Source of the DNA: Lachnospiraceae bacterium | GTDB taxonomy: Bacteria; Bacillota; Clostridia; Lachnospirales; Lachnospiraceae | Direction: 5' to 3' | DNA: 64,000 nucleotides | Assembly: GCA_022510725.1 (NCBI GenBank) | Contig: JAFLSW010000001.1 | Coordinates: forward strand, 294,150 to 358,149 | In this document: piece by piece, positions 1-64,000 of the stretch | Layout of the letters: every line of letters begins with the position of its first letter | Position numbering within the stretch: position 1 is the first letter of the stretch | Notes under the pieces: generated by a model | What the model saw: only the letters and a program-made list of their open reading frames with translations | Told to the model about the DNA's origin: nothing | The model's database searches: none | Translations under genes and position numbers: made by a program

Positions 1-654
1 TATGTTCATCCGTCTATGGAGGAATATACCAGCCCGGCGTTTTATCTGACACCGCCCATAGACGATGTGCAAAATAATATTATTTATATCAACAGAGGCA
101 ATGGTAATGACGATCTGTTTGTCGTTCTTGCTCATGAAGGCTATCCGGGGCATTTGTATCAGACTGTGACAACTGCACAAAAGGATCTGCCTCCCGTACG
201 CAGTCTGTTTTCCTTTTCCGGATATACGGAAGGATGGGCAGATTATGTAGAATATTATTCTTACGATCTCAGGGGAATGGATAAAGATCTGGCCCAAATA
301 CTTGCCTGGGATTCCGGTATAAATGTAGCTCTATGCGCCTATGTGGATATAGGTGTCAACTATGAGGGCTGGGACAGACAGGATGTTTTGGAATTTCTGG
401 GGCCCTTTGGTATTGCCAGCGAAGAAAGCGTAAACGGTCTGTTTGAGCTGGTAGTAGAAAAGCCGGGATACTATTTGAATTATTTTATCGGTTATCTGGA
501 ATTTTTACGACTTCGGGAAAAGGCGGAAAATACCCTGGAAGACGATTTTGTATTAAAAGACTTTCATCAATTTATTTTGGATCTTGGTCCTACGCCTTTC
601 TATATCATAGAAGACAGAATGGATCTATGGATGGAAGAACAGAAGGGGTCATGA
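1..654 (+). CDS. DUF885 family protein, C-terminal part (5' end outside window)
   Basis: The reading frame is open from the first base, so the ATG at 16 is internal and the gene begins upstream of the window. The visible 217 codons carry HEGYPGH, the HExxH-like metal-binding signature of the DUF885 family (predicted zinc-dependent peptidases), followed by a conserved GWADY segment. DUF885 proteins usually have about 550-600 residues, so roughly the last third is present. No signal peptide can be judged from this part. The downstream spoVA genes start 80 bases after the stop behind their own ribosome site, so a functional link is not implied. Family assignment is confident; the substrate is unknown. 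Confidence 0.85.
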   Translation, partial: YVHPSMEEYTSPAFYLTPPIDDVQNNIIYINRGNGNDDLFVVLAHEGYPGHLYQTVTTAQKDLPPVRSLFSFSGYTEGWADYVEYYSYDLRGMDKDLAQILAWDSGINVALCAYVDIGVNYEGWDRQDVLEFLGPFGIASEESVNGLFELVVEKPGYYLNYFIGYLEFLRLREKAENTLEDDFVLKDFHQFILDLGPTPFYIIEDRMDLWMEEQKGS

Positions 655-733
655 GTCGCTTTTGTTTTAAAAATAAGTGTGCATAAATTTCCGCCATCGG
701 GAAAAACTGGTTAAAAAACCAGGAGATTGAACG

Positions 734-1357
734 ATGGCGGATATTATTTATATGAATTTATGTCCTAAAATGCAGAGTACGGACAGTGTTATTACCGTAG
801 AGGATGTGGCGGAAGTAGAGGGCAGAAATAAAGAACTGTTAGGCAAGATCAAAAAGCTGCCTGTATACGAATTTACGGAGGATCATACCAGGCGCATCAT
901 CAGCCAGTTAAAGGTGGTGTATGAAATAGAAAAAGCTTGTCCATCAGTCATGATCGTGCCCTTGGGAGCAGAAGAGGTCATACTGGAATATTCCAGTAAC
1001 CCTTCCCATAACAAGGCAGGAGAATTTTTAAGAGTGGTTCTGGTATCCTGCATCAGCTTTTTCGGACCTGCCTTTACCATTATGGCTTTTCATAACGACA
1101 TTGGGATACGAAATGTTTTTGAACAGATTTCAGCCCTGATCACAGGGGCAAAGGAAACGGGGGTGACCGTTTTGGAGGTTTCCTATTCTATTGGTCTGGC
1201 CTCCGGTATCATCCTGTTCTTCAATCATATAGGTAAGCGTAGGATAACCCATGATCCTACGCCCATTGAGGTTTCCATGCGGAAATATGAAGATGATGTC
1301 AACAGCACTTTGGCGGAAACCTGGGATAGGAAGGGGGAGACCATAGATGCTCCTTAA
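734..1357 (+). CDS. spoVAA: Stage V sporulation protein AA
   Basis: A 207-residue protein with a soluble N-terminal half and two hydrophobic helices in the C-terminal half, matching SpoVAA in size and layout. SpoVA proteins form the inner-membrane channel that moves Ca-dipicolinate into the developing forespore and out at germination. The start is preceded by AGGAG nine bases upstream. The gene overlaps the next one by 11 bases and is followed by spoVAB and spoVAC, which supports the identification. I see no convincing sigma-G promoter directly upstream. SpoVAD and SpoVAE, normally neighbours, are about 13 and 28 kb away. Confidence 0.88.
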   Translation: MADIIYMNLCPKMQSTDSVITVEDVAEVEGRNKELLGKIKKLPVYEFTEDHTRRIISQLKVVYEIEKACPSVMIVPLGAEEVILEYSSNPSHNKAGEFLRVVLVSCISFFGPAFTIMAFHNDIGIRNVFEQISALITGAKETGVTVLEVSYSIGLASGIILFFNHIGKRRITHDPTPIEVSMRKYEDDVNSTLAETWDRKGETIDAP

Positions 1358-1790
1358 ATATCTTTTTCTTTCCCTGTGCGGCGTTTCCTTTGGTGCCTTG
1401 GCGGCAGCAGGGGTCTTTACGGTTTTGGTGGCAGTAGGTCTGATGCCCAGGTTTGCGGGAAAAACAGATACGGCGAAATACATTTTTTTATATGAAAACT
1501 GGGTAGTTATCGGCACTATTTTTGGAATGCTGTTTAGTATATTTGAAGGCCTGTATCCCTATAGCGCTTATGTGCTTTCGCCCATTGCGCCCATTGCAAA
1601 ATGCATATTCGGATTTTTTGTGGGCTGCTTTGTGGGCTGTTTGGCTTTGGCTATTGCGGAAATGCTGGACTCCATTCCCATATTTGCCCGCAGGGTCCGC
1701 CTAAGATGGGGAATCGGCATTGTCATTTTTATGGTGGCATTGGGAAAAATGGCAGGAGGCCTATTATATTTTTTAGCACACATACGTTGA
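1347..1790 (+). CDS. spoVAB: Stage V sporulation protein AB
   Basis: A 147-residue integral membrane protein with four predicted hydrophobic helices, the size and profile of SpoVAB, a component of the dipicolinate channel. Its ATG lies inside the end of spoVAA (11-base overlap), so the two are probably translationally coupled. The next gene, spoVAC, begins 22 bases after its stop. Identification rests mainly on position between spoVAA and spoVAC together with topology, because SpoVAB has few sharp motifs. Confidence 0.85.
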   Translation: MLLKYLFLSLCGVSFGALAAAGVFTVLVAVGLMPRFAGKTDTAKYIFLYENWVVIGTIFGMLFSIFEGLYPYSAYVLSPIAPIAKCIFGFFVGCFVGCLALAIAEMLDSIPIFARRVRLRWGIGIVIFMVALGKMAGGLLYFLAHIR

Positions 1791-1812
1791 AAATAGAAAG
1801 GGGAAACATGGT

Positions 1813-2283
1813 ATGACAAAACAGGAAGAACAACAAAAAAAAGAACAGGAATATCAGGAACTGGTAAAGAAGGTAACACCCCAAAACAATCTGTTTTTAC
1901 AGATGGTGAAGGCGTTTTTGGTGGGAGGTGTGATCTGCACCATCGGACAGGGAATCTTAGAAGGCGCAAAAGCGCTGGGAGCGGATGCGGAAATGGCAGG
2001 TACCTGGTGTTCTCTGCTCTTGGTCCTTTGCAGTGCGGTATTGACCGGCTTCAGTCTGTATCAGCCTATTACAACCTTTGGCGGGGCAGGAGCCCTGGTG
2101 CCTATTACCGGCTTTGCTAATTCCGTTTGTGCGCCGGCCATTGAGTTTCAAAAGGAAGGGCAGGTGTTTGGCGTAGGCGTCAAGATCTTTACCATTGCCG
2201 GTCCGGTCATTCTTTACGGCATCTTTACAAGCTGGCTCTTGGGAGTTGTTTACTATATTGGGAAGATGATGGGGGTTATGTAA
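1813..2283 (+). CDS. spoVAC: Stage V sporulation protein AC
   Basis: A 156-residue membrane protein with a charged Lys/Gln/Glu-rich N-terminus and several hydrophobic helices. It contains the AFLVGGVICTIGQ stretch typical of SpoVAC/SpoVAE family proteins; the same AFLVGGVICxxxQ pattern recurs in the spoVAE product near 30 kb. SpoVAC is the mechanosensitive-channel-like subunit of the dipicolinate transporter in the forespore inner membrane. The ATG follows AAAGGGG at a workable distance. The stop codon is inside a terminator hairpin, so the operon ends here instead of continuing into spoVAD. Confidence 0.93.
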   Translation: MTKQEEQQKKEQEYQELVKKVTPQNNLFLQMVKAFLVGGVICTIGQGILEGAKALGADAEMAGTWCSLLLVLCSAVLTGFSLYQPITTFGGAGALVPITGFANSVCAPAIEFQKEGQVFGVGVKIFTIAGPVILYGIFTSWLLGVVYYIGKMMGVM

Positions 2284-2297
2284 CCCCCATTATTTTT
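2269..2297 (+). terminator. Rho-independent terminator after spoVAC
   Basis: ATGGGGGTTA and TAACCCCCAT form a 10-base stem with almost no loop, followed by TATTTTTA. The hairpin contains the spoVAC stop codon. It closes a three-gene spoVAA-AB-AC unit. Confidence 0.8.
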
Positions 2298-2319
2298 ATG
2301 CTTTTTCCGTAACAAAATA

Positions 2320-2348
2320 TTGACATTAAATGCAGGTTTTACTACAAT
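2320..2348 (+). promoter_or_regulatory. Sigma-A promoter of the fapA operon
   Basis: A perfect TTGACA box is separated by 17 bases from TACAAT. It lies between the spoVAC terminator and the FapA-like gene, leaving a leader of about 65 bases. This is one of the strongest consensus promoters in the window. Confidence 0.8.
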
Positions 2349-2421
2349 TCTATTATGAGTGGAAGTATGTCTAAAGCTATTTTGTTCATACGGAAACCTT
2401 GGGTAGGATGAGGAGTCAGGA

Positions 2422-4596
2422 TTGTCTATGAGCGAAAAGGTTAATTATTCGGAAAAAGGATTTTCGGCAGATCAGGTACGGGAGATAGAGGAAGGACTGG
2501 AAGAGGGTCTGGATGTCTCTCTTTATGCCAAGAAGGAGTTTATGGCTATCCAGATGCGCCAGATCAGGATCGGTCTGGAACAGGGTCTGGATGTGTCTTT
2601 TTATGCTGATACGGCATACGACTGGTTCCAGATGGAAGAGATCCGGATCGGTCTGGAAAAAGATCTGAAAATAAAAGCTTATGCATCCCCGGATATTCCC
2701 TATGATAAGATGCGCCAGATCAGGGAAGGTATTCAGGTCGGCATTGATCTGACCCCTTATATTTATCTGAAAGCAGGGGTCTTAAAGGAATTGCGCCTGG
2801 CGTTACTCTCAAAAGTAAATATTATTGAATATATTAAAGATGGTTATGATGAAGAACAGCTTCGGGAGATTCGGCTTGCCATGGAAAAGAAGCTGGATAT
2901 ACATAATTATCTTTCCAAGGATTTCAGAGGCATATCCATTGGGGAAATTGCCAATGGTCTGGAAAAGGGTCTGGATGTTTCCATCTATGCCGATCCCCAG
3001 TTTGGCTGGCAACAGATGCGTGAGATCCGGATCGGTCTGGAAAACAGGGTGGATATTTCCGTTTATGCCAGACCTCTTTATTCCTGGCAGCAGATGCATG
3101 AGATCCGCATCGGTCTGGAAAGCGGTATTGATGTAAGCAGCTATAAGAGCCTGATGTATACGGCAACGGACATGAAGAGGATGCGTCGTCGTATCATGGG
3201 AGAGGATGAGGACGCACCAAAGCTTGAGACTGCTGTAGTCATGTTCCGCGACTATGTCATTACCGTAAGCGGTGATGAAATGGCGGCATATATCGAGGTT
3301 CCCGGGAAGGCCGGAAAGGTCACCAGACAGGAAATACTTCATGCCTTAAAGGAAAAAGGCATAACCAGGGGCATCCTGGAAAGCGGTTTAGAAGAACTGG
3401 AATCCGGAAAAGGCTTTGATAAAAATGTATTGATCGCCAAAGGCGCACAGCCCCAGACCGGCAAGGATGGTTATTACGAATATTTCTTTAAGATTCAATT
3501 GGATAAAACACCTAAGCTGCTGGAAGACGGTTCTGTGGATTATCACGATGTACAGTGGTTTGAAGTTGTGGAACAGGATCAGAAATTGGCCTATTATCAC
3601 AGTGCCGAAGCCGGTGTTTGCGGTTATACTGTTACCGGAAAGATCATACAGGGCAGAAAAGGAAAAGAAATGAGCATGCTCATGGGCAAAGGCTTTATGG
3701 TTTCCGAAGACGGTAAGACCTACACGGCTACGGTAAAAGGCAGAGTAGATCTGTATGATAACAGATTGGAGGTTTCCAAGATCCTGTTTGTGAATGAGAT
3801 CACCCATGCCACCGGAGATATTACTTTTGACGGCTGTGTTTGCGTACGCGGTAATGTCAGCGGCGGAGCTGCCATATATGCTACGGAAGATATTGTCATA
3901 GACGGATTTGTGGAAGGCGCTATTATTGAAAGCAGCGGCGGCAGCATTCTTTTAAGGCAGGGTGTCAATGCTTCCGGTACCGGCAGTATCAAAGCATTAA
4001 AGGGGATAACAGGAAGCTTTTTTGAAGCGGTCAGCATTTATACCAACGGCGATATTACTGCAAACTACTGCCTGAATTGTAATTTGTATGCGGAGGGGCA
4101 GATCACAATGGTGGGTTCCAAGGCTACTTTGGCAGGTGGTGATGTGACAGCGGTAAGAGGTCTGTTTGCACAGAATCTGGGCAACCGGGCAGGCATTCCC
4201 ACCCATGTCAGGCTGGGTGTGAACGAAGGCATCCTGCAACGCGGCGTTCGGATTGAAAACCGGATAAAGGAAGTCACCAGGGAATTGAGCATTCTGGGAA
4301 ATGCTTATATGGACTTCCAGAAAAAATATCCGCCGGAAGTCCGTAATACCATGGAGATGTACCTAAAGATAGAAAGTGCCATTTTTACTAAGGAAAGAGA
4401 AATGGAGCATCTCTATGAGGCAAAACAACTGCATGAGGAGAATATCGAAAAGATCGGCTGTGCAAGAGCAGTTATCAAAGGCAATCTGTATGAAGGCATT
4501 ATTATAGAGATCGACAGGCAGCGTTGGGTTTCCCCCAGTACCAGCAATGTGACGGTAAGGCGGGTCAATAATAAGATAGTGGTTTTCACAAACTAG
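2422..4596 (+). CDS. FapA (DUF342) family protein with N-terminal tandem repeats
   Basis: A protein of about 720 residues. Residues 10 to about 255 hold roughly nine copies of a 24-26 residue repeat with the core MREIRIGLExGLDVSxYA. The C-terminal two thirds resemble the FapA/DUF342 family, which combines a small alpha/beta domain with a right-handed beta-helix rich in Gly and Val; a helical coiled-coil segment follows near the end. FapA proteins are cytoplasmic polymerising scaffolds whose role is poorly defined. The start is ambiguous: TTG at 2422 is six bases after AGGAG, while ATG at 2428 is 12 bases after it. The gene heads an operon with a REC/HD-GYP regulator and an Hpt protein, suggesting a signalling role. 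Confidence 0.85.
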   Translation: MSMSEKVNYSEKGFSADQVREIEEGLEEGLDVSLYAKKEFMAIQMRQIRIGLEQGLDVSFYADTAYDWFQMEEIRIGLEKDLKIKAYASPDIPYDKMRQIREGIQVGIDLTPYIYLKAGVLKELRLALLSKVNIIEYIKDGYDEEQLREIRLAMEKKLDIHNYLSKDFRGISIGEIANGLEKGLDVSIYADPQFGWQQMREIRIGLENRVDISVYARPLYSWQQMHEIRIGLESGIDVSSYKSLMYTATDMKRMRRRIMGEDEDAPKLETAVVMFRDYVITVSGDEMAAYIEVPGKAGKVTRQEILHALKEKGITRGILESGLEELESGKGFDKNVLIAKGAQPQTGKDGYYEYFFKIQLDKTPKLLEDGSVDYHDVQWFEVVEQDQKLAYYHSAEAGVCGYTVTGKIIQGRKGKEMSMLMGKGFMVSEDGKTYTATVKGRVDLYDNRLEVSKILFVNEITHATGDITFDGCVCVRGNVSGGAAIYATEDIVIDGFVEGAIIESSGGSILLRQGVNASGTGSIKALKGITGSFFEAVSIYTNGDITANYCLNCNLYAEGQITMVGSKATLAGGDVTAVRGLFAQNLGNRAGIPTHVRLGVNEGILQRGVRIENRIKEVTRELSILGNAYMDFQKKYPPEVRNTMEMYLKIESAIFTKEREMEHLYEAKQLHEENIEKIGCARAVIKGNLYEGIIIEIDRQRWVSPSTSNVTVRRVNNKIVVFTN

Positions 4597-4642
4597 TGAA
4601 AGATAGAGATAGAAAAGCATCAAGGCTTTAGAAGGGAGCAGC

Positions 4643-5731
4643 ATGAGAGATAAAGTTCTAATTGTAGATGATGTGGATATGAATCGGGAGATTCTGGAAG
4701 AGATATTAAAGAGCGACTATCAGATACTTCATGCGGAAAACGGTAAAAAGGCCGTGGAAATATTAAACAGCCGTCAAGAAGAGATCGCAGTTGTCCTTCT
4801 GGATCTGATCATGCCGGTCATGGATGGTTTTGGAGTATTGGAGGTCATTAAGAAAAATAAATGGACCGATAAAGTACCGGTACTGATCATCAGTGGAGAA
4901 GGCGGCGTGGAGGTTGAAAGGAAGTGCTTTGATTATGGTATCAGCGACTTCATCAAAAAGCCCTTTGATTCCAACTTGGTTAAGATCAGAGTAAAGAATA
5001 TCGTTGACCTGTTCCTGTACAAAAATCACCTGGAAGAAAAGGTGGAGAAACAGACGGAGACCCTGCGTAAGCAGTATAAGGTTTTACAGTTGCAGGCAGA
5101 AAAACTGCGTCAGAGCAATGTAAAGATCATCGACATACTGGGTACGGTAGTAGAATACCGTAACTTGGAAAGCGGCGAGCATATCAACAGGGTAAAGGGC
5201 TTTACCCAGATCCTGGCAAATCAGCTGATGAAAGATTACCCGGAATACGGCTTGGATCAGAATAAAGTGGATATGATCGTTTCTGCCAGCGCACTTCACG
5301 ATATTGGTAAGATCGCTATTCCGGACAATATCCTGTTAAAGCCTGCCAGATTAAATGAGGAAGAATTTGATTACATGAAATCTCATACCACCAGAGGCTG
5401 CGACATCATAAACAGCATAGAAGGCGTATGGGATGAGGCATATGGCAAATTAAGCTATGAGATCTGCAGACATCATCATGAAAGATATGATGGAAGAGGC
5501 TATCCCGACGGCTTAAAGGGAGAAGAGATTCCCATTGCGGCACAGATCGTATCTGTGGCGGATGTATATGATGCACTGGTAACCGAGCGCGTTTATAAGA
5601 GTGCATATACCACGGATGAAGCATTCCATATGATCGTAAATGGAGAGTGTGGTATATTCTCACCTAAGCTTTTAGAGTGTTTCCGTCAGGTGAAAAAAGA
5701 GTTTGAGGAGCTGGCGGGTAAACAGCATTGA
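4643..5731 (+). CDS. Response regulator with HD-GYP output domain (RpfG-like)
   Basis: A 362-residue protein. Residues 1-125 form a receiver domain with the acidic pocket (VDDVDMN) and phospho-acceptor Asp in LLDLIMP. A coiled-coil linker of about 40 residues follows, then an HD-GYP domain with HDIGK, HHHERYDGRGYP and VADVYDAL. HD-GYP domains hydrolyse cyclic di-GMP to pGpG or GMP, so this is a phosphorylation-controlled c-di-GMP phosphodiesterase acting in the cytoplasm. All core metal-binding residues appear intact. It lies 46 bases after the FapA-like gene and 32 bases before the Hpt gene, behind GAAGGGAG. No dedicated histidine kinase is adjacent. Confidence 0.93.
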   Translation: MRDKVLIVDDVDMNREILEEILKSDYQILHAENGKKAVEILNSRQEEIAVVLLDLIMPVMDGFGVLEVIKKNKWTDKVPVLIISGEGGVEVERKCFDYGISDFIKKPFDSNLVKIRVKNIVDLFLYKNHLEEKVEKQTETLRKQYKVLQLQAEKLRQSNVKIIDILGTVVEYRNLESGEHINRVKGFTQILANQLMKDYPEYGLDQNKVDMIVSASALHDIGKIAIPDNILLKPARLNEEEFDYMKSHTTRGCDIINSIEGVWDEAYGKLSYEICRHHHERYDGRGYPDGLKGEEIPIAAQIVSVADVYDALVTERVYKSAYTTDEAFHMIVNGECGIFSPKLLECFRQVKKEFEELAGKQH

Positions 5732-5763
5732 TCATTCAATAAAACCAGAGGGAGAAAATAGTC

Positions 5764-6120
5764 ATGGATTTAAGCAATAAAATTGATATTGCGGATGCGG
5801 GACAGAGATTTATGAATAATGATGCTTTATTTAAGAAATTCTTGTTCCGTTTTCCGGGAGAAACAGGATTTTCCCAGCTGTTCCAGCTGTTAGAAGAAAA
5901 GAATGTGGAGGAAGCTTTTCGCTCTGCTCATACCATGAAAGGTCTTGTGGCAAACCTTGCCCTTTCTTCCATTACCGGGGTATTGCAGCCTATGACGGAG
6001 GTCTTAAGAGCGGGCAATATGCCGGAACAGTCCCAGATCGACGAGTTAAAACAGGTGTATGAGGAGATGTTAGAAATCATCGCACAGATCCAGGCAGAAG
6101 ATACGCCTTTGCTTTCTTGA
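5764..6120 (+). CDS. Hpt-domain phosphotransfer protein
   Basis: A 118-residue all-helical protein with the Hpt signature AHTMKGLVANL; the His is the predicted phosphorylation site, and Lys and Gly two and three positions later are the usual Hpt companions. Hpt proteins relay phosphoryl groups between hybrid kinases and response regulators. Its position directly after the REC/HD-GYP gene suggests that this regulator is the partner. The kinase that feeds the relay must be encoded elsewhere. A GAGGGAG ribosome site precedes the ATG. It is probably the last gene of the fapA operon. Confidence 0.88.
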   Translation: MDLSNKIDIADAGQRFMNNDALFKKFLFRFPGETGFSQLFQLLEEKNVEEAFRSAHTMKGLVANLALSSITGVLQPMTEVLRAGNMPEQSQIDELKQVYEEMLEIIAQIQAEDTPLLS

Positions 6121-6148
6121 CCTGAAAAGAAAATTTTGTATTAGTTAC

Positions 6149-6187
6149 GGGCCGGCTTTTTATAGGATTAGCGGGCCCTGTTTTACT
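6149..6187 (+). terminator. Possible terminator after the Hpt gene
   Basis: GGGCCGGCT and AGCGGGCCC can pair with one internal G-G mismatch, followed by TGTTTTACTGTTT. The U-run is imperfect, so this may be a weak terminator or an attenuating hairpin. Confidence 0.4.
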
Positions 6188-6217
6188 GTTTGGGATCTTT
6201 TATAAGGAGCATAAAAG

Positions 6218-6919
6218 ATGAAAAAAGAAACACAAAATTTGAAAGAACAGAATAAGGTTCCTTTTTTTTTGAAAGACTACCCAAATATCTGCCGGGAATT
6301 CCAAGGGGAGATTCAATGGAATCGGACCATGTGGCAAGCTAAGATCGCTATGTTCCTGATCCTGTCTTTGCTCTTTTTCTATATCCTTGTTATGGAACTG
6401 ACATCGGAAGGAAAAGACAGCATGTCTATAGGAATTTCTATCTTTTTACAAATAGTATTGGCAGCTATGTTCCTGGGACCGGATATGGTCAAAATTTGCA
6501 AATGTCTGTTCATGAAAGAAAGATTGGTTCAACTGGAAACATATTTAGGCGGTGAGAAAGAAGAAATTTCGTGGGGATGGAAGCATACCTATGTAACAGA
6601 AGATTCTCATTTGATTTTTTGCTCTCATATCATTCCTTTGGAAGGGCTTACAAAGATTCTATATTATCATCTGCACGACTACGGCCGTTATAGGAGACCG
6701 TATGTTTTCTTAGATACATGGTTGGTTTTTTGTTATGAGGATGGGAAAAAGATTTCTGTACAGGAAGAAAGAGTGCAGCCCCGTCATTTTGAAGAATACT
6801 TTGATTATGCGAAGCTAAAGGCTGCAATCAGCAATGAAAAGCGGGATGTAAAAATACAACAAGATAAATCTAAGTCAAGGACCATATTGCGCATAGTGGT
6901 ATTACGATATCTTTCTTAA
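6218..6919 (+). CDS. Hypothetical membrane protein
   Basis: A 233-residue protein that I do not recognise. It has a charged N-terminus, two hydrophobic helices at about residues 45-65 and 75-92, and a C-terminal cytoplasmic domain with alternating beta strands. The layout resembles small YcxB- or PH-like membrane proteins, but no motif confirms that. AAGGAG lies nine bases before the ATG. Its stop codon overlaps the stop of the convergent Rpn-type gene by a few bases. Function unknown. Confidence 0.65.
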   Translation: MKKETQNLKEQNKVPFFLKDYPNICREFQGEIQWNRTMWQAKIAMFLILSLLFFYILVMELTSEGKDSMSIGISIFLQIVLAAMFLGPDMVKICKCLFMKERLVQLETYLGGEKEEISWGWKHTYVTEDSHLIFCSHIIPLEGLTKILYYHLHDYGRYRRPYVFLDTWLVFCYEDGKKISVQEERVQPRHFEEYFDYAKLKAAISNEKRDVKIQQDKSKSRTILRIVVLRYLS

Positions 6920-7767
6920 TCCATAGCAGCCTTTGCATATTCTTCTTCCGTACAATCAAGCAGGTTTATGATCTGTGTCTCATCCATGCCTTTTTGGATC
7001 AATTTGCGGATGATGGACAAAACTCCTTCTTCTCTGCCAATCTCCCTCTCATCCTGCCTGAGAAGCTTCATTTCCTGTTCCATATCAAAATCATAAATGC
7101 TCATTTTTACTACCTCCGATTTTTGTTTTAATAAAAATTCTCTTAATATATTTTGCCTGATGCAATCATCTACTGCTTTTTCTACAGCAGAGCTGATATC
7201 CATGGTCTTTGCATAGTTTCTTACCGTGTCTATGTATTCTGTATATTCCCTTAGGACAGGACACTTTGCCTTTAACTCTTCATTCATGCCTTTGTTGATA
7301 TTGTAGACATCTACTTTTAACTCCAGTCCGGGTGCGTCCATCGGTGTGTCCTGTAATGACGCAAAGCTGTCGGATAGCTTTAACTGCATATATTCCGGCT
7401 GCTTTATGATGCCGTTGTACAATACCACAAAATGAGGCGTAGGTATCTGCACTCTCTTGCTGCTATAAATACTTTTATTCAGAAACTGCTTCTGAAAAAG
7501 ATCCGCAATATAAAACAGGTCCCGTAATGGTATATTGGCAGATGGGGTGGATTGCTGTTCATAGACATTGACTTGATTTGCCAGAAGAAAGGATAAGTCA
7601 TTTTTAATGTTCATGTAAATGGCATTTTCCAGTGTATTGAATGTAAGAAGTGCTGGATCGTGATAGTCGGTTCCGTTTATGGCGTTATACAGGCTTAACG
7701 CATGTACAGGGTCCGAAAAGAGAAAACGAAACACCGTGTCCTTATATTTTGTTTGTGCTTTTGCCAT
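6916..7767 (-). CDS. Rpn/YhgA-type PD-(D/E)XK nuclease family protein (transposase-like)
   Basis: A 283-residue protein with the features of the Rpn/PDDEXK family: an N-terminal KYKDTVFRFLFSD segment, a central D-x(n)-VNVYEQQS strand carrying the Glu-x-Gln of the nuclease core, and a C-terminal tail with several Glu and Lys residues. Rpn proteins are DNA endonucleases that promote RecA-independent recombination. Members are numerous and variable in Lachnospiraceae genomes and are often annotated as transposases. GGAGG stands just before the ATG, with a TTGACT-17-TATGCT promoter upstream. The 3' end overlaps the convergent neighbour by four bases. Confidence 0.82.
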   Translation of the reverse strand: MAKAQTKYKDTVFRFLFSDPVHALSLYNAINGTDYHDPALLTFNTLENAIYMNIKNDLSFLLANQVNVYEQQSTPSANIPLRDLFYIADLFQKQFLNKSIYSSKRVQIPTPHFVVLYNGIIKQPEYMQLKLSDSFASLQDTPMDAPGLELKVDVYNINKGMNEELKAKCPVLREYTEYIDTVRNYAKTMDISSAVEKAVDDCIRQNILREFLLKQKSEVVKMSIYDFDMEQEMKLLRQDEREIGREEGVLSIIRKLIQKGMDETQIINLLDCTEEEYAKAAMD

Positions 7768-7839
7768 GGATTCCTCCGAAGATCAGATGTAAGACATATC
7801 AAAGTGATATGAAAGATTGTTAGAATTGCTACTAAAGCA

Positions 7840-7868
7840 AGCATAGCATTGATCCAAAAAGAAGTCAA
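7840..7868 (-). promoter_or_regulatory. Promoter of the Rpn-type nuclease gene
   Basis: On the minus strand TTGACT is followed 17 bases later by TATGCT. The -35 box sits in the tail of the terminator of the upstream small gene. The leader to the ATG is about 70 bases. Confidence 0.6.
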
Positions 7869-7890
7869 GACAGCTTTAGCGAAAGCTGTC
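7855..7890 (-). terminator. Terminator of the small 62-residue gene
   Basis: Read on the minus strand, GACAGCTTT and AAAGCTGTC form a 9-base stem with a four-base loop, followed by TTGACTTCTTTTT. The stop codon of the upstream small gene falls inside the hairpin. It separates that gene from the Rpn-type gene. Confidence 0.6.
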
Positions 7891-8064
7891 TCGATCTCCA
7901 AGATTCCTGATCAATTGTTCCATTTCCTGTTTAGATTGAATGTTTCTGGCTTGTTCTAATATTTCGGCCCGTTCTTCCTCGCTCATTCTGGCAAAATTGT
8001 TCATGGCCTTTTCATTGGTGGACATGGAGAATGTAAATCCCAAAGGCATATTATTTTTTCCCAT
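7876..8064 (-). CDS. Small conserved-looking protein of unknown function
   Basis: A 62-residue acidic, helical protein (core FTFSMSTNEKAM, then MSEEERAEILEQA). The track starts it at TTG 8076, but AGGAAAGG touches that codon, so ATG 8064 is the better start. The composition is coherent for a real small gene: a Met/Asn-rich head and a charged amphipathic helix. It ends in its own terminator. I do not recognise the family. It may be a small regulatory or DNA-associated protein, but nothing shows that directly. Confidence 0.6.
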   Translation of the reverse strand: MGKNNMPLGFTFSMSTNEKAMNNFARMSEEERAEILEQARNIQSKQEMEQLIRNLGDRDSFR

Positions 8065-8183
8065 ACTGTTTTCCAACCTTTCCTAATTGATATCCTTCTG
8101 TTTCATGCAAAGGATCTGACATGCAAATAGTATTGACCGAATTTTTGGGATTCATACCGCACAATGTTTTGCAAGTCATCCTC

Positions 8184-8212
8184 TTGACAGCAACTGACTA
8201 TTGTAATAATAT
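8184..8212 (+). promoter_or_regulatory. Promoter of the PadR operon
   Basis: TTGACA and TAATAT are separated by 17 bases. The start point would fall in the inverted repeat immediately downstream, leaving a leader of about 110 bases before the PadR gene. Confidence 0.7.
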
Positions 8213-8213
8213 G

Positions 8214-8232
8214 TATTTAGTAATACTAAATA
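8214..8232 (+). promoter_or_regulatory. Candidate PadR operator
   Basis: TATTTAGT-AAT-ACTAAATA is a perfect 8-base inverted repeat with a 3-base centre, placed directly after the -10 box. Its position over the transcription start and just ahead of a PadR gene suggests autoregulation. Binding is inferred. Confidence 0.55.
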
Positions 8233-8327
8233 GTGTGCGATAGCAAATGGCTATCAAAATTTATAAAGTTGGAACAAACAAAGACTTTATTATTGTGAAA
8301 CAACAAAAACATAACAGGAGGGAAACA

Positions 8328-8669
8328 TTGCAGGGACGATATGAACAGCAAATGAAAAAGGGAGTTCTGGAGATGCTGGTCCTGCGTCAGCTTTTTGAGG
8401 AAGAGAAATACGGATATCAGCTGATCAGCGAGTTGAAAGAAAAAAGTGAAGGGCTATTTTCCTTAAAAGAAGGAACGCTGTATCCGATCTTATATCGTCT
8501 GGAAGACGACGGTTATATCAAAAGCCACTGGAAGGAGCCAACCGGCAGGGAAACATCCAGAAAATATTACAAGATCACGGAGTCCGGAAAGGATGCTTTG
8601 CTTGAACTGAATGGACTTTGGCAGGGATTTTCCTGCCAGATCTCAAAGATGATGGAGGGAATATCATGA
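8328..8669 (+). CDS. PadR family transcriptional regulator
   Basis: A 113-residue winged-helix regulator with the PadR pattern: MKKGVLEMLVLRQL, GYQLISEL, then EGTLYPILYRLEDDGYI and RKYYKIT. The track starts it at 8247, but AGGAGGG sits five bases before TTG 8328, which gives the normal PadR length, so I use that start. PadR proteins repress neighbouring genes, often in response to envelope stress or small ligands. The stop overlaps the ATG of the next gene (ATGA), so the two are coupled. The inverted repeat at 8214-8232 is the likely operator. Confidence 0.92.
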   Translation: MQGRYEQQMKKGVLEMLVLRQLFEEEKYGYQLISELKEKSEGLFSLKEGTLYPILYRLEDDGYIKSHWKEPTGRETSRKYYKITESGKDALLELNGLWQGFSCQISKMMEGIS

Positions 8670-9313
8670 ATAAAGACCAATATGTAAAAGCGGTGTTAAA
8701 AAAACTGAAATGTACCAAGGCCAGGAAAAAGGAGATCGGAAAAGAACTGGCGGCAGACATCGATGCGGCTTTGGAAAAGGGAGAAACCATAGAAGAGGTC
8801 ATTTCCAAAATGGGTGCCGCAGATATGGCAAAGGAATTTAATGATAATTTTTCCGAAGAAGAATTGAAAAAGGCAAAACGAAATAAGCTCTGTACCGTCT
8901 TAGTCATCATAGCGGTGGTCATCATCCTGCTTATTGCAGGCGGATACTGGCTTTTGCCCAAAAGTTACCCTATTGAGCATGGCGGGCAGTTTCGTGAGGA
9001 AGAGATAAAGCAGACGGTAGATACAGTTATTGCCTGCTTTAATGATGAAGATTATGAAGCGCTGCGGGCTATGTGTTATTCCGAACAGATGCGGGCAGCT
9101 ATGAACAAGGAAACTCTGGATCAGGCAAAAGCTATGGTAGGAAATGATTGGGGAGAATTTCAGGGGATCGGCAATACCTATATGTCAAAAGTAGAACAGA
9201 TGGGTAGTCATGTAGGCGTTGTGCAGGTCAATGCCAACTATAAAAATGCAGCAGTAACCTATACTTTGATGCTGTCCGAGGATCTGAAGCTGATGGGATT
9301 TTATATAAAATGA
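8666..9313 (+). CDS. HAAS/DUF3887-type membrane protein partnered with PadR
   Basis: A 215-residue protein. Residues 1-70 form a helical segment like the HAAS/DUF1700 domain that commonly accompanies PadR regulators. A transmembrane helix follows at about 78-98, then an extracytoplasmic domain resembling DUF3887 (a cone-like fold with a VIACFNDEDYEAL start). The ATG at 8666 overlaps the PadR stop and follows GGAGGG; the track start at 8618 is upstream of this site. HAAS proteins are thought to signal to the PadR partner. The role of the external domain is unknown. Confidence 0.75.
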   Translation: MNKDQYVKAVLKKLKCTKARKKEIGKELAADIDAALEKGETIEEVISKMGAADMAKEFNDNFSEEELKKAKRNKLCTVLVIIAVVIILLIAGGYWLLPKSYPIEHGGQFREEEIKQTVDTVIACFNDEDYEALRAMCYSEQMRAAMNKETLDQAKAMVGNDWGEFQGIGNTYMSKVEQMGSHVGVVQVNANYKNAAVTYTLMLSEDLKLMGFYIK

Positions 9314-9350
9314 CCCTGTGGTAAAGCAGTTGAGTTAGGAGGGGGAGCTG

Positions 9351-9737
9351 ATGAAATTCAAAGGGAAAATAGCGATCTGGGTTTGGGCTGTCTTTTTTGG
9401 TTCCAATGGCCTGCTGATCTATGAACTGATCTTTTCGCCGGATAGTATAGCGGTACTGCTTGCTACCTTATTCTTATTTAATCTCATATTCCTGCCCATA
9501 CTCGTCAGAAACTATGTCTTTATCGGCGAGGATGAAGTCATGATCTGTTTTGGATTTAGCAAAGATGCCATCAAGCTTTCGGATATTGTGAAAGTGTATG
9601 AAACCCACAATCCCATTGCTTCCAGCGCCGCATCCTTAGACCGCATCGTGATAAAGGGAAAAAATAATGAGATCATGTGCTCCGTTAAAGAGAAAGCAAG
9701 GTTTCTGGAAGAACTGAAAAAATATACGAAAGAGTGA
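9351..9737 (+). CDS. Small PH-like membrane protein
   Basis: A 128-residue protein with two closely spaced hydrophobic helices (about 8-28 and 35-58) followed by a beta-rich domain, the arrangement of bacterial PH-domain (bPH_6/YyaB-like) membrane proteins. GGAGGGG precedes the ATG. It follows the PadR/DUF3887 pair by 37 bases and may be the third gene of that operon. No enzymatic motif is visible. Confidence 0.6.
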   Translation: MKFKGKIAIWVWAVFFGSNGLLIYELIFSPDSIAVLLATLFLFNLIFLPILVRNYVFIGEDEVMICFGFSKDAIKLSDIVKVYETHNPIASSAASLDRIVIKGKNNEIMCSVKEKARFLEELKKYTKE

Positions 9738-9814
9738 TCCTGTTGCCAAAGAAGCGCCCTACATGGTATGGTAGTATCAGGAACATACTATGAGAAAAGG
9801 CAGGCAAAAAGATC

Positions 9815-10567
9815 ATGAAAGAAGAGACAAGGGTTTTCCTGATGGAAAATGCAGAGGAACAATATAGAGATTTTTCTAAAAGTCTGATACCCGGCGATAT
9901 CAATATGCTGGGTATCAGGCTTCCTATTTTGCGCAAAAAAGCCAAAGAACTGGCAAAGGGAAATTGGAAAGAGGAACTGGAATCGGAAGATATTTATTTT
10001 GAAGAAGTGATGCTTCGGGGCATGATGCTAAGCTATGCAAAGGGCAGACTTGATGAAATCCTCCCCTATATAGAGGCTTATATTCCAAAGGTCAACAACT
10101 GGTCGGTGTGCGACAGCGTATTTTCCAAAATGGATGTGCTGCGGACAGACAGGGAAAGGACATGGGAATGGATACAGCCTTATTTATACTCGGATGAAGA
10201 ATTTAAGCAGCGGGTGGGCATCATTATTATGATGCAGCACATTTTAAAATGCGATGAAAAAGGGCACACCCTAAAACGCCTGCGTACCATTTCTTATGAA
10301 GACTGTCTGAATAAAGAGGAGGAAGAGGGATTATATCTGGGCAGGATATTAGAGGCTTTAGATCGTCCTTTTCCCACATACTACGCTTCCATGGCAGCAG
10401 CCTGGACCATTGCGGAAGCCTTTTGCTGCTTTCCGGCAAATGTGTATGCCTTCTTGCAGGATAACAAGATGGATGATGCAACCTATAACAGAGCGCTGCA
10501 AAAGATCAGGGAATCCCTGATACCGGATAAAAAGGTCAAAGAGAAGATCAAAGAAATGAAAAGGTAA
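9815..10567 (+). CDS. AlkD-like DNA alkylation repair glycosylase
   Basis: A 250-residue all-helical protein of the AlkD/HEAT-like repeat family, which removes positively charged 3- and 7-alkylated purines without base flipping. NNWSVCD contains the Trp and Asp that correspond to the catalytic pocket of AlkD, and AAAWTIAE carries the second conserved Trp. Length matches the family (220-250). GGCAGGCAAAAAG precedes the ATG. The gene is followed by an 80-base purine-rich stretch before glpK. It appears complete and intact. Confidence 0.88.
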   Translation: MKEETRVFLMENAEEQYRDFSKSLIPGDINMLGIRLPILRKKAKELAKGNWKEELESEDIYFEEVMLRGMMLSYAKGRLDEILPYIEAYIPKVNNWSVCDSVFSKMDVLRTDRERTWEWIQPYLYSDEEFKQRVGIIIMMQHILKCDEKGHTLKRLRTISYEDCLNKEEEEGLYLGRILEALDRPFPTYYASMAAAWTIAEAFCCFPANVYAFLQDNKMDDATYNRALQKIRESLIPDKKVKEKIKEMKR

Positions 10568-10601
10568 AAGAAAAGAAACGGTAACAAAAATGAAACGATA
10601 A

Positions 10602-12131
<1,530 letters not shown>

Positions 12132-12165
12132 ATTGTTAACCATTAAAAGAAATGAGGTTGACAAT
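12132..12165 (+). promoter_or_regulatory. BirA operator upstream of bioY
   Basis: TTGTTAACC and GGTTGACAA are inverted arms separated by 14 bases with one mismatch, matching the known BirA biotin-operator pattern. The right arm overlaps the -35 box of the bioY promoter, so biotinyl-AMP-bound BirA would block transcription. The site is only a few bases after the glpK stop. Confidence 0.85.
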
Positions 12166-12187
12166 ATCTTTCCGATTGTGCTATGCT
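12158..12187 (+). promoter_or_regulatory. bioY promoter
   Basis: TTGACA is separated by 18 bases from TATGCT. The -35 box lies within the right arm of the BirA operator. Confidence 0.7.
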
Positions 12188-12283
12188 TGGTGGGACGATA
12201 AGGAAAGAAGGATACACAATATGAGTAATATGACATCTACAAAATTAAGCAGCATTTCTATTACAAAAGGAGAAGGGCATAAA

Positions 12284-12811
12284 ATGCGCACTCTGGATCT
12301 GGCCTATATCGGCATGTTTGTGGCATTGACGGCGATCTGTTCCCAGATTCAGATTCCATTGTCTGTTCCCTTTACCTTACAGACCTTTGCAGTGCTGATC
12401 GCAGTTTCCCTGTTGGGACTGGGAAGAGGTCTGGCGGCAGTACTCATCTATATTCTCTTAGGCACCATCGGCGTTCCCGTCTTTGCCGGATTTACGGGAG
12501 GCTACGGGATCTTGTTGGGAAATACCGGCGGATATATTGTTGGTTTTATTTTTACGGCATTGGTAACCGGCAGCATACAAAAGCTCTTTGGCAAAAAGCT
12601 TCCTGTTATGATCATTTCCATGGTCTTGGGGATCCTTGCCTGCTATGTCTTCGGAACGGCATGGTTTATACTGTTTTATACAAGAACAGAAGGCGCCATC
12701 AGCCTTATGACGGCATTGGCATGGTGCGTCTTTCCCTTTATCATTCCTGACCTATGCAAGATCGCTTTGGCAATCTTTTTGGATAAAAGACTTGCCGGGT
12801 TTATCAAATGA
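12284..12811 (+). CDS. bioY: Biotin ECF transporter substrate-binding subunit BioY
   Basis: A 175-residue membrane protein with six predicted helices and the BioY features: an N-terminal AYIGMFVALTAICSQI helix, VPFTLQTFAVL, and a long glycine-rich segment (GFTGGYGILLGNTGGYIVG). BioY is the S-component that captures biotin and works with ECF ATPases encoded elsewhere. The track starts at 12152 and an ATG occurs at 12221, but AAGGAGAAGGG lies seven bases before ATG 12284, which also gives the usual BioY length. The BirA operator upstream independently supports the assignment. The stop overlaps the next start (ATGA). Confidence 0.94.
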   Translation: MRTLDLAYIGMFVALTAICSQIQIPLSVPFTLQTFAVLIAVSLLGLGRGLAAVLIYILLGTIGVPVFAGFTGGYGILLGNTGGYIVGFIFTALVTGSIQKLFGKKLPVMIISMVLGILACYVFGTAWFILFYTRTEGAISLMTALAWCVFPFIIPDLCKIALAIFLDKRLAGFIK

Positions 12812-13188
12812 TCCGGTTAAGACCCCATCACGGATTGTGCATCCGGCACTTTGAAGGGGTGGGTTATTCGGAAGAGTTTGTACGAAACATGGAACGCTTG
12901 ATCCAATTTTTGGAAGAAGATACCCCGATTCAGCTGACTGACGGGGCGGATGAGATCTGTGCCTGCTGTCCCTATCTGGAAAAAGGGGGATGCAGAACCA
13001 AAGAAAAAGTGGATCGATATGATAAAAAAGTTTTAGAGGCAGTGGGGCTTGTGCCGAGAACAGTCATTACCTATCAAGCTTTCCGGGAAAAAATAAAGGA
13101 AGACATTGTAAAGCCTCAAAAAGAAAGAGAAATCTGCGGTAACTGTAGATTTGCCCATATCTGCCACCAAATAACGGGTGAAAAATAA
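12808..13188 (+). CDS. DUF1284 domain protein, Cys-rich (probable metal or Fe-S binding)
   Basis: A 126-residue protein starting MIRLRPHHGLCIRHFEG, the typical DUF1284 N-terminus with clustered His. It has Cys groups CACC, a single GGC and CGNCRFAHIC, which suggest an iron-sulfur or zinc site. The ATG overlaps the bioY stop, so it is probably co-transcribed with bioY under BirA control. DUF1284 has no established function. A link to biotin or sulfur chemistry would be a guess from context. Confidence 0.85.
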   Translation: MIRLRPHHGLCIRHFEGVGYSEEFVRNMERLIQFLEEDTPIQLTDGADEICACCPYLEKGGCRTKEKVDRYDKKVLEAVGLVPRTVITYQAFREKIKEDIVKPQKEREICGNCRFAHICHQITGEK

Positions 13189-13203
13189 AAAACTTCATTT
13201 TTC

Positions 13204-13234
13204 TTGTGGAAAATGTGCTAACCTATGTTATAAT
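13204..13234 (+). promoter_or_regulatory. Promoter of the Ser/Thr kinase gene
   Basis: An extended -10 box (TGTTATAAT) is preceded 19 bases upstream by TTGTGG. The -10 is strong and the -35 weak. The start codon is about 25 bases downstream of the expected start point. Confidence 0.6.
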
Positions 13235-13262
13235 AGCATTATAACTGCGTTAGGAGTAGACC

Positions 13263-14630
13263 ATGGACATCAGCAAGATTTGTTTTAACTGCATGAAGGG
13301 TGAAGTGGACGAGGCAGGTGTCTGCAGCCATTGTGGCAAGCAATTCTCAGACATTAAGCTAAGCGAGAGTTATTTACCGATCGGAAGCTTTCTTCGAGAC
13401 AAATACCTTATTGGAAGAGTTCTTGGAGAAGGCGGTTTTGGCATTACCTATATCGGATATGATATCAACCTGGATACCCAGGTAGCGGTAAAGGAGTTTT
13501 TCCCTCGCAACTATGCCAGCAGGGAAAGAGGAGACGGCGCCCAGGTCATTCCTAATGAAGGAGAAGCAGAGGAGTTTTTCTTTAAGCAAAGAGACCGGTT
13601 CTTAGGTGAGGCAAAGCGACTTGCCAAATTCCGTAATACTCCGGCTATCGTATCCGTGTTGGACTTCTTTAAAGATAACGGGACCGCCTATCTGGTCATG
13701 AACTATGTAGACGGTATGACCCTTCGGAACCTGTTGGAGTTTTCCGACGGCAGGATCACAGTAGAAGAGGCCTTAAAGATCATTGAGCCGGTTATGCTCG
13801 CTTTAAAAGAAATCCATGCAGAGGGCTTTATCCATAGAGATATCAGCCCGGACAATATCATGATCTCCAATTTGAGCAACCGTGTCTATCTGATTGATTT
13901 CGGTACGGCTCGTGAAAACTCTATCAATGAAGACAAGACGGTATCCGTCTTTAAGAAATCCGGCTATACGCCGCCGGAGCAGCTTCGCACCAAAGGCAAA
14001 CAGGGACCCTGGACAGATATCTACGCTTTGTGCGGCACCATATATCGCTGTATTGTGGGCGTGAAGCCTTTGGATGTAACGGATCGTCTGTTTGGTGAGG
14101 AACTGGTGAAGCCCAGCCAGTATGGTATCCCCATTTCCCCCCAGATCGAAGCCGCGATCATGAAAGGAATGGAGATCCACAACGAAGACCGTTTTCAGAC
14201 CATAGACGAATTATATAATGCCATTTACAATAGTGAAGCATGGGCCAATGCCAGCGACAAGGATCAGGAATATACCAAAGTCGTGGAGGCAGTCCGTAAC
14301 TATAAGCTTCGTGGCAATCCCCGCCCCAAGGTTGAAGTGATGTACAAAAAGATGGCGGAAGACAGGAATAACGGCGTGTCACAGGTAAGTGCTCCCGTTT
14401 ATGAAAACGAGCAAGAGGCTATCTTAAAAAGTGTGGAGGCGTATAAAAAGAGCCCTGAGTATATGGCGGCTTATGACAAGTTTGTCAAGGAGGATCCCGA
14501 TTACTTAAGGCAGCTGGAACTTTTAAAAGCCCGAGAAGTAGTAAAGAACTTTAAAGCCGGCCGGCAGTTGGATGCTTCAGATAACAAGATGATCGATGAT
14601 CTCATGAAAAATGAATGGGGTAAGAAATAA
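13263..14630 (+). CDS. Eukaryotic-like Ser/Thr protein kinase with N-terminal zinc ribbon
   Basis: A 455-residue cytoplasmic kinase. Residues 7-26 contain CFNCMKG...CSHCG, a zinc-ribbon pair. The kinase domain (about 38-320) has the glycine loop GEGGFGITYIG, the catalytic Lys in VAVKEFF, HRDISPDN as catalytic loop (usual bacterial form is HRDLKPxN), LIDFGTAR as metal-binding loop and GYTPPEQ in the activation segment. All catalytic residues are present. The last 130 residues are charged and helical without transmembrane helix or PASTA repeats, so this is not the usual PrkC. No phosphatase gene is adjacent; substrates are unknown. Confidence 0.92.
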   Translation: MDISKICFNCMKGEVDEAGVCSHCGKQFSDIKLSESYLPIGSFLRDKYLIGRVLGEGGFGITYIGYDINLDTQVAVKEFFPRNYASRERGDGAQVIPNEGEAEEFFFKQRDRFLGEAKRLAKFRNTPAIVSVLDFFKDNGTAYLVMNYVDGMTLRNLLEFSDGRITVEEALKIIEPVMLALKEIHAEGFIHRDISPDNIMISNLSNRVYLIDFGTARENSINEDKTVSVFKKSGYTPPEQLRTKGKQGPWTDIYALCGTIYRCIVGVKPLDVTDRLFGEELVKPSQYGIPISPQIEAAIMKGMEIHNEDRFQTIDELYNAIYNSEAWANASDKDQEYTKVVEAVRNYKLRGNPRPKVEVMYKKMAEDRNNGVSQVSAPVYENEQEAILKSVEAYKKSPEYMAAYDKFVKEDPDYLRQLELLKAREVVKNFKAGRQLDASDNKMIDDLMKNEWGKK

Positions 14631-14654
14631 ATCTGAAATGCCGCAAAATCAAGG

Positions 14655-14690
14655 GACAGGATGGAAAATGACCATCCTGTCTTATTTTTG
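14655..14690 (+). terminator. Terminator after the kinase gene
   Basis: GACAGGATGG and CCATCCTGTC form a perfect 10-base stem with a seven-base loop, followed by TTATTTTT. It isolates the kinase gene from spoVAD. Confidence 0.85.
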
Positions 14691-14762
14691 TGCAGACTCC
14701 TATATCTATATATTGACCGAATTGCACTATTTTGGAAGAAAAACCACAATATCTTGTATTTT

Positions 14763-14790
14763 GCATGAAAAATTTCATAAAAACATAATA
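14763..14790 (+). promoter_or_regulatory. Possible sigma-G promoter for spoVAD
   Basis: GCATG fits the sigma-G -35 pattern GHATR, and CATAATA fits the -10 pattern CATnnTA, but the spacing is 16 bases where 17-18 is usual. It lies about 140 bases before the spoVAD start. Confidence 0.4.
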
Positions 14791-14801
14791 ACGAATAAAA
14801 C

Positions 14802-14848
14802 TTGACAAAATGAAAAATAAAATTGACAAAAAAGAGTAAATTTTGACA
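14802..14848 (+). repeat. Three evenly spaced TTGACA boxes upstream of spoVAD
   Basis: TTGACA occurs at 14802, 14823 and 14843, spaced 21 and 20 bases, in an AT-rich leader. None has a good -10 box at 17 bases. The spacing equals two helical turns, so these may be protein-binding half-sites and not promoters. Confidence 0.45.
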
Positions 14849-14929
14849 TGGAACATGCAAAATTAGAAAAACAGAATAAAATACCATGGATTTGAAATAC
14901 TAATGGAAAAAAATTAGGACGGTATTCGT

Positions 14930-15970
14930 ATGATGGATCATGAAGAAGCAATTTTTGCACTAGGAAAACAGAGCGTAAAGCTTCCTATGCCGATCTATGT
15001 CAGGGCAGCGGCCTCCGTAGTAGGAGAGAAAGAGGGAAAGGGACCTCTGGGAGATCAGTTTGACATGGTAGGAAGCGATGAGCTTTTTGGCTGTAAAACA
15101 TGGGAAGAGGCGGAAAGCACTTTACAAAAAGAGGCCGTGACCCTTGCCATGGGAAAGGCGGGGCTTTCCAAAGAGGATATCCGCTATCTGTTTGCGGGAG
15201 ATCTGCTGGGGCAGACCATAGCCACTTCCTTTGGTGTCAAAGATTTTGAAATCCCTTTATTTGGTTTGTTCGGTGCCTGCTCCACATGCGGAGAAAGCAT
15301 CAGCTTAGGCGCCATGCTCCTTGGAGGCGGCTTTGCAAAACATGTGGCATGTGTGACATCCAGCCACTTTGCCAGTGCGGAAAAGGAATTCCGTTTTCCC
15401 ATGGAATATGGAGGACAGCGTCCCCCCAGTGCCACCCGTACCGTGACCGGCTCCGGCGCTTTTATCCTGTCCACAGATGGAGGAAAAAACCCCTGTGCCC
15501 TGATCACAGGCATTACCACAGGAAAGATCGTAGACCTGGGCGTTAAGGACAGCTTTAATATGGGATGCAGTATGGCTCCTGCTGCGGCGGATGTGATCGC
15601 GGCAAACCTTGAGGATTTTCAGAGAAAGCCGGAGGATTATGACAGGATCATAACCGGCGACCTGGGCGAAGTGGGGCAGCAGGCACTACTGGAGCTGATG
15701 GAGCAGAAAGGCTATACCGTCAACAACCACATGGATTGTGGTATGGAGATATTTGATAAAGACCAGAAGGGAACTGTTGCGGGAGGAAGCGGCTGCGGTT
15801 GTTCAGCTGTGGTTCTGGCAGCGGATATTTTAAAGCGGCTTTCCACCGGGGAATATAAAAGAGTTCTCTTTGTACCCACAGGTGCTTTGTTAAATAAGAC
15901 CAGCTTTAATGAAGGTCAGACCATACCGGGAATCTGTCATGCGGTTGTGTTGGAAAGTTGTATGATGTAG
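14930..15970 (+). CDS. spoVAD: Stage V sporulation protein AD
   Basis: A 346-residue protein with a thiolase/KAS-like fold, the known structure of SpoVAD, which binds dipicolinic acid for uptake into the forespore. Recognisable segments are GACSTCGES around the pseudo-active-site Cys, SSHFASAEKEFRFPMEYGGQRPPSA, TVTGSGAFIL and GSGCGCSAVVL. Length is normal. The ribosome site (AGGACGG) is modest. It is flanked by terminators on both sides and so is monocistronic, separated from spoVAC and spoVAE by many unrelated genes, unlike the usual contiguous spoVA operon. Confidence 0.95.
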   Translation: MMDHEEAIFALGKQSVKLPMPIYVRAAASVVGEKEGKGPLGDQFDMVGSDELFGCKTWEEAESTLQKEAVTLAMGKAGLSKEDIRYLFAGDLLGQTIATSFGVKDFEIPLFGLFGACSTCGESISLGAMLLGGGFAKHVACVTSSHFASAEKEFRFPMEYGGQRPPSATRTVTGSGAFILSTDGGKNPCALITGITTGKIVDLGVKDSFNMGCSMAPAAADVIAANLEDFQRKPEDYDRIITGDLGEVGQQALLELMEQKGYTVNNHMDCGMEIFDKDQKGTVAGGSGCGCSAVVLAADILKRLSTGEYKRVLFVPTGALLNKTSFNEGQTIPGICHAVVLESCMM

Positions 15971-15974
15971 ATAT

Positions 15975-16004
15975 AAAAAGAGGTTGTGATCACAACCTCT
16001 TTTT
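15975..16004. terminator. Bidirectional terminator between spoVAD and the ICMT-like gene
   Basis: A perfect 30-base palindrome centred on TGATCA, with five A on the left and five T on the right (AAAAAGAGGTTGTGA and its complement). It can terminate both convergent genes. Confidence 0.85.
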
Positions 16005-16018
16005 GTTTTCAGGTATTT

Positions 16019-17329
16019 TTAACAAAACATTGGGAGGAATGTCGATAATAGGAATAACAATAATAGTATCAATGGTAGTATTAAAATAATTTTGGTCAGT
16101 ATTCCCAATTCCGGTATCTCTATTTTTCGACCAATATATCTTTTCACCTTTTCCATATATGCTAAATATTCATCCTTAAATACAGACATCAGATAAGGTT
16201 CCCTTACATGAACGACATAAAGATGGAATATCATTATGCTAAAAATAGTTATCCATAATAAGATTTGATTAAAAAACAGAAGAAGAATACCGATGTATAC
16301 CAGATCAAAACCTAAGATTGCAGGATTACGGCTAAACCCATAGATGCCCTTTGGGACAAGTATGGTTTCACCCGAATCGGATATTTCTGTCTTCCAGCTA
16401 TCATTCATTGTCATGGCCGCAAGGATAAAAACAATGATACCCAAAAAGCTTGTAACAATTCCCAGGTTCCGAATCCATATAGGAAAGCCGGTGGTTTTAC
16501 AAAAAATACTGACTAATTCAGCCAGGGAAACCAGGCAGGCAGCGATTTTTCCCATGATCACAATTCCTTTTTTTTCAATGGACTTGCCTTTTTGGGGCTG
16601 CGCTGTCTTAATTCCTTTTTTCCTTTGGCTAAATATCCTGATAAAGCAGCAGGCATAAAGTGCTGCCAAGGTCACCACTGCCGGGATCTGATAGTGCAGT
16701 TCTTTCGAAAAATTTTGATAGACCTCTGCATGTTCTACATTATCATCTATGGTTGCATCCATAAACCTGAAATATCCCAAATTGTCCATAGAGTATCTCG
16801 AACGGTATCCTAAGGCCTCAAAATAGTCCCTTAAGAAGATATCAAAAAGAAACTGCTTTTTTTCGGTGTTTTCCGGATCGTTGGTTTCATAGACCAGAAG
16901 TTTTTCATCTACATAATAGATATATAGATAATAGTCTCGTGAAGTTATGTGGCCTTCCTCATTATAATAACTATATGAATATTCAAACCACATCTGCCTT
17001 TCCTGATCTTTCGTCTTTGCAACGCAATAAATAGATAGGAATTCATTTTCACCTAAGATCCCCTTGCGATAGTATTCTTCAAATAGAGTGTCTGCAAAAC
17101 ATAAGTCAATGCCAATCTCTCTGGGTTCAATCTGAGGCATAAAGCGAAAATTACCATGGTATGGTTTGAATAGACTGTAGTGGTATTCCTCAGCACTGGT
17201 GATTCTGGAATGATACATCTCATCAAACACATTTTCTACCTGATCCGGTCTTATCATTGCAAGTATAAATAGATTTAGCAACAGTGATATTATCACTAAT
17301 TTACCGAAAGTTTCTTTTATCTCTTCCAT
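16019..17329 (-). CDS. Membrane protein with C-terminal ICMT/PEMT-like methyltransferase domain
   Basis: A 436-residue protein. It has an N-terminal membrane helix (about 10-26), an extracytoplasmic domain of about 170 residues that I do not recognise, then several helices. From about residue 310 the sequence matches the isoprenylcysteine carboxyl methyltransferase/phospholipid methyltransferase (ICMT/PEMT) type: GIYGFSRNPAILGF, two helices, then HVREPYLMSVFKDEYLAYMEKV, where the RNP and the Glu-Pro segment belong to the S-adenosylmethionine-binding half. The substrate is unknown. Its promoter lies directly downstream of LytTR-type repeats shared with the next operon, so it is a likely target of the adjacent two-component system. 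Confidence 0.75.
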   Translation of the reverse strand: MEEIKETFGKLVIISLLLNLFILAMIRPDQVENVFDEMYHSRITSAEEYHYSLFKPYHGNFRFMPQIEPREIGIDLCFADTLFEEYYRKGILGENEFLSIYCVAKTKDQERQMWFEYSYSYYNEEGHITSRDYYLYIYYVDEKLLVYETNDPENTEKKQFLFDIFLRDYFEALGYRSRYSMDNLGYFRFMDATIDDNVEHAEVYQNFSKELHYQIPAVVTLAALYACCFIRIFSQRKKGIKTAQPQKGKSIEKKGIVIMGKIAACLVSLAELVSIFCKTTGFPIWIRNLGIVTSFLGIIVFILAAMTMNDSWKTEISDSGETILVPKGIYGFSRNPAILGFDLVYIGILLLFFNQILLWITIFSIMIFHLYVVHVREPYLMSVFKDEYLAYMEKVKRYIGRKIEIPELGILTKIILILPLILLLLFLLSTFLPMFC

Positions 17330-17386
17330 GATGCTATCCTTTCATTAGCACATCTGTTTCTGGCCATTAGTTTATTTGCCTACGAA

Positions 17387-17413
17387 AGTATAATCTATTA
17401 AGTTGTCTGTCAA
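17387..17413 (-). promoter_or_regulatory. Promoter of the ICMT-like gene
   Basis: On the minus strand TTGACA is followed by TATACT at 15 bases or TACTTT at 17 bases. The short or weak -10 placement suggests dependence on an activator, and the LytTR-type repeats end nine bases before the -35 box. Confidence 0.6.
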
Positions 17414-17415
17414 TA

Positions 17416-17461
17416 GATTTTGCACCAGGTACAGATTTTTTGCGCGAGATACAGATTTTTT
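17416..17461 (-). promoter_or_regulatory. LytTR-type direct repeats, left copy
   Basis: On the minus strand ATCTGTATCTCGCGCAAAA is followed at 21 bases by ATCTGTACCTGGTGCAAAA, then TTGACA. The same array with the same spacing occurs at 19849-19897 in the opposite orientation. Paired direct repeats two helical turns apart, next to a -35 box, are the expected binding pattern of a LytTR regulator, which is encoded just to the right. The array also lies upstream of the regulator's own -10 box. Confidence 0.75.
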
Positions 17462-17471
17462 ACTGCAAATA

Positions 17472-17480
17472 TGGTAAAAT
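17472..17480 (+). promoter_or_regulatory. Extended -10 of the LytTR regulator gene
   Basis: TGGTAAAAT is an extended -10 box about 68 bases before the GTG start. No consensus -35 is present; the LytTR-type repeats occupy that region, which would allow autoregulation. Confidence 0.5.
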
Positions 17481-17547
17481 GTTCGCAAACACAATGAGTC
17501 AGCGTAATCATGGCATAATGAGCCCAAGAGAGTCGGAGGATAGATCG

Positions 17548-18294
17548 GTGTTAAAAATTGCCATCTGTGATGATGAAAAAGAAGAACTGGAAAAAACGGT
17601 TTCCCTTCTTGCGGAGATACTAAAAGAAGAAGACCGGGAATATGACCTTGCGACCTACCATTCTCCGTCGGAAATGATGGAAGATGGGAAAGAGGCGGAT
17701 ATTGCCCTGCTGGATGTAGTCATGGGCAGTGTCAACGGCATTGAACTGGGCAGGAAATTAAAACAGCGATTCCCGGATATCAAAGTGATCTATACCACAA
17801 GCTTTGAGCAGTATTGCATGCAGGCCATCAATGAAATACATGCTTATTCCTTTTTGTGTAAGCCCTTAAAAAAAGAAGAACTGAAGCCTCAGCTTCTGGA
17901 ACTGATAGAAGCGGTATCAAGCTTGAACGATCTAAAGGAGATCGAATTTAACAATATTCTGACTGACGACGGAACTGAGCTGTCATTTTTTAGCCTGAAA
18001 TTAAAAGATATTTTCTATTTTGAATCCATTAAGACTGATCGAAAAGTTTCCGTTGTGCATACAGATGGGGTATTTACATGCGCTCTTGTCATAGACAAGC
18101 TGGCGAAAGAACTGAAAGAAGAAGGCTTTGCCGTAAACTGCAGGGGGCAGTTGGTGAATTTAAGACATGTGACCAAGCTGAAAGGCTATGATCTTTATCT
18201 GGATAATGGAAAAACCCTTCCTCTTTCTCAGAAACGGGTGGCCGAATTTAAGAAACTGATGAATGATTTTTTACATGGCAATATAAAAAGGTGA
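17548..18294 (+). CDS. LytTR family response regulator (AgrA-like)
   Basis: A 248-residue regulator. Residues 1-125 form a receiver domain (CDDEKEE, ADIALLDVVMG with the phospho-Asp, and the conserved Lys in CKPLKKEE). Residues 140-240 form a LytTR DNA-binding domain (DIFYFESIKTDRKVSVV, then FAVNCRGQLVNLRHVTKL). The track starts at 17440, but GGAGGA lies seven bases before GTG 17548, so I take that start. The kinase gene begins eight bases after the stop. It most probably binds the two repeat arrays at 17416-17461 and 19849-19888. Confidence 0.93.
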   Translation: MLKIAICDDEKEELEKTVSLLAEILKEEDREYDLATYHSPSEMMEDGKEADIALLDVVMGSVNGIELGRKLKQRFPDIKVIYTTSFEQYCMQAINEIHAYSFLCKPLKKEELKPQLLELIEAVSSLNDLKEIEFNNILTDDGTELSFFSLKLKDIFYFESIKTDRKVSVVHTDGVFTCALVIDKLAKELKEEGFAVNCRGQLVNLRHVTKLKGYDLYLDNGKTLPLSQKRVAEFKKLMNDFLHGNIKR

Positions 18295-18302
18295 AATAGG
18301 AA

Positions 18303-19589
18303 ATGGAAAGAGTCGCACTTTACATATGTACCCTTATATCCTGCTATATTGAAATGGAGCTGGTCTGGGGCTTTATGAATGCAAGATATAACAGGACAAG
18401 AAAAAGCAAGTATCTGTACCTGGGCATAGAAGCCGCTATGATCCTCTTGATCTCAGGCATTCATATGCTTGCCATTCCGGTTCTGAATCTCTTTATCTGG
18501 TTAGTGGGAGTAGGGCTCTGTGCTTTCTTTCTCTTTCAGGAAGAGGGGAGCAGAGGATTTAAAAGGGTCTTGGAATGTGAAGCGATCATCGTATTTATCG
18601 GGATCACGGAAGCTTTGGGTACAGTCTATGCGGACTGGGTATTAAGGCTGCTGCCCCTTGACATATCACAGACACTGGTTTCCTGTTTTGAGATCATCTT
18701 TTCCAAGATCATTGTTGTCTTATGTTATATCCTTGTGGGAAGGCTGATAAAAAGAAAAAAGGTTCCTTTTTCTAAGATGCAGTATGCTGCTAATATTATC
18801 ATACTGGCATATATTCTCTTAAATATCTTTTTGCTGTCAAACAATATGGACAACAGGCCGGGAGACTACCTGCTGTTGGTGAACTTAGGCTGTATCGTGA
18901 TCGGTGATTTTTACCTTCTGTATTTTTCCCGGGTCATCAATGAAAAAGATTACCTGACATTTGAAATAAAGGCCTTAGAAGAGCAGGCAAAGATACAGTA
19001 TGAGTATTATTTGCGCCAGGAACAAAATTATCATAAGACTGTTCATATTCTTCACGATGTGAATAAGCATGTAAAATCCATTGAACAGCTTTACTTAAGC
19101 AAAGACCGGAAAAATGCGGCGGAGTATGCCGGACAGATCGGGGACATGTTGGAGCCTCTGCTGCCGGTAAAATATACGGGCAATCCTATTTTGGATATCC
19201 TGCTCACGGATAAGGCAATGCAGATGGAAGAAAAATCCATAAGCTTTGGGATTGACATAGACCATGTGGGCTTGGATTTTATGGAAGCCATTGATGTGAC
19301 CACTATTTTTGGCAATCTCTTAGACAATGCCATTGAGGCCTGCGAAGAAGTGGATCGGGACAGGAAGATCCATATCAAGATAGATTCTTACCATGAAATG
19401 GTAGTCATCCGCATGGAAAACAGCTGTAAGAGCGTCAAGTGGAAACAGGAATGGCCTGTCAGCCAAAAGGGAGAAAACAGGGGCATCGGCCTTCTCAATG
19501 TCAAGCGTGCCATTGAAAAATATGACGGCGATATTAAGATGAAAAATGAAGGCGAACTGTTTATTGTAGATATCTTTTTGAATGCGTAG
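18303..19589 (+). CDS. AgrC-like GHKL sensor histidine kinase
   Basis: A 428-residue kinase. The N-terminal 215 residues contain six or seven hydrophobic helices, as in AgrC and other peptide-sensing kinases. A coiled-coil leads to the H-box LHDVNKHVKSIE, then the GHKL ATPase domain with GNLLDNAIEACE (N-box) and RGIGLLNVKRAIEKYDGDI (G-box). It forms a two-gene operon with the LytTR regulator. No agrB/agrD pair is nearby, so the signal is not evident. It is complete. Confidence 0.93.
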   Translation: MERVALYICTLISCYIEMELVWGFMNARYNRTRKSKYLYLGIEAAMILLISGIHMLAIPVLNLFIWLVGVGLCAFFLFQEEGSRGFKRVLECEAIIVFIGITEALGTVYADWVLRLLPLDISQTLVSCFEIIFSKIIVVLCYILVGRLIKRKKVPFSKMQYAANIIILAYILLNIFLLSNNMDNRPGDYLLLVNLGCIVIGDFYLLYFSRVINEKDYLTFEIKALEEQAKIQYEYYLRQEQNYHKTVHILHDVNKHVKSIEQLYLSKDRKNAAEYAGQIGDMLEPLLPVKYTGNPILDILLTDKAMQMEEKSISFGIDIDHVGLDFMEAIDVTTIFGNLLDNAIEACEEVDRDRKIHIKIDSYHEMVVIRMENSCKSVKWKQEWPVSQKGENRGIGLLNVKRAIEKYDGDIKMKNEGELFIVDIFLNA

Positions 19590-19848
19590 GCGGGAATGAT
19601 ATTGACAAAAAGAACACGCCTTTCATACAAGGGGTTATTCTTGTTATGTGAAATCACTTATATTTTTTTGTATCTTATTAATTGTACAGATTGTTTTAAT
19701 AATAGATAACACATTTGAAGATTGATAACAAATATGAGACGAGAAAAAACATGAAGGATTACTTAGAAAGAGAAAGGATCAATTTTGAGGCAGAACTAAT
19801 CGGAAAATGTTAAAAGCAAAACCAACTCTCGATACAAGATAGGTAAAT
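19590..19848 (+). other. Spacer between kinase and target operon, with a possible 20-residue ORF
   Basis: This stretch contains a near-perfect hairpin (CATACAAG with CTTGTTATG) around 19624-19647, which may end the kinase transcript, and an AT-rich region. ATG 19751 to TAA 19813 encodes a 20-residue peptide, MKDYLERER...ELIGKC, ending in Cys. Its ribosome site is weak and there is no AgrB-like gene, so coding is doubtful. I see nothing else here. Confidence 0.25.
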
Positions 19849-19888
19849 ATCTGTATCTCGCGCAAAAAATCTGTACCTCGTGCAAAAG
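19849..19888 (+). promoter_or_regulatory. LytTR-type direct repeats, right copy
   Basis: ATCTGTATCTCGCGCAAAA and ATCTGTACCTCGTGCAAAA are direct repeats 21 bases apart, ending four bases before TTGACA. Except for a few bases this equals the minus strand of 17416-17461, including the distance to the -35 box. This is a likely activator site for the LytTR regulator. Confidence 0.75.
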
Positions 19889-19891
19889 CCA

Positions 19892-19919
19892 TTGACAAAA
19901 ACAGGGATAGGTATATATT
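19892..19919 (+). promoter_or_regulatory. Promoter of the uncharacterised membrane-protein operon
   Basis: TTGACA is followed by TATATT at 16 bases (ATATTT at 17). It directly follows the right LytTR-type repeat array and precedes the gene at about 19942. Confidence 0.65.
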
Positions 19920-19941
19920 TTGGTTAAAATGCGGGTATCTC

Positions 19942-20742
19942 TTGAAAAAGGAAGTGTTGGCAATAAAGAAGGTAACAGATTTATTGATCATTTTGCCCAT
20001 TACGCTTATGATAGCTTATTTTAGCGCAATCTATTTGTGGTATTTTATCTTATTTCCCAGTTATTTGGTTGATCCTGATCATTTAATGGAAAATAAACCT
20101 GTATGGGAAATGAAAGAAAGGTATTTTGGGAAGGAATATGAAAAAGAGCGTACAAGGGCCCTTATTTCACTAAATTACCAGATGTTTTGGAGAGGACAGA
20201 CTTCTCTTTTTGTTGTTCAGGACAGTGATGGTGCAGGCGATTGTCGGCTTGCCATATACAGTAGTATTGCCGCGGATCGGGGAATAAACAGTGAAATTGC
20301 CAAGGGCGATTGGATGATAACGATTTCTAACCTGATCCTATGGCATGACAGCAGTCGGCATATGGGTATTTGTGCAGACACATTGGAGGATACTCCGGTG
20401 GAAATCAGTGTTGGCTCCAAGGATTATGTGCTGGATGAAACAGAGGAATCCATAAGAGCCTTTGAAGAAGAAACCGGTCTGGATGCAGAGGGATATCTGG
20501 ATATGGTCCGTCTGATCCGGGAGGAATACCGGACCGATCTGAATACACTCATTGAAATGGACTATCAAAGAGTAAGATCCGGAATCATAAAAAGAGTATG
20601 CAATTTATCCCTTATATGGGGAATCTGGCTTATATTCTGTGCCCTTGTGCTTAAGTGGGACAAAATCTATGCGCTCTACAACAAGCGCTATGAAAAGAAG
20701 TTGGATGGATATATGGAAGACTTTGGAGAGGGGAAAATGTAA
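19942..20742 (+). CDS. Membrane protein of unknown function, paralogue 1
   Basis: A protein of about 260 residues with an N-terminal membrane helix, an extracytoplasmic domain of about 180 residues and a second helix near residue 225, then a charged cytoplasmic tail. It is a clear paralogue of the next gene: both contain LDETEESIRAFEEETGLDAE, then REEYR and a KWDxIYxLYxxRYEKKLD tail. The start is uncertain: TTG 19942 has no ribosome site, and AAGGAAG at 19948 is too close to GTG 19954 and TTG 19957. It is the first gene after the LytTR-controlled promoter. The family is not recognised. Confidence 0.65.
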   Translation: MKKEVLAIKKVTDLLIILPITLMIAYFSAIYLWYFILFPSYLVDPDHLMENKPVWEMKERYFGKEYEKERTRALISLNYQMFWRGQTSLFVVQDSDGAGDCRLAIYSSIAADRGINSEIAKGDWMITISNLILWHDSSRHMGICADTLEDTPVEISVGSKDYVLDETEESIRAFEEETGLDAEGYLDMVRLIREEYRTDLNTLIEMDYQRVRSGIIKRVCNLSLIWGIWLIFCALVLKWDKIYALYNKRYEKKLDGYMEDFGEGKM

Positions 20743-20754
20743 AGGGAAGTGATT

Positions 20755-21534
20755 ATGATGAAGGGGAAAGATAATCTATTTGTTACGATCGTGGTCATAA
20801 CGACCATTATGTTTGGTATAAGTGCAAATTATCTGTATTGGTTCGTTATGTATCCTGAGTATTTGGGCGGAAATATACCTATTTGGGAAATGAAAGAAAG
20901 CGGCTTGGGAAACAGTGAATATTTTATTGACATAAACAAGCAATATTTATGGCGTGAAATAGATTCCATTTTTTATGTCAGCGGCATCGCCAGGGGTTCC
21001 CTTTTTGTGGAAGAGATGGAAGAAACCTGGCTGGCTGTAAACAGCAGAATTGTAAAGAATTGTAAAGTATCAGACGGTCAGATCCAGTGGCATATGGATC
21101 AGCAGGAGCAGGACAGGCATGAGTATGTGCATGTTTATGCGGATGTATTGGAGGATACGCCATTAGAAATAAAGATATCCATCAGAGCCGATGACGGTTC
21201 ACACAGCCTGAATGAATATACGCTGGATGAAACAGAGGAGTCCATAAGAGCCTTTGAAGAAGAAACCGGTCTGGATGCAGAAAAATACCTGGATACGATT
21301 CGACTGCTCCGGGAGGAATACCGGGCAGATTTGATCAAGCTGAGTAAAATACAGTATCGGAAAGCAAAAGTCAAAGTGCTGAAAACCCTTGGCAATATGT
21401 CGATCATTTGGGGAGTCTGGGGATTATTCAGTATTGTTACATTGAAGTGGGATATGATCTACGGACTTTATATGAGGAAATATGAGAAAAAATTAGACCG
21501 ATATATGAAAGAATTTGCGGAAGAAAGGCAGTAG
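20755..21534 (+). CDS. Membrane protein of unknown function, paralogue 2
   Basis: A 259-residue protein with the same plan as its upstream neighbour: N-terminal helix, extracytoplasmic domain, C-terminal helix and a Lys/Glu tail. The membrane-proximal C-terminal half is strongly conserved between the two, the external N-terminal half much less, which fits diversification of an outward-facing domain after tandem duplication. ATG 20755 follows AAAGGGA at seven bases; the track start GTG 20749 is less likely. The gap to the previous gene is only about a dozen bases, so they share a transcript. Function unknown. Confidence 0.68.
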   Translation: MMKGKDNLFVTIVVITTIMFGISANYLYWFVMYPEYLGGNIPIWEMKESGLGNSEYFIDINKQYLWREIDSIFYVSGIARGSLFVEEMEETWLAVNSRIVKNCKVSDGQIQWHMDQQEQDRHEYVHVYADVLEDTPLEIKISIRADDGSHSLNEYTLDETEESIRAFEEETGLDAEKYLDTIRLLREEYRADLIKLSKIQYRKAKVKVLKTLGNMSIIWGVWGLFSIVTLKWDMIYGLYMRKYEKKLDRYMKEFAEERQ

Positions 21535-21583
21535 GCACAAGGAATAGGGATTGTAGTTGCATCTAAAATAGGAGAAAAGCGTC

Positions 21584-22900
21584 ATGAAAGGAAAAGCATT
21601 CATATTTATTTTATCGATCACTTTATTGTTGACAGGCTGTCGGCAGGAAACCGAGGTGCAGTCGGAAATAGAAGAACAGGTAGCGGTATCTGACAATGAG
21701 ATTCCCGGAAATTCAGATGAAGCGCTTGGCAGTTATGAAGGAGAATGGCATCGTACAGATGTGGCATCCTATGAAGATGCAGAAATCCATATCACAAACT
21801 GGAAAGAAGGCGAATCCTTTGATGTAGTAGTGTATGTAATTTACACCACCCATCCGGGGCATTTAAGCGGAACGGCTACATTCTTAGATGAAAATACAGC
21901 AGTATTATATGATGAGGGAGCATTGGATTTCTTGGACAATGAAGAAAATGAGGAAGATTTAGGCGTATACTTCCACTTTTATCCGGATGAGATCCAAATT
22001 ACCCATGGCCAAAAAATAAGGCTGTGGTTTGGCTCCGGCGGAATTGCCACAGCAGAAGGCAGCTATATTCAGGGGGAGCCGGAGTATACAAATTGTACAG
22101 ATGTACGTGAAATTTTTTCGGCGCAGGAGCTGCAGCAGATCCGGGATCTTTTAGGCGACAGATATGAACCTTTATTTGAAGATGCCATTGTGTTAGGCAG
22201 GATAAATGGACAGGATATTGAAAATGGGCGATTATGGGAGGCTGTATGGCCGCCTCATGTTGCATGGTGCAATATCATAATCTATGATAATGGTGATATC
22301 TATATTGACGGTATGACTTTCAATGATGGAGAATATGAGTTTTTTACCAATACGAATGATACCCAAATGCCGGATATAAAAACATTAAAAAGCGGTAAAG
22401 TCAGCCGGGAACTCGGAACCCTTACATACAGTATGTCCCGGGAGGGAGAAAACTCTGTCCTGGTTGTGAAGGATGATGGGGGAAATGAATTATATTCGGA
22501 TGCATTTGAAACCGGTTACGAACCTGTAGTCAGCGTCATCGATCAGGACACGATTGAGATCGTTTACGGAAAAGGGGACTGGCACCAGTCCGTATTTGTA
22601 AACGGCAGAACAGGTCAGGTGTCCCCTGCAATCGATGATGTGCTTGCTGCCAACGGGAAAGTGGCGGTACATGCAGGATTCATGGATGGACAGATGAAGA
22701 TCATCATTGAGGATATTTATGATGAAGAAAAGGGATATAAAGAGATCATAGACGATTTTCCGCCTGTGGCAGTAGGTAAACATGCGGTAAAAGATGTCAC
22801 ATTTTTAGATGATGACCGGATCGAGATCAGCTACTATACGGGGCAGGATGAGAATGCGGATGGATGGACAGTAAAAACCGTTACGGTATCCCTGCCATGA
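21584..22900 (+). CDS. Predicted lipoprotein of unknown function
   Basis: A 438-residue protein with a lipoprotein signal peptide ending LLLTGC, so it should be attached to the outer face of the membrane through Cys 19. The mature part is acidic and beta-rich, with an N-terminal domain around GEWHRTDVASYEDAEI resembling lipocalin-like or stress-related sensor domains in style only, and a C-terminal half of repeated short strands. No catalytic motif is visible. AGGAG precedes the ATG and no terminator separates it from the upstream paralogues, so it probably belongs to the LytTR-controlled operon. Confidence 0.7.
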   Translation: MKGKAFIFILSITLLLTGCRQETEVQSEIEEQVAVSDNEIPGNSDEALGSYEGEWHRTDVASYEDAEIHITNWKEGESFDVVVYVIYTTHPGHLSGTATFLDENTAVLYDEGALDFLDNEENEEDLGVYFHFYPDEIQITHGQKIRLWFGSGGIATAEGSYIQGEPEYTNCTDVREIFSAQELQQIRDLLGDRYEPLFEDAIVLGRINGQDIENGRLWEAVWPPHVAWCNIIIYDNGDIYIDGMTFNDGEYEFFTNTNDTQMPDIKTLKSGKVSRELGTLTYSMSREGENSVLVVKDDGGNELYSDAFETGYEPVVSVIDQDTIEIVYGKGDWHQSVFVNGRTGQVSPAIDDVLAANGKVAVHAGFMDGQMKIIIEDIYDEEKGYKEIIDDFPPVAVGKHAVKDVTFLDDDRIEISYYTGQDENADGWTVKTVTVSLP

Positions 22901-22927
22901 AAACGGGATCATAAGGAGAGAAAAATT

Positions 22928-23263
22928 ATGGAGTTTTATTATGAAAGCCACTATGCAATCGATCTTTGCAGAGAGTATATAAAGCACGATAATGTCTATG
23001 ATAAATTTTCTTATACCTGGGAAGAAAACGAGGATCATTTTCTCATTACATTTTTGGAATTTAAAAACAGCATACGGAGTCTGCAAAATTCTCCCAAGCC
23101 CACCTTTAAAGTGGTGTTTGAAGATCTGGGCACAAAGACCGGCATACATGTAGAATTTATCAAGGCTTTTTTACAGCCCACACCATTTGTTTTTCCCAAG
23201 GAAAGTGATGAATTCTGGAAGAGGAAGCTGGATGCGGAAAAGATTTCATCGGAACAGAAATGA
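22928..23263 (+). CDS. Hypothetical cytoplasmic protein
   Basis: A 111-residue soluble protein without signal peptide or membrane helix. It has an aromatic-rich start (MEFYYESHYAIDLC) and a charged C-terminus. AAGGAG lies upstream of the ATG. Its stop overlaps the ATG at 23260 of the next frame (ATGA). I do not recognise it. Alone among its immediate operon neighbours it appears cytoplasmic. Confidence 0.6.
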   Translation: MEFYYESHYAIDLCREYIKHDNVYDKFSYTWEENEDHFLITFLEFKNSIRSLQNSPKPTFKVVFEDLGTKTGIHVEFIKAFLQPTPFVFPKESDEFWKRKLDAEKISSEQK

Positions 23264-23280
23264 TCAGAGGTGTATTCTTT

Positions 23281-23751
23281 ATGAAAGCTTTGAAAATTAC
23301 AGCAATCACATTTTTGGGTATTGTCATAGCAGTAATATTGCTGTTTGCAGGATATGAGATCCTGGGCATATTTGTAAATCAACATGCCGCGGATAAACAG
23401 GAAAAGGCCCTTATGGGTATCATGGACGCTTCTGACACAGAGCTGTTGGACCATTATACTTTTGTAGGAAATTCCAGCGGCACAGGCAATCATGTAGACC
23501 TGTTGACCTTGATAATCGTAAAGGCGGAAGAGAAAGGCGTCATAGAAAAGGCCCTTGAAGAAGCGTATGAAGAAACGGGAACCTTTCCTTTGGAATATTT
23601 TACCGTTACCCCTCTTAGTCTATCTAAAGACAGCTATGATCCTTATGCAAGGTTTATGGATGAAATGACCATACCGGAGGATATGGAAAACTGCTATCTC
23701 ATTTCTTATTGTGATTCTGCGCCTTTTGCGGATAATATCATAGGGCACTAA
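23281..23751 (+). CDS. Hypothetical membrane-anchored protein
   Basis: A protein of about 156 residues with one N-terminal helix (AITFLGIVIAVILLFAGYEI) and an extracytoplasmic domain. ATG 23281, preceded by AGAGG, places the helix at the very N-terminus; the track start ATG 23260 overlaps the preceding stop and is an alternative. The external part has the motif TFVGNSSGTGNHVD and appears folded, but I recognise no family. It is in the run of membrane or exported proteins downstream of the LytTR-type promoter. Confidence 0.6.
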   Translation: MKALKITAITFLGIVIAVILLFAGYEILGIFVNQHAADKQEKALMGIMDASDTELLDHYTFVGNSSGTGNHVDLLTLIIVKAEEKGVIEKALEEAYEETGTFPLEYFTVTPLSLSKDSYDPYARFMDEMTIPEDMENCYLISYCDSAPFADNIIGH

Positions 23752-23872
23752 GATTGTCCTTATCATGATCGTGTTGAATATTTTTTCCATAAATATTTAT
23801 CAGTTTATTCGTATTATGAATAGAAAGGCTTGAAAAGCATTTCATGATGTCTGATAAATAGGAGGAAAGAAT

Positions 23873-24424
23873 ATGAAGAAAAAACTGATTCGGTTATTGG
23901 CTGTACTTTTTGGAGTGATCATCGTAGGATTTGTGCTTTGGGCAGTTGTTGCTTCTGCGCAATTTACGATAGAAAACGAGATGAGAAAAAAGAGAAATAA
24001 TGAGCGGACAAATGAAGAGTACATGGACTTTTTGCGGGACAATCAGGAGGACTTTGAATATGTGGCAAGGATCATGCAGGGCATGGAAGAAATATCATGG
24101 ATATATGTTGGGAAAACAAATCCAAATTATGAGAAAAATGGGATTAAAACAGTAAGGATTGATGACTATTATTATACCAATAATCAAAAAATAGCGGATA
24201 AAGCAGCAGAGGATCAGGAGTTTTATGAACATCTGATCAATTTAAAAAATCTGGACTTAATCTATAGCATCGTGACTTACGGCGATGGTGAGGTCATGTT
24301 TGATTTTTATCAGTTTCCGGAAGATTACCATGGCGGTGTGCAGTATGTAGAACAGGCAGAAGATGATTTCCCGTATTATAAAATTGATGAGCATTGGGAA
24401 TTGATGATGATGCCTAATATGTAG
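23873..24424 (+). CDS. Hypothetical membrane-anchored protein
   Basis: A 183-residue protein with an N-terminal anchor (residues about 7-29) followed by a highly charged helical segment and a Tyr/Asp-rich external domain. GGAGG lies eight bases before the ATG. The gap of about 120 bases before it is AT-rich and could hold a secondary promoter, but I see no convincing one. Family unknown. It is similar in size and plan to its neighbours without obvious sequence similarity. Confidence 0.6.
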   Translation: MKKKLIRLLAVLFGVIIVGFVLWAVVASAQFTIENEMRKKRNNERTNEEYMDFLRDNQEDFEYVARIMQGMEEISWIYVGKTNPNYEKNGIKTVRIDDYYYTNNQKIADKAAEDQEFYEHLINLKNLDLIYSIVTYGDGEVMFDFYQFPEDYHGGVQYVEQAEDDFPYYKIDEHWELMMMPNM

Positions 24425-24454
24425 GAGATAAAATGGAAAAGGAGCAAAATACAT

Positions 24455-25081
24455 ATGAGCGAAAAGCAAAAGACCATATTTAAGACTATGATGATCCAAT
24501 CGATCCTTGTTTCAGTTGTGTTCATGTTAAGCCGGGCTTTTTCATGGGTGCTTTATGACGCTTTGGGTCTGTTCATTTATGCTCCTTATACATTGCTTTT
24601 ATTTATTATAATGGGAATCTCTTTTATCGCTTCTTTGGTTTATGCCATTTCAGGCTGTGTGAATCAAAAAATAGTAAAAGCGGTCTGTCCACTGTTAGTC
24701 TGCTTCTGGAGTGTGGTATTGACCTTTCTTCTTTTTAGTGAAAGTCGGTTACGCTTCTATAATTACAAATTTTATGAGAAAAAGAGGGAGGCCTATATAG
24801 AGTATGTCATAAACAACGACAGAAGAGTGGGGGAAGGCGGTCAGATAGAATTTCGTGATACGGACCAAAAAACGCTGCCTTTTGATAAATCTGTTTCTTT
24901 CATATCCAATGGAGATATGACGGGGATCTATTTTCAAACCGATCCGGGTCTGTTGGATGAATCCTCCGGATATTTGTACATATTGGATGGGAATCTGCAT
25001 ACCAAGCCTCATCTTGTTTCGTATATGGTAGTAAATCAGCAGTTTAACGGTGGTTGGTACTATGTGGGTATACATTGGTAA
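24455..25081 (+). CDS. Hypothetical multi-pass membrane protein
   Basis: A 208-residue protein with three hydrophobic helices in the first 95 residues and a soluble C-terminal domain of about 110 residues, probably outside the cell. AAAAGGAG precedes the ATG. The next gene begins 12 bases after its stop, so they are co-transcribed. I do not recognise the family. Confidence 0.6.
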   Translation: MSEKQKTIFKTMMIQSILVSVVFMLSRAFSWVLYDALGLFIYAPYTLLLFIIMGISFIASLVYAISGCVNQKIVKAVCPLLVCFWSVVLTFLLFSESRLRFYNYKFYEKKREAYIEYVINNDRRVGEGGQIEFRDTDQKTLPFDKSVSFISNGDMTGIYFQTDPGLLDESSGYLYILDGNLHTKPHLVSYMVVNQQFNGGWYYVGIHW

Positions 25082-25093
25082 AGGAGGAATAGG

Positions 25094-25537
25094 ATGATGT
25101 ATGTCTTTTTCTTTTTATGTATAGCCGGTCTTATCATAGGAATATTGTCTTTGGTGTGCATTTATGTAACAGTTAGAGATAAGATAAGGAAAGTGAAGGG
25201 GCAGAAATTAATAGGGACCAAAATAAGCAGCAGGAAGATCGATACCGGAATAGGCTCTTATTATCATATGGAAGTAGCATATAGGCTAAATGGTGCTGAG
25301 TGCAGGCAGAGGCTGCTCTCCACTTCCCAAAAGTTCATGGATTACAAGATAAATGAACCCATCCCACTGCTCTATATGGCAAAGAGCAATAAAGTCTATT
25401 GGGCAAAAGATAATCGTGTGGGAAAGGTTTTTAAATTTACATTTGCAGCCATGTATGTTCTCTATTGGGCCTTTCTTGCCGGCTTTCTTCTGGTAGCGCT
25501 TTGGACATGTGCGTTCCTCTATTCGTTTACAAGATAA
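25094..25537 (+). CDS. DUF3592-like membrane protein
   Basis: A 147-residue protein with an N-terminal helix, a beta-rich middle and a C-terminal helix. This topology and the sequence style resemble DUF3592 proteins, small membrane proteins with a domain between two helices. AAAGGAGG precedes the ATG. It appears to be the last gene of the operon; the -35 and the extended -10 for the chemotaxis receptor lie at its 3' end. Function unknown. Confidence 0.6.
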   Translation: MMYVFFFLCIAGLIIGILSLVCIYVTVRDKIRKVKGQKLIGTKISSRKIDTGIGSYYHMEVAYRLNGAECRQRLLSTSQKFMDYKINEPIPLLYMAKSNKVYWAKDNRVGKVFKFTFAAMYVLYWAFLAGFLLVALWTCAFLYSFTR

Positions 25538-25554
25538 AAGGAATATGATATAAT
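25526..25554 (+). promoter_or_regulatory. Promoter of the chemotaxis-receptor operon
   Basis: TTTACA is separated by 17 bases from TATAAT, with an extended -10 (TGATATAAT). The -35 box lies within the last codons of the preceding gene. Confidence 0.75.
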
Positions 25555-25601
25555 TTTGTAGATAAATAAGTTTATTTTGATTCTTATGGAGGAAGTCAGC
25601 T

Positions 25602-27089
25602 ATGGGTAAAACAAAAAAAGCATATATGAGTGAGTTGGAGCGGGTCAATAGGACGGTATTTCTCTGCTACATGATAGAGGTCATTACCATATGGCTGGCT
25701 TATATTCTGGAAGTGGTAAAAGGCAGCAGGACAATAGGATATTTTCTTGCTTTTTCCGCCACAGTTTGGATCCCGGCCGTTATTTTGATAGTCTTGATCA
25801 AGACAAAACCGGATTCCAGATATTTTAGGGTCGTTTTGATTCCCGGTTTTGCCGTTATGTATACATTTGCATTGTACACCACTACAAACAAGCTTACATT
25901 TGTATATGCTATGCCCATGCTGCTTGCTGTTACCATGTACAACTCGGTACAGGTTTCCCTGTTGTCCAGTATAGCAGCCACACTTTTAAATCTGATACAG
26001 GTGATCTATATTGCTGTAACAAGAGGAATGACACCGGAAGATACGGCAACGGCTGAGATCCAGGTATTGATCATGGTATTTGTCGGCGCTTATGCCATCA
26101 TCCTGAATAAATCCGCACAGGCCGGCAATGCAGACAAATTGGCTCAGGTGGAAGCCCAGAAAGAGCAGACAGCCATGCTGTTAAACAGTATTGTTACTTT
26201 GTCAGGCAATATTACGCAGGGTATTTTTGATGTTAAGAATCATATGGAAAATCTGGGCGATTCCGCTTCTAAGAGCTTAAGTGCCATGGAAGAGGTGACA
26301 CAGGGAAGTGCGGAAACTGCAGAATCCGTCCAGTCTCAGCTGACTAAAACAGAAGAGATCCAGAACCACATTCATAAAGTAGAGAAGGCAACTTCTACTA
26401 TTGTTCATAATGTGGATGAAACAAGAGATGCTATTTCCCAGGGAAATGCCACGCTTCGGACTATGTTGGATCAGGTGAAAACAACCGAAAGATACAGCAA
26501 CAGAGTGGCAGAAGAGCTTTCCAAGTTGGATGAATACACCCAGCAGATGCACTCCATTGTAGAATTGATCAATAATGTAGCAGATCAGACCTCTTTGCTT
26601 TCTTTAAATGCCAGCATTGAGGCGGCAAGAGCCGGCGAGGCCGGAAGAGGCTTTGCGGTTGTGGCATCAGAAATTTCTTCTCTGGCAGGTCAGACCCAGG
26701 ATGCGACTGAAAATATTGAAACTCTGATCCAGAATATCTCTAATAAATTGGAAAGTGTCATCGGTGCTATCAACACGCTGGTAGACGCAAATAACGAGCA
26801 GACCGGAAGCGCAATGAGTACAGAGGAAAGCTTTACAGTCATTGCAGATAAGGTGACTTCTATTACAGCGAATGCTCACGAACTGAGCCAGATCGTAAAA
26901 CTGTTAGCAGTGGCAAATGAAGGCATTGTGGAAAGCGTTCAGAATATTTCCGCTATTACGGAAGAAGTTTCCGCTCATGCAAATGAGACCTATGCAAGCA
27001 GCAATGAGAATACAAGGATTGTAAAAGAGGTTGGCGATATTGTAGAAAGGCTTAGCCGCCAGGCACAGGAATTGGCGGAACATCGTTAG
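25602..27089 (+). CDS. Methyl-accepting chemotaxis protein
   Basis: A 495-residue receptor. The first 170 residues hold six hydrophobic helices with little extracellular domain, and no HAMP domain is evident. The C-terminal 290 residues form the coiled-coil signalling domain; the hairpin tip is [20 protein letters not shown], the standard kinase-contact sequence. It would relay a membrane-sensed cue to CheA/CheW. GGAGG precedes the ATG. The following gene, encoding a 7TM/HD-GYP protein, starts 13 bases after the stop, linking chemotaxis and c-di-GMP turnover in one transcript. Confidence 0.95.
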
Positions 27090-27102
27090 AAAGGAAGCGG
27101 CA

Positions 27103-29259
27103 ATGCAGGAAATACTGGTATTGTATTATCTGGTCGCTCTGATAGCGGCATTGATCCTACTGAAAGCTTATAAAAGAAATACCGTGATCGGTACAAAAAT
27201 TGGCAAGGTAATGCTTGCCACTTTTTTGCTGGTCGTATTTTATTCCTTTCAGATCAATGGCGCTTCTTATTTTGTAAAGTCTATTGCCCTAAGCCTTTCC
27301 TTTATTACCATGGATATTATGGTGTTGTTGTTCCTGGATTACATTCTGGAATTTATCGGATGGCGGGATAAACTGGCAAGACCCATGTTTTTGGGGACCA
27401 TTGCATATGGGGTAGTGGATATTGCTTTTATGTTGATCAATCCCTACTATGAAATTGCGTTGGGATACAATACGGTTTCCTTTGGAGAAGATTTTGTATT
27501 GACCTATGTGCCGAAGATGCCTTATATTCTGCACAATATTTATGTTGTGGCAGTGGTAGCTGCCTCCATTCTCCTGTTGGTATTAAAGTGCAGGGAGATT
27601 CCAAAGGTTTATTGGAAACGCTACTATATCCTCATAGCAGGTATAGTGGTAGCGGCTTTTGTCAATGTGATCAACCTGAATATGATGGAGGTAATCCCGG
27701 TAGATATTTCTCCCGCCTTGTATTGCGTGGTGGGGATTTTAATGTATTACAATACATTTCATTATCTTCCCATGGTTACCTTAAGTCTGACCAAAAGGAT
27801 GATCTTGAATTATTTAAGCGAACCGGTTGTATTGTTCGACTATGAAGGATTTCTTACAGATTACAGTAAGGATATCCTTACTGTAATGCCCAATACCCGT
27901 TTTGAAATAGGCGTCCTGACCATGGACGCTTTTCTTGCTGAAGGTAAATTTAAGGGGTTCCGCAATTTAGAGCAAGACCAAGATTTTGAATGGGCTGCCA
28001 AAATCGGAAAAGATTCCCATATTTATCAGTGTAAATTCAAGTGTATGAAAGATTCCAAAGGGCGCAGCATCGGAAAGATATTTGTTTTTAATGATATTAC
28101 TTCCATGCGGAATACTTTCTTCGAGTTAGAGCGGTCTATTATGTATGATCCTTTGACCGGTTTTTATAATAAGCAGGCATATTTGAATCAGGTGCCCCAA
28201 TGGAATGACAGCAGGTATTGGCCGGTGGCTCTTGTGGTATGCAATATCAACGGCCTGAGAAATATAAACGATCAGTTTGGAACGGAATATGGGGATGCGC
28301 TCATGAAACAGCTCGCCCGGTTGATCCGTATCAATGTTGGCGAAGAAACTTATGCCGCAAAACTGGATAATGGAGATCTGTTAGCTGTTTTAGAGGGAAA
28401 ATCCCATGAAGATGCAGCCGATATTTTTGAAAAGATCAAACAGGATGCGGAGTCTTTATTCGGAGAGGAAAATCCCGTTCATATTGAGTATGGTATTGCA
28501 GTAAAAGAGCGGGAAGATGTGACCATGGAACGGATTCTTTCCGATGCCCGTACCAGTATGCAGAATAAGAAGATGCTCAGGGATAACTCTGCAAGCAGTT
28601 CTTTGGTAGACTCCTTAAGACAGACCTTAAGTGAAAGCGATTATGAGACAGAAGAACATGTGGAGCGTACCAGGGAGATGGCGGCTCGTCTTGGCAAACG
28701 CCTGAATCTTTCCGATTCCGATATTGGTAAGTTGGAACTTCTGGCAGTTCTTCACGATATTGGCAAAGTGGCTATTCCGCATCATGTCCTTGTAAAGAAG
28801 GGCAAGTTGAATGATGAAGAATTTAAGATCATGCAGCAACATACCATTAAGGGTTATCGTATTGCAAAATCTTCGCCAGAATTGGGAGATATTGCCGAGT
28901 GTATCTTGTCCCACCATGAAAAGTGGGATGGAACCGGCTATCCCAACCGGTTGAGAGGAGAAGATATCCCGCTGCTTGCAAGGATCATTTCCGCAGTGGA
29001 TTCCCATGATGTTATGGTACATAACAGGCCTTATCATCAGGCCATGCCGGAAGAGGATGCCATTAAGGAATTGCGCCGTTGTGCAGGTACGCAGTTTGAT
29101 CCCCATATTGTGGAAGTGTTTACCCAAATGTTGGAAGAAGAGGAATTGCCCCGTATAAAAGAAGAACGGGAAAAGGAAAAGCAGGAAGCGGAAAATGCCG
29201 CAAAAGAAGTAGCGGCCAATATTTTAGCCAAAGAACAGGAAAATAAGGAAGTGTCATAA
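27103..29259 (+). CDS. 7TM sensor with degenerate GGDEF and HD-GYP domains
   Basis: A 718-residue protein. Residues 1-225 form a seven-helix sensor like the histidine-kinase N-terminal 7TM domain, followed by a PAS-like segment. A GGDEF domain (about 340-500, starting YDPLTGFYNKQAY) has LDNGDLL in place of the GGDEF signature, so it is unlikely to make c-di-GMP. The HD-GYP domain (about 520-690) has LHDIGK, HHEKWDGTGYP and the metal-site Asp in SAVDSHDVM, so phosphodiesterase activity is plausible. A charged coiled tail follows. It lies in an operon with the chemotaxis receptor. Confidence 0.92.
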   Translation: MQEILVLYYLVALIAALILLKAYKRNTVIGTKIGKVMLATFLLVVFYSFQINGASYFVKSIALSLSFITMDIMVLLFLDYILEFIGWRDKLARPMFLGTIAYGVVDIAFMLINPYYEIALGYNTVSFGEDFVLTYVPKMPYILHNIYVVAVVAASILLLVLKCREIPKVYWKRYYILIAGIVVAAFVNVINLNMMEVIPVDISPALYCVVGILMYYNTFHYLPMVTLSLTKRMILNYLSEPVVLFDYEGFLTDYSKDILTVMPNTRFEIGVLTMDAFLAEGKFKGFRNLEQDQDFEWAAKIGKDSHIYQCKFKCMKDSKGRSIGKIFVFNDITSMRNTFFELERSIMYDPLTGFYNKQAYLNQVPQWNDSRYWPVALVVCNINGLRNINDQFGTEYGDALMKQLARLIRINVGEETYAAKLDNGDLLAVLEGKSHEDAADIFEKIKQDAESLFGEENPVHIEYGIAVKEREDVTMERILSDARTSMQNKKMLRDNSASSSLVDSLRQTLSESDYETEEHVERTREMAARLGKRLNLSDSDIGKLELLAVLHDIGKVAIPHHVLVKKGKLNDEEFKIMQQHTIKGYRIAKSSPELGDIAECILSHHEKWDGTGYPNRLRGEDIPLLARIISAVDSHDVMVHNRPYHQAMPEEDAIKELRRCAGTQFDPHIVEVFTQMLEEEELPRIKEEREKEKQEAENAAKEVAANILAKEQENKEVS

Positions 29260-29493
29260 ATGCGGGAAATGGCATTTAAAATGGAGCGGGATGGATTTTT
29301 GCATACAGGAGACAAAGTTACTGTGACCGAAGGTGTTTTGCCCAGCAGCTATTATTATACCATCAATCCTTCCCTTGCCATGTCGGGCAATATTCCTTTC
29401 AGGGAGAGGCTTAAAGCAAAAGAAGGGGTTATTACGGATATTGTAGAAAATGACCGGGGGTTCTATGTCACAGTCAGATTTGAGGAAGACTGA
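29260..29493 (+). CDS. Small conserved-looking protein
   Basis: A 77-residue protein whose ATG immediately follows the stop codon of the HD-GYP gene, so translation is probably coupled. It is beta-rich with a GDKVTVTEGVL strand and ends in VRFEED, suggesting a small SH3-like or barrel domain. I do not recognise a named family. Its tight coupling suggests a role with the HD-GYP protein, but this is only contextual. Confidence 0.62.
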   Translation: MREMAFKMERDGFLHTGDKVTVTEGVLPSSYYYTINPSLAMSGNIPFRERLKAKEGVITDIVENDRGFYVTVRFEED

Positions 29494-29556
29494 AATAGGC
29501 TGTTTGTATGATCGCGGTAAGAATGAAAAGTTTTTATAAAAATGGAGGGACACAGT

Positions 29557-29937
29557 ATGTTACAAAAAATCAGTACAGACAAGGCACCGGCTGCCATCGG
29601 TCCTTATTCACAGGGGATTATTGCCGGAGATTTTCTTTTTGCGTCAGGACAGATTCCGATCATTCCGGAAACAGGAGAACTGGCGACAGGAGATATTACC
29701 GTACAGGCTGAGCAGGTTATGAAAAATGTTGGAGCGCTGCTAACAGAAGCCGGCGTGTCCTATCAGAATGTGGTAAAATCCGGCTGCTTCTTGGCAGATA
29801 TGAATGATTTCGCTGCTTTTAATGAAGTTTATGCAAAGTATTTTACCGATACACCGCCTGCAAGAAGCTGTGTAGCTGTTAAGACACTACCTAAAAATGT
29901 ACTTTGTGAAGTAGAAGTCATTGCATATTTAAAATAA
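29557..29937 (+). CDS. ridA: RidA family reactive-intermediate deaminase
   Basis: A 126-residue protein of the RidA/YjgF family, which hydrolyses reactive enamine/imine intermediates released by PLP enzymes. It contains KAPAAIGPYSQG near the N-terminus, LFASGQIP, and PARSCVAVKTLPKNVLCEVE, with the Arg that binds the substrate carboxylate. The track starts at 29542, but GGAGGG lies seven bases before ATG 29557, giving the usual length. A strong terminator follows. Confidence 0.95.
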   Translation: MLQKISTDKAPAAIGPYSQGIIAGDFLFASGQIPIIPETGELATGDITVQAEQVMKNVGALLTEAGVSYQNVVKSGCFLADMNDFAAFNEVYAKYFTDTPPARSCVAVKTLPKNVLCEVEVIAYLK

Positions 29938-29949
29938 TTGAAAATCTTG

Positions 29950-29985
29950 ACCGGCGCATTCCCAAAAGGATGCGCCGGTTTTGTT
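29950..29985 (+). terminator. Terminator after ridA
   Basis: ACCGGCGCAT and ATGCGCCGGT form a perfect 10-base stem with a 10-base loop, followed by TTTGTTG. It lies directly before the sigma-G-like promoter of spoVAE. Confidence 0.85.
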
Positions 29986-30014
29986 GTATAATTAACCATA
30001 TCCTGGGCATCCTA
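29986..30014 (+). promoter_or_regulatory. Sigma-G-like promoter of spoVAE
   Basis: GTATA matches GHATR exactly and CATCCTA matches CATnnTA, with 17 bases between them. The start codon is about 30 bases downstream. This agrees with forespore expression of spoVA genes. Confidence 0.7.
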
Positions 30015-30044
30015 GAACAGAATCTTAATAGAAAGAGGAGTTTT

Positions 30045-30404
30045 ATGATGCAGTATGTTATTGCTTTTTTAGTTGGGGGAGTGATCTGTGCCCTGGCACA
30101 GATCTTAATGGAAAAAACCAAAATGCTTCCCGGAAGGATCATGGTCTTACTGGTTTGTCTGGGAGCCGTCATCAGCTTCTTTGGCTGGTACGAGCCTTTT
30201 GTAGAATTTGCCGGCGCAGGAGCCAGTGTGCCCCTTTTGGGCTTTGGCAATGTGCTCATGAAGGGTGTGAAAGAAGCGGTAGACGAAAATGGTTTTATCG
30301 GTCTGTTCTTAGGGGGCTTTAAATCGGGAGCCGCAGGCTGTGCCGCAGCCTTGATCTTTGCCTATCTGGTATCTCTGGTTTCCAAGCCCAGGATCAGAAA
30401 GTGA
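30045..30404 (+). CDS. spoVAE: Stage V sporulation protein AE
   Basis: A protein of 118-119 residues with three or four hydrophobic helices and the SpoVAE (AEB) features: AFLVGGVICALAQILM, then GWYEPFVEFAGAGASVPLLGFG. It is part of the dipicolinate channel. The track start at 29970 is too early; AGAGGAG precedes the double ATG at 30045/30048, and the second has the better spacing. It is monocistronic, with its own sigma-G-like promoter, far from spoVAC (28 kb) and spoVAD (14 kb). Confidence 0.93.
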   Translation: MMQYVIAFLVGGVICALAQILMEKTKMLPGRIMVLLVCLGAVISFFGWYEPFVEFAGAGASVPLLGFGNVLMKGVKEAVDENGFIGLFLGGFKSGAAGCAAALIFAYLVSLVSKPRIRK

Positions 30405-30433
30405 TCTGGCAGTGGTCCGGAAGGAAATACGGA

Positions 30434-30940
30434 TCATACCAGTTCAAAACGGATGCCAAGGGCGGAAAGAGAAGAAACAAAGTCTTCATCCCATATATTG
30501 TCGATTGTCTTATCCGGCAGGAAAGTATCATAGGCAGTACCGGTGATGCATTTTAGGTGCTGGTTTTCAAAGCGGATATTGACTGCCAGCGTCTTGATAT
30601 GACTGATATTTGCCGACGCTGCCGGATTATGCCGTAATCGTTCCATATACCGTTCTCCGGCATGCAGCACCAGCTTAAATGCCACAGGAGAGCGGTTTCC
30701 TTTCATCAGGGAAAAGCAGATGGGCCTGATCTGTTTCCAGGTGGAAAAAGGACCGGGCTTTTCCATGGGAGTGCCGTTTACATCGGTTCCAGCAAAGAAG
30801 GCATCCACCGTATGGCCATCGATCAAAAAAGTATTGTAGGTAGTAATAGAGGCCTCTTCCAGATAAAAGCTGTCAAAAGCTTCTCCGTTTAAGAGATGAT
30901 TCATAAATTCTTTAATGGTCTTAATTTCCAATGCGATCAT
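30434..30940 (-). CDS. DUF5721-like protein
   Basis: A 168-residue soluble protein starting MIALEIKTIKEFMNHLL, followed by EASITTYNTFLIDGH. This pattern matches my memory of DUF5721, a small family of unknown function in Lachnospiraceae. It is convergent with spoVAE. On the minus strand GGTGAGACAATT precedes the ATG. No catalytic motif or membrane helix is visible. Confidence 0.7.
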   Translation of the reverse strand: MIALEIKTIKEFMNHLLNGEAFDSFYLEEASITTYNTFLIDGHTVDAFFAGTDVNGTPMEKPGPFSTWKQIRPICFSLMKGNRSPVAFKLVLHAGERYMERLRHNPAASANISHIKTLAVNIRFENQHLKCITGTAYDTFLPDKTIDNIWDEDFVSSLSALGIRFELV

Positions 30941-31006
30941 AATTGTCTCACCTGCTTTAGTCTAGCATAATTCATTACTTTTTTAAAGAAAAATGTGGTT
31001 TATGCC

Positions 31007-31035
31007 TTTTCAAACAAGTTTATTTGTGCTATTAT
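31007..31035 (+). promoter_or_regulatory. Probable promoter of the degV gene
   Basis: An extended -10 (TGCTATTAT) with a weak -35 (TTTTCA) 17 bases upstream, about 45 bases before the start codon. Confidence 0.5.
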
Positions 31036-31080
31036 ATGTAGTAATTAAAACTACATTGTGAAATATTGAGGACTAAATAT

Positions 31081-31914
31081 ATGTATAGAATTATTATTGA
31101 CAGTTGTGGAGAATTTACAAAGGAAATGGAAGAAAATCCGGTATTTTGCCATGCACCTCTAAGCCTTCAGGTAGGAGACTGGCATCAGATAGATGATGAG
31201 ACTTTTGACCAGAAGGAGTTCTTGAAAAGAGTGGCGGAATGTCCTTCCTGCCCTAAGTCAGCATGTCCTTCACCGGAGGAATATATCAAGCTTTTTGAGG
31301 GCTATGACGAGGTCTATATCGTAACTCTTTCCGGGAACCTGAGCGGAAGCTATAACAGTGCCAAAACTGCCGTTAATATGTATTATGAAACCAACGATAC
31401 AGCCAAGATCCATATTTTTGATTCCTGTTCCGCTTCTATCGGAGAAACCCTGGTGGGGCTTAAGATTCATGAGCTGGCAGAGCAGGGCTTAGGCTTTGAG
31501 GAGATCGTAGTAAAGACAGAAGAGTATAAGCTGTCCATCAACACCTATTTTGTACTGGATAATTTGGAGACCTTGCGTAAAAACGGCAGACTTTCTGCTG
31601 TGAAAGCCATTGTGGCCTCCACATTGAACATTAAACCGGTGATGGGAGCAACTGACGAGGGTGTCATAATTCAATTGAGTCAAAAGATCGGAATCAAAAA
31701 GGCCCTTGCCAAGATGGCCGAATGTGTTGTAGTGGAAAAAGCAGAAACACCGGGCAAGTCTTTGATGATCTCCCATTGCAATGCGCCTGCAAGAGCGGAT
31801 TATGTAAAGGATATACTGGAAAAAACGGGATTGTTTGAAAAGATCACCATATTGAATACTGCCGGAGTAAGCAGTATGTATGCAAATGACGGCGGTGTCA
31901 TAATTGCGGTGTAA
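31081..31914 (+). CDS. DegV family fatty-acid-binding protein
   Basis: A 277-residue protein of the DegV family, which binds fatty acids and can act with fatty acid kinase in using exogenous lipids. Typical segments are IIIDSCGEFTKEM at the N-terminus, PKSACPSPEEY, VTLSGNLSGSYNSAKTA and a C-terminal HCNAPARAD. The track begins at TTG 31066, but that codon is part of the ribosome site TTGAGGA; ATG 31081 eight bases later is the proper start. It stands alone. A short foldback repeat lies just after the stop. Confidence 0.92.
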   Translation: MYRIIIDSCGEFTKEMEENPVFCHAPLSLQVGDWHQIDDETFDQKEFLKRVAECPSCPKSACPSPEEYIKLFEGYDEVYIVTLSGNLSGSYNSAKTAVNMYYETNDTAKIHIFDSCSASIGETLVGLKIHELAEQGLGFEEIVVKTEEYKLSINTYFVLDNLETLRKNGRLSAVKAIVASTLNIKPVMGATDEGVIIQLSQKIGIKKALAKMAECVVVEKAETPGKSLMISHCNAPARADYVKDILEKTGLFEKITILNTAGVSSMYANDGGVIIAV

Positions 31915-31945
31915 AGAGTAAAAGGGTAATATATATTTTTTAGTA

Positions 31946-32010
31946 TCAACAAAACGAATACCGATCGTTCCTAAATGAAAATATGGAGCGATCGGTATTC
32001 GTTTTGTTGA
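31946..32010. repeat. Foldback repeat copy 1 (short, internally deleted)
   Basis: A 65-base element with perfect 22-base inverted ends (TCAACAAAACGAATACCGAT...) around about 20 bases of loop. It shares its ends and the adjoining GTTCCTAAATGAAAATATGG with copies 2 and 3 but lacks their 150-base core. It can also fold into a strong RNA hairpin after degV. Confidence 0.8.
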
Positions 32011-32073
32011 CATCAAATTTTTTACATTTCTTTTTTTGAGTAAAACATCATCGAAAGCAGTTGAATATTTTCC

Positions 32074-32102
32074 TTGTTCCCGGCACATAATTATGCTATA
32101 AT
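32074..32102 (+). promoter_or_regulatory. Promoter of the toxin-antitoxin operon
   Basis: TTGTTC is separated by 17 bases from TATAAT with an extended -10 (TGCTATAAT). Confidence 0.65.
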
Positions 32103-32106
32103 TATG
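32086..32106 (+). promoter_or_regulatory. Candidate antitoxin operator
   Basis: CATAATTAT-GCT-ATAATTATG is a perfect inverted repeat with 9-base arms covering the -10 box. Its place over the promoter of a Phd/RelE-type module suggests autorepression by the antitoxin complex. Confidence 0.6.
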
Positions 32107-32129
32107 ACGAGAGAAAGGAGCGGAGAATT

Positions 32130-32393
32130 ATGCCTCTTATCATGCCAATTAAAGATTTGCGCAATACAACAGAGATTTCCAATATTGCACATAAAGAACA
32201 AGAGCCTATTTTTATTACAAAAAACGGATATAGTGACTTAGTTGTAATGAGCAGCGAGTTATATGATAAATTTGCAAGAATCAATCGCATCGATCAAGCT
32301 ATTTATGAATCCGAACAGGAAATATTAAACGGAGCTGAAGCAGTAGATGCAGATGCCGTTTTTGCAGAATTGGAGAAAAAACATTTTGGATAA
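32130..32393 (+). CDS. Phd/YefM-family antitoxin
   Basis: An 87-residue protein with the Phd/YefM N-terminal DNA-binding pattern MPIKDLRNTTEISNIAHKEQEPIFITKNGYSDLVVMSSE, followed by a charged helical tail that would wrap the toxin. GAAAGGAGCGGAG precedes the ATG. The toxin start codon lies inside its last codons, the usual coupling in type II modules. It should neutralise the downstream RelE/ParE-type toxin and repress the operon through the palindrome over the promoter. Confidence 0.9.
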   Translation: MPLIMPIKDLRNTTEISNIAHKEQEPIFITKNGYSDLVVMSSELYDKFARINRIDQAIYESEQEILNGAEAVDADAVFAELEKKHFG

Positions 32394-32688
32394 ATACAAA
32401 GTAAAGATCAACCCTAAAGCAATACGGGACTTAAACAGCATTTACGAATATATCGCAAATGAAAAACTGTCTCCTGAAAATGCAAAAGGGCAAGTGGATA
32501 GAATTAAAAAGGCCATTTTGAATTTGGGTACATTTCCGCAATCCCACCAAGACCGTAATGAGGGTAGATATGCTGAAAGAGATTATCGACAATTGCTAAT
32601 AGATAATTATATTGTCATCTTTCGCATTGATGAAAACTGTAAAATAGTCTATGTTGTAACTGTACAATATCAAGGACGAAATCTATAA
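32386..32688 (+). CDS. RelE/ParE-superfamily toxin
   Basis: A 100-residue basic protein: KYKVKINPKAIRDLNSIYEYI at the N-terminus, KAILNLGTFPQSH in the middle, and YRQLLIDNYIVIFRIDENCKIVYVVTVQYQGRNL at the end, the standard RelE/ParE fold order. It is either a ribosome-dependent mRNA nuclease or a gyrase poison; sequence alone does not decide. TTG 32386 overlaps the antitoxin end and follows GGAG at ten bases; the track start at 32347 would lie within the antitoxin without a ribosome site. Confidence 0.9.
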   Translation: MDKYKVKINPKAIRDLNSIYEYIANEKLSPENAKGQVDRIKKAILNLGTFPQSHQDRNEGRYAERDYRQLLIDNYIVIFRIDENCKIVYVVTVQYQGRNL

Positions 32689-32737
32689 AACAGCGCTTGT
32701 CCACTACAAAAATCATGAAAACATCTCTTAAAAACGG

Positions 32738-32984
32738 ATTAAAATAGAGCCAATAGCATTCTGTCAACAAAACGAATACCGATCGTTCCTAAATGAAAAT
32801 ATGGAACTTTTTACCCATCCTCTATATAGGTTATTGAGTTTGGACGCAACCGGCGTATATGCGCCGTCCGGGCGCTACACGCCTTGATCCCACATCCATG
32901 TGGGATCATTGCTGAGGGGAGATAAGAGGATGGGAAAAGTTCACATCTTTTCATAAAAGTCACGATAGGTATTCGTTTTGCTGA
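32738..32984. repeat. Foldback repeat copy 2 (full length)
   Basis: A 221-base element (32764-32984) with inverted ends (TCAACAAAACGAATACCGAT / the complement with two changes), nested inverted pairs CCCATCCTCT/AGAGGATGGG and the perfect hairpin GATCCCACAT-cc-ATGTGGGATC. The 26 bases to its left (from 32738) also match the flank of copy 3. It fills the 390-base gap between the toxin gene and the CPBP protease gene. No coding capacity is evident; the track ORF on the minus strand is conceptual. Confidence 0.85.
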
Positions 32985-33075
32985 TAGAAAGATATGAATT
33001 ACTATCAACGCATATAGTTATACGATTATCACAGCACACATTATTAAGTAAGTCGGTATTGGAGAATGCTAAGAT

Positions 33076-33741
33076 ATGATAATGGATAAATTAAAAATCG
33101 GCAGGGCGATTTTGTGGGTATTAATATACTTTGGGATTATGCTTTTTTATACACTTTTGGATGTAGTAATTTGGAGGAAATATTTTCCTAAATATTCAGA
33201 TTGGCTCAACATTATAGCTATAATAATATGCGTATGTGGATTTATTGCTTTACTAAAAAGAGCAGGGTATCAAGTACAGTTTTTATCCAATGTAACTCTA
33301 ATTGGTATTTTGGGGGCTATTGGTTGTTCTGTTTTGTTTTTTCTGCTTTTAGATAATTGTTTAGACCCCATATTTGAAAGTGTTTTTCCGCAAAGTGAAC
33401 AAGATTATCAGGAAACCATTCAAAGCTTAATACAATCACCTGTCACAAGTTTGCTGCAAGTATGTATCATTGCGCCTATTATTGAAGAAATTCTTATGCG
33501 GGGCTTTGTTTTAGGAGGTTTGAAAAATACCTATGGAGCTATAACGGCATTGCTGTTTTCTTCCTTGCTTTTTGCACTCCTGCATTTTAACATGGTACAG
33601 ACATTATCAGCGTTTGTGTGCGGTGTTATATTGGGCTTACTTTATATAAAAACCAATTCCATATTTTGTTGTATAATAGCTCACTGTGGATATAATTTTA
33701 TTTCTTATATAACAACAATCTATCCATACATCAACAAATAA
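33076..33741 (+). CDS. CPBP family intramembrane metalloprotease
   Basis: A 221-residue membrane protein with about seven hydrophobic helices and the CPBP (Abi/CAAX-like) motifs: EEILMRG (the EExxxR glutamates), LLFALLHFN (HxxxN) and IIAHCGYNF with the third His. Such proteases process prenylated or small peptides, and some protect against self-made bacteriocins. The ATG at 33076, or 33082, follows GGAG at a longish distance. The AT-rich composition differs from the surroundings, and full-length foldback repeats in opposite orientation lie on both sides, which suggests an acquired segment. Confidence 0.9.
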   Translation: MIMDKLKIGRAILWVLIYFGIMLFYTLLDVVIWRKYFPKYSDWLNIIAIIICVCGFIALLKRAGYQVQFLSNVTLIGILGAIGCSVLFFLLLDNCLDPIFESVFPQSEQDYQETIQSLIQSPVTSLLQVCIIAPIIEEILMRGFVLGGLKNTYGAITALLFSSLLFALLHFNMVQTLSAFVCGVILGLLYIKTNSIFCCIIAHCGYNFISYITTIYPYINK

Positions 33742-33751
33742 AACACTGTAT

Positions 33752-33995
33752 ATTAAAATAGAACCGACAGCATTCTGCCAACAAAACGAATACCGATCGA
33801 GACCTTTGTGAAAACAAGTGAACTTTTCCCATCCTCTTATTATTACCAGCAATGATCCCACACGGATGTGGGATCAAGGCGTATTGCGCCCGGATGGCGC
33901 ATATACGCCGGTTGCGTCCGAACCCAATAACCTATCAAGAGGATGGCCGAAAAGTTCCATGTTTTCACTCAGGAACGATCGGTATCGTTTTGTTA
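33752..33995. repeat. Foldback repeat copy 3 (full length, inverted relative to copy 2)
   Basis: An element of about 218 bases (33778-33995), the reverse complement of copy 2 with scattered changes. It has the same inner hairpin (GATCCCACA/TGTGGGATC) and CCCATCCTCT/AGAGGATGG pair. Its right end has lost one base (GGTATCGTTTT). About 26 bases left of the element match those left of copy 2. The + strand track ORFs here are not genes. Confidence 0.85.
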
Positions 33996-34033
33996 ATATT
34001 AAATTCCTATCGTTTCTACACTTTCAATCCACT

Positions 34034-34327
34034 TTATAAAAACATAAACTCCAAAGACGATTGAGATAAAAAGTAGATGACCGCCAACTGAACAGCCAGG
34101 ATCAAAGGCATGCCATACAGGAAATACCAATGCCTGGTCTTATGGCGGAAAAGAAACATGCCAAGGGTGGTGCCAATGCTTCCCCCAAATAACGCAACGG
34201 TAAAGAGAATGGCTTCCGGGATCCGGAAGGTTTTCTTTTTTGCTTTGTATTTGTCAATACCCATGACCAGAAAACCCAGTAAATTAATACCTGCTGCGTA
34301 AATGGTTACGGAAAGCATTGCATCCAT
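34034..34327 (-). CDS. DUF1294 membrane protein
   Basis: A 97-residue membrane protein with three or four helices and the DUF1294 signature: NLLGFLVMGIDKYKAKK, RIPEAILFTVALFGGSIGTTLGMFLFRHKT. Function is unknown. It starts 15 bases after the argG stop on the same strand, so it is probably co-transcribed with argG. Length is typical of the family. Confidence 0.9.
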   Translation of the reverse strand: MDAMLSVTIYAAGINLLGFLVMGIDKYKAKKKTFRIPEAILFTVALFGGSIGTTLGMFLFRHKTRHWYFLYGMPLILAVQLAVIYFLSQSSLEFMFL

Positions 34328-34342
34328 ATCATTTCCCTTTCT

Positions 34343-35560
34343 TTATTTTCCTTCGATTTCCTGTTTCTTCATACCACGAACCTTGCTTGCCAGACCAAAC
34401 AGATTGATAAAACCTTCTGCATCGTGATGATCGTACAGATCACCGGTGGTAAAGGAAGCAATGCTCTCATTGTATAAGGAGTAAGGGCTTGTGGTGCCAG
34501 CCTTGATGATATTGCCCTTGTAAAGCTTGAATTTCACTTCGCCGGTCACATACTGCTGGGTGGACTCAATAAATGCCTGTACAGCCTCTCTGATGGGAGT
34601 GAACCATTTTCCTTCGTATACGATCTGTGCAAACTGGTTGCCCATATTTAACTTCAAAGCAGTGGTCTCACGGTCTAAGATCAGCTCCTCAAGCTGCTGA
34701 TGTGCTTCGTAGAGGATAGTACCGCCGGGAGTCTCATAGACGCCTCTGGACTTCATGCCTACCACACGGTTTTCTACGATATCCACAATGCCGATGCCGT
34801 GCTTGCCGCCCAATCTGTTTAATTCCTTTATAATATCAGAAAGCTTCATTTTCTTGCCGTTTACGGATGTGGGAACGCCCTTTTCAAAGGTCATGGTCAC
34901 ATATTCCCCTTCATCCGGTGCTTTCTCGGGAGTGGTTCCCAGTACCAAAAGGTGATCGAAGTTAGGCTCGTTTCCGGGATCCTCCAATTCCAGACCCTCA
35001 TGGCTGATGTGCCACAGGTTGCGGTCACGGCTGTAAGAGCTGTCAGCGGAGAAGGGCAGGTCGATACCGTGTGCACGGCAGTACTCGATCTCTTCCTCGC
35101 GGGAATTCATAGTCCACTTGGGATCTCTCCAGGCTGCAATGATCCGAAGATCGGGAGCCAGTGCCTTGATGCCCAGCTCAAAACGGATCTGGTCATTTCC
35201 CTTTCCTGTTGCACCATGGCAGATAGCCGTTGCTCCTTCTTTTCTGGCAATTTCTACCAGGCGTTTTGCAATGGCAGGGCGAGCCATAGAGGTGCCCAAC
35301 AGATATTTGTTTTCGTATACGGCATGAGCCTGTACACAAGGCAGGATAAATTCCTCACAAAATACATCGGTCAGATCTTCGATATAGAGCTTTTCTGCGC
35401 CGGATGCCTTGGCTCTTTCTTCCAGGCCGTCTAATTCGTTTCCTTGTCCGCAGTCTGCACATACGCAGATCACATCATAATCGTAATTTTCCTTTAACCA
35501 AGGGATAATGGCGGTAGTATCCAGTCCGCCGGAATAAGCAAGAATTACTTTTTCTTTCAT
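34343..35560 (-). CDS. argG: Argininosuccinate synthase
   Basis: A 405-residue enzyme joining citrulline and aspartate with ATP to form argininosuccinate, the penultimate step of arginine synthesis. AYSGGLDTTAII is the PP-loop ATP site, and DIVENRVVGMKSRGVYETPGG is a highly conserved ArgG segment. Length is normal. GGAGG precedes the ATG on the minus strand. Its promoter (TTGCAA-17-TATAGT) faces away from that of argC, and the intergenic region holds ArgR-like boxes. No argH is adjacent. Confidence 0.97.
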   Translation of the reverse strand: MKEKVILAYSGGLDTTAIIPWLKENYDYDVICVCADCGQGNELDGLEERAKASGAEKLYIEDLTDVFCEEFILPCVQAHAVYENKYLLGTSMARPAIAKRLVEIARKEGATAICHGATGKGNDQIRFELGIKALAPDLRIIAAWRDPKWTMNSREEEIEYCRAHGIDLPFSADSSYSRDRNLWHISHEGLELEDPGNEPNFDHLLVLGTTPEKAPDEGEYVTMTFEKGVPTSVNGKKMKLSDIIKELNRLGGKHGIGIVDIVENRVVGMKSRGVYETPGGTILYEAHQQLEELILDRETTALKLNMGNQFAQIVYEGKWFTPIREAVQAFIESTQQYVTGEVKFKLYKGNIIKAGTTSPYSLYNESIASFTTGDLYDHHDAEGFINLFGLASKVRGMKKQEIEGK

Positions 35561-35603
35561 GGTAAAGCCTCCATTTTATGTATATTTTAGTGCATCTTCC
35601 AAT

Positions 35604-35632
35604 ACTATACATCATTCCGTTTGGGATTGCAA
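35604..35632 (-). promoter_or_regulatory. argG promoter
   Basis: On the minus strand TTGCAA is separated by 17 bases from TATAGT, about 40 bases before the argG start. Confidence 0.65.
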
Positions 35633-35640
35633 CACAAAAA

Positions 35641-35708
35641 TATTGCATATTATTATAAATATTCATAAAAATAGTGCATAAAATAAAAAATACTTGCATA
35701 ATATGCAA
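35641..35708. promoter_or_regulatory. ArgR-like boxes between argG and argC
   Basis: TTGCATAATATGCAA (35694-35708) is a perfect odd-centred palindrome overlapping the argC -35 box. Related AT-rich half-sites (TTGCATATTAT, AATATTCAT, GTGCATAA) lie to its left. The pattern resembles ARG boxes bound by the arginine repressor ArgR/AhrC, which would control both divergent arginine operons. Confidence 0.65.
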
Positions 35709-35722
35709 AATAGCATTATAAT
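35694..35722 (+). promoter_or_regulatory. argC promoter
   Basis: TTGCAT is separated by 17 bases from a perfect TATAAT. The -35 lies inside the palindromic ArgR-like box. The leader to argC is about 95 bases. Confidence 0.75.
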
Positions 35723-35823
35723 CTTCAAACATGAAGGGTCATAGGGGCATTTTGTAATAAACCTTGAATTTCCCTATGGTTTCAAGTATGATGTAGAGTG
35801 AGTGTTAGCTGAGGAGGAAAGAC

Positions 35824-36879
35824 ATGGTCAAAGTAGGAATCATCGGAGCCACAGGATATGCGGGAGGAGAGCTGGTAAGGCTGTTGTCCCGACACAGGGA
35901 GGCAAAGATCGTCTGGTACGGTTCAAAAAGCTATATCGATCAGAAATTTTCCGCTGTTTACGGCAATCTGTTTCGGATCGTGGATGCGTCATGTCTGGAT
36001 GACAACATGGAAGAGTTGTCAAAAGAGGCGGATGTGATCTTTACGGCAACGCCTCAGGGGCTGTGCGCTTCCTTAATAAATGAAGAGATCTTAAAGAGAA
36101 CCAAGATCATAGATTTGAGCGCGGATTTCCGCATTAAGGATGTGTCTGTATATGAGAAGTGGTATGGGATCAAGCATGCATCCCCTTCTTACATAGAAGA
36201 AGCGGTATACGGTCTTTGTGAGATCAACAGGGAAGCGGTGAAACAGGCAAGGCTTGTTGCCAATCCCGGCTGTTATACCACCTGTTCCATTTTGACTGCT
36301 TATCCTTTGATAAAGGAAGGCCTGATCGATTCTCACAGCCTGATCGTAGATGCCAAGTCCGGTACTTCCGGTGCGGGCAGAGGAGCAAAGGTGCCTAATC
36401 TTTTCTGTGAAGTCAATGAGAATATCAAGGCCTACGGCATTGCATCCCACCGCCATACGCCGGAGATCGAGGAACAGTTAGGCTATGCGGCAGGAGAGGA
36501 GCTGACTATCAGCTTTACCCCTCACTTAGTTCCCATGAATAGGGGAATTCTTGCTACGGAATATGCCCTGTTAAAGAAAAAAGCAGACGGCAGCCTGCCT
36601 ACCTATGAAGACCTGCGGGCGGCCTATGATAAATATTACGGAAAAGAAAAATTCATCCGCATCCTGGAGAAAGGGGTTTATCCCGAGACCAAATGGGTGG
36701 AAGGCAGTAACTATGTGGACATCGGTTTCTGCATCGATGAGCGCACAGGCAGAGCGATCCTGTTGGGAGCCATTGATAACCTGGTAAAGGGCGCGGCAGG
36801 ACAGGCAGTCCAAAACATGAATCTGATGTTTGGCTTCCCGGAAGAGGAAGGGCTGGATCTGATTCCCATGTTCCCTTAA
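35824..36879 (+). CDS. argC: N-acetyl-gamma-glutamyl-phosphate reductase
   Basis: A 351-residue NADPH-dependent reductase, the third step of arginine biosynthesis. GIIGATGYAGGELVRLL is the nucleotide-binding loop and NPGCYTT contains the catalytic Cys. SGTSGAGR and HRHTPEIEEQL are further family segments. GAGGAGG lies five to six bases before the ATG. It heads the operon argC-DUF6472-GNAT-argB-argD. Confidence 0.97.
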   Translation: MVKVGIIGATGYAGGELVRLLSRHREAKIVWYGSKSYIDQKFSAVYGNLFRIVDASCLDDNMEELSKEADVIFTATPQGLCASLINEEILKRTKIIDLSADFRIKDVSVYEKWYGIKHASPSYIEEAVYGLCEINREAVKQARLVANPGCYTTCSILTAYPLIKEGLIDSHSLIVDAKSGTSGAGRGAKVPNLFCEVNENIKAYGIASHRHTPEIEEQLGYAAGEELTISFTPHLVPMNRGILATEYALLKKKADGSLPTYEDLRAAYDKYYGKEKFIRILEKGVYPETKWVEGSNYVDIGFCIDERTGRAILLGAIDNLVKGAAGQAVQNMNLMFGFPEEEGLDLIPMFP

Positions 36880-36938
36880 AGCATGATCGGAGCATAAAAC
36901 CCTGAAAGCCCGGGGAAGGATAAGGAGCATAGAAAAAG

Positions 36939-37115
36939 ATGGCCGATATATGTGACACATGTGTCAATTATATTTATGACGAGTATGACGAGTGCTATTT
37001 TTGCGACTGCGATCTGGATGAGGATGAGATGAGCCGCTTTTTAAGAGGCGGTTTTACTTCCTGTCCTTATTACCAGTTGGATGATGAGTACGGGATCGTG
37101 CGGCATCAGATGTAG
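36939..37115 (+). CDS. DUF6472-like small Cys-rich protein (below ORF-track cutoff)
   Basis: A 58-residue acidic protein, MADICDTCVNYIYDEYDECYF... ending VRHQM, with a CDTC pair, a CYFCDC cluster and a CPYY motif, suggesting a small metal-binding fold. It matches my recollection of DUF6472, a short family found in Lachnospiraceae. AAGGAG lies 11 bases before the ATG. It sits between argC and the GNAT gene with gaps of about 60 and 25 bases, so it belongs to the arginine operon. Function unknown. Confidence 0.8.
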   Translation: MADICDTCVNYIYDEYDECYFCDCDLDEDEMSRFLRGGFTSCPYYQLDDEYGIVRHQM

Positions 37116-37139
37116 TAGATGCACATAAGGAGAAAGACA

Positions 37140-37583
37140 ATGATTCGTGCAATGAAGATGGAGGATTACGATAAGGTATACGAACTTTGGTGCAGTATAA
37201 AGGGCTTTGCCCTCCGCAGCATAGACGATTCGAAAGAAGGAGTGGAGCGTTTCCTACAAAGGAACCCCGGCATCAGCGTGGTGGCGGAAGAGGACGGTAA
37301 GATCGTGGGAGCCATTCTCTGCGGCCATGACGGCAGAAGAGGCTGCTTGTATCATGTGTGTGTTGCCCCGGAATACCGCTTAAAAGGCATCGGCAAGGCC
37401 ATGGTAGTCTTTGCCATGGAGGCGTTAAAAAAAGAAAAGATCAATAAAGTATCCCTCATTGCCTTTACGGCAAATGACATTGGCAATGCCTTTTGGAAAC
37501 AGATCGGCTGGACAAAGCGGGAAGATCTGAATTATTATGATTTTGTTTTAAATCAGGAAAATATAGAAGCCTTTAACAGTTGA
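37140..37583 (+). CDS. GNAT family N-acetyltransferase
   Basis: A 147-residue single-domain GNAT protein. VCVAPEYRLKGIGKAMV is the acetyl-CoA-binding motif A (R-x-x-G-x-G), and FWKQIGWTKREDLNYYDF is the C-terminal motif B region. The track start 37119 precedes the ribosome site AAGGAG, so ATG 37140 is correct. It lies between argC and argB, where many relatives have argJ. It could be a short N-acetylglutamate synthase, which would supply the first intermediate; it could also be an unrelated YpeA-like acetyltransferase. The sequence does not decide. Confidence 0.88.
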   Translation: MIRAMKMEDYDKVYELWCSIKGFALRSIDDSKEGVERFLQRNPGISVVAEEDGKIVGAILCGHDGRRGCLYHVCVAPEYRLKGIGKAMVVFAMEALKKEKINKVSLIAFTANDIGNAFWKQIGWTKREDLNYYDFVLNQENIEAFNS

Positions 37584-37620
37584 GAGCTAAAAGCAGTAAA
37601 TACAGAAAAGAGGAGTTAGG

Positions 37621-38565
37621 ATGAAGCAGCGAGGATTAAGTCAGGTAGAGATGGAAGAAACCATGAAGAAAGCGGAGGTGCTGATCGAAGCCCTTCCCTA
37701 TATTCAGCGGTTTAACCGCAAGATCATTGTGGTAAAATACGGCGGCAGCGTTATGACCGACGAGGCCCTGCAAAAAAATGTGATCAAGGATGTGACCTTG
37801 TTAAAGCTGGTAGGTTTTAAGCCCATTATCGTACACGGCGGCGGCAAAGCCATCAGCAGCTGGGTAGGCAAAGTGGGAAAGGAACCCCAGTTTGTAAACG
37901 GCCTTCGTGTCACCGATGAGGAGACTATGGAAATTGCGGAAATGGTACTTGGCAGAGTGAATAAAAGCCTGGTGACCATGGTAGAAGAGTTGGGCGTAAA
38001 AGCCATCGGCATCAGCGGCAAGGACGGCGGCATGCTGAAAGTAGACAAGAAATATTCTGACGGACAGGATATCGGTTATGTAGGTAATATCAAAGAGGTG
38101 GATGCACAGATCCTGTATGATATGCTGGAAAATGATTTTCTTCCTATTGTGGCACCCATCGGATTGGATGATTCCTTCGATACCTACAATATCAATGCGG
38201 ATGATGCTGCCTGCGCCATTGCCAAGGCGGTAGGAGCCGACAAGCTGGTATTCTTAACGGATATTGAAGGCTTATACAAGGATATTAACGATAAGAACAG
38301 CTTTATATCCAGATTGACCACCACGGAAGCGGAGGAATTGATCGGAGAGGGTCTCATCGGCGGCGGCATGCTGCCTAAGTTAAATAACTGCACTTCCGCC
38401 ATCAGAAGCGGTGTGGGCAGAGTGCATATCTTAGATGGCAGAGTGCCTCACTGTCTGCTGTTGGAGATCTTTACCAAACACGGTATCGGAACTGCTATCA
38501 TATCCGATGACGACAATCTGGCAACAGGTGGAAAACGGGATCAGTTCTGCCAGGATGAGGACTGA
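37621..38565 (+). CDS. argB: Acetylglutamate kinase
   Basis: A 314-residue amino-acid-kinase family enzyme that phosphorylates N-acetylglutamate. [10 protein letters not shown] and [11 protein letters not shown] are the ATP and substrate loops, [30 protein letters not shown] and GGGMLPKL follow in order. GAGGAG precedes the ATG. It is slightly longer than average, with an N-terminal helix of the type associated with arginine-sensitive forms and a charged tail. It is followed by argD after about 60 bases. Confidence 0.96.
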
Positions 38566-38626
38566 AATAAGGCAGGGAAACAGCCAAGATGAAGCAAGAA
38601 AGCAGTTTTGTTAGGGAGATAATATC

Positions 38627-39817
38627 ATGAGCGAAGAAATGAAATCCTGTATAGAAGAAGCAGAGAAAGCCCTCTTACATACCTATAACCGGTATCAACT
38701 GGTTTTGGAAAAAGGACAGGGTGTCAATCTCTATGATATGGATGGCAAAGAATATCTGGACTTTTGTTCCGGCATTGCGGTTTTTGCCTTGGGCTATGGC
38801 AACAAGGAGTACAACGATGCCTTAAAGGCACAGATCGATAAGCTGATCCATACATCCAATTATTTTTACAATCAGCCTGCCATAGAGGCTGCAAAGAAAT
38901 TAAAAGAGATTTCCGGCATGGACCGGGTGTTCTTTACCAATTCCGGTGCGGAAGCCATTGAAGGTGCCATTAAGGCGGCCAGAAAATATGCCTACAATAA
39001 GGACGGGAAGACGGATCATGAGATCATTGCCATGGAGCATTCCTTCCACGGCAGGACCATGGGTGCTTTGTCCGTTACGGGAAATCCCCATTACAGAGAA
39101 GCTTTCGAGCCTATGATCGGCAATATCAAATGGGCAAAGTTAAATGATTTAGAAAGCGTAAAGGCGCAGATCACGGATAAGACCTGTGCCATCATATTAG
39201 AGACCGTGCAGGGAGAAGGAGGCATTTATCCCGCTTCCAAAGAATTTTTAGAAGGGGTACGGGCGTTGTGTGATGAAAGAGATATGCTTCTGATCTTAGA
39301 TGAGATCCAGTGCGGCATGGGCAGGACCGGCTATTATTTTGCATGGCAGAAATACGGTATCAAGCCCGATATCCTGACGGCGGCAAAGGCCCTTGGCTGT
39401 GGCGTGCCCGTAGGTGCCTTCCTGCTGAATGAGAAAGCAGGCAGCAATTCCCTGGTGGCAGGAGACCACGGCACTACTTACGGCGGCAACCCCCTGGCAT
39501 GTGCTGCCATCTGCAAGGTACTGGAAATTTTTGAAAAAGATCACATATTGGAAAATGTGAGAACCGTATCCGCTTATCTGGAGGAAGAATTGGATAAGCT
39601 GGCAGCAGAACAGAAAAATATAAAAGACAGAAGGGGTGCAGGTCTGATGCAGGGACTGGAATTTGATGGTCCCGTGGCCGGCATCATTCAAAAGGCTATG
39701 GATAAAGGATTGATCCTGATCAATGCCGGTTCTAATATCCTCCGTTTCCTTCCGCCTCTTGTGATCAGCAAAGAACATGTAGATGCCATGATGAAAATTT
39801 TACGGGAATGCCTCTAA
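38627..39817 (+). CDS. argD: Acetylornithine aminotransferase
   Basis: A 396-residue class III PLP aminotransferase converting N-acetylglutamate semialdehyde to N-acetylornithine. NSGAEAIEGAIKAARKY binds the PLP phosphate, LILDEIQCGMGRTG holds the PLP-contacting Asp, and the Lys in TAAKALGCGVPVGAF is the Schiff-base residue. GGAG precedes the ATG at a moderate distance. It is the last clear gene of the arginine operon; argJ, argE and argF are not in the window. Confidence 0.96.
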   Translation: MSEEMKSCIEEAEKALLHTYNRYQLVLEKGQGVNLYDMDGKEYLDFCSGIAVFALGYGNKEYNDALKAQIDKLIHTSNYFYNQPAIEAAKKLKEISGMDRVFFTNSGAEAIEGAIKAARKYAYNKDGKTDHEIIAMEHSFHGRTMGALSVTGNPHYREAFEPMIGNIKWAKLNDLESVKAQITDKTCAIILETVQGEGGIYPASKEFLEGVRALCDERDMLLILDEIQCGMGRTGYYFAWQKYGIKPDILTAAKALGCGVPVGAFLLNEKAGSNSLVAGDHGTTYGGNPLACAAICKVLEIFEKDHILENVRTVSAYLEEELDKLAAEQKNIKDRRGAGLMQGLEFDGPVAGIIQKAMDKGLILINAGSNILRFLPPLVISKEHVDAMMKILRECL

Positions 39818-39884
39818 AAAAGAAATTCTCGTATAAAATACGGTAGAAACAGGAAAAATAGGAAAAAAACTAAAAGGAACCAAT

Positions 39885-41315
39885 ATGATAAAGAGAATTT
39901 ATGCGGTTTTGCTTATTATGCTTATGACCCTATGGGCTGCTTCCATGGGGACGGCGGAAGGCAGGGCAAGAGAAACGGACGGTTTATTTGACCGAAGAGA
40001 AAATATCGTGATCTGGTATACGGATGATGCTTTAAGTGACTATCTGGCGGCAGAAGCACTGCACTATTATGAGGAAAATAATGTGCGTGTGACTCCTGTG
40101 CTGGTATCCGGACTCCAGTATCTGGAGCAGATCCATGATGCACAGCTTATGGGCGAAGGGGCACCGGATCTGTACATTGTCAGCAACGATGTGTTGGAAA
40201 AAGCATATTTATCCGGCCTGGCAGCAGAGATTGAAGATCCTGAGGGCTTGGTAAACGAAAGCCATTTTTCAACTGTGGCTTTGGAGGCCGAAACATATCA
40301 GGGGAAACTGCTGGGTTATCCTCTGTATTTTGAAACTTCGGTTTTTCTTTATAATGAAACCTATTTAACGGCTATGGCGCAAAAGGCCATTGAGGCGGAG
40401 CGCAATGCTGCGGAAGGAGAAGCTGCCATGGAAATGGTAGAGGCAGCCCAGTCCGATGAGGAACTGGAAGCATTGGCAGCAAGTGCCGCCGCAGAAGGTG
40501 CCGGAGCGGCAATCACACCGGAAGAGATTGCAGCAAAGAAACGGGAACTGTTACCGACTACCATGGAGGGTATCCTGAATTTTGCAGCTGAATATGATGC
40601 GTCGGAAACGGGAGAAGCCGTATTTAAGTGGGATGTGTCGGATATCTTTTATAATTATTTCATCGTAGGGGACAGCATCAGCGTAGGTGGTCAAAACGGA
40701 GACGATCCTGCACAGATCGATATCTGCAATCCTTCTTCCATAGAATGCATGACCTTGTATCAGCAGTTGAATCAGTTCTTTTCCATTGATACCAAGGCAG
40801 TTACCTATGACTCTGTTTTGGCGGAATTTATGGAAGGAAAAATCGTGTTTACCGTTGCTACCACAGATGCCATTGAAAAACTGGAAAAGGCTAAACAGGA
40901 CGGAAGTTTTGTTTATGATTATGCCGTAGCGCCCATACCTGAGGTAAGTGATGTGCTGGCATCCAAAAGTTTGTCTGTGACCAATGGCGTGGTCATAAAC
41001 GGATTGAGCGAAAAGCAGGAATTGGCCAACTCTTTTGCCACCTATCTTTTAGAAAATCAGACGGTGGATTTTTATACTACCACGGGGAAGATTCCCTCCA
41101 GGCAGGACATCACTTATGAAAATCCGGCAGTTACGGCTGCGGTTACGGAATATGCCAATTCCGTTCCCATACCCAAGATGATGCAGACTGCTCATTTTTG
41201 GGCACAGCTTGAAATTGCCTTTACCAAGATATGGACCGGCTCCGATGTAACGGAAACGCTGACACAGCTGCAACAGGGCTTTTTACAGCAGCCTTTGGGA
41301 AATTCATTTGAATAA
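39885..41315 (+). CDS. Extracellular solute-binding protein, orphan
   Basis: A 476-residue exported protein with a classical signal peptide (residues 1 to about 26) but no lipobox Cys. The family 1 binding-protein fold is indicated by IVIWYTDDALSDYLAAEAL, GAPDLYIVSNDVLEKAYLSG and LLGYPLYFETSVFLYNETY. Residues about 165-225 are an unusual Ala/Glu-rich, helical insertion. No permease or ATPase gene is near, and it lies 67 bases after argD. Without a lipid anchor in a Gram-positive, it may be released or held by other means. The substrate is unknown. Confidence 0.85.
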   Translation: MIKRIYAVLLIMLMTLWAASMGTAEGRARETDGLFDRRENIVIWYTDDALSDYLAAEALHYYEENNVRVTPVLVSGLQYLEQIHDAQLMGEGAPDLYIVSNDVLEKAYLSGLAAEIEDPEGLVNESHFSTVALEAETYQGKLLGYPLYFETSVFLYNETYLTAMAQKAIEAERNAAEGEAAMEMVEAAQSDEELEALAASAAAEGAGAAITPEEIAAKKRELLPTTMEGILNFAAEYDASETGEAVFKWDVSDIFYNYFIVGDSISVGGQNGDDPAQIDICNPSSIECMTLYQQLNQFFSIDTKAVTYDSVLAEFMEGKIVFTVATTDAIEKLEKAKQDGSFVYDYAVAPIPEVSDVLASKSLSVTNGVVINGLSEKQELANSFATYLLENQTVDFYTTTGKIPSRQDITYENPAVTAAVTEYANSVPIPKMMQTAHFWAQLEIAFTKIWTGSDVTETLTQLQQGFLQQPLGNSFE

Positions 41316-41367
41316 GCATAGCCGGGCATGGGTACAATAATCCAAAGACGATTTGGAGGAATGATTC

Positions 41368-41799
41368 ATGCTCGGTTTTTTTATTGCAATTTTATCCGGT
41401 GCCCTGATGAGCATTCAGGGTGTATTTAATACGGAGGTAACCAAAAACTCTTCCCTTTGGAGTGCCAATGCCTTTGTACAGCTGACCGCCTTTTTGGTCT
41501 GCATGGGAGCCTGGCTGATCACGGACAGGAGCAGCTTTTCCAATGTGATCAAAATGGAACCCAAATTCATGCTTCTTGGCGGTGTCATAGGCGCTTTTAT
41601 TACCTATACGGTCATTGTCAGTATTGACAACTTAGGGCCGGCAAAGGCAGCGATGTTTATCGTCATTGCCCAGTTGATCGTTTCCTATGTCATTGAACTT
41701 TTGGGCATCTGGGGAATGGAAAAGCAGCCTTTGACCTTTAAAAAAGTGGCGGGAATGTTGGTGGCCATTGCAGGAATCGTACTCTTTAAGTGGGAATAA
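41368..41799 (+). CDS. DMT-type (DUF606/YdcZ) membrane transporter
   Basis: A 143-residue protein with five hydrophobic helices, starting FFIAILSGALMSIQGVFNTEV, typical of the DUF606/YdcZ half-size members of the drug/metabolite transporter superfamily, which usually work as dimers. TTTGGAGG precedes the ATG. It follows the orphan binding protein by about 50 bases. The transported compound is unknown. Confidence 0.88.
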   Translation: MLGFFIAILSGALMSIQGVFNTEVTKNSSLWSANAFVQLTAFLVCMGAWLITDRSSFSNVIKMEPKFMLLGGVIGAFITYTVIVSIDNLGPAKAAMFIVIAQLIVSYVIELLGIWGMEKQPLTFKKVAGMLVAIAGIVLFKWE

Positions 41800-41810
41800 C
41801 GAAAATCTTC

Positions 41811-41839
41811 TTGATAAGTCGGGTTTTTTGGAATACAAT
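41811..41839 (+). promoter_or_regulatory. comEA promoter
   Basis: TTGATA is separated by 17 bases from TACAAT, about 45 bases before the comEA start. GTCGGGTTTTTT overlaps the spacer. Confidence 0.7.
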
Positions 41840-41888
41840 ATAGCTACATCAGTATAGGTGGACCTTCTTTTGATTTAGGAGGTCTGGT

Positions 41889-42557
41889 ATGATCAAAAAG
41901 AATCATGTTGCAAGATACAAAAATCAAAACGGCGGCATCTTAAGCAGAATGCTTTTGGTGCTGCTGTTATTCGGCTTGTTTGGATGTGGCAGGCAGGAAA
42001 ACTTTCAGGTTGCTTTAGAGAGCGGGGCGTCTGACTCTTATTCCGCGTTAGATCAAGGCGACAATATGTCAAAGGAGACGGAAGAGCCCCAAAATGAGGA
42101 GGCTCAAAATGAGGACCAGGTCATATATGTCCATGTCTGCGGTGCTGTTAAGAAAGAGGGAGTATATTCCTGCAAAAAGGGCGACAGAGTGTTCCAGCTC
42201 ATTGAAGCCGCAGGAGGATTGGAAGAGGATGCCTGTCCGGAAGCGTTAAATCAGGCTCAGAAAGTAGAAGACGGCACCAGGATCTATGTCCCCACTGTAG
42301 AAGAATGGGAGCAGATGGGAAAGCAGGATCTGATGCAGAGCAAAGATCAGGCAGGGGATGGCCGTATCAATATCAATCTGGCAGATGAAAGCCAGCTGTG
42401 TACGCTGCCCGGCATCGGTGCCTCCAAGGCCCGGGCGATTCTTTCTTACAGGGAAGAGCATGGCTTCTTTAACAGTATAGAGGAGATTCAATCCGTTTCC
42501 GGTATCGGAAGCGGCATTTATGAAAAGATAAAGGATTCGATCAAAGTAGATGAATAA
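41889..42557 (+). CDS. comEA: ComEA-like DNA-binding competence lipoprotein
   Basis: A 222-residue protein with an N-terminal hydrophobic segment ending LFGLFGCG, which fits a lipobox or a simple anchor. Residues about 75-150 form an SLBB domain (IYVHVCGAVKKEGVY, LIEAAGGL) and residues 155-222 a double helix-hairpin-helix (INLADESQLCTLPGIGASKARAI, then IQSVSGIGSGIYEKIKD) that binds double-stranded DNA. ComEA delivers DNA to the ComEC channel. AGGAGG precedes the ATG. ComEC is present 3.2 kb downstream, separated by a two-component pair and a GerMN lipoprotein. Confidence 0.93.
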   Translation: MIKKNHVARYKNQNGGILSRMLLVLLLFGLFGCGRQENFQVALESGASDSYSALDQGDNMSKETEEPQNEEAQNEDQVIYVHVCGAVKKEGVYSCKKGDRVFQLIEAAGGLEEDACPEALNQAQKVEDGTRIYVPTVEEWEQMGKQDLMQSKDQAGDGRININLADESQLCTLPGIGASKARAILSYREEHGFFNSIEEIQSVSGIGSGIYEKIKDSIKVDE

Positions 42558-42577
42558 AATTTTGGATGGAGAGAAAG

Positions 42578-43267
42578 ATGAGTAAAAGGGTATTGGTTGT
42601 GGATGATGAAAAACTGATCGTAAAAGGCATCCGATTCAGTTTGGAGCAGGACGGTATGGAAGTAGTCTGCGCATATGATGGGGAAGAAGCGCTGCAGGCT
42701 GCCAGAGAACAGAAATTTGATATCGTACTGTTGGATGTGATGCTGCCCGGTCTTTCCGGCTTTGAGGTATGCCAACAGATCCGGGAGTTTTCGGATGTGC
42801 CCGTAGTCATGCTGACAGCCAAGGGAGAAGATATGGATAAGATCTTAGGATTAGAGTACGGGGCAGATGACTATATTACCAAGCCCTTTAATATCCTGGA
42901 GGTAAAAGCAAGGATCAAAGCCATTATGAGAAGGACGGCTGCAAAGGAAGCGGCCAAACCCGATGCACCGGGGCTGTTGGTTCACGGAGATATGAAGATC
43001 GACAGAGAAGGCAGAAGGGTTTATATTGAGGAAAAAGAAATCAACCTGACAGCCAAGGAATTTGATGTATTGGAACTTTTGGTATTGAACCCCAACAAAG
43101 TATACAGCAGGGAAAAGCTGTTAGGCATGGTATGGGGCGCTGATTATCCCGGGGATGTGCGTACTGTGGATGTACACATCAGAAGACTGCGGGAAAAAAT
43201 TGAAAAAAATCCCAGTGAGCCAAGGTATGTGCATACCAAATGGGGCGTTGGCTATTACTTTAAATAA
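42578..43267 (+). CDS. OmpR/PhoB-family response regulator
   Basis: A 229-residue regulator. The receiver domain (VVDDEKLI, phospho-Asp in VLLDVMLPG, Lys in ITKPFN) is followed by a winged-helix domain (LTAKEFDVLELLVLNPNKVYSREKLL, then VDVHIRRLREKIE). ATG 42578 follows GGAGAG at six bases; the track start 42566 is inside that site. It resembles PhoB/WalR. The kinase gene begins 11 bases after its stop, and together they lie 20 bases after comEA, so they are likely in one transcript. Confidence 0.94.
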   Translation: MSKRVLVVDDEKLIVKGIRFSLEQDGMEVVCAYDGEEALQAAREQKFDIVLLDVMLPGLSGFEVCQQIREFSDVPVVMLTAKGEDMDKILGLEYGADDYITKPFNILEVKARIKAIMRRTAAKEAAKPDAPGLLVHGDMKIDREGRRVYIEEKEINLTAKEFDVLELLVLNPNKVYSREKLLGMVWGADYPGDVRTVDVHIRRLREKIEKNPSEPRYVHTKWGVGYYFK

Positions 43268-43278
43268 AGGGAGTTCTT

Positions 43279-44781
43279 GTGAAGTCGGAAATCAGATCCA
43301 TCTTAAAAAAAATCTTATCATATCTGCAGTTTGCGAAAAGCCTGCGTTTCCGCATCATTGTTATCATTGTTCTGGTAAGCTATATTCCTACCATGCTGAT
43401 GCGTTATGGAATCCTACAAAACTATGAGGAAAGGGCTGTATCTCTGCGCACTTCCGAGATACAAAACCAGTCTACCATACTGGCCAATCATCTTGTTGCC
43501 AATAACTATATGCAGGATGCCTCATCGGAGACCATCAATGCGGAGCTTTTACAACTTTCCAATCTATATGATGGGCGAGTGCTTGTCATTGACCAAAATT
43601 TCAATGTGATCAGGGATACATACAGCATCAGCAGCGGAAAGACCATGATTTCCGAGGAGGTCATCCGCTGTTTTAAAGGGGAGAGTATCAGCAATTACGA
43701 TCGTACCAATCGTTTTATTGAAATGACCATTCCCATTACTACATCTGTGGAGGAAGAGACCAATGTGCCGCAGCCCGGCCAGCTTCAAAACAGCACGCGG
43801 ATCATCGGTGTTATGCTGATCAGCGCTTCCACAGATAATATTGCTGCAAACATGGAGCTTTTGGATGGCAGAGCCATGATATTGCAATGGCTGATCATGG
43901 TATTGGTCATTGTGCTTTCTTTTATCATAGCAAGACTTTTGGTAAAGCCCTTGGAGCAGGTTACGGCAGCCATCAGCGATATTAAAGAAGGCTTTGGTAC
44001 AGAAGAAATAAGCGTTCAGGGCTGCCTGGAAACAGAGCAGATCGTAACCGCATTTAATGAAGTGGCAGGGCGGATGCGAGTCTTGGATACATCCAGAGAG
44101 GAGTTTGTATCAAATGTCTCCCATGAGTTAAAAACACCTATTACTTCCATGAAGGTGCTGGCAGATTCTCTCATTGCCCAAAAGGATGTGCCCATAGAGC
44201 TGTATCAGGAATTTATGGTGGATATTGCTGACGAGATCGAGAGAGAAAACAAGATCATAAACGATCTGCTCTCTTTGGTAAAAATGGATAAGAAGTCACC
44301 GGATCTGAATATCGAGGCAGTAAGTATCAACCAGCTGCTGGAACTGATCTTAAAGCGCATCAGACCTATTGCGGAACAGAAAGATATTGATGTGATCTAT
44401 GAGAGCATCAGGGATGTAACAGCAGAGGTAGATGAAGTGAAACTGACTCTGGCCTTGTCCAATCTGGTGGAAAATGCCGTTAAGTATAATTCGGAGCATG
44501 GTTATGTTAAGGTTACTTTAGATGCGGATCATCAGTTTTTTACAGTTACCATAGAGGATAATGGAATAGGCATTCCGGAGGATGCCAAGGAACATATCTT
44601 TGAGCGTTTCTATCGGGTGGACAAATCCCATTCCCAGCAGATCGGCGGAAACGGCCTGGGTCTTTCCATTACCAGAAGTGCCATTTTGGTACACAGAGGT
44701 GCCATCCGGGTGGAGAGCGAAGAAGGAAAAGGAACTACTTTCTTTGTCAGAATTCCCCTTACCTATGTAACCAAATCATAA
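43279..44781 (+). CDS. Sensor histidine kinase with HAMP domain (WalK-like)
   Basis: A 500-residue membrane kinase starting at GTG behind AAGGGAG. Two membrane helices (about 25-45 and 200-222) flank an extracytoplasmic sensor domain. HAMP (LVKPLEQVTAAISDIKEG) leads to the HisKA box SHELKTPITSMK and the ATPase domain with NLVENAVKYN, DNGIGIP and GGNGLGLSI. No PAS domain is visible between HAMP and HisKA. It pairs with the upstream regulator. The adjacent GerMN lipoprotein suggests an envelope-related signal. Confidence 0.95.
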   Translation: MKSEIRSILKKILSYLQFAKSLRFRIIVIIVLVSYIPTMLMRYGILQNYEERAVSLRTSEIQNQSTILANHLVANNYMQDASSETINAELLQLSNLYDGRVLVIDQNFNVIRDTYSISSGKTMISEEVIRCFKGESISNYDRTNRFIEMTIPITTSVEEETNVPQPGQLQNSTRIIGVMLISASTDNIAANMELLDGRAMILQWLIMVLVIVLSFIIARLLVKPLEQVTAAISDIKEGFGTEEISVQGCLETEQIVTAFNEVAGRMRVLDTSREEFVSNVSHELKTPITSMKVLADSLIAQKDVPIELYQEFMVDIADEIERENKIINDLLSLVKMDKKSPDLNIEAVSINQLLELILKRIRPIAEQKDIDVIYESIRDVTAEVDEVKLTLALSNLVENAVKYNSEHGYVKVTLDADHQFFTVTIEDNGIGIPEDAKEHIFERFYRVDKSHSQQIGGNGLGLSITRSAILVHRGAIRVESEEGKGTTFFVRIPLTYVTKS

Positions 44782-44792
44782 GAGGAGAGCTT

Positions 44793-45710
44793 ATGAAAAA
44801 GAGGATCATTTTTCTTTGCTGCCTGATGCTGCTTTTGTTGGCAGGCTGCAGTAGCACGGAAGCGGATAATGAAAATGAATATATGGTTTATTATGTGAAT
44901 AAGCAGGAAACACGCATAGCCGGAGAAGTCAGGGAACTTTCCGGAGATTCGGATAAAGAGCTTTTGTTACAGATGTTTTCTGCTTTAAAAGGGGAGCCGG
45001 AAGATCAGTCTTATAAAAGTGCTATTCCCGAGGGCATAACATTAAGGTCTTATTCTTTCTCCGATGACTCTTTAACATTGAACTTCAGCACAGAATACAA
45101 TCAGATGTCTCCTACCCTGGAGGTGCTGTCACGGGCTGCCATCGTAAGGACTGTTTGTCAGGTAAACGGAGTCAGCTATGTGTCCTTTCTGGTAGAAGGA
45201 CAGGCTTTGGTCAATGTCAGCGGCATGCCGGTAGGATTTATGACAGCAGATCAGTTTCTGGACAATGCGGGAAATGAGATCAATACTTATGAGAAAGCAA
45301 GTCTGACCTTGTATTTTGCGGATATGACCGGCACCTGTCTGGAGGCTCATACGGTGGAGCGGGTATACAACAGTAATATATCCATGGACAGGCTGGTGGT
45401 GGAGGAATTGATCGCAGGCCCTGAAGAAGGCGAGGAAGGCTATCCTACCCTTTCTGATTCGGTTAAGATCATCAGCGTGATCACCAGGGATGGAACATGC
45501 TATGTCAATTTTGATGAAAGCTTCCTTACTTCTCAGGGAAATGCCACGCCGGAGGTAGTTGTTTATTCCATTGTCAACTCTCTGGTAGAGCTGCCGGCTA
45601 TCAATAAAGTACAGATTTCCATAGACGGCAATACCAATCTTGTCTATATGGAAGTGGTACCTCTTTCACAGGTGTTTGAAAGAAATCTGGAGATCATAAA
45701 TGCACAGTAA
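44793..45710 (+). CDS. GerMN-domain lipoprotein
   Basis: A 305-residue lipoprotein with a signal peptide ending LLAGC. Two GerMN domains are visible: LLLQMFSALKGEP...LTLNFS and LVVEELIAGPEEGEEGYP...CYVNFDESFL. GerM proteins take part in septal and germination processes; LpqB of actinobacteria, paired with a kinase, has related domains. Its position 12 bases after the histidine kinase suggests that it modulates the kinase from outside the membrane. GAGGAG precedes the ATG. ComEC follows after eight bases. Confidence 0.9.
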   Translation: MKKRIIFLCCLMLLLLAGCSSTEADNENEYMVYYVNKQETRIAGEVRELSGDSDKELLLQMFSALKGEPEDQSYKSAIPEGITLRSYSFSDDSLTLNFSTEYNQMSPTLEVLSRAAIVRTVCQVNGVSYVSFLVEGQALVNVSGMPVGFMTADQFLDNAGNEINTYEKASLTLYFADMTGTCLEAHTVERVYNSNISMDRLVVEELIAGPEEGEEGYPTLSDSVKIISVITRDGTCYVNFDESFLTSQGNATPEVVVYSIVNSLVELPAINKVQISIDGNTNLVYMEVVPLSQVFERNLEIINAQ

Positions 45711-45718
45711 GGAGTGCC

Positions 45719-47929
45719 ATGAGAAGACCTTTATGCCTCTTGTGTCTTTTCTATGTGATGACCATAGTCCTTGTTATGTGTCTGTGGAAAGGCGAAGGGA
45801 AGGAGCCTGTACTGCCAAAAGAAGGGGAGAGTCTTATTTTGGAAGGAAGGCTTTATCAGATCAAGACTGCCAATACTACAGTCTCTCTTTATCTGGAAAG
45901 CGGTTCTGACAAGATAGTCTGTTATCTGAAAAAAGAAGGAGATTGGCAGGAGCAGGCAGAACAGATAAAAATAGGCAGTCTTTTAAAAGTAAAAGGCGTC
46001 TGTCGACACTTTGAATCTGCACACAACGACGGTCAATTTGATCAGGCCGCTTATTATCGGGCACAGGGAATTGATCTTGCCCTATCCGGTTGTACGGTCA
46101 TAAGCAATAGCCGGGAATTTGATCCTCTGGGGCAGGGGCTGTATTCTGTCAGACAGGCGTTATCGGATATTCTTTCGCAAAATCTTCCTGCTCGCTATGC
46201 AGGCGTGATGCGTGCGATGCTTCTGGGAGAAAGAGAAGCTTTGGATGAAGATGTGGAAGCTTTATTCCAAAGAAACGGCATTTTCCATGTTCTTGCCATA
46301 TCGGCGTTACATATCTCCTTTCTGGGTATGGGCATGTTTTCACTGCTCAAAAAAATACGGATCCCTCACTGTGGGGCGGCGCTTCTGGCCCTCTTATTTG
46401 TCATGGCTTTCGGGAAAATGATCGGAGAAACGGCTTCTGCCCTTCGCAGCATCATGATGTTTTCGCTGCTTTTGACAGCAGGCTTGTGCAGGCGCACTTA
46501 TGATATGCTGACTGCCATTGCCGTATCTGCGGTCTGTCTTTTGACCATAAAACCGCTCTACATTACCCAAAGCGGTTTCCTGCTTTCCTTTGGAGCAGTC
46601 ATGGGCCTTGCCCTGATCCTGCCTTTCATACAGGAGCGGACAAAGCCGTCTGTCATAAAAAGAATGATTCTGCCTACTACAAAAAAGGAGCGTTTCCTTG
46701 GCTTATTAAAGGAAAAACTGGCCGCTTCCCTGGCAGCGGGCGTTTCTGTCTTTGCCGCCACCTTTCCTATTCAGCTCTATTTCTTTTATACCTATGCGCC
46801 TTATTCCATCTTGTTAAATCTGTTGATCGTGCCCTTGGTGGGAGTGCTTCTCTGGTGCGGGGCAGCAGGACTGATGCTTACCTGGGTGTTTCCTAAGGCA
46901 GGCGTTCCGGCCTTTTTGCCCTGTAAGCTCATCTTGATGATCATGGAAGGTCTGTGCCATGGAACGGATGCCCTTCCTTACAGCAATCTGATCCTGGGCA
47001 AACCGGCTTTCTGGAAGATCATCGTTTATTATGTGGTTTTGGTGTTGATGATCCTCTTTCATAAGCGCCTTAAGCTGCGGACTCTGACGATCGCATTTTT
47101 ATTTCTCCTTGGCTTTGTCAGCGTTCACCCCAGAACGGATACTGTCTGCACCATGTTGGATGTAGGCCAGGGAGAGTGCATCGTCATTGAAGAAAAAAGT
47201 GGATTGAATATCATGGTGGACGGAGGCAGCAGTGATATCTCGGAAGTGGGAAAATATCGGATGGTTCCCTATTTAAAAAGTCATGGCATATCCCGGTTGG
47301 ATTATGTATTTTTGTCTCATGGAGATTTGGACCATCTCTCCGGCATCAAAGAAATATTGGAGGATGCGGATATGGGTATAACCATAGGTTATCTGGTCAT
47401 GACCAAGTTCGCCTTAGAGGATGCGGATTATGCCTCTCTTGTCAATCTGGCCAAAAAGCAAAATGTCAGGCTCTTATATGTGACGGAAGGAGACCTGTTT
47501 GCGTTGGGAAATACTGCCTGGCGCTGCCTCTATCCCCATAGGGAAGAAAGGGGAGAAGGAAATGATCAGTCCATGGTGCTTGCTATGGAGTGCCGGGGCA
47601 CAAAAATGCTGTTTACGGGAGACTTGTCGGAAGAAAAAGAAAAGGAACTGCTTCTTACGGATGTGGATATCTTAAAGTGCGGACACCACGGCTCCAAGTA
47701 TTCCACCTCAGAGAATTTCTTAAAAAACTGCAAGCCGGAAGCGGCACTTATTTCTGCAGGCAGGAACAATACTTACGGACATCCGCATCAGGAAACCCTA
47801 AAGCGTCTTACAAATGCCGGCAGCAAAGTTTATGCTACCAATGAGGGCGGAGCCATCACCATCCGTTTTGGGAAGGGAAAATATAGTATTTTGACTTATG
47901 GGAAAATGTGCTATAATGAGCCCAAGTGA
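45719..47929 (+). CDS. comEC: ComEC/Rec2 DNA-uptake channel protein
   Basis: A 736-residue membrane protein. An N-terminal OB-like external domain is followed by the competence domain (MRAMLLGEREALDE, HVLAISALHISFLG) with about ten helices, then a C-terminal metallo-beta-lactamase-like domain: MLDVGQGECIVIEE, LSHGDLDHLSGI with the HxDxDH metal site, and CGHHGSKYSTSE. It imports single-stranded DNA during transformation and may degrade the other strand. All metal ligands look present. AAGGAG is five bases before the ATG. Confidence 0.95.
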   Translation: MRRPLCLLCLFYVMTIVLVMCLWKGEGKEPVLPKEGESLILEGRLYQIKTANTTVSLYLESGSDKIVCYLKKEGDWQEQAEQIKIGSLLKVKGVCRHFESAHNDGQFDQAAYYRAQGIDLALSGCTVISNSREFDPLGQGLYSVRQALSDILSQNLPARYAGVMRAMLLGEREALDEDVEALFQRNGIFHVLAISALHISFLGMGMFSLLKKIRIPHCGAALLALLFVMAFGKMIGETASALRSIMMFSLLLTAGLCRRTYDMLTAIAVSAVCLLTIKPLYITQSGFLLSFGAVMGLALILPFIQERTKPSVIKRMILPTTKKERFLGLLKEKLAASLAAGVSVFAATFPIQLYFFYTYAPYSILLNLLIVPLVGVLLWCGAAGLMLTWVFPKAGVPAFLPCKLILMIMEGLCHGTDALPYSNLILGKPAFWKIIVYYVVLVLMILFHKRLKLRTLTIAFLFLLGFVSVHPRTDTVCTMLDVGQGECIVIEEKSGLNIMVDGGSSDISEVGKYRMVPYLKSHGISRLDYVFLSHGDLDHLSGIKEILEDADMGITIGYLVMTKFALEDADYASLVNLAKKQNVRLLYVTEGDLFALGNTAWRCLYPHREERGEGNDQSMVLAMECRGTKMLFTGDLSEEKEKELLLTDVDILKCGHHGSKYSTSENFLKNCKPEAALISAGRNNTYGHPHQETLKRLTNAGSKVYATNEGGAITIRFGKGKYSILTYGKMCYNEPK

Positions 47930-47966
47930 TGAGTTGTGCCAAAGCGCTGTAAAGGCCGGAGGATTT

Positions 47967-48950
47967 ATGAAGCGGATCAACGAAGATATCAAAACAGGGA
48001 ATTTCAGCCGGATCTATCTGCTTACGGGAACGGAAGACTATTTGCGGAACCAGTATCAAAAACGGTTACAGACTGCCCTTTTGGGGGACGGTGACAAGAT
48101 GAATCTTTCCGTTTTTGAGGGGAAGGATATTTCCCTTAAACAGGTTGTGGAACTGGCAGAAACGCTCCCCTTCTTTGCAGACCGCCGGGTTATCGTCATA
48201 GAAAACAGCGGCCTGTTAAAAAGCGGCGGTGATATGCTGGCGGATTATCTGAAGGAACCTGCTTCCGCCACCTATTTTGTCTTTCATGAAAAAGAGATAG
48301 ATAAACGGAGCCGTTTATATAAGATCATCAGGGATAATGGTCATATCGGTGAGTTTAACGAACAGGATGAAACGACACTTACCAAATGGATCCGGAATAT
48401 TGTAAAGCAGGAAAGGATGGAGATCGAAGGGCCTGCGGTTGCCCTGATCTTATACAAGACCGGCACCAATATGGAACTGATCAGAAAAGAAGTGGAAAAA
48501 TGCATCTGCTATTGTCTGAATAAGGGAAAGATCACAACAGCAGATGTGGAGACCATTTGCACAAAGCAGATCACCAATCGTATCTTTGAAATGATCAATC
48601 ATATTGCGGCAGGCAGACAGGAAGCCGCCCTTAAGATATACTATGACCTGCTTTCCCTAAAAGAGCCGCCCATGAAGATCTTAAGCCTGATTTCCAGGCA
48701 GTTTCATCTGCTCTTACAGACAAAACTGCTTAGGGAAAAAGGATATGATAAGCGGATCATCAGTGAAAAAATAGGAGTCGCTCCCTTTATTGCCGGAAAA
48801 TATATGGAGCAGGCAGCCAGATTCCAAAAGCAGGTGTTAAGAAACGCTTTGGAAGACTGCGTGAAGGCGGAAGAGGATGTGAAGACCGGAAAAATGGCAG
48901 ATGTCATGAGTGTGGAACTTTTAATGATCAAATGCAGCAGTGCAAGATAA
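47967..48950 (+). CDS. holA: DNA polymerase III delta subunit
   Basis: A 327-residue protein of the HolA type, the clamp-loader subunit that opens the beta ring. NFSRIYLLTGTEDYLRNQYQ, LPFFADRRVIVIENSGLL, and C-terminal FEMINHIAAGRQEAALKIYYDLL match the family order. The track start 47898 lies inside comEC; CCGGAGG lies five bases before ATG 47967. A position directly after comEC is common in Firmicutes. Confidence 0.93.
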   Translation: MKRINEDIKTGNFSRIYLLTGTEDYLRNQYQKRLQTALLGDGDKMNLSVFEGKDISLKQVVELAETLPFFADRRVIVIENSGLLKSGGDMLADYLKEPASATYFVFHEKEIDKRSRLYKIIRDNGHIGEFNEQDETTLTKWIRNIVKQERMEIEGPAVALILYKTGTNMELIRKEVEKCICYCLNKGKITTADVETICTKQITNRIFEMINHIAAGRQEAALKIYYDLLSLKEPPMKILSLISRQFHLLLQTKLLREKGYDKRIISEKIGVAPFIAGKYMEQAARFQKQVLRNALEDCVKAEEDVKTGKMADVMSVELLMIKCSSAR

Positions 48951-48986
48951 TGTGCTGCAATCAATAATAAGAGAGGAAGAGAAAAG

Positions 48987-49478
48987 ATGCTTGCTTGGAT
49001 TATCATCTTCTTTGTGATCGTTTATGTCATAAAAAATAAAAAGAAAAATACAGAAAATATGAACAGACCCAACTATCCGAATAGGAATAATGTACCCCAA
49101 AACAGGCCCATTCCAAATCAACCCATACAGAACCGACCTGCACAAAATACACAGCAGAACCGACCTGCGCAGAATGCATCTGCCCAGACCTCATCTTCTA
49201 TAAATACATCCGGCGGGCAGAAGAAATCCTCCGTTACGGAATATCTGGGACAGAAAGCGGCAGAAGATCAGAGAGAACATGCCGTGGAAGCTTTTGAGCA
49301 GCAAAAGCGCATGCAGAAAAAATACGGCAGCATGCCCGTAGCCGGCAGATATATTTTGGGCGATCCCGTGCCCAAATCATGTCAGCTGGTATATTGTAGC
49401 TATTGCGGTGTGGAAAATATCGTCAAGATGGGATATCGCGGCGGCATGACATGTTATTTCTGTCGGACCGGGTTGTGA
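48987..49478 (+). CDS. Membrane-anchored protein with Asn/Gln/Pro-rich linker and zinc ribbon
   Basis: A 163-residue protein with an N-terminal helix (residues 1-15), a basic patch, and a low-complexity linker of about 55 residues rich in Asn, Gln and Pro with repeated QNRPAQN units. The C-terminal domain has CSYCG and CYFCRTG, two Cys pairs that would bind zinc. AGAGGAAGAG precedes the ATG. The linker appears disordered and repeat-expanded. The role is unknown; the topology places the zinc ribbon in the cytoplasm or outside depending on the orientation of the short helix. Confidence 0.65.
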   Translation: MLAWIIIFFVIVYVIKNKKKNTENMNRPNYPNRNNVPQNRPIPNQPIQNRPAQNTQQNRPAQNASAQTSSSINTSGGQKKSSVTEYLGQKAAEDQREHAVEAFEQQKRMQKKYGSMPVAGRYILGDPVPKSCQLVYCSYCGVENIVKMGYRGGMTCYFCRTGL

Positions 49479-49541
49479 TAAAAGGCGGATACACAAAACC
49501 AACAAAAACCAATGAAAATCACCTTCGAGAACTAATTTCAT

Positions 49542-49611
49542 CCCTTAAAGCAAAAGCGTAAAATAAGTGATGGCAAATTGTCGCTATCAACTGTTATGCA
49601 TGCTTTAAGGG
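49542..49611 (+). promoter_or_regulatory. Hairpin covering the ribosome site of the YD/BspA gene
   Basis: CCCTTAAAGC (49542-49551) pairs perfectly with GCTTTAAGGG (49602-49611), which contains the ribosome site AAGGGGG of the gene at 49621. The 50-base interior can form a second stem (GATGGC with GCTATC). This may control translation of the toxin locus. No known riboswitch consensus was recognised. Confidence 0.5.
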
Positions 49612-49620
49612 GGAAGAAAA

Positions 49621-50553
49621 ATGAAGAAAGCGATCAACACTTTAACAGACCTAAGGCGTACTGTCTCTATAGGTCTGTTTATTTTTATATTCATGGCATT
49701 CTGCCGATTCATAAATCCCCTACATGTATATGCGGCAACTTATGAATATGACGAACTGGGAAGGGTCACAAGGGTCACTTACGAAGATGGGACCAGTGTG
49801 GCTTATACCTATGATGCCAATGGGAACCTGACAGAGGTTATCACCTATACAAACGAAGAAGGAGAAGTCACAGAACCGGATGATAAGCCGACAGGCGGGG
49901 AAATGCCATCAGTCGGTGGCGGAACCGGAAATACGAATCCATCAACCGGAAACGGTAATAATGGCGGAGTGAGTGGGGATATGGGAGGAAATGTCTCAGC
50001 CTTCATACCACAGGGGTCCGGCAATGGGAATGGTTTCGGCACAGGAAGCAGCAGTAACCGGGGAGATACAACGGGAATCGGCAGCAGATTAGGGCAGGGG
50101 GTCGGTTCCCTGACAAACAAGAATACAAATTCGGCACCCTATGTGGGAAAAACGATCCGTGTGGGCGACGGCGAATACCGTATCACTTCCATAAACGGCG
50201 AAACCCGTACCGTGCAGTTTGTCAGGCTGACAAAGGATGACCTTACCCTGTATCAGGTGCCTGACTATATAGAATATCAGGGGAAACGGTATCTGGTAAC
50301 TTCCGTTGGGACATATGCCTTTGCAGAGAACACAACACTTAGGGAAGTGATCTTAGGAAAGAACATCACAAGCATAGGGAATTGTGCCTTTTATAACTGC
50401 GAAAAACTGCGACACATCAAGATATGGTCGGACAGGCTGATCTTTGTGGGAAAAGATGCCTATAAAGGCATACATAAAAGGGCTGCTGTATGTATTGGAA
50501 AGATAGGCTACACACACTACCGGCTGGGCACAAAAGAAAGGGGAGTAAGATAA
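49621..50553 (+). CDS. Secreted YD-repeat / BspA-type leucine-rich repeat protein
   Basis: A 310-residue exported protein. A signal sequence (about 1-40, ending VYAAT) is followed by only two YD-type repeats (YEYDELGRVTRVTYEDGT, YTYDANGNLTEV). A disordered Gly/Asn/Thr-rich linker follows (about 85-180), then a beta domain and two BspA-like leucine-rich repeats (VGTYAFAENTTLREVIL, IGNCAFYNCEKLRHIKI). Its stop overlaps the ATG of the giant Rhs-like gene (TAATG), so the two are translationally coupled. It may be an accessory adhesin or chaperone of the large protein. The combination is unusual. Confidence 0.75.
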   Translation: MKKAINTLTDLRRTVSIGLFIFIFMAFCRFINPLHVYAATYEYDELGRVTRVTYEDGTSVAYTYDANGNLTEVITYTNEEGEVTEPDDKPTGGEMPSVGGGTGNTNPSTGNGNNGGVSGDMGGNVSAFIPQGSGNGNGFGTGSSSNRGDTTGIGSRLGQGVGSLTNKNTNSAPYVGKTIRVGDGEYRITSINGETRTVQFVRLTKDDLTLYQVPDYIEYQGKRYLVTSVGTYAFAENTTLREVILGKNITSIGNCAFYNCEKLRHIKIWSDRLIFVGKDAYKGIHKRAAVCIGKIGYTHYRLGTKERGVR

Positions 50554-53500
50554 TGAAAAGATTCATCCATAGAAGCATAGCGATCATATTAGCTGTAACA
50601 ATGCTGCCTTTTGCGTCATTTGCAGATGCAGGAGTGATCAAGGCATATGCGGCAGCGCCTTCCTTATCCCAGAATGCCACAGTGCAGCCGGAAGAAACAA
50701 CGGAAGCGGCAACATCAGATAGTACAGATGAAAGCGAATCGATAGAGGAAACTGTCACAGAGACAGTAGCAGTACAGGATGAAGTGCCTGTTGCCATAGC
50801 AGAGGAAGAAGAGATCACAACCCATGGAGGGGAAGAGATCGATGCCTTTGTCAATGCATACTTAAAGGATCCGGAGGCATGGGAAGCAGAACATCCTGAG
50901 ATATCCATAGAGGATGTAACGGTGGAACAAGACCGGACTTTGGATGAAGATCTGGTGGTAAAAGACTTATATTTAAATAATGGGCAGTTAGCGCTAAACG
51001 GACACACGCTATATGTATGTGGAGATCTGTATCAAACTGGCGGTGAACTGCTTTTGGAAGGAGGAAAAATAGTCGTATTGGGTGACTATGATCTGGAAGC
51101 AGAAGGACAACTGACCATGTCAAATGAGGCAGACTATATATTGGTCATGGGTGCATTCCACATAGAATCCGATAAAACAACCATTGCATTCCAATATGGC
51201 AGCATGGAAGTAAAAGGAAATGTTGTACTGGTTGGACCGATTCAGACAGGAGAGCCTCATCGTTTTATCCTTTCCGGAGAAGAGGAGCAGCATGTAAGCT
51301 TATTAAACGATGCTTCTTTTGGAACGCTGGAACTGCAAAATTACAGTGAAAAAGGTGTGATCATAGATACCTATGCCAGATGGGAAAGGCTGATCACAAA
51401 CGGATGCAGCCTTACCCTGCCTGAAGTGGTACAGAATGCAGACCGTACCCTGCAGGAGGATGAGACTATTCCCGGAGATTATGTTATCGAAGGGGGAAAC
51501 TTGGATCTGAATGGTCATACCTTAACGATAGAAGGCAGTCTTATCCAAAGCAAAGGAAGGATTGATATAAACGGCGGCAGCCTGATCATAGAAGGGGATT
51601 ATCGCAGACAGAGCCGGACGAAAAACGAAGATGGCGGATATGAGTATGGTGTTTGTGCGGGGAACTTATGGATGGGAAACGAATCGGATTATATGCTGGT
51701 CATGGGGGATTTTTATGATTATCCCACTGGATCCGCTTATGTGAGTCTTGGTGCCGGTTGTTTGGAACTAAAAGGCAGTTATTATCAATTGAATGAAACT
51801 ACATCATATTCATTTTCTGCATATGGCTCTCATACTTTGCTGTTGAGCGGAGACGGCAAGCAGGTCCTTTCATGTCCAAATGAGTATGAAAAGAGACTCC
51901 GCATCTATAATCTGGAAATAACCAATACTTCTGAAGATGGTGTTTTATTTCAAGGGTGTGTTGGGGTAAAAGGACTATGTAATTCTGAAAGAGATAGCCG
52001 TATAGAAGGTATTATATACAAAGAAAGCAATTTTCTCCTTAATAGTTGGGGCAGTTTCTATAATGGCGACATAGCTATATATGACAGTAGTTCGTTAAAC
52101 AGTCCTTTTGAAATAGGCGGAGATTTGTATATGCAGCGTATGTTTAGGGTATACGCTGACCTGACTGTTGACGGCAATATATACATGTATAATCATGACA
52201 TATATAATGACGATGTGGGCATAAATCTATATGCTGCCAGATTGATCGTAAAAGGGAATGTAGAAGCAAAAAATGATACTCATTACAACGGAATATATAT
52301 GCAGTCAAGTTCTTCCTATGTCCTCATAGAAGGAGATTACATTCTGCATAAATTTAATGGTAGATGTTATTCTGCCTATGGTACCCTTGAACTAAAAGGT
52401 AATCTGATCACCTATGGCAGTCTCTACTTAGATTGCACACTACTTTTAAGAGGAGATAAAAAACAGGAAATTAGTGTTTCCTCGGATACCTATATCAAAA
52501 ATCTGGTCTTGTATAATACCAGTGAAGAAGGGATTTGTTTCAAAAGTTGGGTTGACTATGGGACAATGTATAATGCTACCGGATGTAAGACTACTTACTT
52601 TGATCTGACAGCCATAGGTGGGTTTACCCTGACAAACGATCTGACCATTGATAGAAGTGTCGTGATGAACTACGGTACCATGGACTTAAACGGACATACC
52701 CTGCATATCACAGGAGATCTGATCCAGCTAGACGGTACCATGGATATCAATGGTGGAAGCCTCATTGTAGACGGCGGCTATTATCTGGGGAATCCGGAGA
52801 CCATGTGGGATGAAAGTGCACAAGAGTCTTCTGTAGGCTACCTGTTTATGGATGATCCGGATGATTATGTGCTGGTAAAGGGAGATTTTCTCATAACATT
52901 TGGTATTACCTATATTTATCGAGAACCTTATTATTCCACCAGGAGTATCCTTACGGATGGTGTATTGGAGGTAAAAGGAAATTTTCTTCAAAAAGAAAGC
53001 ACAGGGCAAAGCTTCAAAGAAAGCAGTTTCCCTGCCTCAGGAAATCATACGGTTATTTTAAGCGGTGAAGAAGGACAGACTGTCTGGTTTTCGGTTACGG
53101 ACAAGGAGGGCTCCCGTTTCCATAACCTGCGGATAGAGAATACCAGCGAGGAAGGCATCACCTTTAAAGGGGTACCTTGTGTAGCAGGAACAGTATACGG
53201 TGGCGGCAGAGAAAATCATATCAAGGGTTCCATAGCCCTGTCTTCTTTAGATCAGATCAATGAAGACTATTTTGCCGGGAGTATTACAAACAGTGGTACC
53301 ATGACCATTGATTCGGACAAGGGGATTGGCGGAGATTTCATTATAACAGGTGGTTCAACTACAAACAGCAATGTGATCATTAAAAACAGCCGACTAAAAA
53401 TAGATGGTAATCTGGTTCTGAAAGGCATTCTTGAACTTTCAGAAGCACAGGTAGAGGTTTTGAGAAATGTATCTATCAGTCAACCTGAAAGTATTTATAC

Positions 53501-56500
53501 ATATTATGGCATCCTGATGGAACATGACAGTGATTATCTTTTAGTGCATGGAGATTTCAGGAAAGAAGACAATGATTCCGCGTTTACAAAAGGTACACTG
53601 GAAGTAAAAGGAAATTACACCGACACCAGTACGGATACCTACGGCACAGGTCATCGTGTACTTCTTAGCGGGAGTAAATTGCAGACAGTTGATGCAGAGA
53701 ATGTAACCTTTGGCACGCTGGAGCTGCAGAACCACAGCATGGCAGGTGTCTATTCGGAGACACCCATAAAAAAGAATAAGCTGATCCTAAACGGATGCAG
53801 GCTGACCATAGGAGACGGCAGCGGTATTTATGGATTCACTCTGACAGAGGATTATATTGCCGCAGGAGATATGACCTTATTGGATGATACGCTGGACCTA
53901 AACGGCCATACCCTGACTGTACAAGGCGATCTGATTCTGCAGGGCGGCGAAGTGGATATCAACGGCGGAGAACTGATCGTAGAAGGAAACCTCCGCTACC
54001 AGTCCCGTAAGTTGGATAAAACAGATGAAAGCTTAGGCAAATATCTATATACTCCCGGCTACGGACATCTCATCATGGATGAAAAAGAAGATCGGGTTAC
54101 CGTAAAAGGCGATGTGATCGCACAGGCGGGAGAAAGCATTCTGGGAGACCTTAGTCTGGGTACGGTAAAACTGTGGGGAGACATCCGCCAGATAGGGGAT
54201 CACGCCCTTATCTTTGATAATCAGGTAGTTTTTGTAGGAGGCAAAAAGCAAACCGTTTACAGCGATGCACAGATCACATTTCAAAAAATCGCAGTGTCAA
54301 AAAGCGGCAAAGAAGGCGTTGTCTTTATGGACGATACCTTGGTAAAGGGGACAATTGAAGATCCTGATAAGAAAATAACAGGAAGCGGTGCCTTGATCAT
54401 AGCCGATATGAGTCAGCTGGTATCCGGATATTTTGGTGGGAATCTGATCTTGGAAGGAAACAGTTCTTTGGAAGGTTCTATAGAGATCGGAGGGAATCTG
54501 ACCATAGCAGAAGGAAGCAGCTTAGACTGTATGGATCAAAGCCTGCGGACAGCAAACTTGATCGTAGACGGCACCATAGATACGAAAACGGCTTTGATCA
54601 TCATAGAAAACAATCTGACCGTTCAGAATAATGGTCTGTTCATAATGACAAATGACTCTTATGTTCTTGTGAAAAAGAATGTGAGCTTTACAGGTCCGGT
54701 TGATCATGAGGGCTATTTAACAAAAGGCACATTGGAGATCCTGGGAGATTTCACTGATTCCGGGTGGAATAGAACCTTTATCGCCACAGGGGACCATTAT
54801 ACCATCTTTAGAAAAAGGAATATTTCTCCGGGAGAGAGCACCAGACAGAGCATGAATATTGACAGTCCCAATTATACCCACTTTGCCAAATTGGAATTGA
54901 CAAAAGATCTGCTTAGCATCAATTATCAAGAAGGTGGTTATCGGATGGTTTATAGCCCTGATCGCATTGCAGATGAGGTCATTCTGATTTCTCTGGATGC
55001 CATCATACCGGAGCCCATTTCTTCTCTTACGGCACAGGAGGTAACGGTTACTTCCGCTTACTTAAGCTATGCAGGAAACTGGGAGGAGGATATTGTAAAA
55101 GGCTTTGTCATCTTCAGGGACGGCGTAAAAGTAGGAGAGACCACAGAGACCGGTTATCGTGACACGGGGCTTATGCCCGGACACACCTATACCTATCAGG
55201 TATATCCTTTTAACAAGGATAAGACCTTGGCGGCGTCCTCTCCCTCTTATGTGGTAGTCACGCCGGAAGATATGGATGCACCTTCGGCACCTGCAAATCT
55301 GGAAATAACCAAAAGGACCGGATCTGCCATAACCCTTTCCTGGAGCGGGGCAAGAGATAATGTAGGCGTGGAAGGATATCGGCTGTATCGGGATGAGACG
55401 CTGATCTATGAAGGAACAGACTGCACCTATAAAGATACAGGCCTAAAAGAAAATACACTGTACACCTATTATGTTATCGCTTATGATGCCGCAGGATGGG
55501 AGTCTGCAAAAAGCGATAGGGCAGACGGTGCGGTTTTCATGCCTAAGATCACATCGGTTTATCCGGAGGACTATGCCATCATAGGCGGTGACAGCGTCAG
55601 ACTGGAAGTTCGGTTTGCCAATGATGGAAACAGTAAAGGCAATGCTGTTTTGATGGAATATTATGATCCTGATGCAGAGCAGTTTATATCCATAACCCAG
55701 TCTCCTTTGGGGCAGAAGAACTATGACAGGGAGAATCTGTATACATTTTATGAATGGGATATTAGAAACCTTACTTTTGACGGAGATATGGATGTCAGAT
55801 TTACGGTTACCGATGAAGATGGAAACAAAAAAGAGCAGATCGTTACCTATACCTTGGACAGGACGCCTCCTAAAGCGCCGGAAAGCATTAGTGCAGAGGA
55901 TGACGGCGGAACGGCGGTTATCTCCTGGGTCATTAGTGCAAGCGGTGACTGTGTGGGATATGAGCTTTACAAATTAAATAAAGATACCGAGAAAGCGGAA
56001 GGCTGCATCGCATACATTGAAGGCAGAAACTCCGGCTGGTACCGGGATGAACAGGTGGAAGACGGAACCAATTATGCTTACTATGTGCGTGCGGTGGATG
56101 CTTTTGGACAAAAAAGTCCTATGTCCGATGTCGCCAATGTATTCATAGAGGCGGACACAAAAGCACCCCGTGTATCCGGTATGAAACCGGATGCAGGAAA
56201 AGTCAATAAGATAACAAAACTGGAGATCACGGGAAGCGACAACAGAGGCGTAGACGCTTTTGACCTGTATATCAGGGCCTGGGGAGAAGAAGAGTGGAGC
56301 TTTTTGACCAATGTAACCGCAAAGGATAATGAAGGAAGCTTTGATTGGGATACCACTCTGTATGAGGAAGATACCTACTATATCAAGGTGGTAGCAAAGG
56401 ATAAAAGTGGAAATGAAAGCGTAGATCTGTTCCAGCGCAGATATGAGGTGGATAACACCGGTATTGCCAAAATAAGACTTCTGGATCCTTCCGTAGGAAG

Positions 56501-59500
56501 CACCATGATCCAGCTTGCCTGGGAGGATGTGACAGAGTCTGACTTTGGGTGGTTTATCATAGAAGAACTGGTAGGAGAAGAATGGAAAACTGTGGGCAGG
56601 GTTTCCGACAGGCTGGGTTATCGCATCGAAAATCTGAAACCGGAGCATACCTATACCTACAGAGTGACCGGCGTAGACCATCTTGGCAATGTGGGCATCC
56701 CCTCAGACAGGATCAGTGTGACCACTCTGTCAGATACGGCAGCCCCTGTTATTACAGCTATTTTTCCCATTTCCTCTTTCTATAAAGACACCATCAGTCT
56801 GTCCATGCAGGTGCAGGATAATGCCGGCGTATCTTATGGAAGATTTTCTTACAGCGTCAGTGGAAATACTTTGGCCGGGGGAGAAGAATTTGCAGAGATC
56901 GCAGTCATAGAAGGCAGTGGTGCGGCAAAAGAGACGCTTTCCTATGTATGGGATATTTCCGCCCTTCCGGAAGGGGAGATAACAGTCCGCTTTGAGGCAT
57001 GGGATACGGCAGGACTGCATAACGCTTTATATGAAGATGCCCAGATAGAGAATAAATATATCATTGACAGACAGCCGCCTGAACAGGTAACAGGCGTTAC
57101 GATCCTGTCGGAAGAAGGTGCCGTGGTTGTATCCTGGGACAGCGTCAGTGATAAGGATGTGGCATCCTATGAGATACAAAGAGCGGTGGCAGATGAGGGT
57201 ATATATCAAACCCTGGGAACCACCGGCAATATCCTATACTATTATGATGCCGATGTAAAGCAGGGGGTGGCATACAGCTACCGCATTGCGGCAACAGATA
57301 TAGCCGGGAATAGGGGCGAATTTTCCAAAGAAGTTATCGGCACGGTAAAACCGGATGAAACCGCTCCCATTGTAACAGGTATTTCTCCCACAGATTCCAT
57401 GATCGGTTCCGATCCCACCTTGAAAATACTGGTAACCGATAATGCGGCCTTAGCTTCTGTCAGCATCGAGTACAGGGAAGAGGACAGTCCGGTCTTTAAA
57501 GAAATTGAGACCATCACCCTGTCGGGAAGGGCAAGCTATCAGGAATTCACATGGGATACCCTTGGGTTAAAAGAAGGCGTGAACTATGAGATAAGGGCAA
57601 AGGCAGCAGATACAGCCGGAAATGAAAGCGAATATGCTTATAAAACCTATCAGCTGGATCTGACCCCTCCGAAAAAGCCGGAAGTAACGGCACAAACCGG
57701 AAGCTTTCGGATAGAACTATCCTATACGGAAAATGAGGAAGAAGACTTTCGGTGTTATAAGATATACCGCCGTGCCTATGGAGAAACAGAGTATGCCTGC
57801 ATTCAGGCTACCACCCAGAATACTTTTATCGATGAAGTGCCTGAAACGGACACCATGTATTACTACAAAGTGCGGGCATACGATATCTATGACAATTACA
57901 GTGAATCGGAATCGGTGGTTTCCTACGCCAACCATGTGGATCAGATTGCTCCGGTTGCAGACCTGCCGGATACCATCTTTGGATTTACGGGAATGGAGAT
58001 TGCCTTTGACGGAACCCTGTGCAACGACAATGTCCGCATTAACCGATACAGCTGGGATTTTGGAGACGGCACCGGAGCAACCGGCGTGCGCCCTTTCCAT
58101 ACATATGAACAGGCAGGGATCTATACCGTTACCTTGACTGTTTCCGATGCCAATGGAAATGAAGCCATGACTATGTCCAATGTACAGATCATGGATAAGA
58201 GCAATAACGGCTCTAGCGTGATCCGCGTCCTTTCTCAGGACGGTAATGCCATAAGCGGCGCCTATGTCTATCTGAAAATGGGAAATAACGAAGAAGATAT
58301 CTTAAGACTCAGAACAGATGTGAACGGCGAAGTGCGCATACTGGGCAAGACCGGTGTATATGAATATGCGGTATATGCACAGGACCATATGCCTGCAGAT
58401 GCCACATTCCGTATCAGCAATTATGAGACATTGGAAGAAACCATTACCCTAAAAAGAGGAGATGTGGTGACCGGAAATCTCACGGTAAAACGGTTGAACC
58501 TGGATGAACTGGTTGAAATGGGTGTGGATTTGTCTGCGCCGGAGAACTATCATACCTTCCGTTTTCAGGTGGAATTATGGTTTGCCGGACGGCCCCTGCC
58601 TGTCATCATGGATGTAACGGAAAACATGGACGGCATTCGAAAGACAGACAATGTCAACACAGGAAAAAGCATTGGCTCCTACACAGAAGGCGACAGCACC
58701 ATAGAGGTGGAATTGATCACACCGGAAATAACCATAGAGGAGGATGATGTTGCGCCTAAATACGGCATTACCTATTTACAGACCACCCAGTCTGTCAGCT
58801 GGTTAAAGGATATGTATGATGTGCAGCTTGGCATCATCAACAATGCCGACAGCGGTTTTGTCATTACCAATGCATCCGCCACCATAAATCTGCCCGACGG
58901 ATTGAGCCTGGCAGCAACCAAGTCGGGTCAGACTACGACCACCAGGCTTCCGGATCTGGACGGCCAGGAAAGTGCATCTGCTTCCTGGGTCATCAAAGGC
59001 GATAAAACAGGAGAATATCGTTTGAGCGCATCCTTCCATGGGGTGATGCAGCCCTTTGGAGCGGATATGGATGCCCAGTTTGAAACAAAGGCAAATGTGG
59101 AAGTACCGGGCGGAGAAGGTCTGCACATTTATGTTTATCCGGAGGATGCCTATTATCCAGGAGAAGACTATTATATCCAATTTGTCATTGCAAATGAATC
59201 AGCTCGGGAATTTTATAACCTAAAGACCACTTTGGGAGAATATATCCAGCCTGAAAAAACAAGAGTAGCCATTATTAAGGATGTCAATACAGGCAGTGTC
59301 CTTAGAAGTGAACGTAGCAACAGTGGTCAAACATACCGGTCCGCTTCTGCGGCACAATGCAGGCAGATCCCCATCATGTACGACGGAGACATTGTGGATG
59401 TTGGTGTGTTTGCGCCGGGAGATGCTATTTATGCTACCTATTGCCGCAAAATGGGTAATTGTTACAGCGATGATATCTATTATGAACTGGTGGATTCTCT

Positions 59501-62500
59501 GGTTTCATCCATAGAAGGAGAAAATTTGGGTGTAGAAGTCAGTCTTTCGCCCATACCCAGCCATGTCTATAAATACATCGTGATCACCGGCACCAGACGG
59601 TATGATCCCGCTGCCGATATGGATGAATTCAATGAACTGATGGGCGATCCCATTGATATGTCCACAGGTGCCTTTTTGCAGGAACTTCAGACCATCAGCT
59701 TAAACGGAGGAAATGGCCTGACTTTTGACTTACAATATAATTCTGCCCTGGCTTCCATAGAAGGTGAAGCGGGATACGGATGGAGCCATGATTATGAACA
59801 GCGGATAGAAGATCATGGTAATAGTCTGACTTTGTATATGAGCCCTTATTCTACGGCAAAATTTGTTAACGAAGAAGCGGATTCCGATATTGCATACGGA
59901 ACCCTGCAGGATGATGTGATCGTTCTGGACGGAAAAGCGGAGTATACAGGAAACTATTATCCGACCGGAGGAGCCCTGGAAGGCTGGGTGATCGAAAAGA
60001 GCGAAAACGGTTATGATGTAACGGATTCGGAAAACAGTCATTATCTCTTTGACTCGGAAGGAAGATTGATCAGCATAGAAGATGTAAGCGGACAGAAAGC
60101 GACTTTGACCTACGGGGAAAGCTCCATGAGGATAGAGGATGAGCAGACGAAAGAAAGTCTGACGATCTCCTATGACGAGGAAGGCTATATCAATCAGGTA
60201 AGGGACCATTTGGGCAGGACTGTTACCCTGACACACAATGGCGGCAATCTGACAGGAATCGCCGGCCTGACCGGAAATACTTCTTCTTATGCTTATGACG
60301 GATTTCATCAGATGATCAGCGCAACAAATGCAGACGGACTGACTTATGTAAGAAATACCTATGATGAATATGGACGGGTATTGACTCAGGAGGAAGCAGG
60401 AAAAGCCGGTGTAACCAGGATCACTTATGAAGATACAGAGGAAGGCGGGGTATTGATCACTTTCCGAGATGGAGAAGGGGCAGTCATGTCCGTCATCACC
60501 AATAAAAAGGGCGAAATGATCAAAACGGTGGATATAGACGGTTCCACCACAGAATATATCTATGACTCTCATGGCAACCTGTTGGATGAGATCGATCCCT
60601 ATGGCAATACCGTTATGTACCAGTATGATGAAAACGATCAGATGATCGCCACCTATGATACCGCAGGTAATGTGACCTTTACGGATTATGATGAAAGCGG
60701 AAATCCCATTCGGGTATACAGTAAAGGACAGGGTACGGCCTTTTCCTACAACAGTCAAAACCAACTGATCCGCAGTGTGGATCCTTTGGGAAAAGTGACG
60801 CTTTATTCCTATGACAGCCGGGGAAACCTGACAAAACAGCATACAGAAGGAAAAGGAACACTGATGTATGAGTACCGGGATGGACATCTGACTGCCCAGA
60901 CGGATGAAAACGGAAATCGTACCACCTACGGATATGACAGCTATGGCAATATCAATCAGGTAACGGATGCCATGGGCAATGTAACCCTGTACACTTACGA
61001 TCAGGCAGGGCAGTTGATCAGCGAGACCAGGGCAGACGGCGCCGTTGTGACCTATGAATACGATAAAGTGGGTCAGCAGGTTAAGAGCACCATGACAGCT
61101 CCTGACGGCACAAAAAGAAGTCAGCGTTTTGCCTATGATGGAGCAGGAAGGCTTACCCAGCTTATAGATGAGGCGGGTAATATCACTACCTATACCTATG
61201 ATAGCTATGGCAATAAGACTTCCACCCTTTATCCGGACGGAACCAAGGACACCTTTATTTATGACCTGTCAGGAAATCTGATCAAGAAGACCACGGCAGC
61301 CGGTATGGTAACGGAATACACTTATGACTTGAACCACAACATGCTTTCCGAGACCACAGACGGCACTATGGTCAGATTTGAATACTATCCCAACGGAAAG
61401 GTACACAAACAGATCATGCCCGACGGTCTGACCTATACCTACAGCTATGACAATGCATGGAACTGTGTATTGATTTCTGACAATACAGGAAGGGGTACCA
61501 TCTATACCTATGACCTCATAGGAAACTGCACCATGGAAAGGGACTCCCTAGGCAATACGGTTTACTATGAATATGATGTCTATGGCAGATGTATCAAAGT
61601 GACAGATCCTAACGGCAATACGACCCGGTATGACTATGATAACAACGATAACTGCATCAGGCAGACTGATGCCTTGGGCAATGTTACCTACATGACCTAT
61701 GACAGCTTAAACCGCCTCGTTAAGACCAGCATGCAGACAGATGATGGTGAGATCACAAACACCTATGTCTATGATGCCATGGGAAGAACGGTAAGCGTTA
61801 CTGACGGCGAGGGCATAACCGTTTACATGACCTATGATGCCTTTGGCGGGCTGCTGACCACAATGGACGGAGAAGGAAACATTGTAGAGACCAATACCTA
61901 TGACAGCCTGGGCCAGGTTGCCCGTACCGAGGATGCCTTGGGAAATGTCACAACCTATACCTATGACAGGATGGGAAAAGTAACGGAAGCCATCGGATAT
62001 CTGGGAACCGACAGACAGGAAAAGACTGACTACAGCTATGATGCAGACGGAAGGATCCTGGCAGTAACGGATAATGCAGGCAATATAACCAGGGCAGCTT
62101 ATGACGGAAGGGGGAATGTGCTCTCCGTTACCGATGCCATGGGAGGCACTACTTCCTACAGCTATGACTCCATGAACCGTGTCACCCAGGTGATCAATGC
62201 CATCTCTGCCAAGGAGACCTACACCTATAATGCAAGGGGACTTTTGGCGGAAGCAAAAGACAACGCAGGAAACACCACGGAATATATTTATGATGACATA
62301 GGACGGATCACTCGGAAAAAGGATGCCCTTGGCACCATCAGCTATACCTACGATAAGAACGGCAATGTACTGACCGTCAGTGACAAGAACGGTACCATTA
62401 CCCGTACTTATGATGCCCTAAACCGGGTAACAAGCGTAACGGATCATCAGGGCAATACCATATCCTATGGCTATGATCAGTTAGGAAACCGGATCAGCAT

Positions 62501-64000
62501 AACCTATGCCGGCGGGGAAAAGGTGCGCTATACCTACGATAAGACAGGCCGCCTTCTGACCGTGACTGACAAAGACGGAAATGTTACATACTATGCTTAT
62601 GATAAGAACGGCAGGCTGACAGAGACCAGACGGGGCAACGGGACCAGGGAAGTCCGGACCTATGATGTGGCAGGCAGGCTCCTGACCCTTACTGACAAGA
62701 CAGCAGCCGGAGCGGTCATAAACGAATATGCTTATACCTATGATGCAGCAGGCAATATCACAGAGATCACAGGCATGGATGCCGGCATATCGGCAGAAAC
62801 TACTGATGTGCTGTTGAAAAACCAGACAACGGCAGAAGGTACTATTGCCATATCCGTTTCCATGACCTATGATAAGGATAACCGGTTGTTATCCTATAAT
62901 AACCAGAAGATAGAGTACGATGCCAACGGCAACATGATAAGAGGCCCCTTAAACGGAGCCATGGCAGACTTTGCCTATGACTGCCGGAACCGTTTGGTAA
63001 AGGTAACGGAAGCAGACGGAACGGTCACTACCTATGAGTATGATGCTGAAGATATCCGTATTGCATCCACCACTGGCAACATCCGGACGGAATATACCAC
63101 AGACAGGCAGAGCGCTTATAGCCAGACCCTGATACGGACAGACTATGAGAAGAGCCTGTTAGGCACCGGCAAAAAAGTAAAAGAAAAAACGATCTATACT
63201 TATGGCTTAGGCCTTATCAATGAGAGGAGGAATGCAGGAGAACAATACTATTACCACTACAACCACATAGGCTCCACCATGGCAGTCAGTGACCAAAGCG
63301 GAGAAGTGCTCTATCGCTTTGTCTACGATACTTATGGAGAACTGAGCGACATCCGGACTGGCGACAGCATCAGTTTAAGAACCATAGAAAAAGCCGATGA
63401 CTATACCCTGGAAGAGTTAGCACATGCCGCAGGCTTCACTTACTTGTACAATGGCCAATACGGCGTGGAAACAGACCAAAACGGCCTCTACTACATGCGT
63501 GCCCGCTATTATGACCAGGATATCAAGCGCTTCATTAACCGGGATATCGTAAGCGGCGATATTACCAACAGTAAAAGTCTGAACCGCTATGCCTATGTAC
63601 AGGGCAATCCCGTAAGCTTAACTGATCCATTCGGATTGTGCCCGGACAGCAATTCCTCTGTCAGACTGGTAAGGACCTTCCTGTGTGATACGGATTGGAG
63701 CACAGTAGGCCATACCGCATTGGATATCGTCGGTATCTTTTGGGATGGAGCAGACCTGATCAATGTATTTTGGTACGCAGCGGAAGGTAATACAGAGATG
63801 GCGATCACCAGTGCAGTCTATGCCCTCCCGGGAATCGGAATGGCTAGCGGCAGGCTGATGATGTGGAGTGATAAGCTGTATAAAGCCGGAAAGACAGTAT
63901 ACCGTGCATCCAAGCTGACGCAGGGCTGCTATGGAGTCATTGGTGGACTGACCATGGCAGGAGCAGGCATCGGCAACATATACAACAGCCTGAAGAACGG
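50553..64000 (+). CDS. Giant secreted Rhs/YD-repeat protein (WapA-like polymorphic toxin), 3' end outside window
   Basis: This frame is open from ATG 50553 to the window end, at least 4482 codons, and is missing from the ORF track because no stop is reached. I checked the frame at several points along its length. Order: signal peptide (1-32); acidic Thr/Glu-rich linker; a beta-repeat region to about 1490 with recurring LNGHTLxxxGDL and DINGGSLIVEG units; Fn3-like modules to about 2460; a PKD domain (YSWDFGDGTG); a carboxypeptidase-regulatory-like domain; DUF6531 near 3030 (GDPIDMSTGAF); dozens of YD repeats (about 3150-4180); the Rhs core (YYMRARYYDQDIKRFINRD, ending DPFGL at about 4360). The hydrophobic start of a variable C-terminal domain follows. 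It is probably a contact-dependent toxin delivered from the cell surface; the toxin and any immunity gene are beyond the window. Confidence 0.92.
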   Translation, partial: MKRFIHRSIAIILAVTMLPFASFADAGVIKAYAAAPSLSQNATVQPEETTEAATSDSTDESESIEETVTETVAVQDEVPVAIAEEEEITTHGGEEIDAFVNAYLKDPEAWEAEHPEISIEDVTVEQDRTLDEDLVVKDLYLNNGQLALNGHTLYVCGDLYQTGGELLLEGGKIVVLGDYDLEAEGQLTMSNEADYILVMGAFHIESDKTTIAFQYGSMEVKGNVVLVGPIQTGEPHRFILSGEEEQHVSLLNDASFGTLELQNYSEKGVIIDTYARWERLITNGCSLTLPEVVQNADRTLQEDETIPGDYVIEGGNLDLNGHTLTIEGSLIQSKGRIDINGGSLIIEGDYRRQSRTKNEDGGYEYGVCAGNLWMGNESDYMLVMGDFYDYPTGSAYVSLGAGCLELKGSYYQLNETTSYSFSAYGSHTLLLSGDGKQVLSCPNEYEKRLRIYNLEITNTSEDGVLFQGCVGVKGLCNSERDSRIEGIIYKESNFLLNSWGSFYNGDIAIYDSSSLNSPFEIGGDLYMQRMFRVYADLTVDGNIYMYNHDIYNDDVGINLYAARLIVKGNVEAKNDTHYNGIYMQSSSSYVLIEGDYILHKFNGRCYSAYGTLELKGNLITYGSLYLDCTLLLRGDKKQEISVSSDTYIKNLVLYNTSEEGICFKSWVDYGTMYNATGCKTTYFDLTAIGGFTLTNDLTIDRSVVMNYGTMDLNGHTLHITGDLIQLDGTMDINGGSLIVDGGYYLGNPETMWDESAQESSVGYLFMDDPDDYVLVKGDFLITFGITYIYREPYYSTRSILTDGVLEVKGNFLQKESTGQSFKESSFPASGNHTVILSGEEGQTVWFSVTDKEGSRFHNLRIENTSEEGITFKGVPCVAGTVYGGGRENHIKGSIALSSLDQINEDYFAGSITNSGTMTIDSDKGIGGDFIITGGSTTNSNVIIKNSRLKIDGNLVLKGILELSEAQVEVLRNVSISQPESIYTYYGILMEHDSDYLLVHGDFRKEDNDSAFTKGTLEVKGNYTDTSTDTYGTGHRVLLSGSKLQTVDAENVTFGTLELQNHSMAGVYSETPIKKNKLILNGCRLTIGDGSGIYGFTLTEDYIAAGDMTLLDDTLDLNGHTLTVQGDLILQGGEVDINGGELIVEGNLRYQSRKLDKTDESLGKYLYTPGYGHLIMDEKEDRVTVKGDVIAQAGESILGDLSLGTVKLWGDIRQIGDHALIFDNQVVFVGGKKQTVYSDAQITFQKIAVSKSGKEGVVFMDDTLVKGTIEDPDKKITGSGALIIADMSQLVSGYFGGNLILEGNSSLEGSIEIGGNLTIAEGSSLDCMDQSLRTANLIVDGTIDTKTALIIIENNLTVQNNGLFIMTNDSYVLVKKNVSFTGPVDHEGYLTKGTLEILGDFTDSGWNRTFIATGDHYTIFRKRNISPGESTRQSMNIDSPNYTHFAKLELTKDLLSINYQEGGYRMVYSPDRIADEVILISLDAIIPEPISSLTAQEVTVTSAYLSYAGNWEEDIVKGFVIFRDGVKVGETTETGYRDTGLMPGHTYTYQVYPFNKDKTLAASSPSYVVVTPEDMDAPSAPANLEITKRTGSAITLSWSGARDNVGVEGYRLYRDETLIYEGTDCTYKDTGLKENTLYTYYVIAYDAAGWESAKSDRADGAVFMPKITSVYPEDYAIIGGDSVRLEVRFANDGNSKGNAVLMEYYDPDAEQFISITQSPLGQKNYDRENLYTFYEWDIRNLTFDGDMDVRFTVTDEDGNKKEQIVTYTLDRTPPKAPESISAEDDGGTAVISWVISASGDCVGYELYKLNKDTEKAEGCIAYIEGRNSGWYRDEQVEDGTNYAYYVRAVDAFGQKSPMSDVANVFIEADTKAPRVSGMKPDAGKVNKITKLEITGSDNRGVDAFDLYIRAWGEEEWSFLTNVTAKDNEGSFDWDTTLYEEDTYYIKVVAKDKSGNESVDLFQRRYEVDNTGIAKIRLLDPSVGSTMIQLAWEDVTESDFGWFIIEELVGEEWKTVGRVSDRLGYRIENLKPEHTYTYRVTGVDHLGNVGIPSDRISVTTLSDTAAPVITAIFPISSFYKDTISLSMQVQDNAGVSYGRFSYSVSGNTLAGGEEFAEIAVIEGSGAAKETLSYVWDISALPEGEITVRFEAWDTAGLHNALYEDAQIENKYIIDRQPPEQVTGVTILSEEGAVVVSWDSVSDKDVASYEIQRAVADEGIYQTLGTTGNILYYYDADVKQGVAYSYRIAATDIAGNRGEFSKEVIGTVKPDETAPIVTGISPTDSMIGSDPTLKILVTDNAALASVSIEYREEDSPVFKEIETITLSGRASYQEFTWDTLGLKEGVNYEIRAKAADTAGNESEYAYKTYQLDLTPPKKPEVTAQTGSFRIELSYTENEEEDFRCYKIYRRAYGETEYACIQATTQNTFIDEVPETDTMYYYKVRAYDIYDNYSESESVVSYANHVDQIAPVADLPDTIFGFTGMEIAFDGTLCNDNVRINRYSWDFGDGTGATGVRPFHTYEQAGIYTVTLTVSDANGNEAMTMSNVQIMDKSNNGSSVIRVLSQDGNAISGAYVYLKMGNNEEDILRLRTDVNGEVRILGKTGVYEYAVYAQDHMPADATFRISNYETLEETITLKRGDVVTGNLTVKRLNLDELVEMGVDLSAPENYHTFRFQVELWFAGRPLPVIMDVTENMDGIRKTDNVNTGKSIGSYTEGDSTIEVELITPEITIEEDDVAPKYGITYLQTTQSVSWLKDMYDVQLGIINNADSGFVITNASATINLPDGLSLAATKSGQTTTTRLPDLDGQESASASWVIKGDKTGEYRLSASFHGVMQPFGADMDAQFETKANVEVPGGEGLHIYVYPEDAYYPGEDYYIQFVIANESAREFYNLKTTLGEYIQPEKTRVAIIKDVNTGSVLRSERSNSGQTYRSASAAQCRQIPIMYDGDIVDVGVFAPGDAIYATYCRKMGNCYSDDIYYELVDSLVSSIEGENLGVEVSLSPIPSHVYKYIVITGTRRYDPAADMDEFNELMGDPIDMSTGAFLQELQTISLNGGNGLTFDLQYNSALASIEGEAGYGWSHDYEQRIEDHGNSLTLYMSPYSTAKFVNEEADSDIAYGTLQDDVIVLDGKAEYTGNYYPTGGALEGWVIEKSENGYDVTDSENSHYLFDSEGRLISIEDVSGQKATLTYGESSMRIEDEQTKESLTISYDEEGYINQVRDHLGRTVTLTHNGGNLTGIAGLTGNTSSYAYDGFHQMISATNADGLTYVRNTYDEYGRVLTQEEAGKAGVTRITYEDTEEGGVLITFRDGEGAVMSVITNKKGEMIKTVDIDGSTTEYIYDSHGNLLDEIDPYGNTVMYQYDENDQMIATYDTAGNVTFTDYDESGNPIRVYSKGQGTAFSYNSQNQLIRSVDPLGKVTLYSYDSRGNLTKQHTEGKGTLMYEYRDGHLTAQTDENGNRTTYGYDSYGNINQVTDAMGNVTLYTYDQAGQLISETRADGAVVTYEYDKVGQQVKSTMTAPDGTKRSQRFAYDGAGRLTQLIDEAGNITTYTYDSYGNKTSTLYPDGTKDTFIYDLSGNLIKKTTAAGMVTEYTYDLNHNMLSETTDGTMVRFEYYPNGKVHKQIMPDGLTYTYSYDNAWNCVLISDNTGRGTIYTYDLIGNCTMERDSLGNTVYYEYDVYGRCIKVTDPNGNTTRYDYDNNDNCIRQTDALGNVTYMTYDSLNRLVKTSMQTDDGEITNTYVYDAMGRTVSVTDGEGITVYMTYDAFGGLLTTMDGEGNIVETNTYDSLGQVARTEDALGNVTTYTYDRMGKVTEAIGYLGTDRQEKTDYSYDADGRILAVTDNAGNITRAAYDGRGNVLSVTDAMGGTTSYSYDSMNRVTQVINAISAKETYTYNARGLLAEAKDNAGNTTEYIYDDIGRITRKKDALGTISYTYDKNGNVLTVSDKNGTITRTYDALNRVTSVTDHQGNTISYGYDQLGNRISITYAGGEKVRYTYDKTGRLLTVTDKDGNVTYYAYDKNGRLTETRRGNGTREVRTYDVAGRLLTLTDKTAAGAVINEYAYTYDAAGNITEITGMDAGISAETTDVLLKNQTTAEGTIAISVSMTYDKDNRLLSYNNQKIEYDANGNMIRGPLNGAMADFAYDCRNRLVKVTEADGTVTTYEYDAEDIRIASTTGNIRTEYTTDRQSAYSQTLIRTDYEKSLLGTGKKVKEKTIYTYGLGLINERRNAGEQYYYHYNHIGSTMAVSDQSGEVLYRFVYDTYGELSDIRTGDSISLRTIEKADDYTLEELAHAAGFTYLYNGQYGVETDQNGLYYMRARYYDQDIKRFINRDIVSGDITNSKSLNRYAYVQGNPVSLTDPFGLCPDSNSSVRLVRTFLCDTDWSTVGHTALDIVGIFWDGADLINVFWYAAEGNTEMAITSAVYALPGIGMASGRLMMWSDKLYKAGKTVYRASKLTQGCYGVIGGLTMAGAGIGNIYNSLKN

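Follow-up and report, generated by a model that had tools for sequence, protein, structure and literature searches.

The closest described counterparts of the locus examined here are Agr-type and other LytTR-dependent circuits. In Staphylococcus aureus, AgrA acts at P2/P3, where a pair of direct repeats upstream of the promoter is bound by a LytTR dimer (PMC4227749). Characterised LytTR sites comprise 9-base repeats that are 11-13 apart and lie 4-11 bases before the -35 (PMC6193735). In Clostridium acetobutylicum, Agr controls the gene that immediately follows agrCA on its 3' side, acting through the intergenic region between them (PMC10301443).

The present locus lies within a stretch of 64,000 nucleotides (hereafter the window, the whole stretch of DNA that was analysed) from the genome of a Lachnospiraceae bacterium. 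Like the agr locus of C. acetobutylicum (CA_C0082 downstream of agrCA), it combines a GHKL kinase and a LytTR regulator with a promoter 3' of the pair that is predicted to be Agr-controlled, and it further resembles clostridial agr in that relatives of the window pair have agrD/agrB behind the same repeat pair (hereafter the box). It differs from the C. acetobutylicum system in that the regulator gene precedes the kinase gene, agrB and agrD were undetected, and the predicted outputs are TipC-like and uncharacterised membrane proteins. As at S. aureus P2/P3, two direct repeats stand upstream of each promoter, although the promoter spacer is near 15-17 bases here and 18-20 bases in P2/P3. The geometry of the window boxes also fits the LytTR sites of HdrRM and BrsRM (PMC6193735); however, in those systems the LytTR regulator is partnered by a membrane inhibitor protein, whereas the window encodes a full two-component pair.

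Repeat arrays around an Agr-type pair

A preliminary description of this DNA had claimed mirror-image paired arrays at equal distance from TTGACA on either side of a two-component pair. Such arrays exist on the minus strand at 17456-17418 (A) and on the plus strand at 19849-19887 (B), and in both the second TGTA lies 20 bases from a TTGACA. The claimed repeat spacing of 21 bases has to be corrected, as the measured period is 20 bases in both arrays. The half-site consensus of the two arrays is TCTGTAYCTCGYGCAAA; the S. aureus AgrA half-site has a different sequence. When up to three mismatches were allowed, ATCTGTAYCTSGYGCAAAA matched four times in the 64-kb window, all four matches being exact, and dinucleotide shuffles of the window gave a mean of 0.11 matches and reached a count of four in none of 100 cases; the window repeats are far beyond chance. 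A direct-repeat pair with a period of 20-22 bases just upstream of a -35 is characteristic of a LytTR operator, and both arrays have this form (period 20; second TGTA to TTGACA 20). The features of the region, in window coordinates, are as follows.

16019..17329 (-): 436-aa membrane protein with an N-terminal TM and TipC-type extracellular domain (about 11-185) and an ICMT/PEMT-like methyltransferase domain (about 219-399)
17408..17413 (-): -35-like TTGACA of predicted operator A, 20 bases from the second TGTA and followed by a -10-like TATACT/TACTTT
17418..17456 (-): predicted operator A, two half-sites with a 20-base period, upstream of the left-hand gene 16019..17329
17548..18294 (+): AgrA-like LytTR response regulator (Pfam Response_reg PF00072 and LytTR PF04397); GTG start, GGAGGA upstream
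18303..19589 (+): AgrC-like GHKL sensor kinase, membrane protein (Pfam HATPase_c_5, E 1e-25; NCBIfam AgrC below cut-off)
19849..19887 (+): predicted operator B, two half-sites with a 20-base period, 3' of the kinase gene, a position kept in relatives
19892..19919 (+): promoter-like TTGACA-16-TATATT of predicted operator B, 11/12 consensus positions
19942..20742 (+): 266-aa membrane protein, first gene after operator B; start codon uncertain
20749..21534 (+): 261-aa paralogue of the 266-aa protein, 45% identical
21584..22900 (+): 438-aa putative lipoprotein, no family above cut-off
22928..25537 (+): five more co-directional small, mostly membrane-associated genes, no families above cut-off; putative members of the operator-B transcript

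The Pfam domains agree with the claim that a LytTR regulator and an AgrC-like kinase lie between the two promoters. The pair has the make-up of an Agr-type system: a HATPase_c_5 GHKL kinase, a regulator with receiver and LytTR domains, and orthologues linked to agrB and agrD. The NCBIfam equivalog cut-offs for staphylococcal AgrA/AgrC were missed (36.4 against 400 bits and 39.3 against 500 bits), and, judged by these profiles, the window proteins are related to the staphylococcal ones but distinct from them. The pair belongs to a class that serves bacteria in sensing their density, here in a gut-type bacterium.

Distribution of the box in the genome and in relatives

The draft genome (2.37 Mb, 97.65% complete, in 58 contigs) has the exact double pattern at the two window sites only. 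A genome search allowing up to three mismatches recovered a double array with one mismatch and the same architecture as the window arrays (C16:27505-27543(+)), and a single-site search recovered a weaker pair with a 19-base period (C34:29043-29077(-)). The second TGTA lies exactly 20 bases from TTGACA in all four boxes (A, B, C16 and C34). A matrix built from arrays A and B alone scored C16 at 45.8 and C34 at 32.6, whereas its scores in 2.56 Mb of simulated sequence peaked at 22.5, so that the count of boxes rises from two to at least three and very probably four, two of the four being unlinked to the pair. Further weak boxes may exist in the genome beyond the pattern-search matches. The two-promoter regulon of the preliminary description is therefore too small; a flood of unrelated copies, which would have spoken against it, did not appear, but two extra boxes did. 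The C16 box precedes a protein of about 206 aa, which shares 43% identity with the N-terminal half of the 436-aa protein encoded at the left in the window. Behind the C34 box come genes for a hypothetical protein (about 180 aa) and then an M23 peptidase. Since promoters A and C16 are alike beyond the box, downstream of it, these two boxes are probably a duplicate of one promoter with its gene and not independent.

An alignment of kinases found orthologues in the family, and the loci of relatives were then fetched by kinase protein similarity alone. They were scored with a matrix from this genome's boxes, which gave no match of at least 18 in 2.56 Mb of simulated sequence (maximum 16.8). At loci chosen in this way, the kinase gene is immediately followed at its 3' end by a box in four genomes (G435, G016, G415 and G100), and in G249 a box stands upstream of the regulator; the G435 and G016 boxes, at 18.7, are barely over the simulated maximum and fall under the null maximum by the window-only matrix. 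Searching the collection of species genomes for the exact pattern gave four records (UBA7480, RUG13856, D16-51 and B84_9_MI_BP, whose contig sequence is the same as that of G221), and in every one the box is immediately preceded by an orthologous kinase gene. The window kinase is 46-54% identical to these orthologues, and the window regulator is 41-49% identical to box-adjacent regulators of other genomes. A related kinase with a diverged box in the same position was also found in a human-fecal record filed as 'Bacteriophage sp.' (MT839695, version MT839695.1, L115), which is probably a bacterial contig; viral contigs yielded no kinase relatives and no exact boxes. Several kinase relatives, the one in G366 and the second copies of G415 and G390, lack a recognisable box, and in G128/G390 any box is a diverged one. 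Matrix matches of 15-18 at three loci with more distant kinases (L072, L076 and L082) were taken for chance. At 19 loci with non-orthologous regulators, no box was found (0/19).

Two side observations concern these loci. In G146 (L111 1555-9141 (-)), the kinase frame is not closed by a stop codon but extends into a very long protein of secreted type, 2528 aa in total, which is either a fusion or an assembly fault. Additionally, genes near the box in L103, L057, L115 and L106 encode small proteins with an 'ISxxG'-like segment (for example VKLSISNEGLEYYR, VTISDAGRKLF, LTISASGKEKL).

Arrays in opposite orientation on both sides of the pair could also be a relic of recombination or of a transposon, in which one stretch was copied to both ends of a 2.4-kb segment. 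This is very improbable, as close identity is limited to the box and TTGACA, no transposase-like gene lies between the arrays, single copies occupy the same place in other genomes, and two more copies stand ahead of unlinked genes with the same promoter geometry. A somewhat less remote, though still improbable, reading is that another LytTR protein binds the boxes and that their position round the pair is incidental: the genome encodes seven LytTR proteins, and such proteins can recognise related repeats. However, none of the six remaining LytTR genes has a box within about 1.5 kb, and in different genera the box is associated with this kinase/regulator clade. Moreover, the two same-genus genomes scanned with the 20-base period, G005 and G008, have neither a box nor a close orthologue (best identity 29% and 27%). 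Because the boxes accompany orthologous kinase/regulator genes elsewhere and are absent round the other six, they are very probably, as had been claimed, LytTR operators of the regulator between them. On the strength of comparative genomics, joint control of these promoters by the adjacent Agr-type LytTR regulator is judged likely.

Genes behind the boxes

The left-hand target had been described as an ICMT-like membrane protein. Its methyltransferase domain is upheld by Pfam, with PF04191 (29.5 bits) and PF04140 (26.9 bits) over the gathering score, but the description is incomplete in that the N-terminal half is a separate TipC-like domain; against NF040696 the protein reached 54.3 bits, missing the NCBIfam equivalog cut-off of 160. 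The 30-bit cut-off of the TipC family NF033863 was missed by both the C16 protein (24.8 bits, E 2e-5) and the 436-aa window protein (13.6 bits). A joint profile of the two found a homologue in G217 (E 1.5e-9) that is a full NF033863 member (80.3 bits) and matches TipC2 (PDB 6DHX) at E 3.5e-6, and the A and C16 proteins are considered TipC-like because this bridging homologue matches TipC2. We infer that two of the four box targets (A and C16) bear TipC-like immunity domains with a putative immunity function, TipC being one of the proteins by which bacteria are shielded against the toxins of rivals. Shared with TelC/TipC (PDB 6DHX) are the N-terminal TM with an extracellular domain and an N-[IV]-FDE motif; in contrast, one TipC-like copy here is fused to an ICMT-type methyltransferase, and no LXG toxin over cut-off was found in the genome. 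An LXG match in the window, below cut-off, falls in a chemotaxis-receptor-like protein (25602-27089). The AlphaFold model of the 436-aa protein is of low confidence (mean pLDDT 46).

In G217 (L093 508-3587), the TipC family immunity gene lies directly after the gene for a DUF4280 protein, which we take to be PAAR-like, and beside that for a HamA-domain protein. The matches of short frames in G228, G015 and G030 are confined to the junction segment of the 436-aa protein, and these frames may be stand-alone methyltransferase relatives.

The first protein behind operator B (266 aa) has no Pfam family, no match over a curated cut-off and no significant PDB match. Together with its paralogue, it showed no profile similarity to the TipC-like set and no significant PDB relative, and AlphaFold models of both are of low confidence (mean pLDDT 51). 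After the operator-B run (25602-29259), the window encodes a methyl-accepting-chemotaxis-like protein and a GGDEF + HD-type protein, as judged by eye.

Agr signal genes and the proposed circuit

AgrB/AgrD adjoin the kinase/regulator orthologues in L054, L056, L057 and L106. Behind the box, AgrB is encoded in L054, L056 and L057 (Pfam E 1e-29 to 2e-31) and AgrD in L057 (TIGR04223, 40 bits); the AgrD of G221 is likewise supported by TIGR04223, and profiles built in this analysis place AgrD/AgrB behind the box in G313 too. RUG13856 has boxes ahead of both agrB and agrD, and in D16-51 and G221 the gene behind the box is agrD, followed at once or some genes later by agrB. In G313 (L106), the box stays directly before agrD despite an insert between kinase and box; a group II intron reverse-transcriptase-like gene, identified by eye, lies between the kinase and the agrD box (L106 9978-11327). 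A box ahead of agrD/agrB corresponds to the autoinduction layout of Agr-type quorum sensing. In G435, G415 and UBA7480, the gene behind the box is something other than agrB/agrD. Since the box-driven genes of relatives are partly agr signal genes and partly swapped others, the box targets of this genome are better viewed as probable outputs than as components of the signalling itself; to call them one signalling circuit, as had been done, goes too far, the shared operators arguing for shared regulation.

Neither AgrB nor AgrD was found over cut-off in the 97.65% complete draft (58 contigs), and the best AgrB match in the genome, a sub-threshold one on contig C55, looks by eye like a VanZ-like protein. 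A complete agr quorum-sensing system, with its own AgrB and AgrD, was thus not found in the draft genome, which apparently lacks agrBD, draft incompleteness being the main caveat.

The explanation that we favour, and hold to be likely, is an AgrA-like activator with its operators at A, B, C16 and C34. The AgrC-like membrane kinase would sense an extracellular signal, most likely an AgrD-class cyclic peptide, and would phosphorylate the LytTR regulator. The regulator, presumably as a dimer, would bind the two half-sites just upstream of TTGACA and activate operators A and B and the two unlinked promoters (C16 and C34). Most of the predicted outputs belong to the envelope. Operator A would yield a protein in which an ICMT-type methyltransferase is joined to a TipC-like domain, and C16 a TipC-like protein that stands alone; operator B would serve a run of uncharacterised membrane proteins, and C34 a hypothetical protein with an M23 peptidase after it. 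Several relatives would instead have agrD/agrB under the control of this box, giving autoinduction.

As a special case of this explanation, the circuit may be a receiver-only one: agrBD would have been lost while kinase and operators were kept, such that peptides of neighbouring species would act as a warning and pre-induce TipC-like immunity and envelope proteins at the four loci before an attack. The missing AgrB and AgrD matches, the TipC-like genes at two of four boxes in a genome with no LXG toxin over cut-off, and the existence of orphan tipC genes (PMC6193138) are consistent with it. However, the draft may lack the stretch with the signal genes, or these may have diverged too far to be recognised; the kinase could respond to a different stimulus, the TipC-like function is putative, and the operator-B proteins are by comparison not TipC-like. 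The receiver-only reading is considered possible but rather unlikely.

Under the favoured explanation of an AgrA-like activator acting at four boxes, the apparent absence of agrBD together with immunity-like targets makes this an interesting variant: an Agr-type circuit apparently without peptide genes and wired to surface and immunity-like proteins. Little literature was found on such circuits in the Lachnospiraceae, the family in which the relatives are filed, and there the box would provide a searchable DNA word for reading Agr-type regulons. Membrane genes that were uncharacterised would now be tied to a regulator. If the absence of peptide genes is true, this bacterium would be a testable example of a species that monitors others and arms itself in response.
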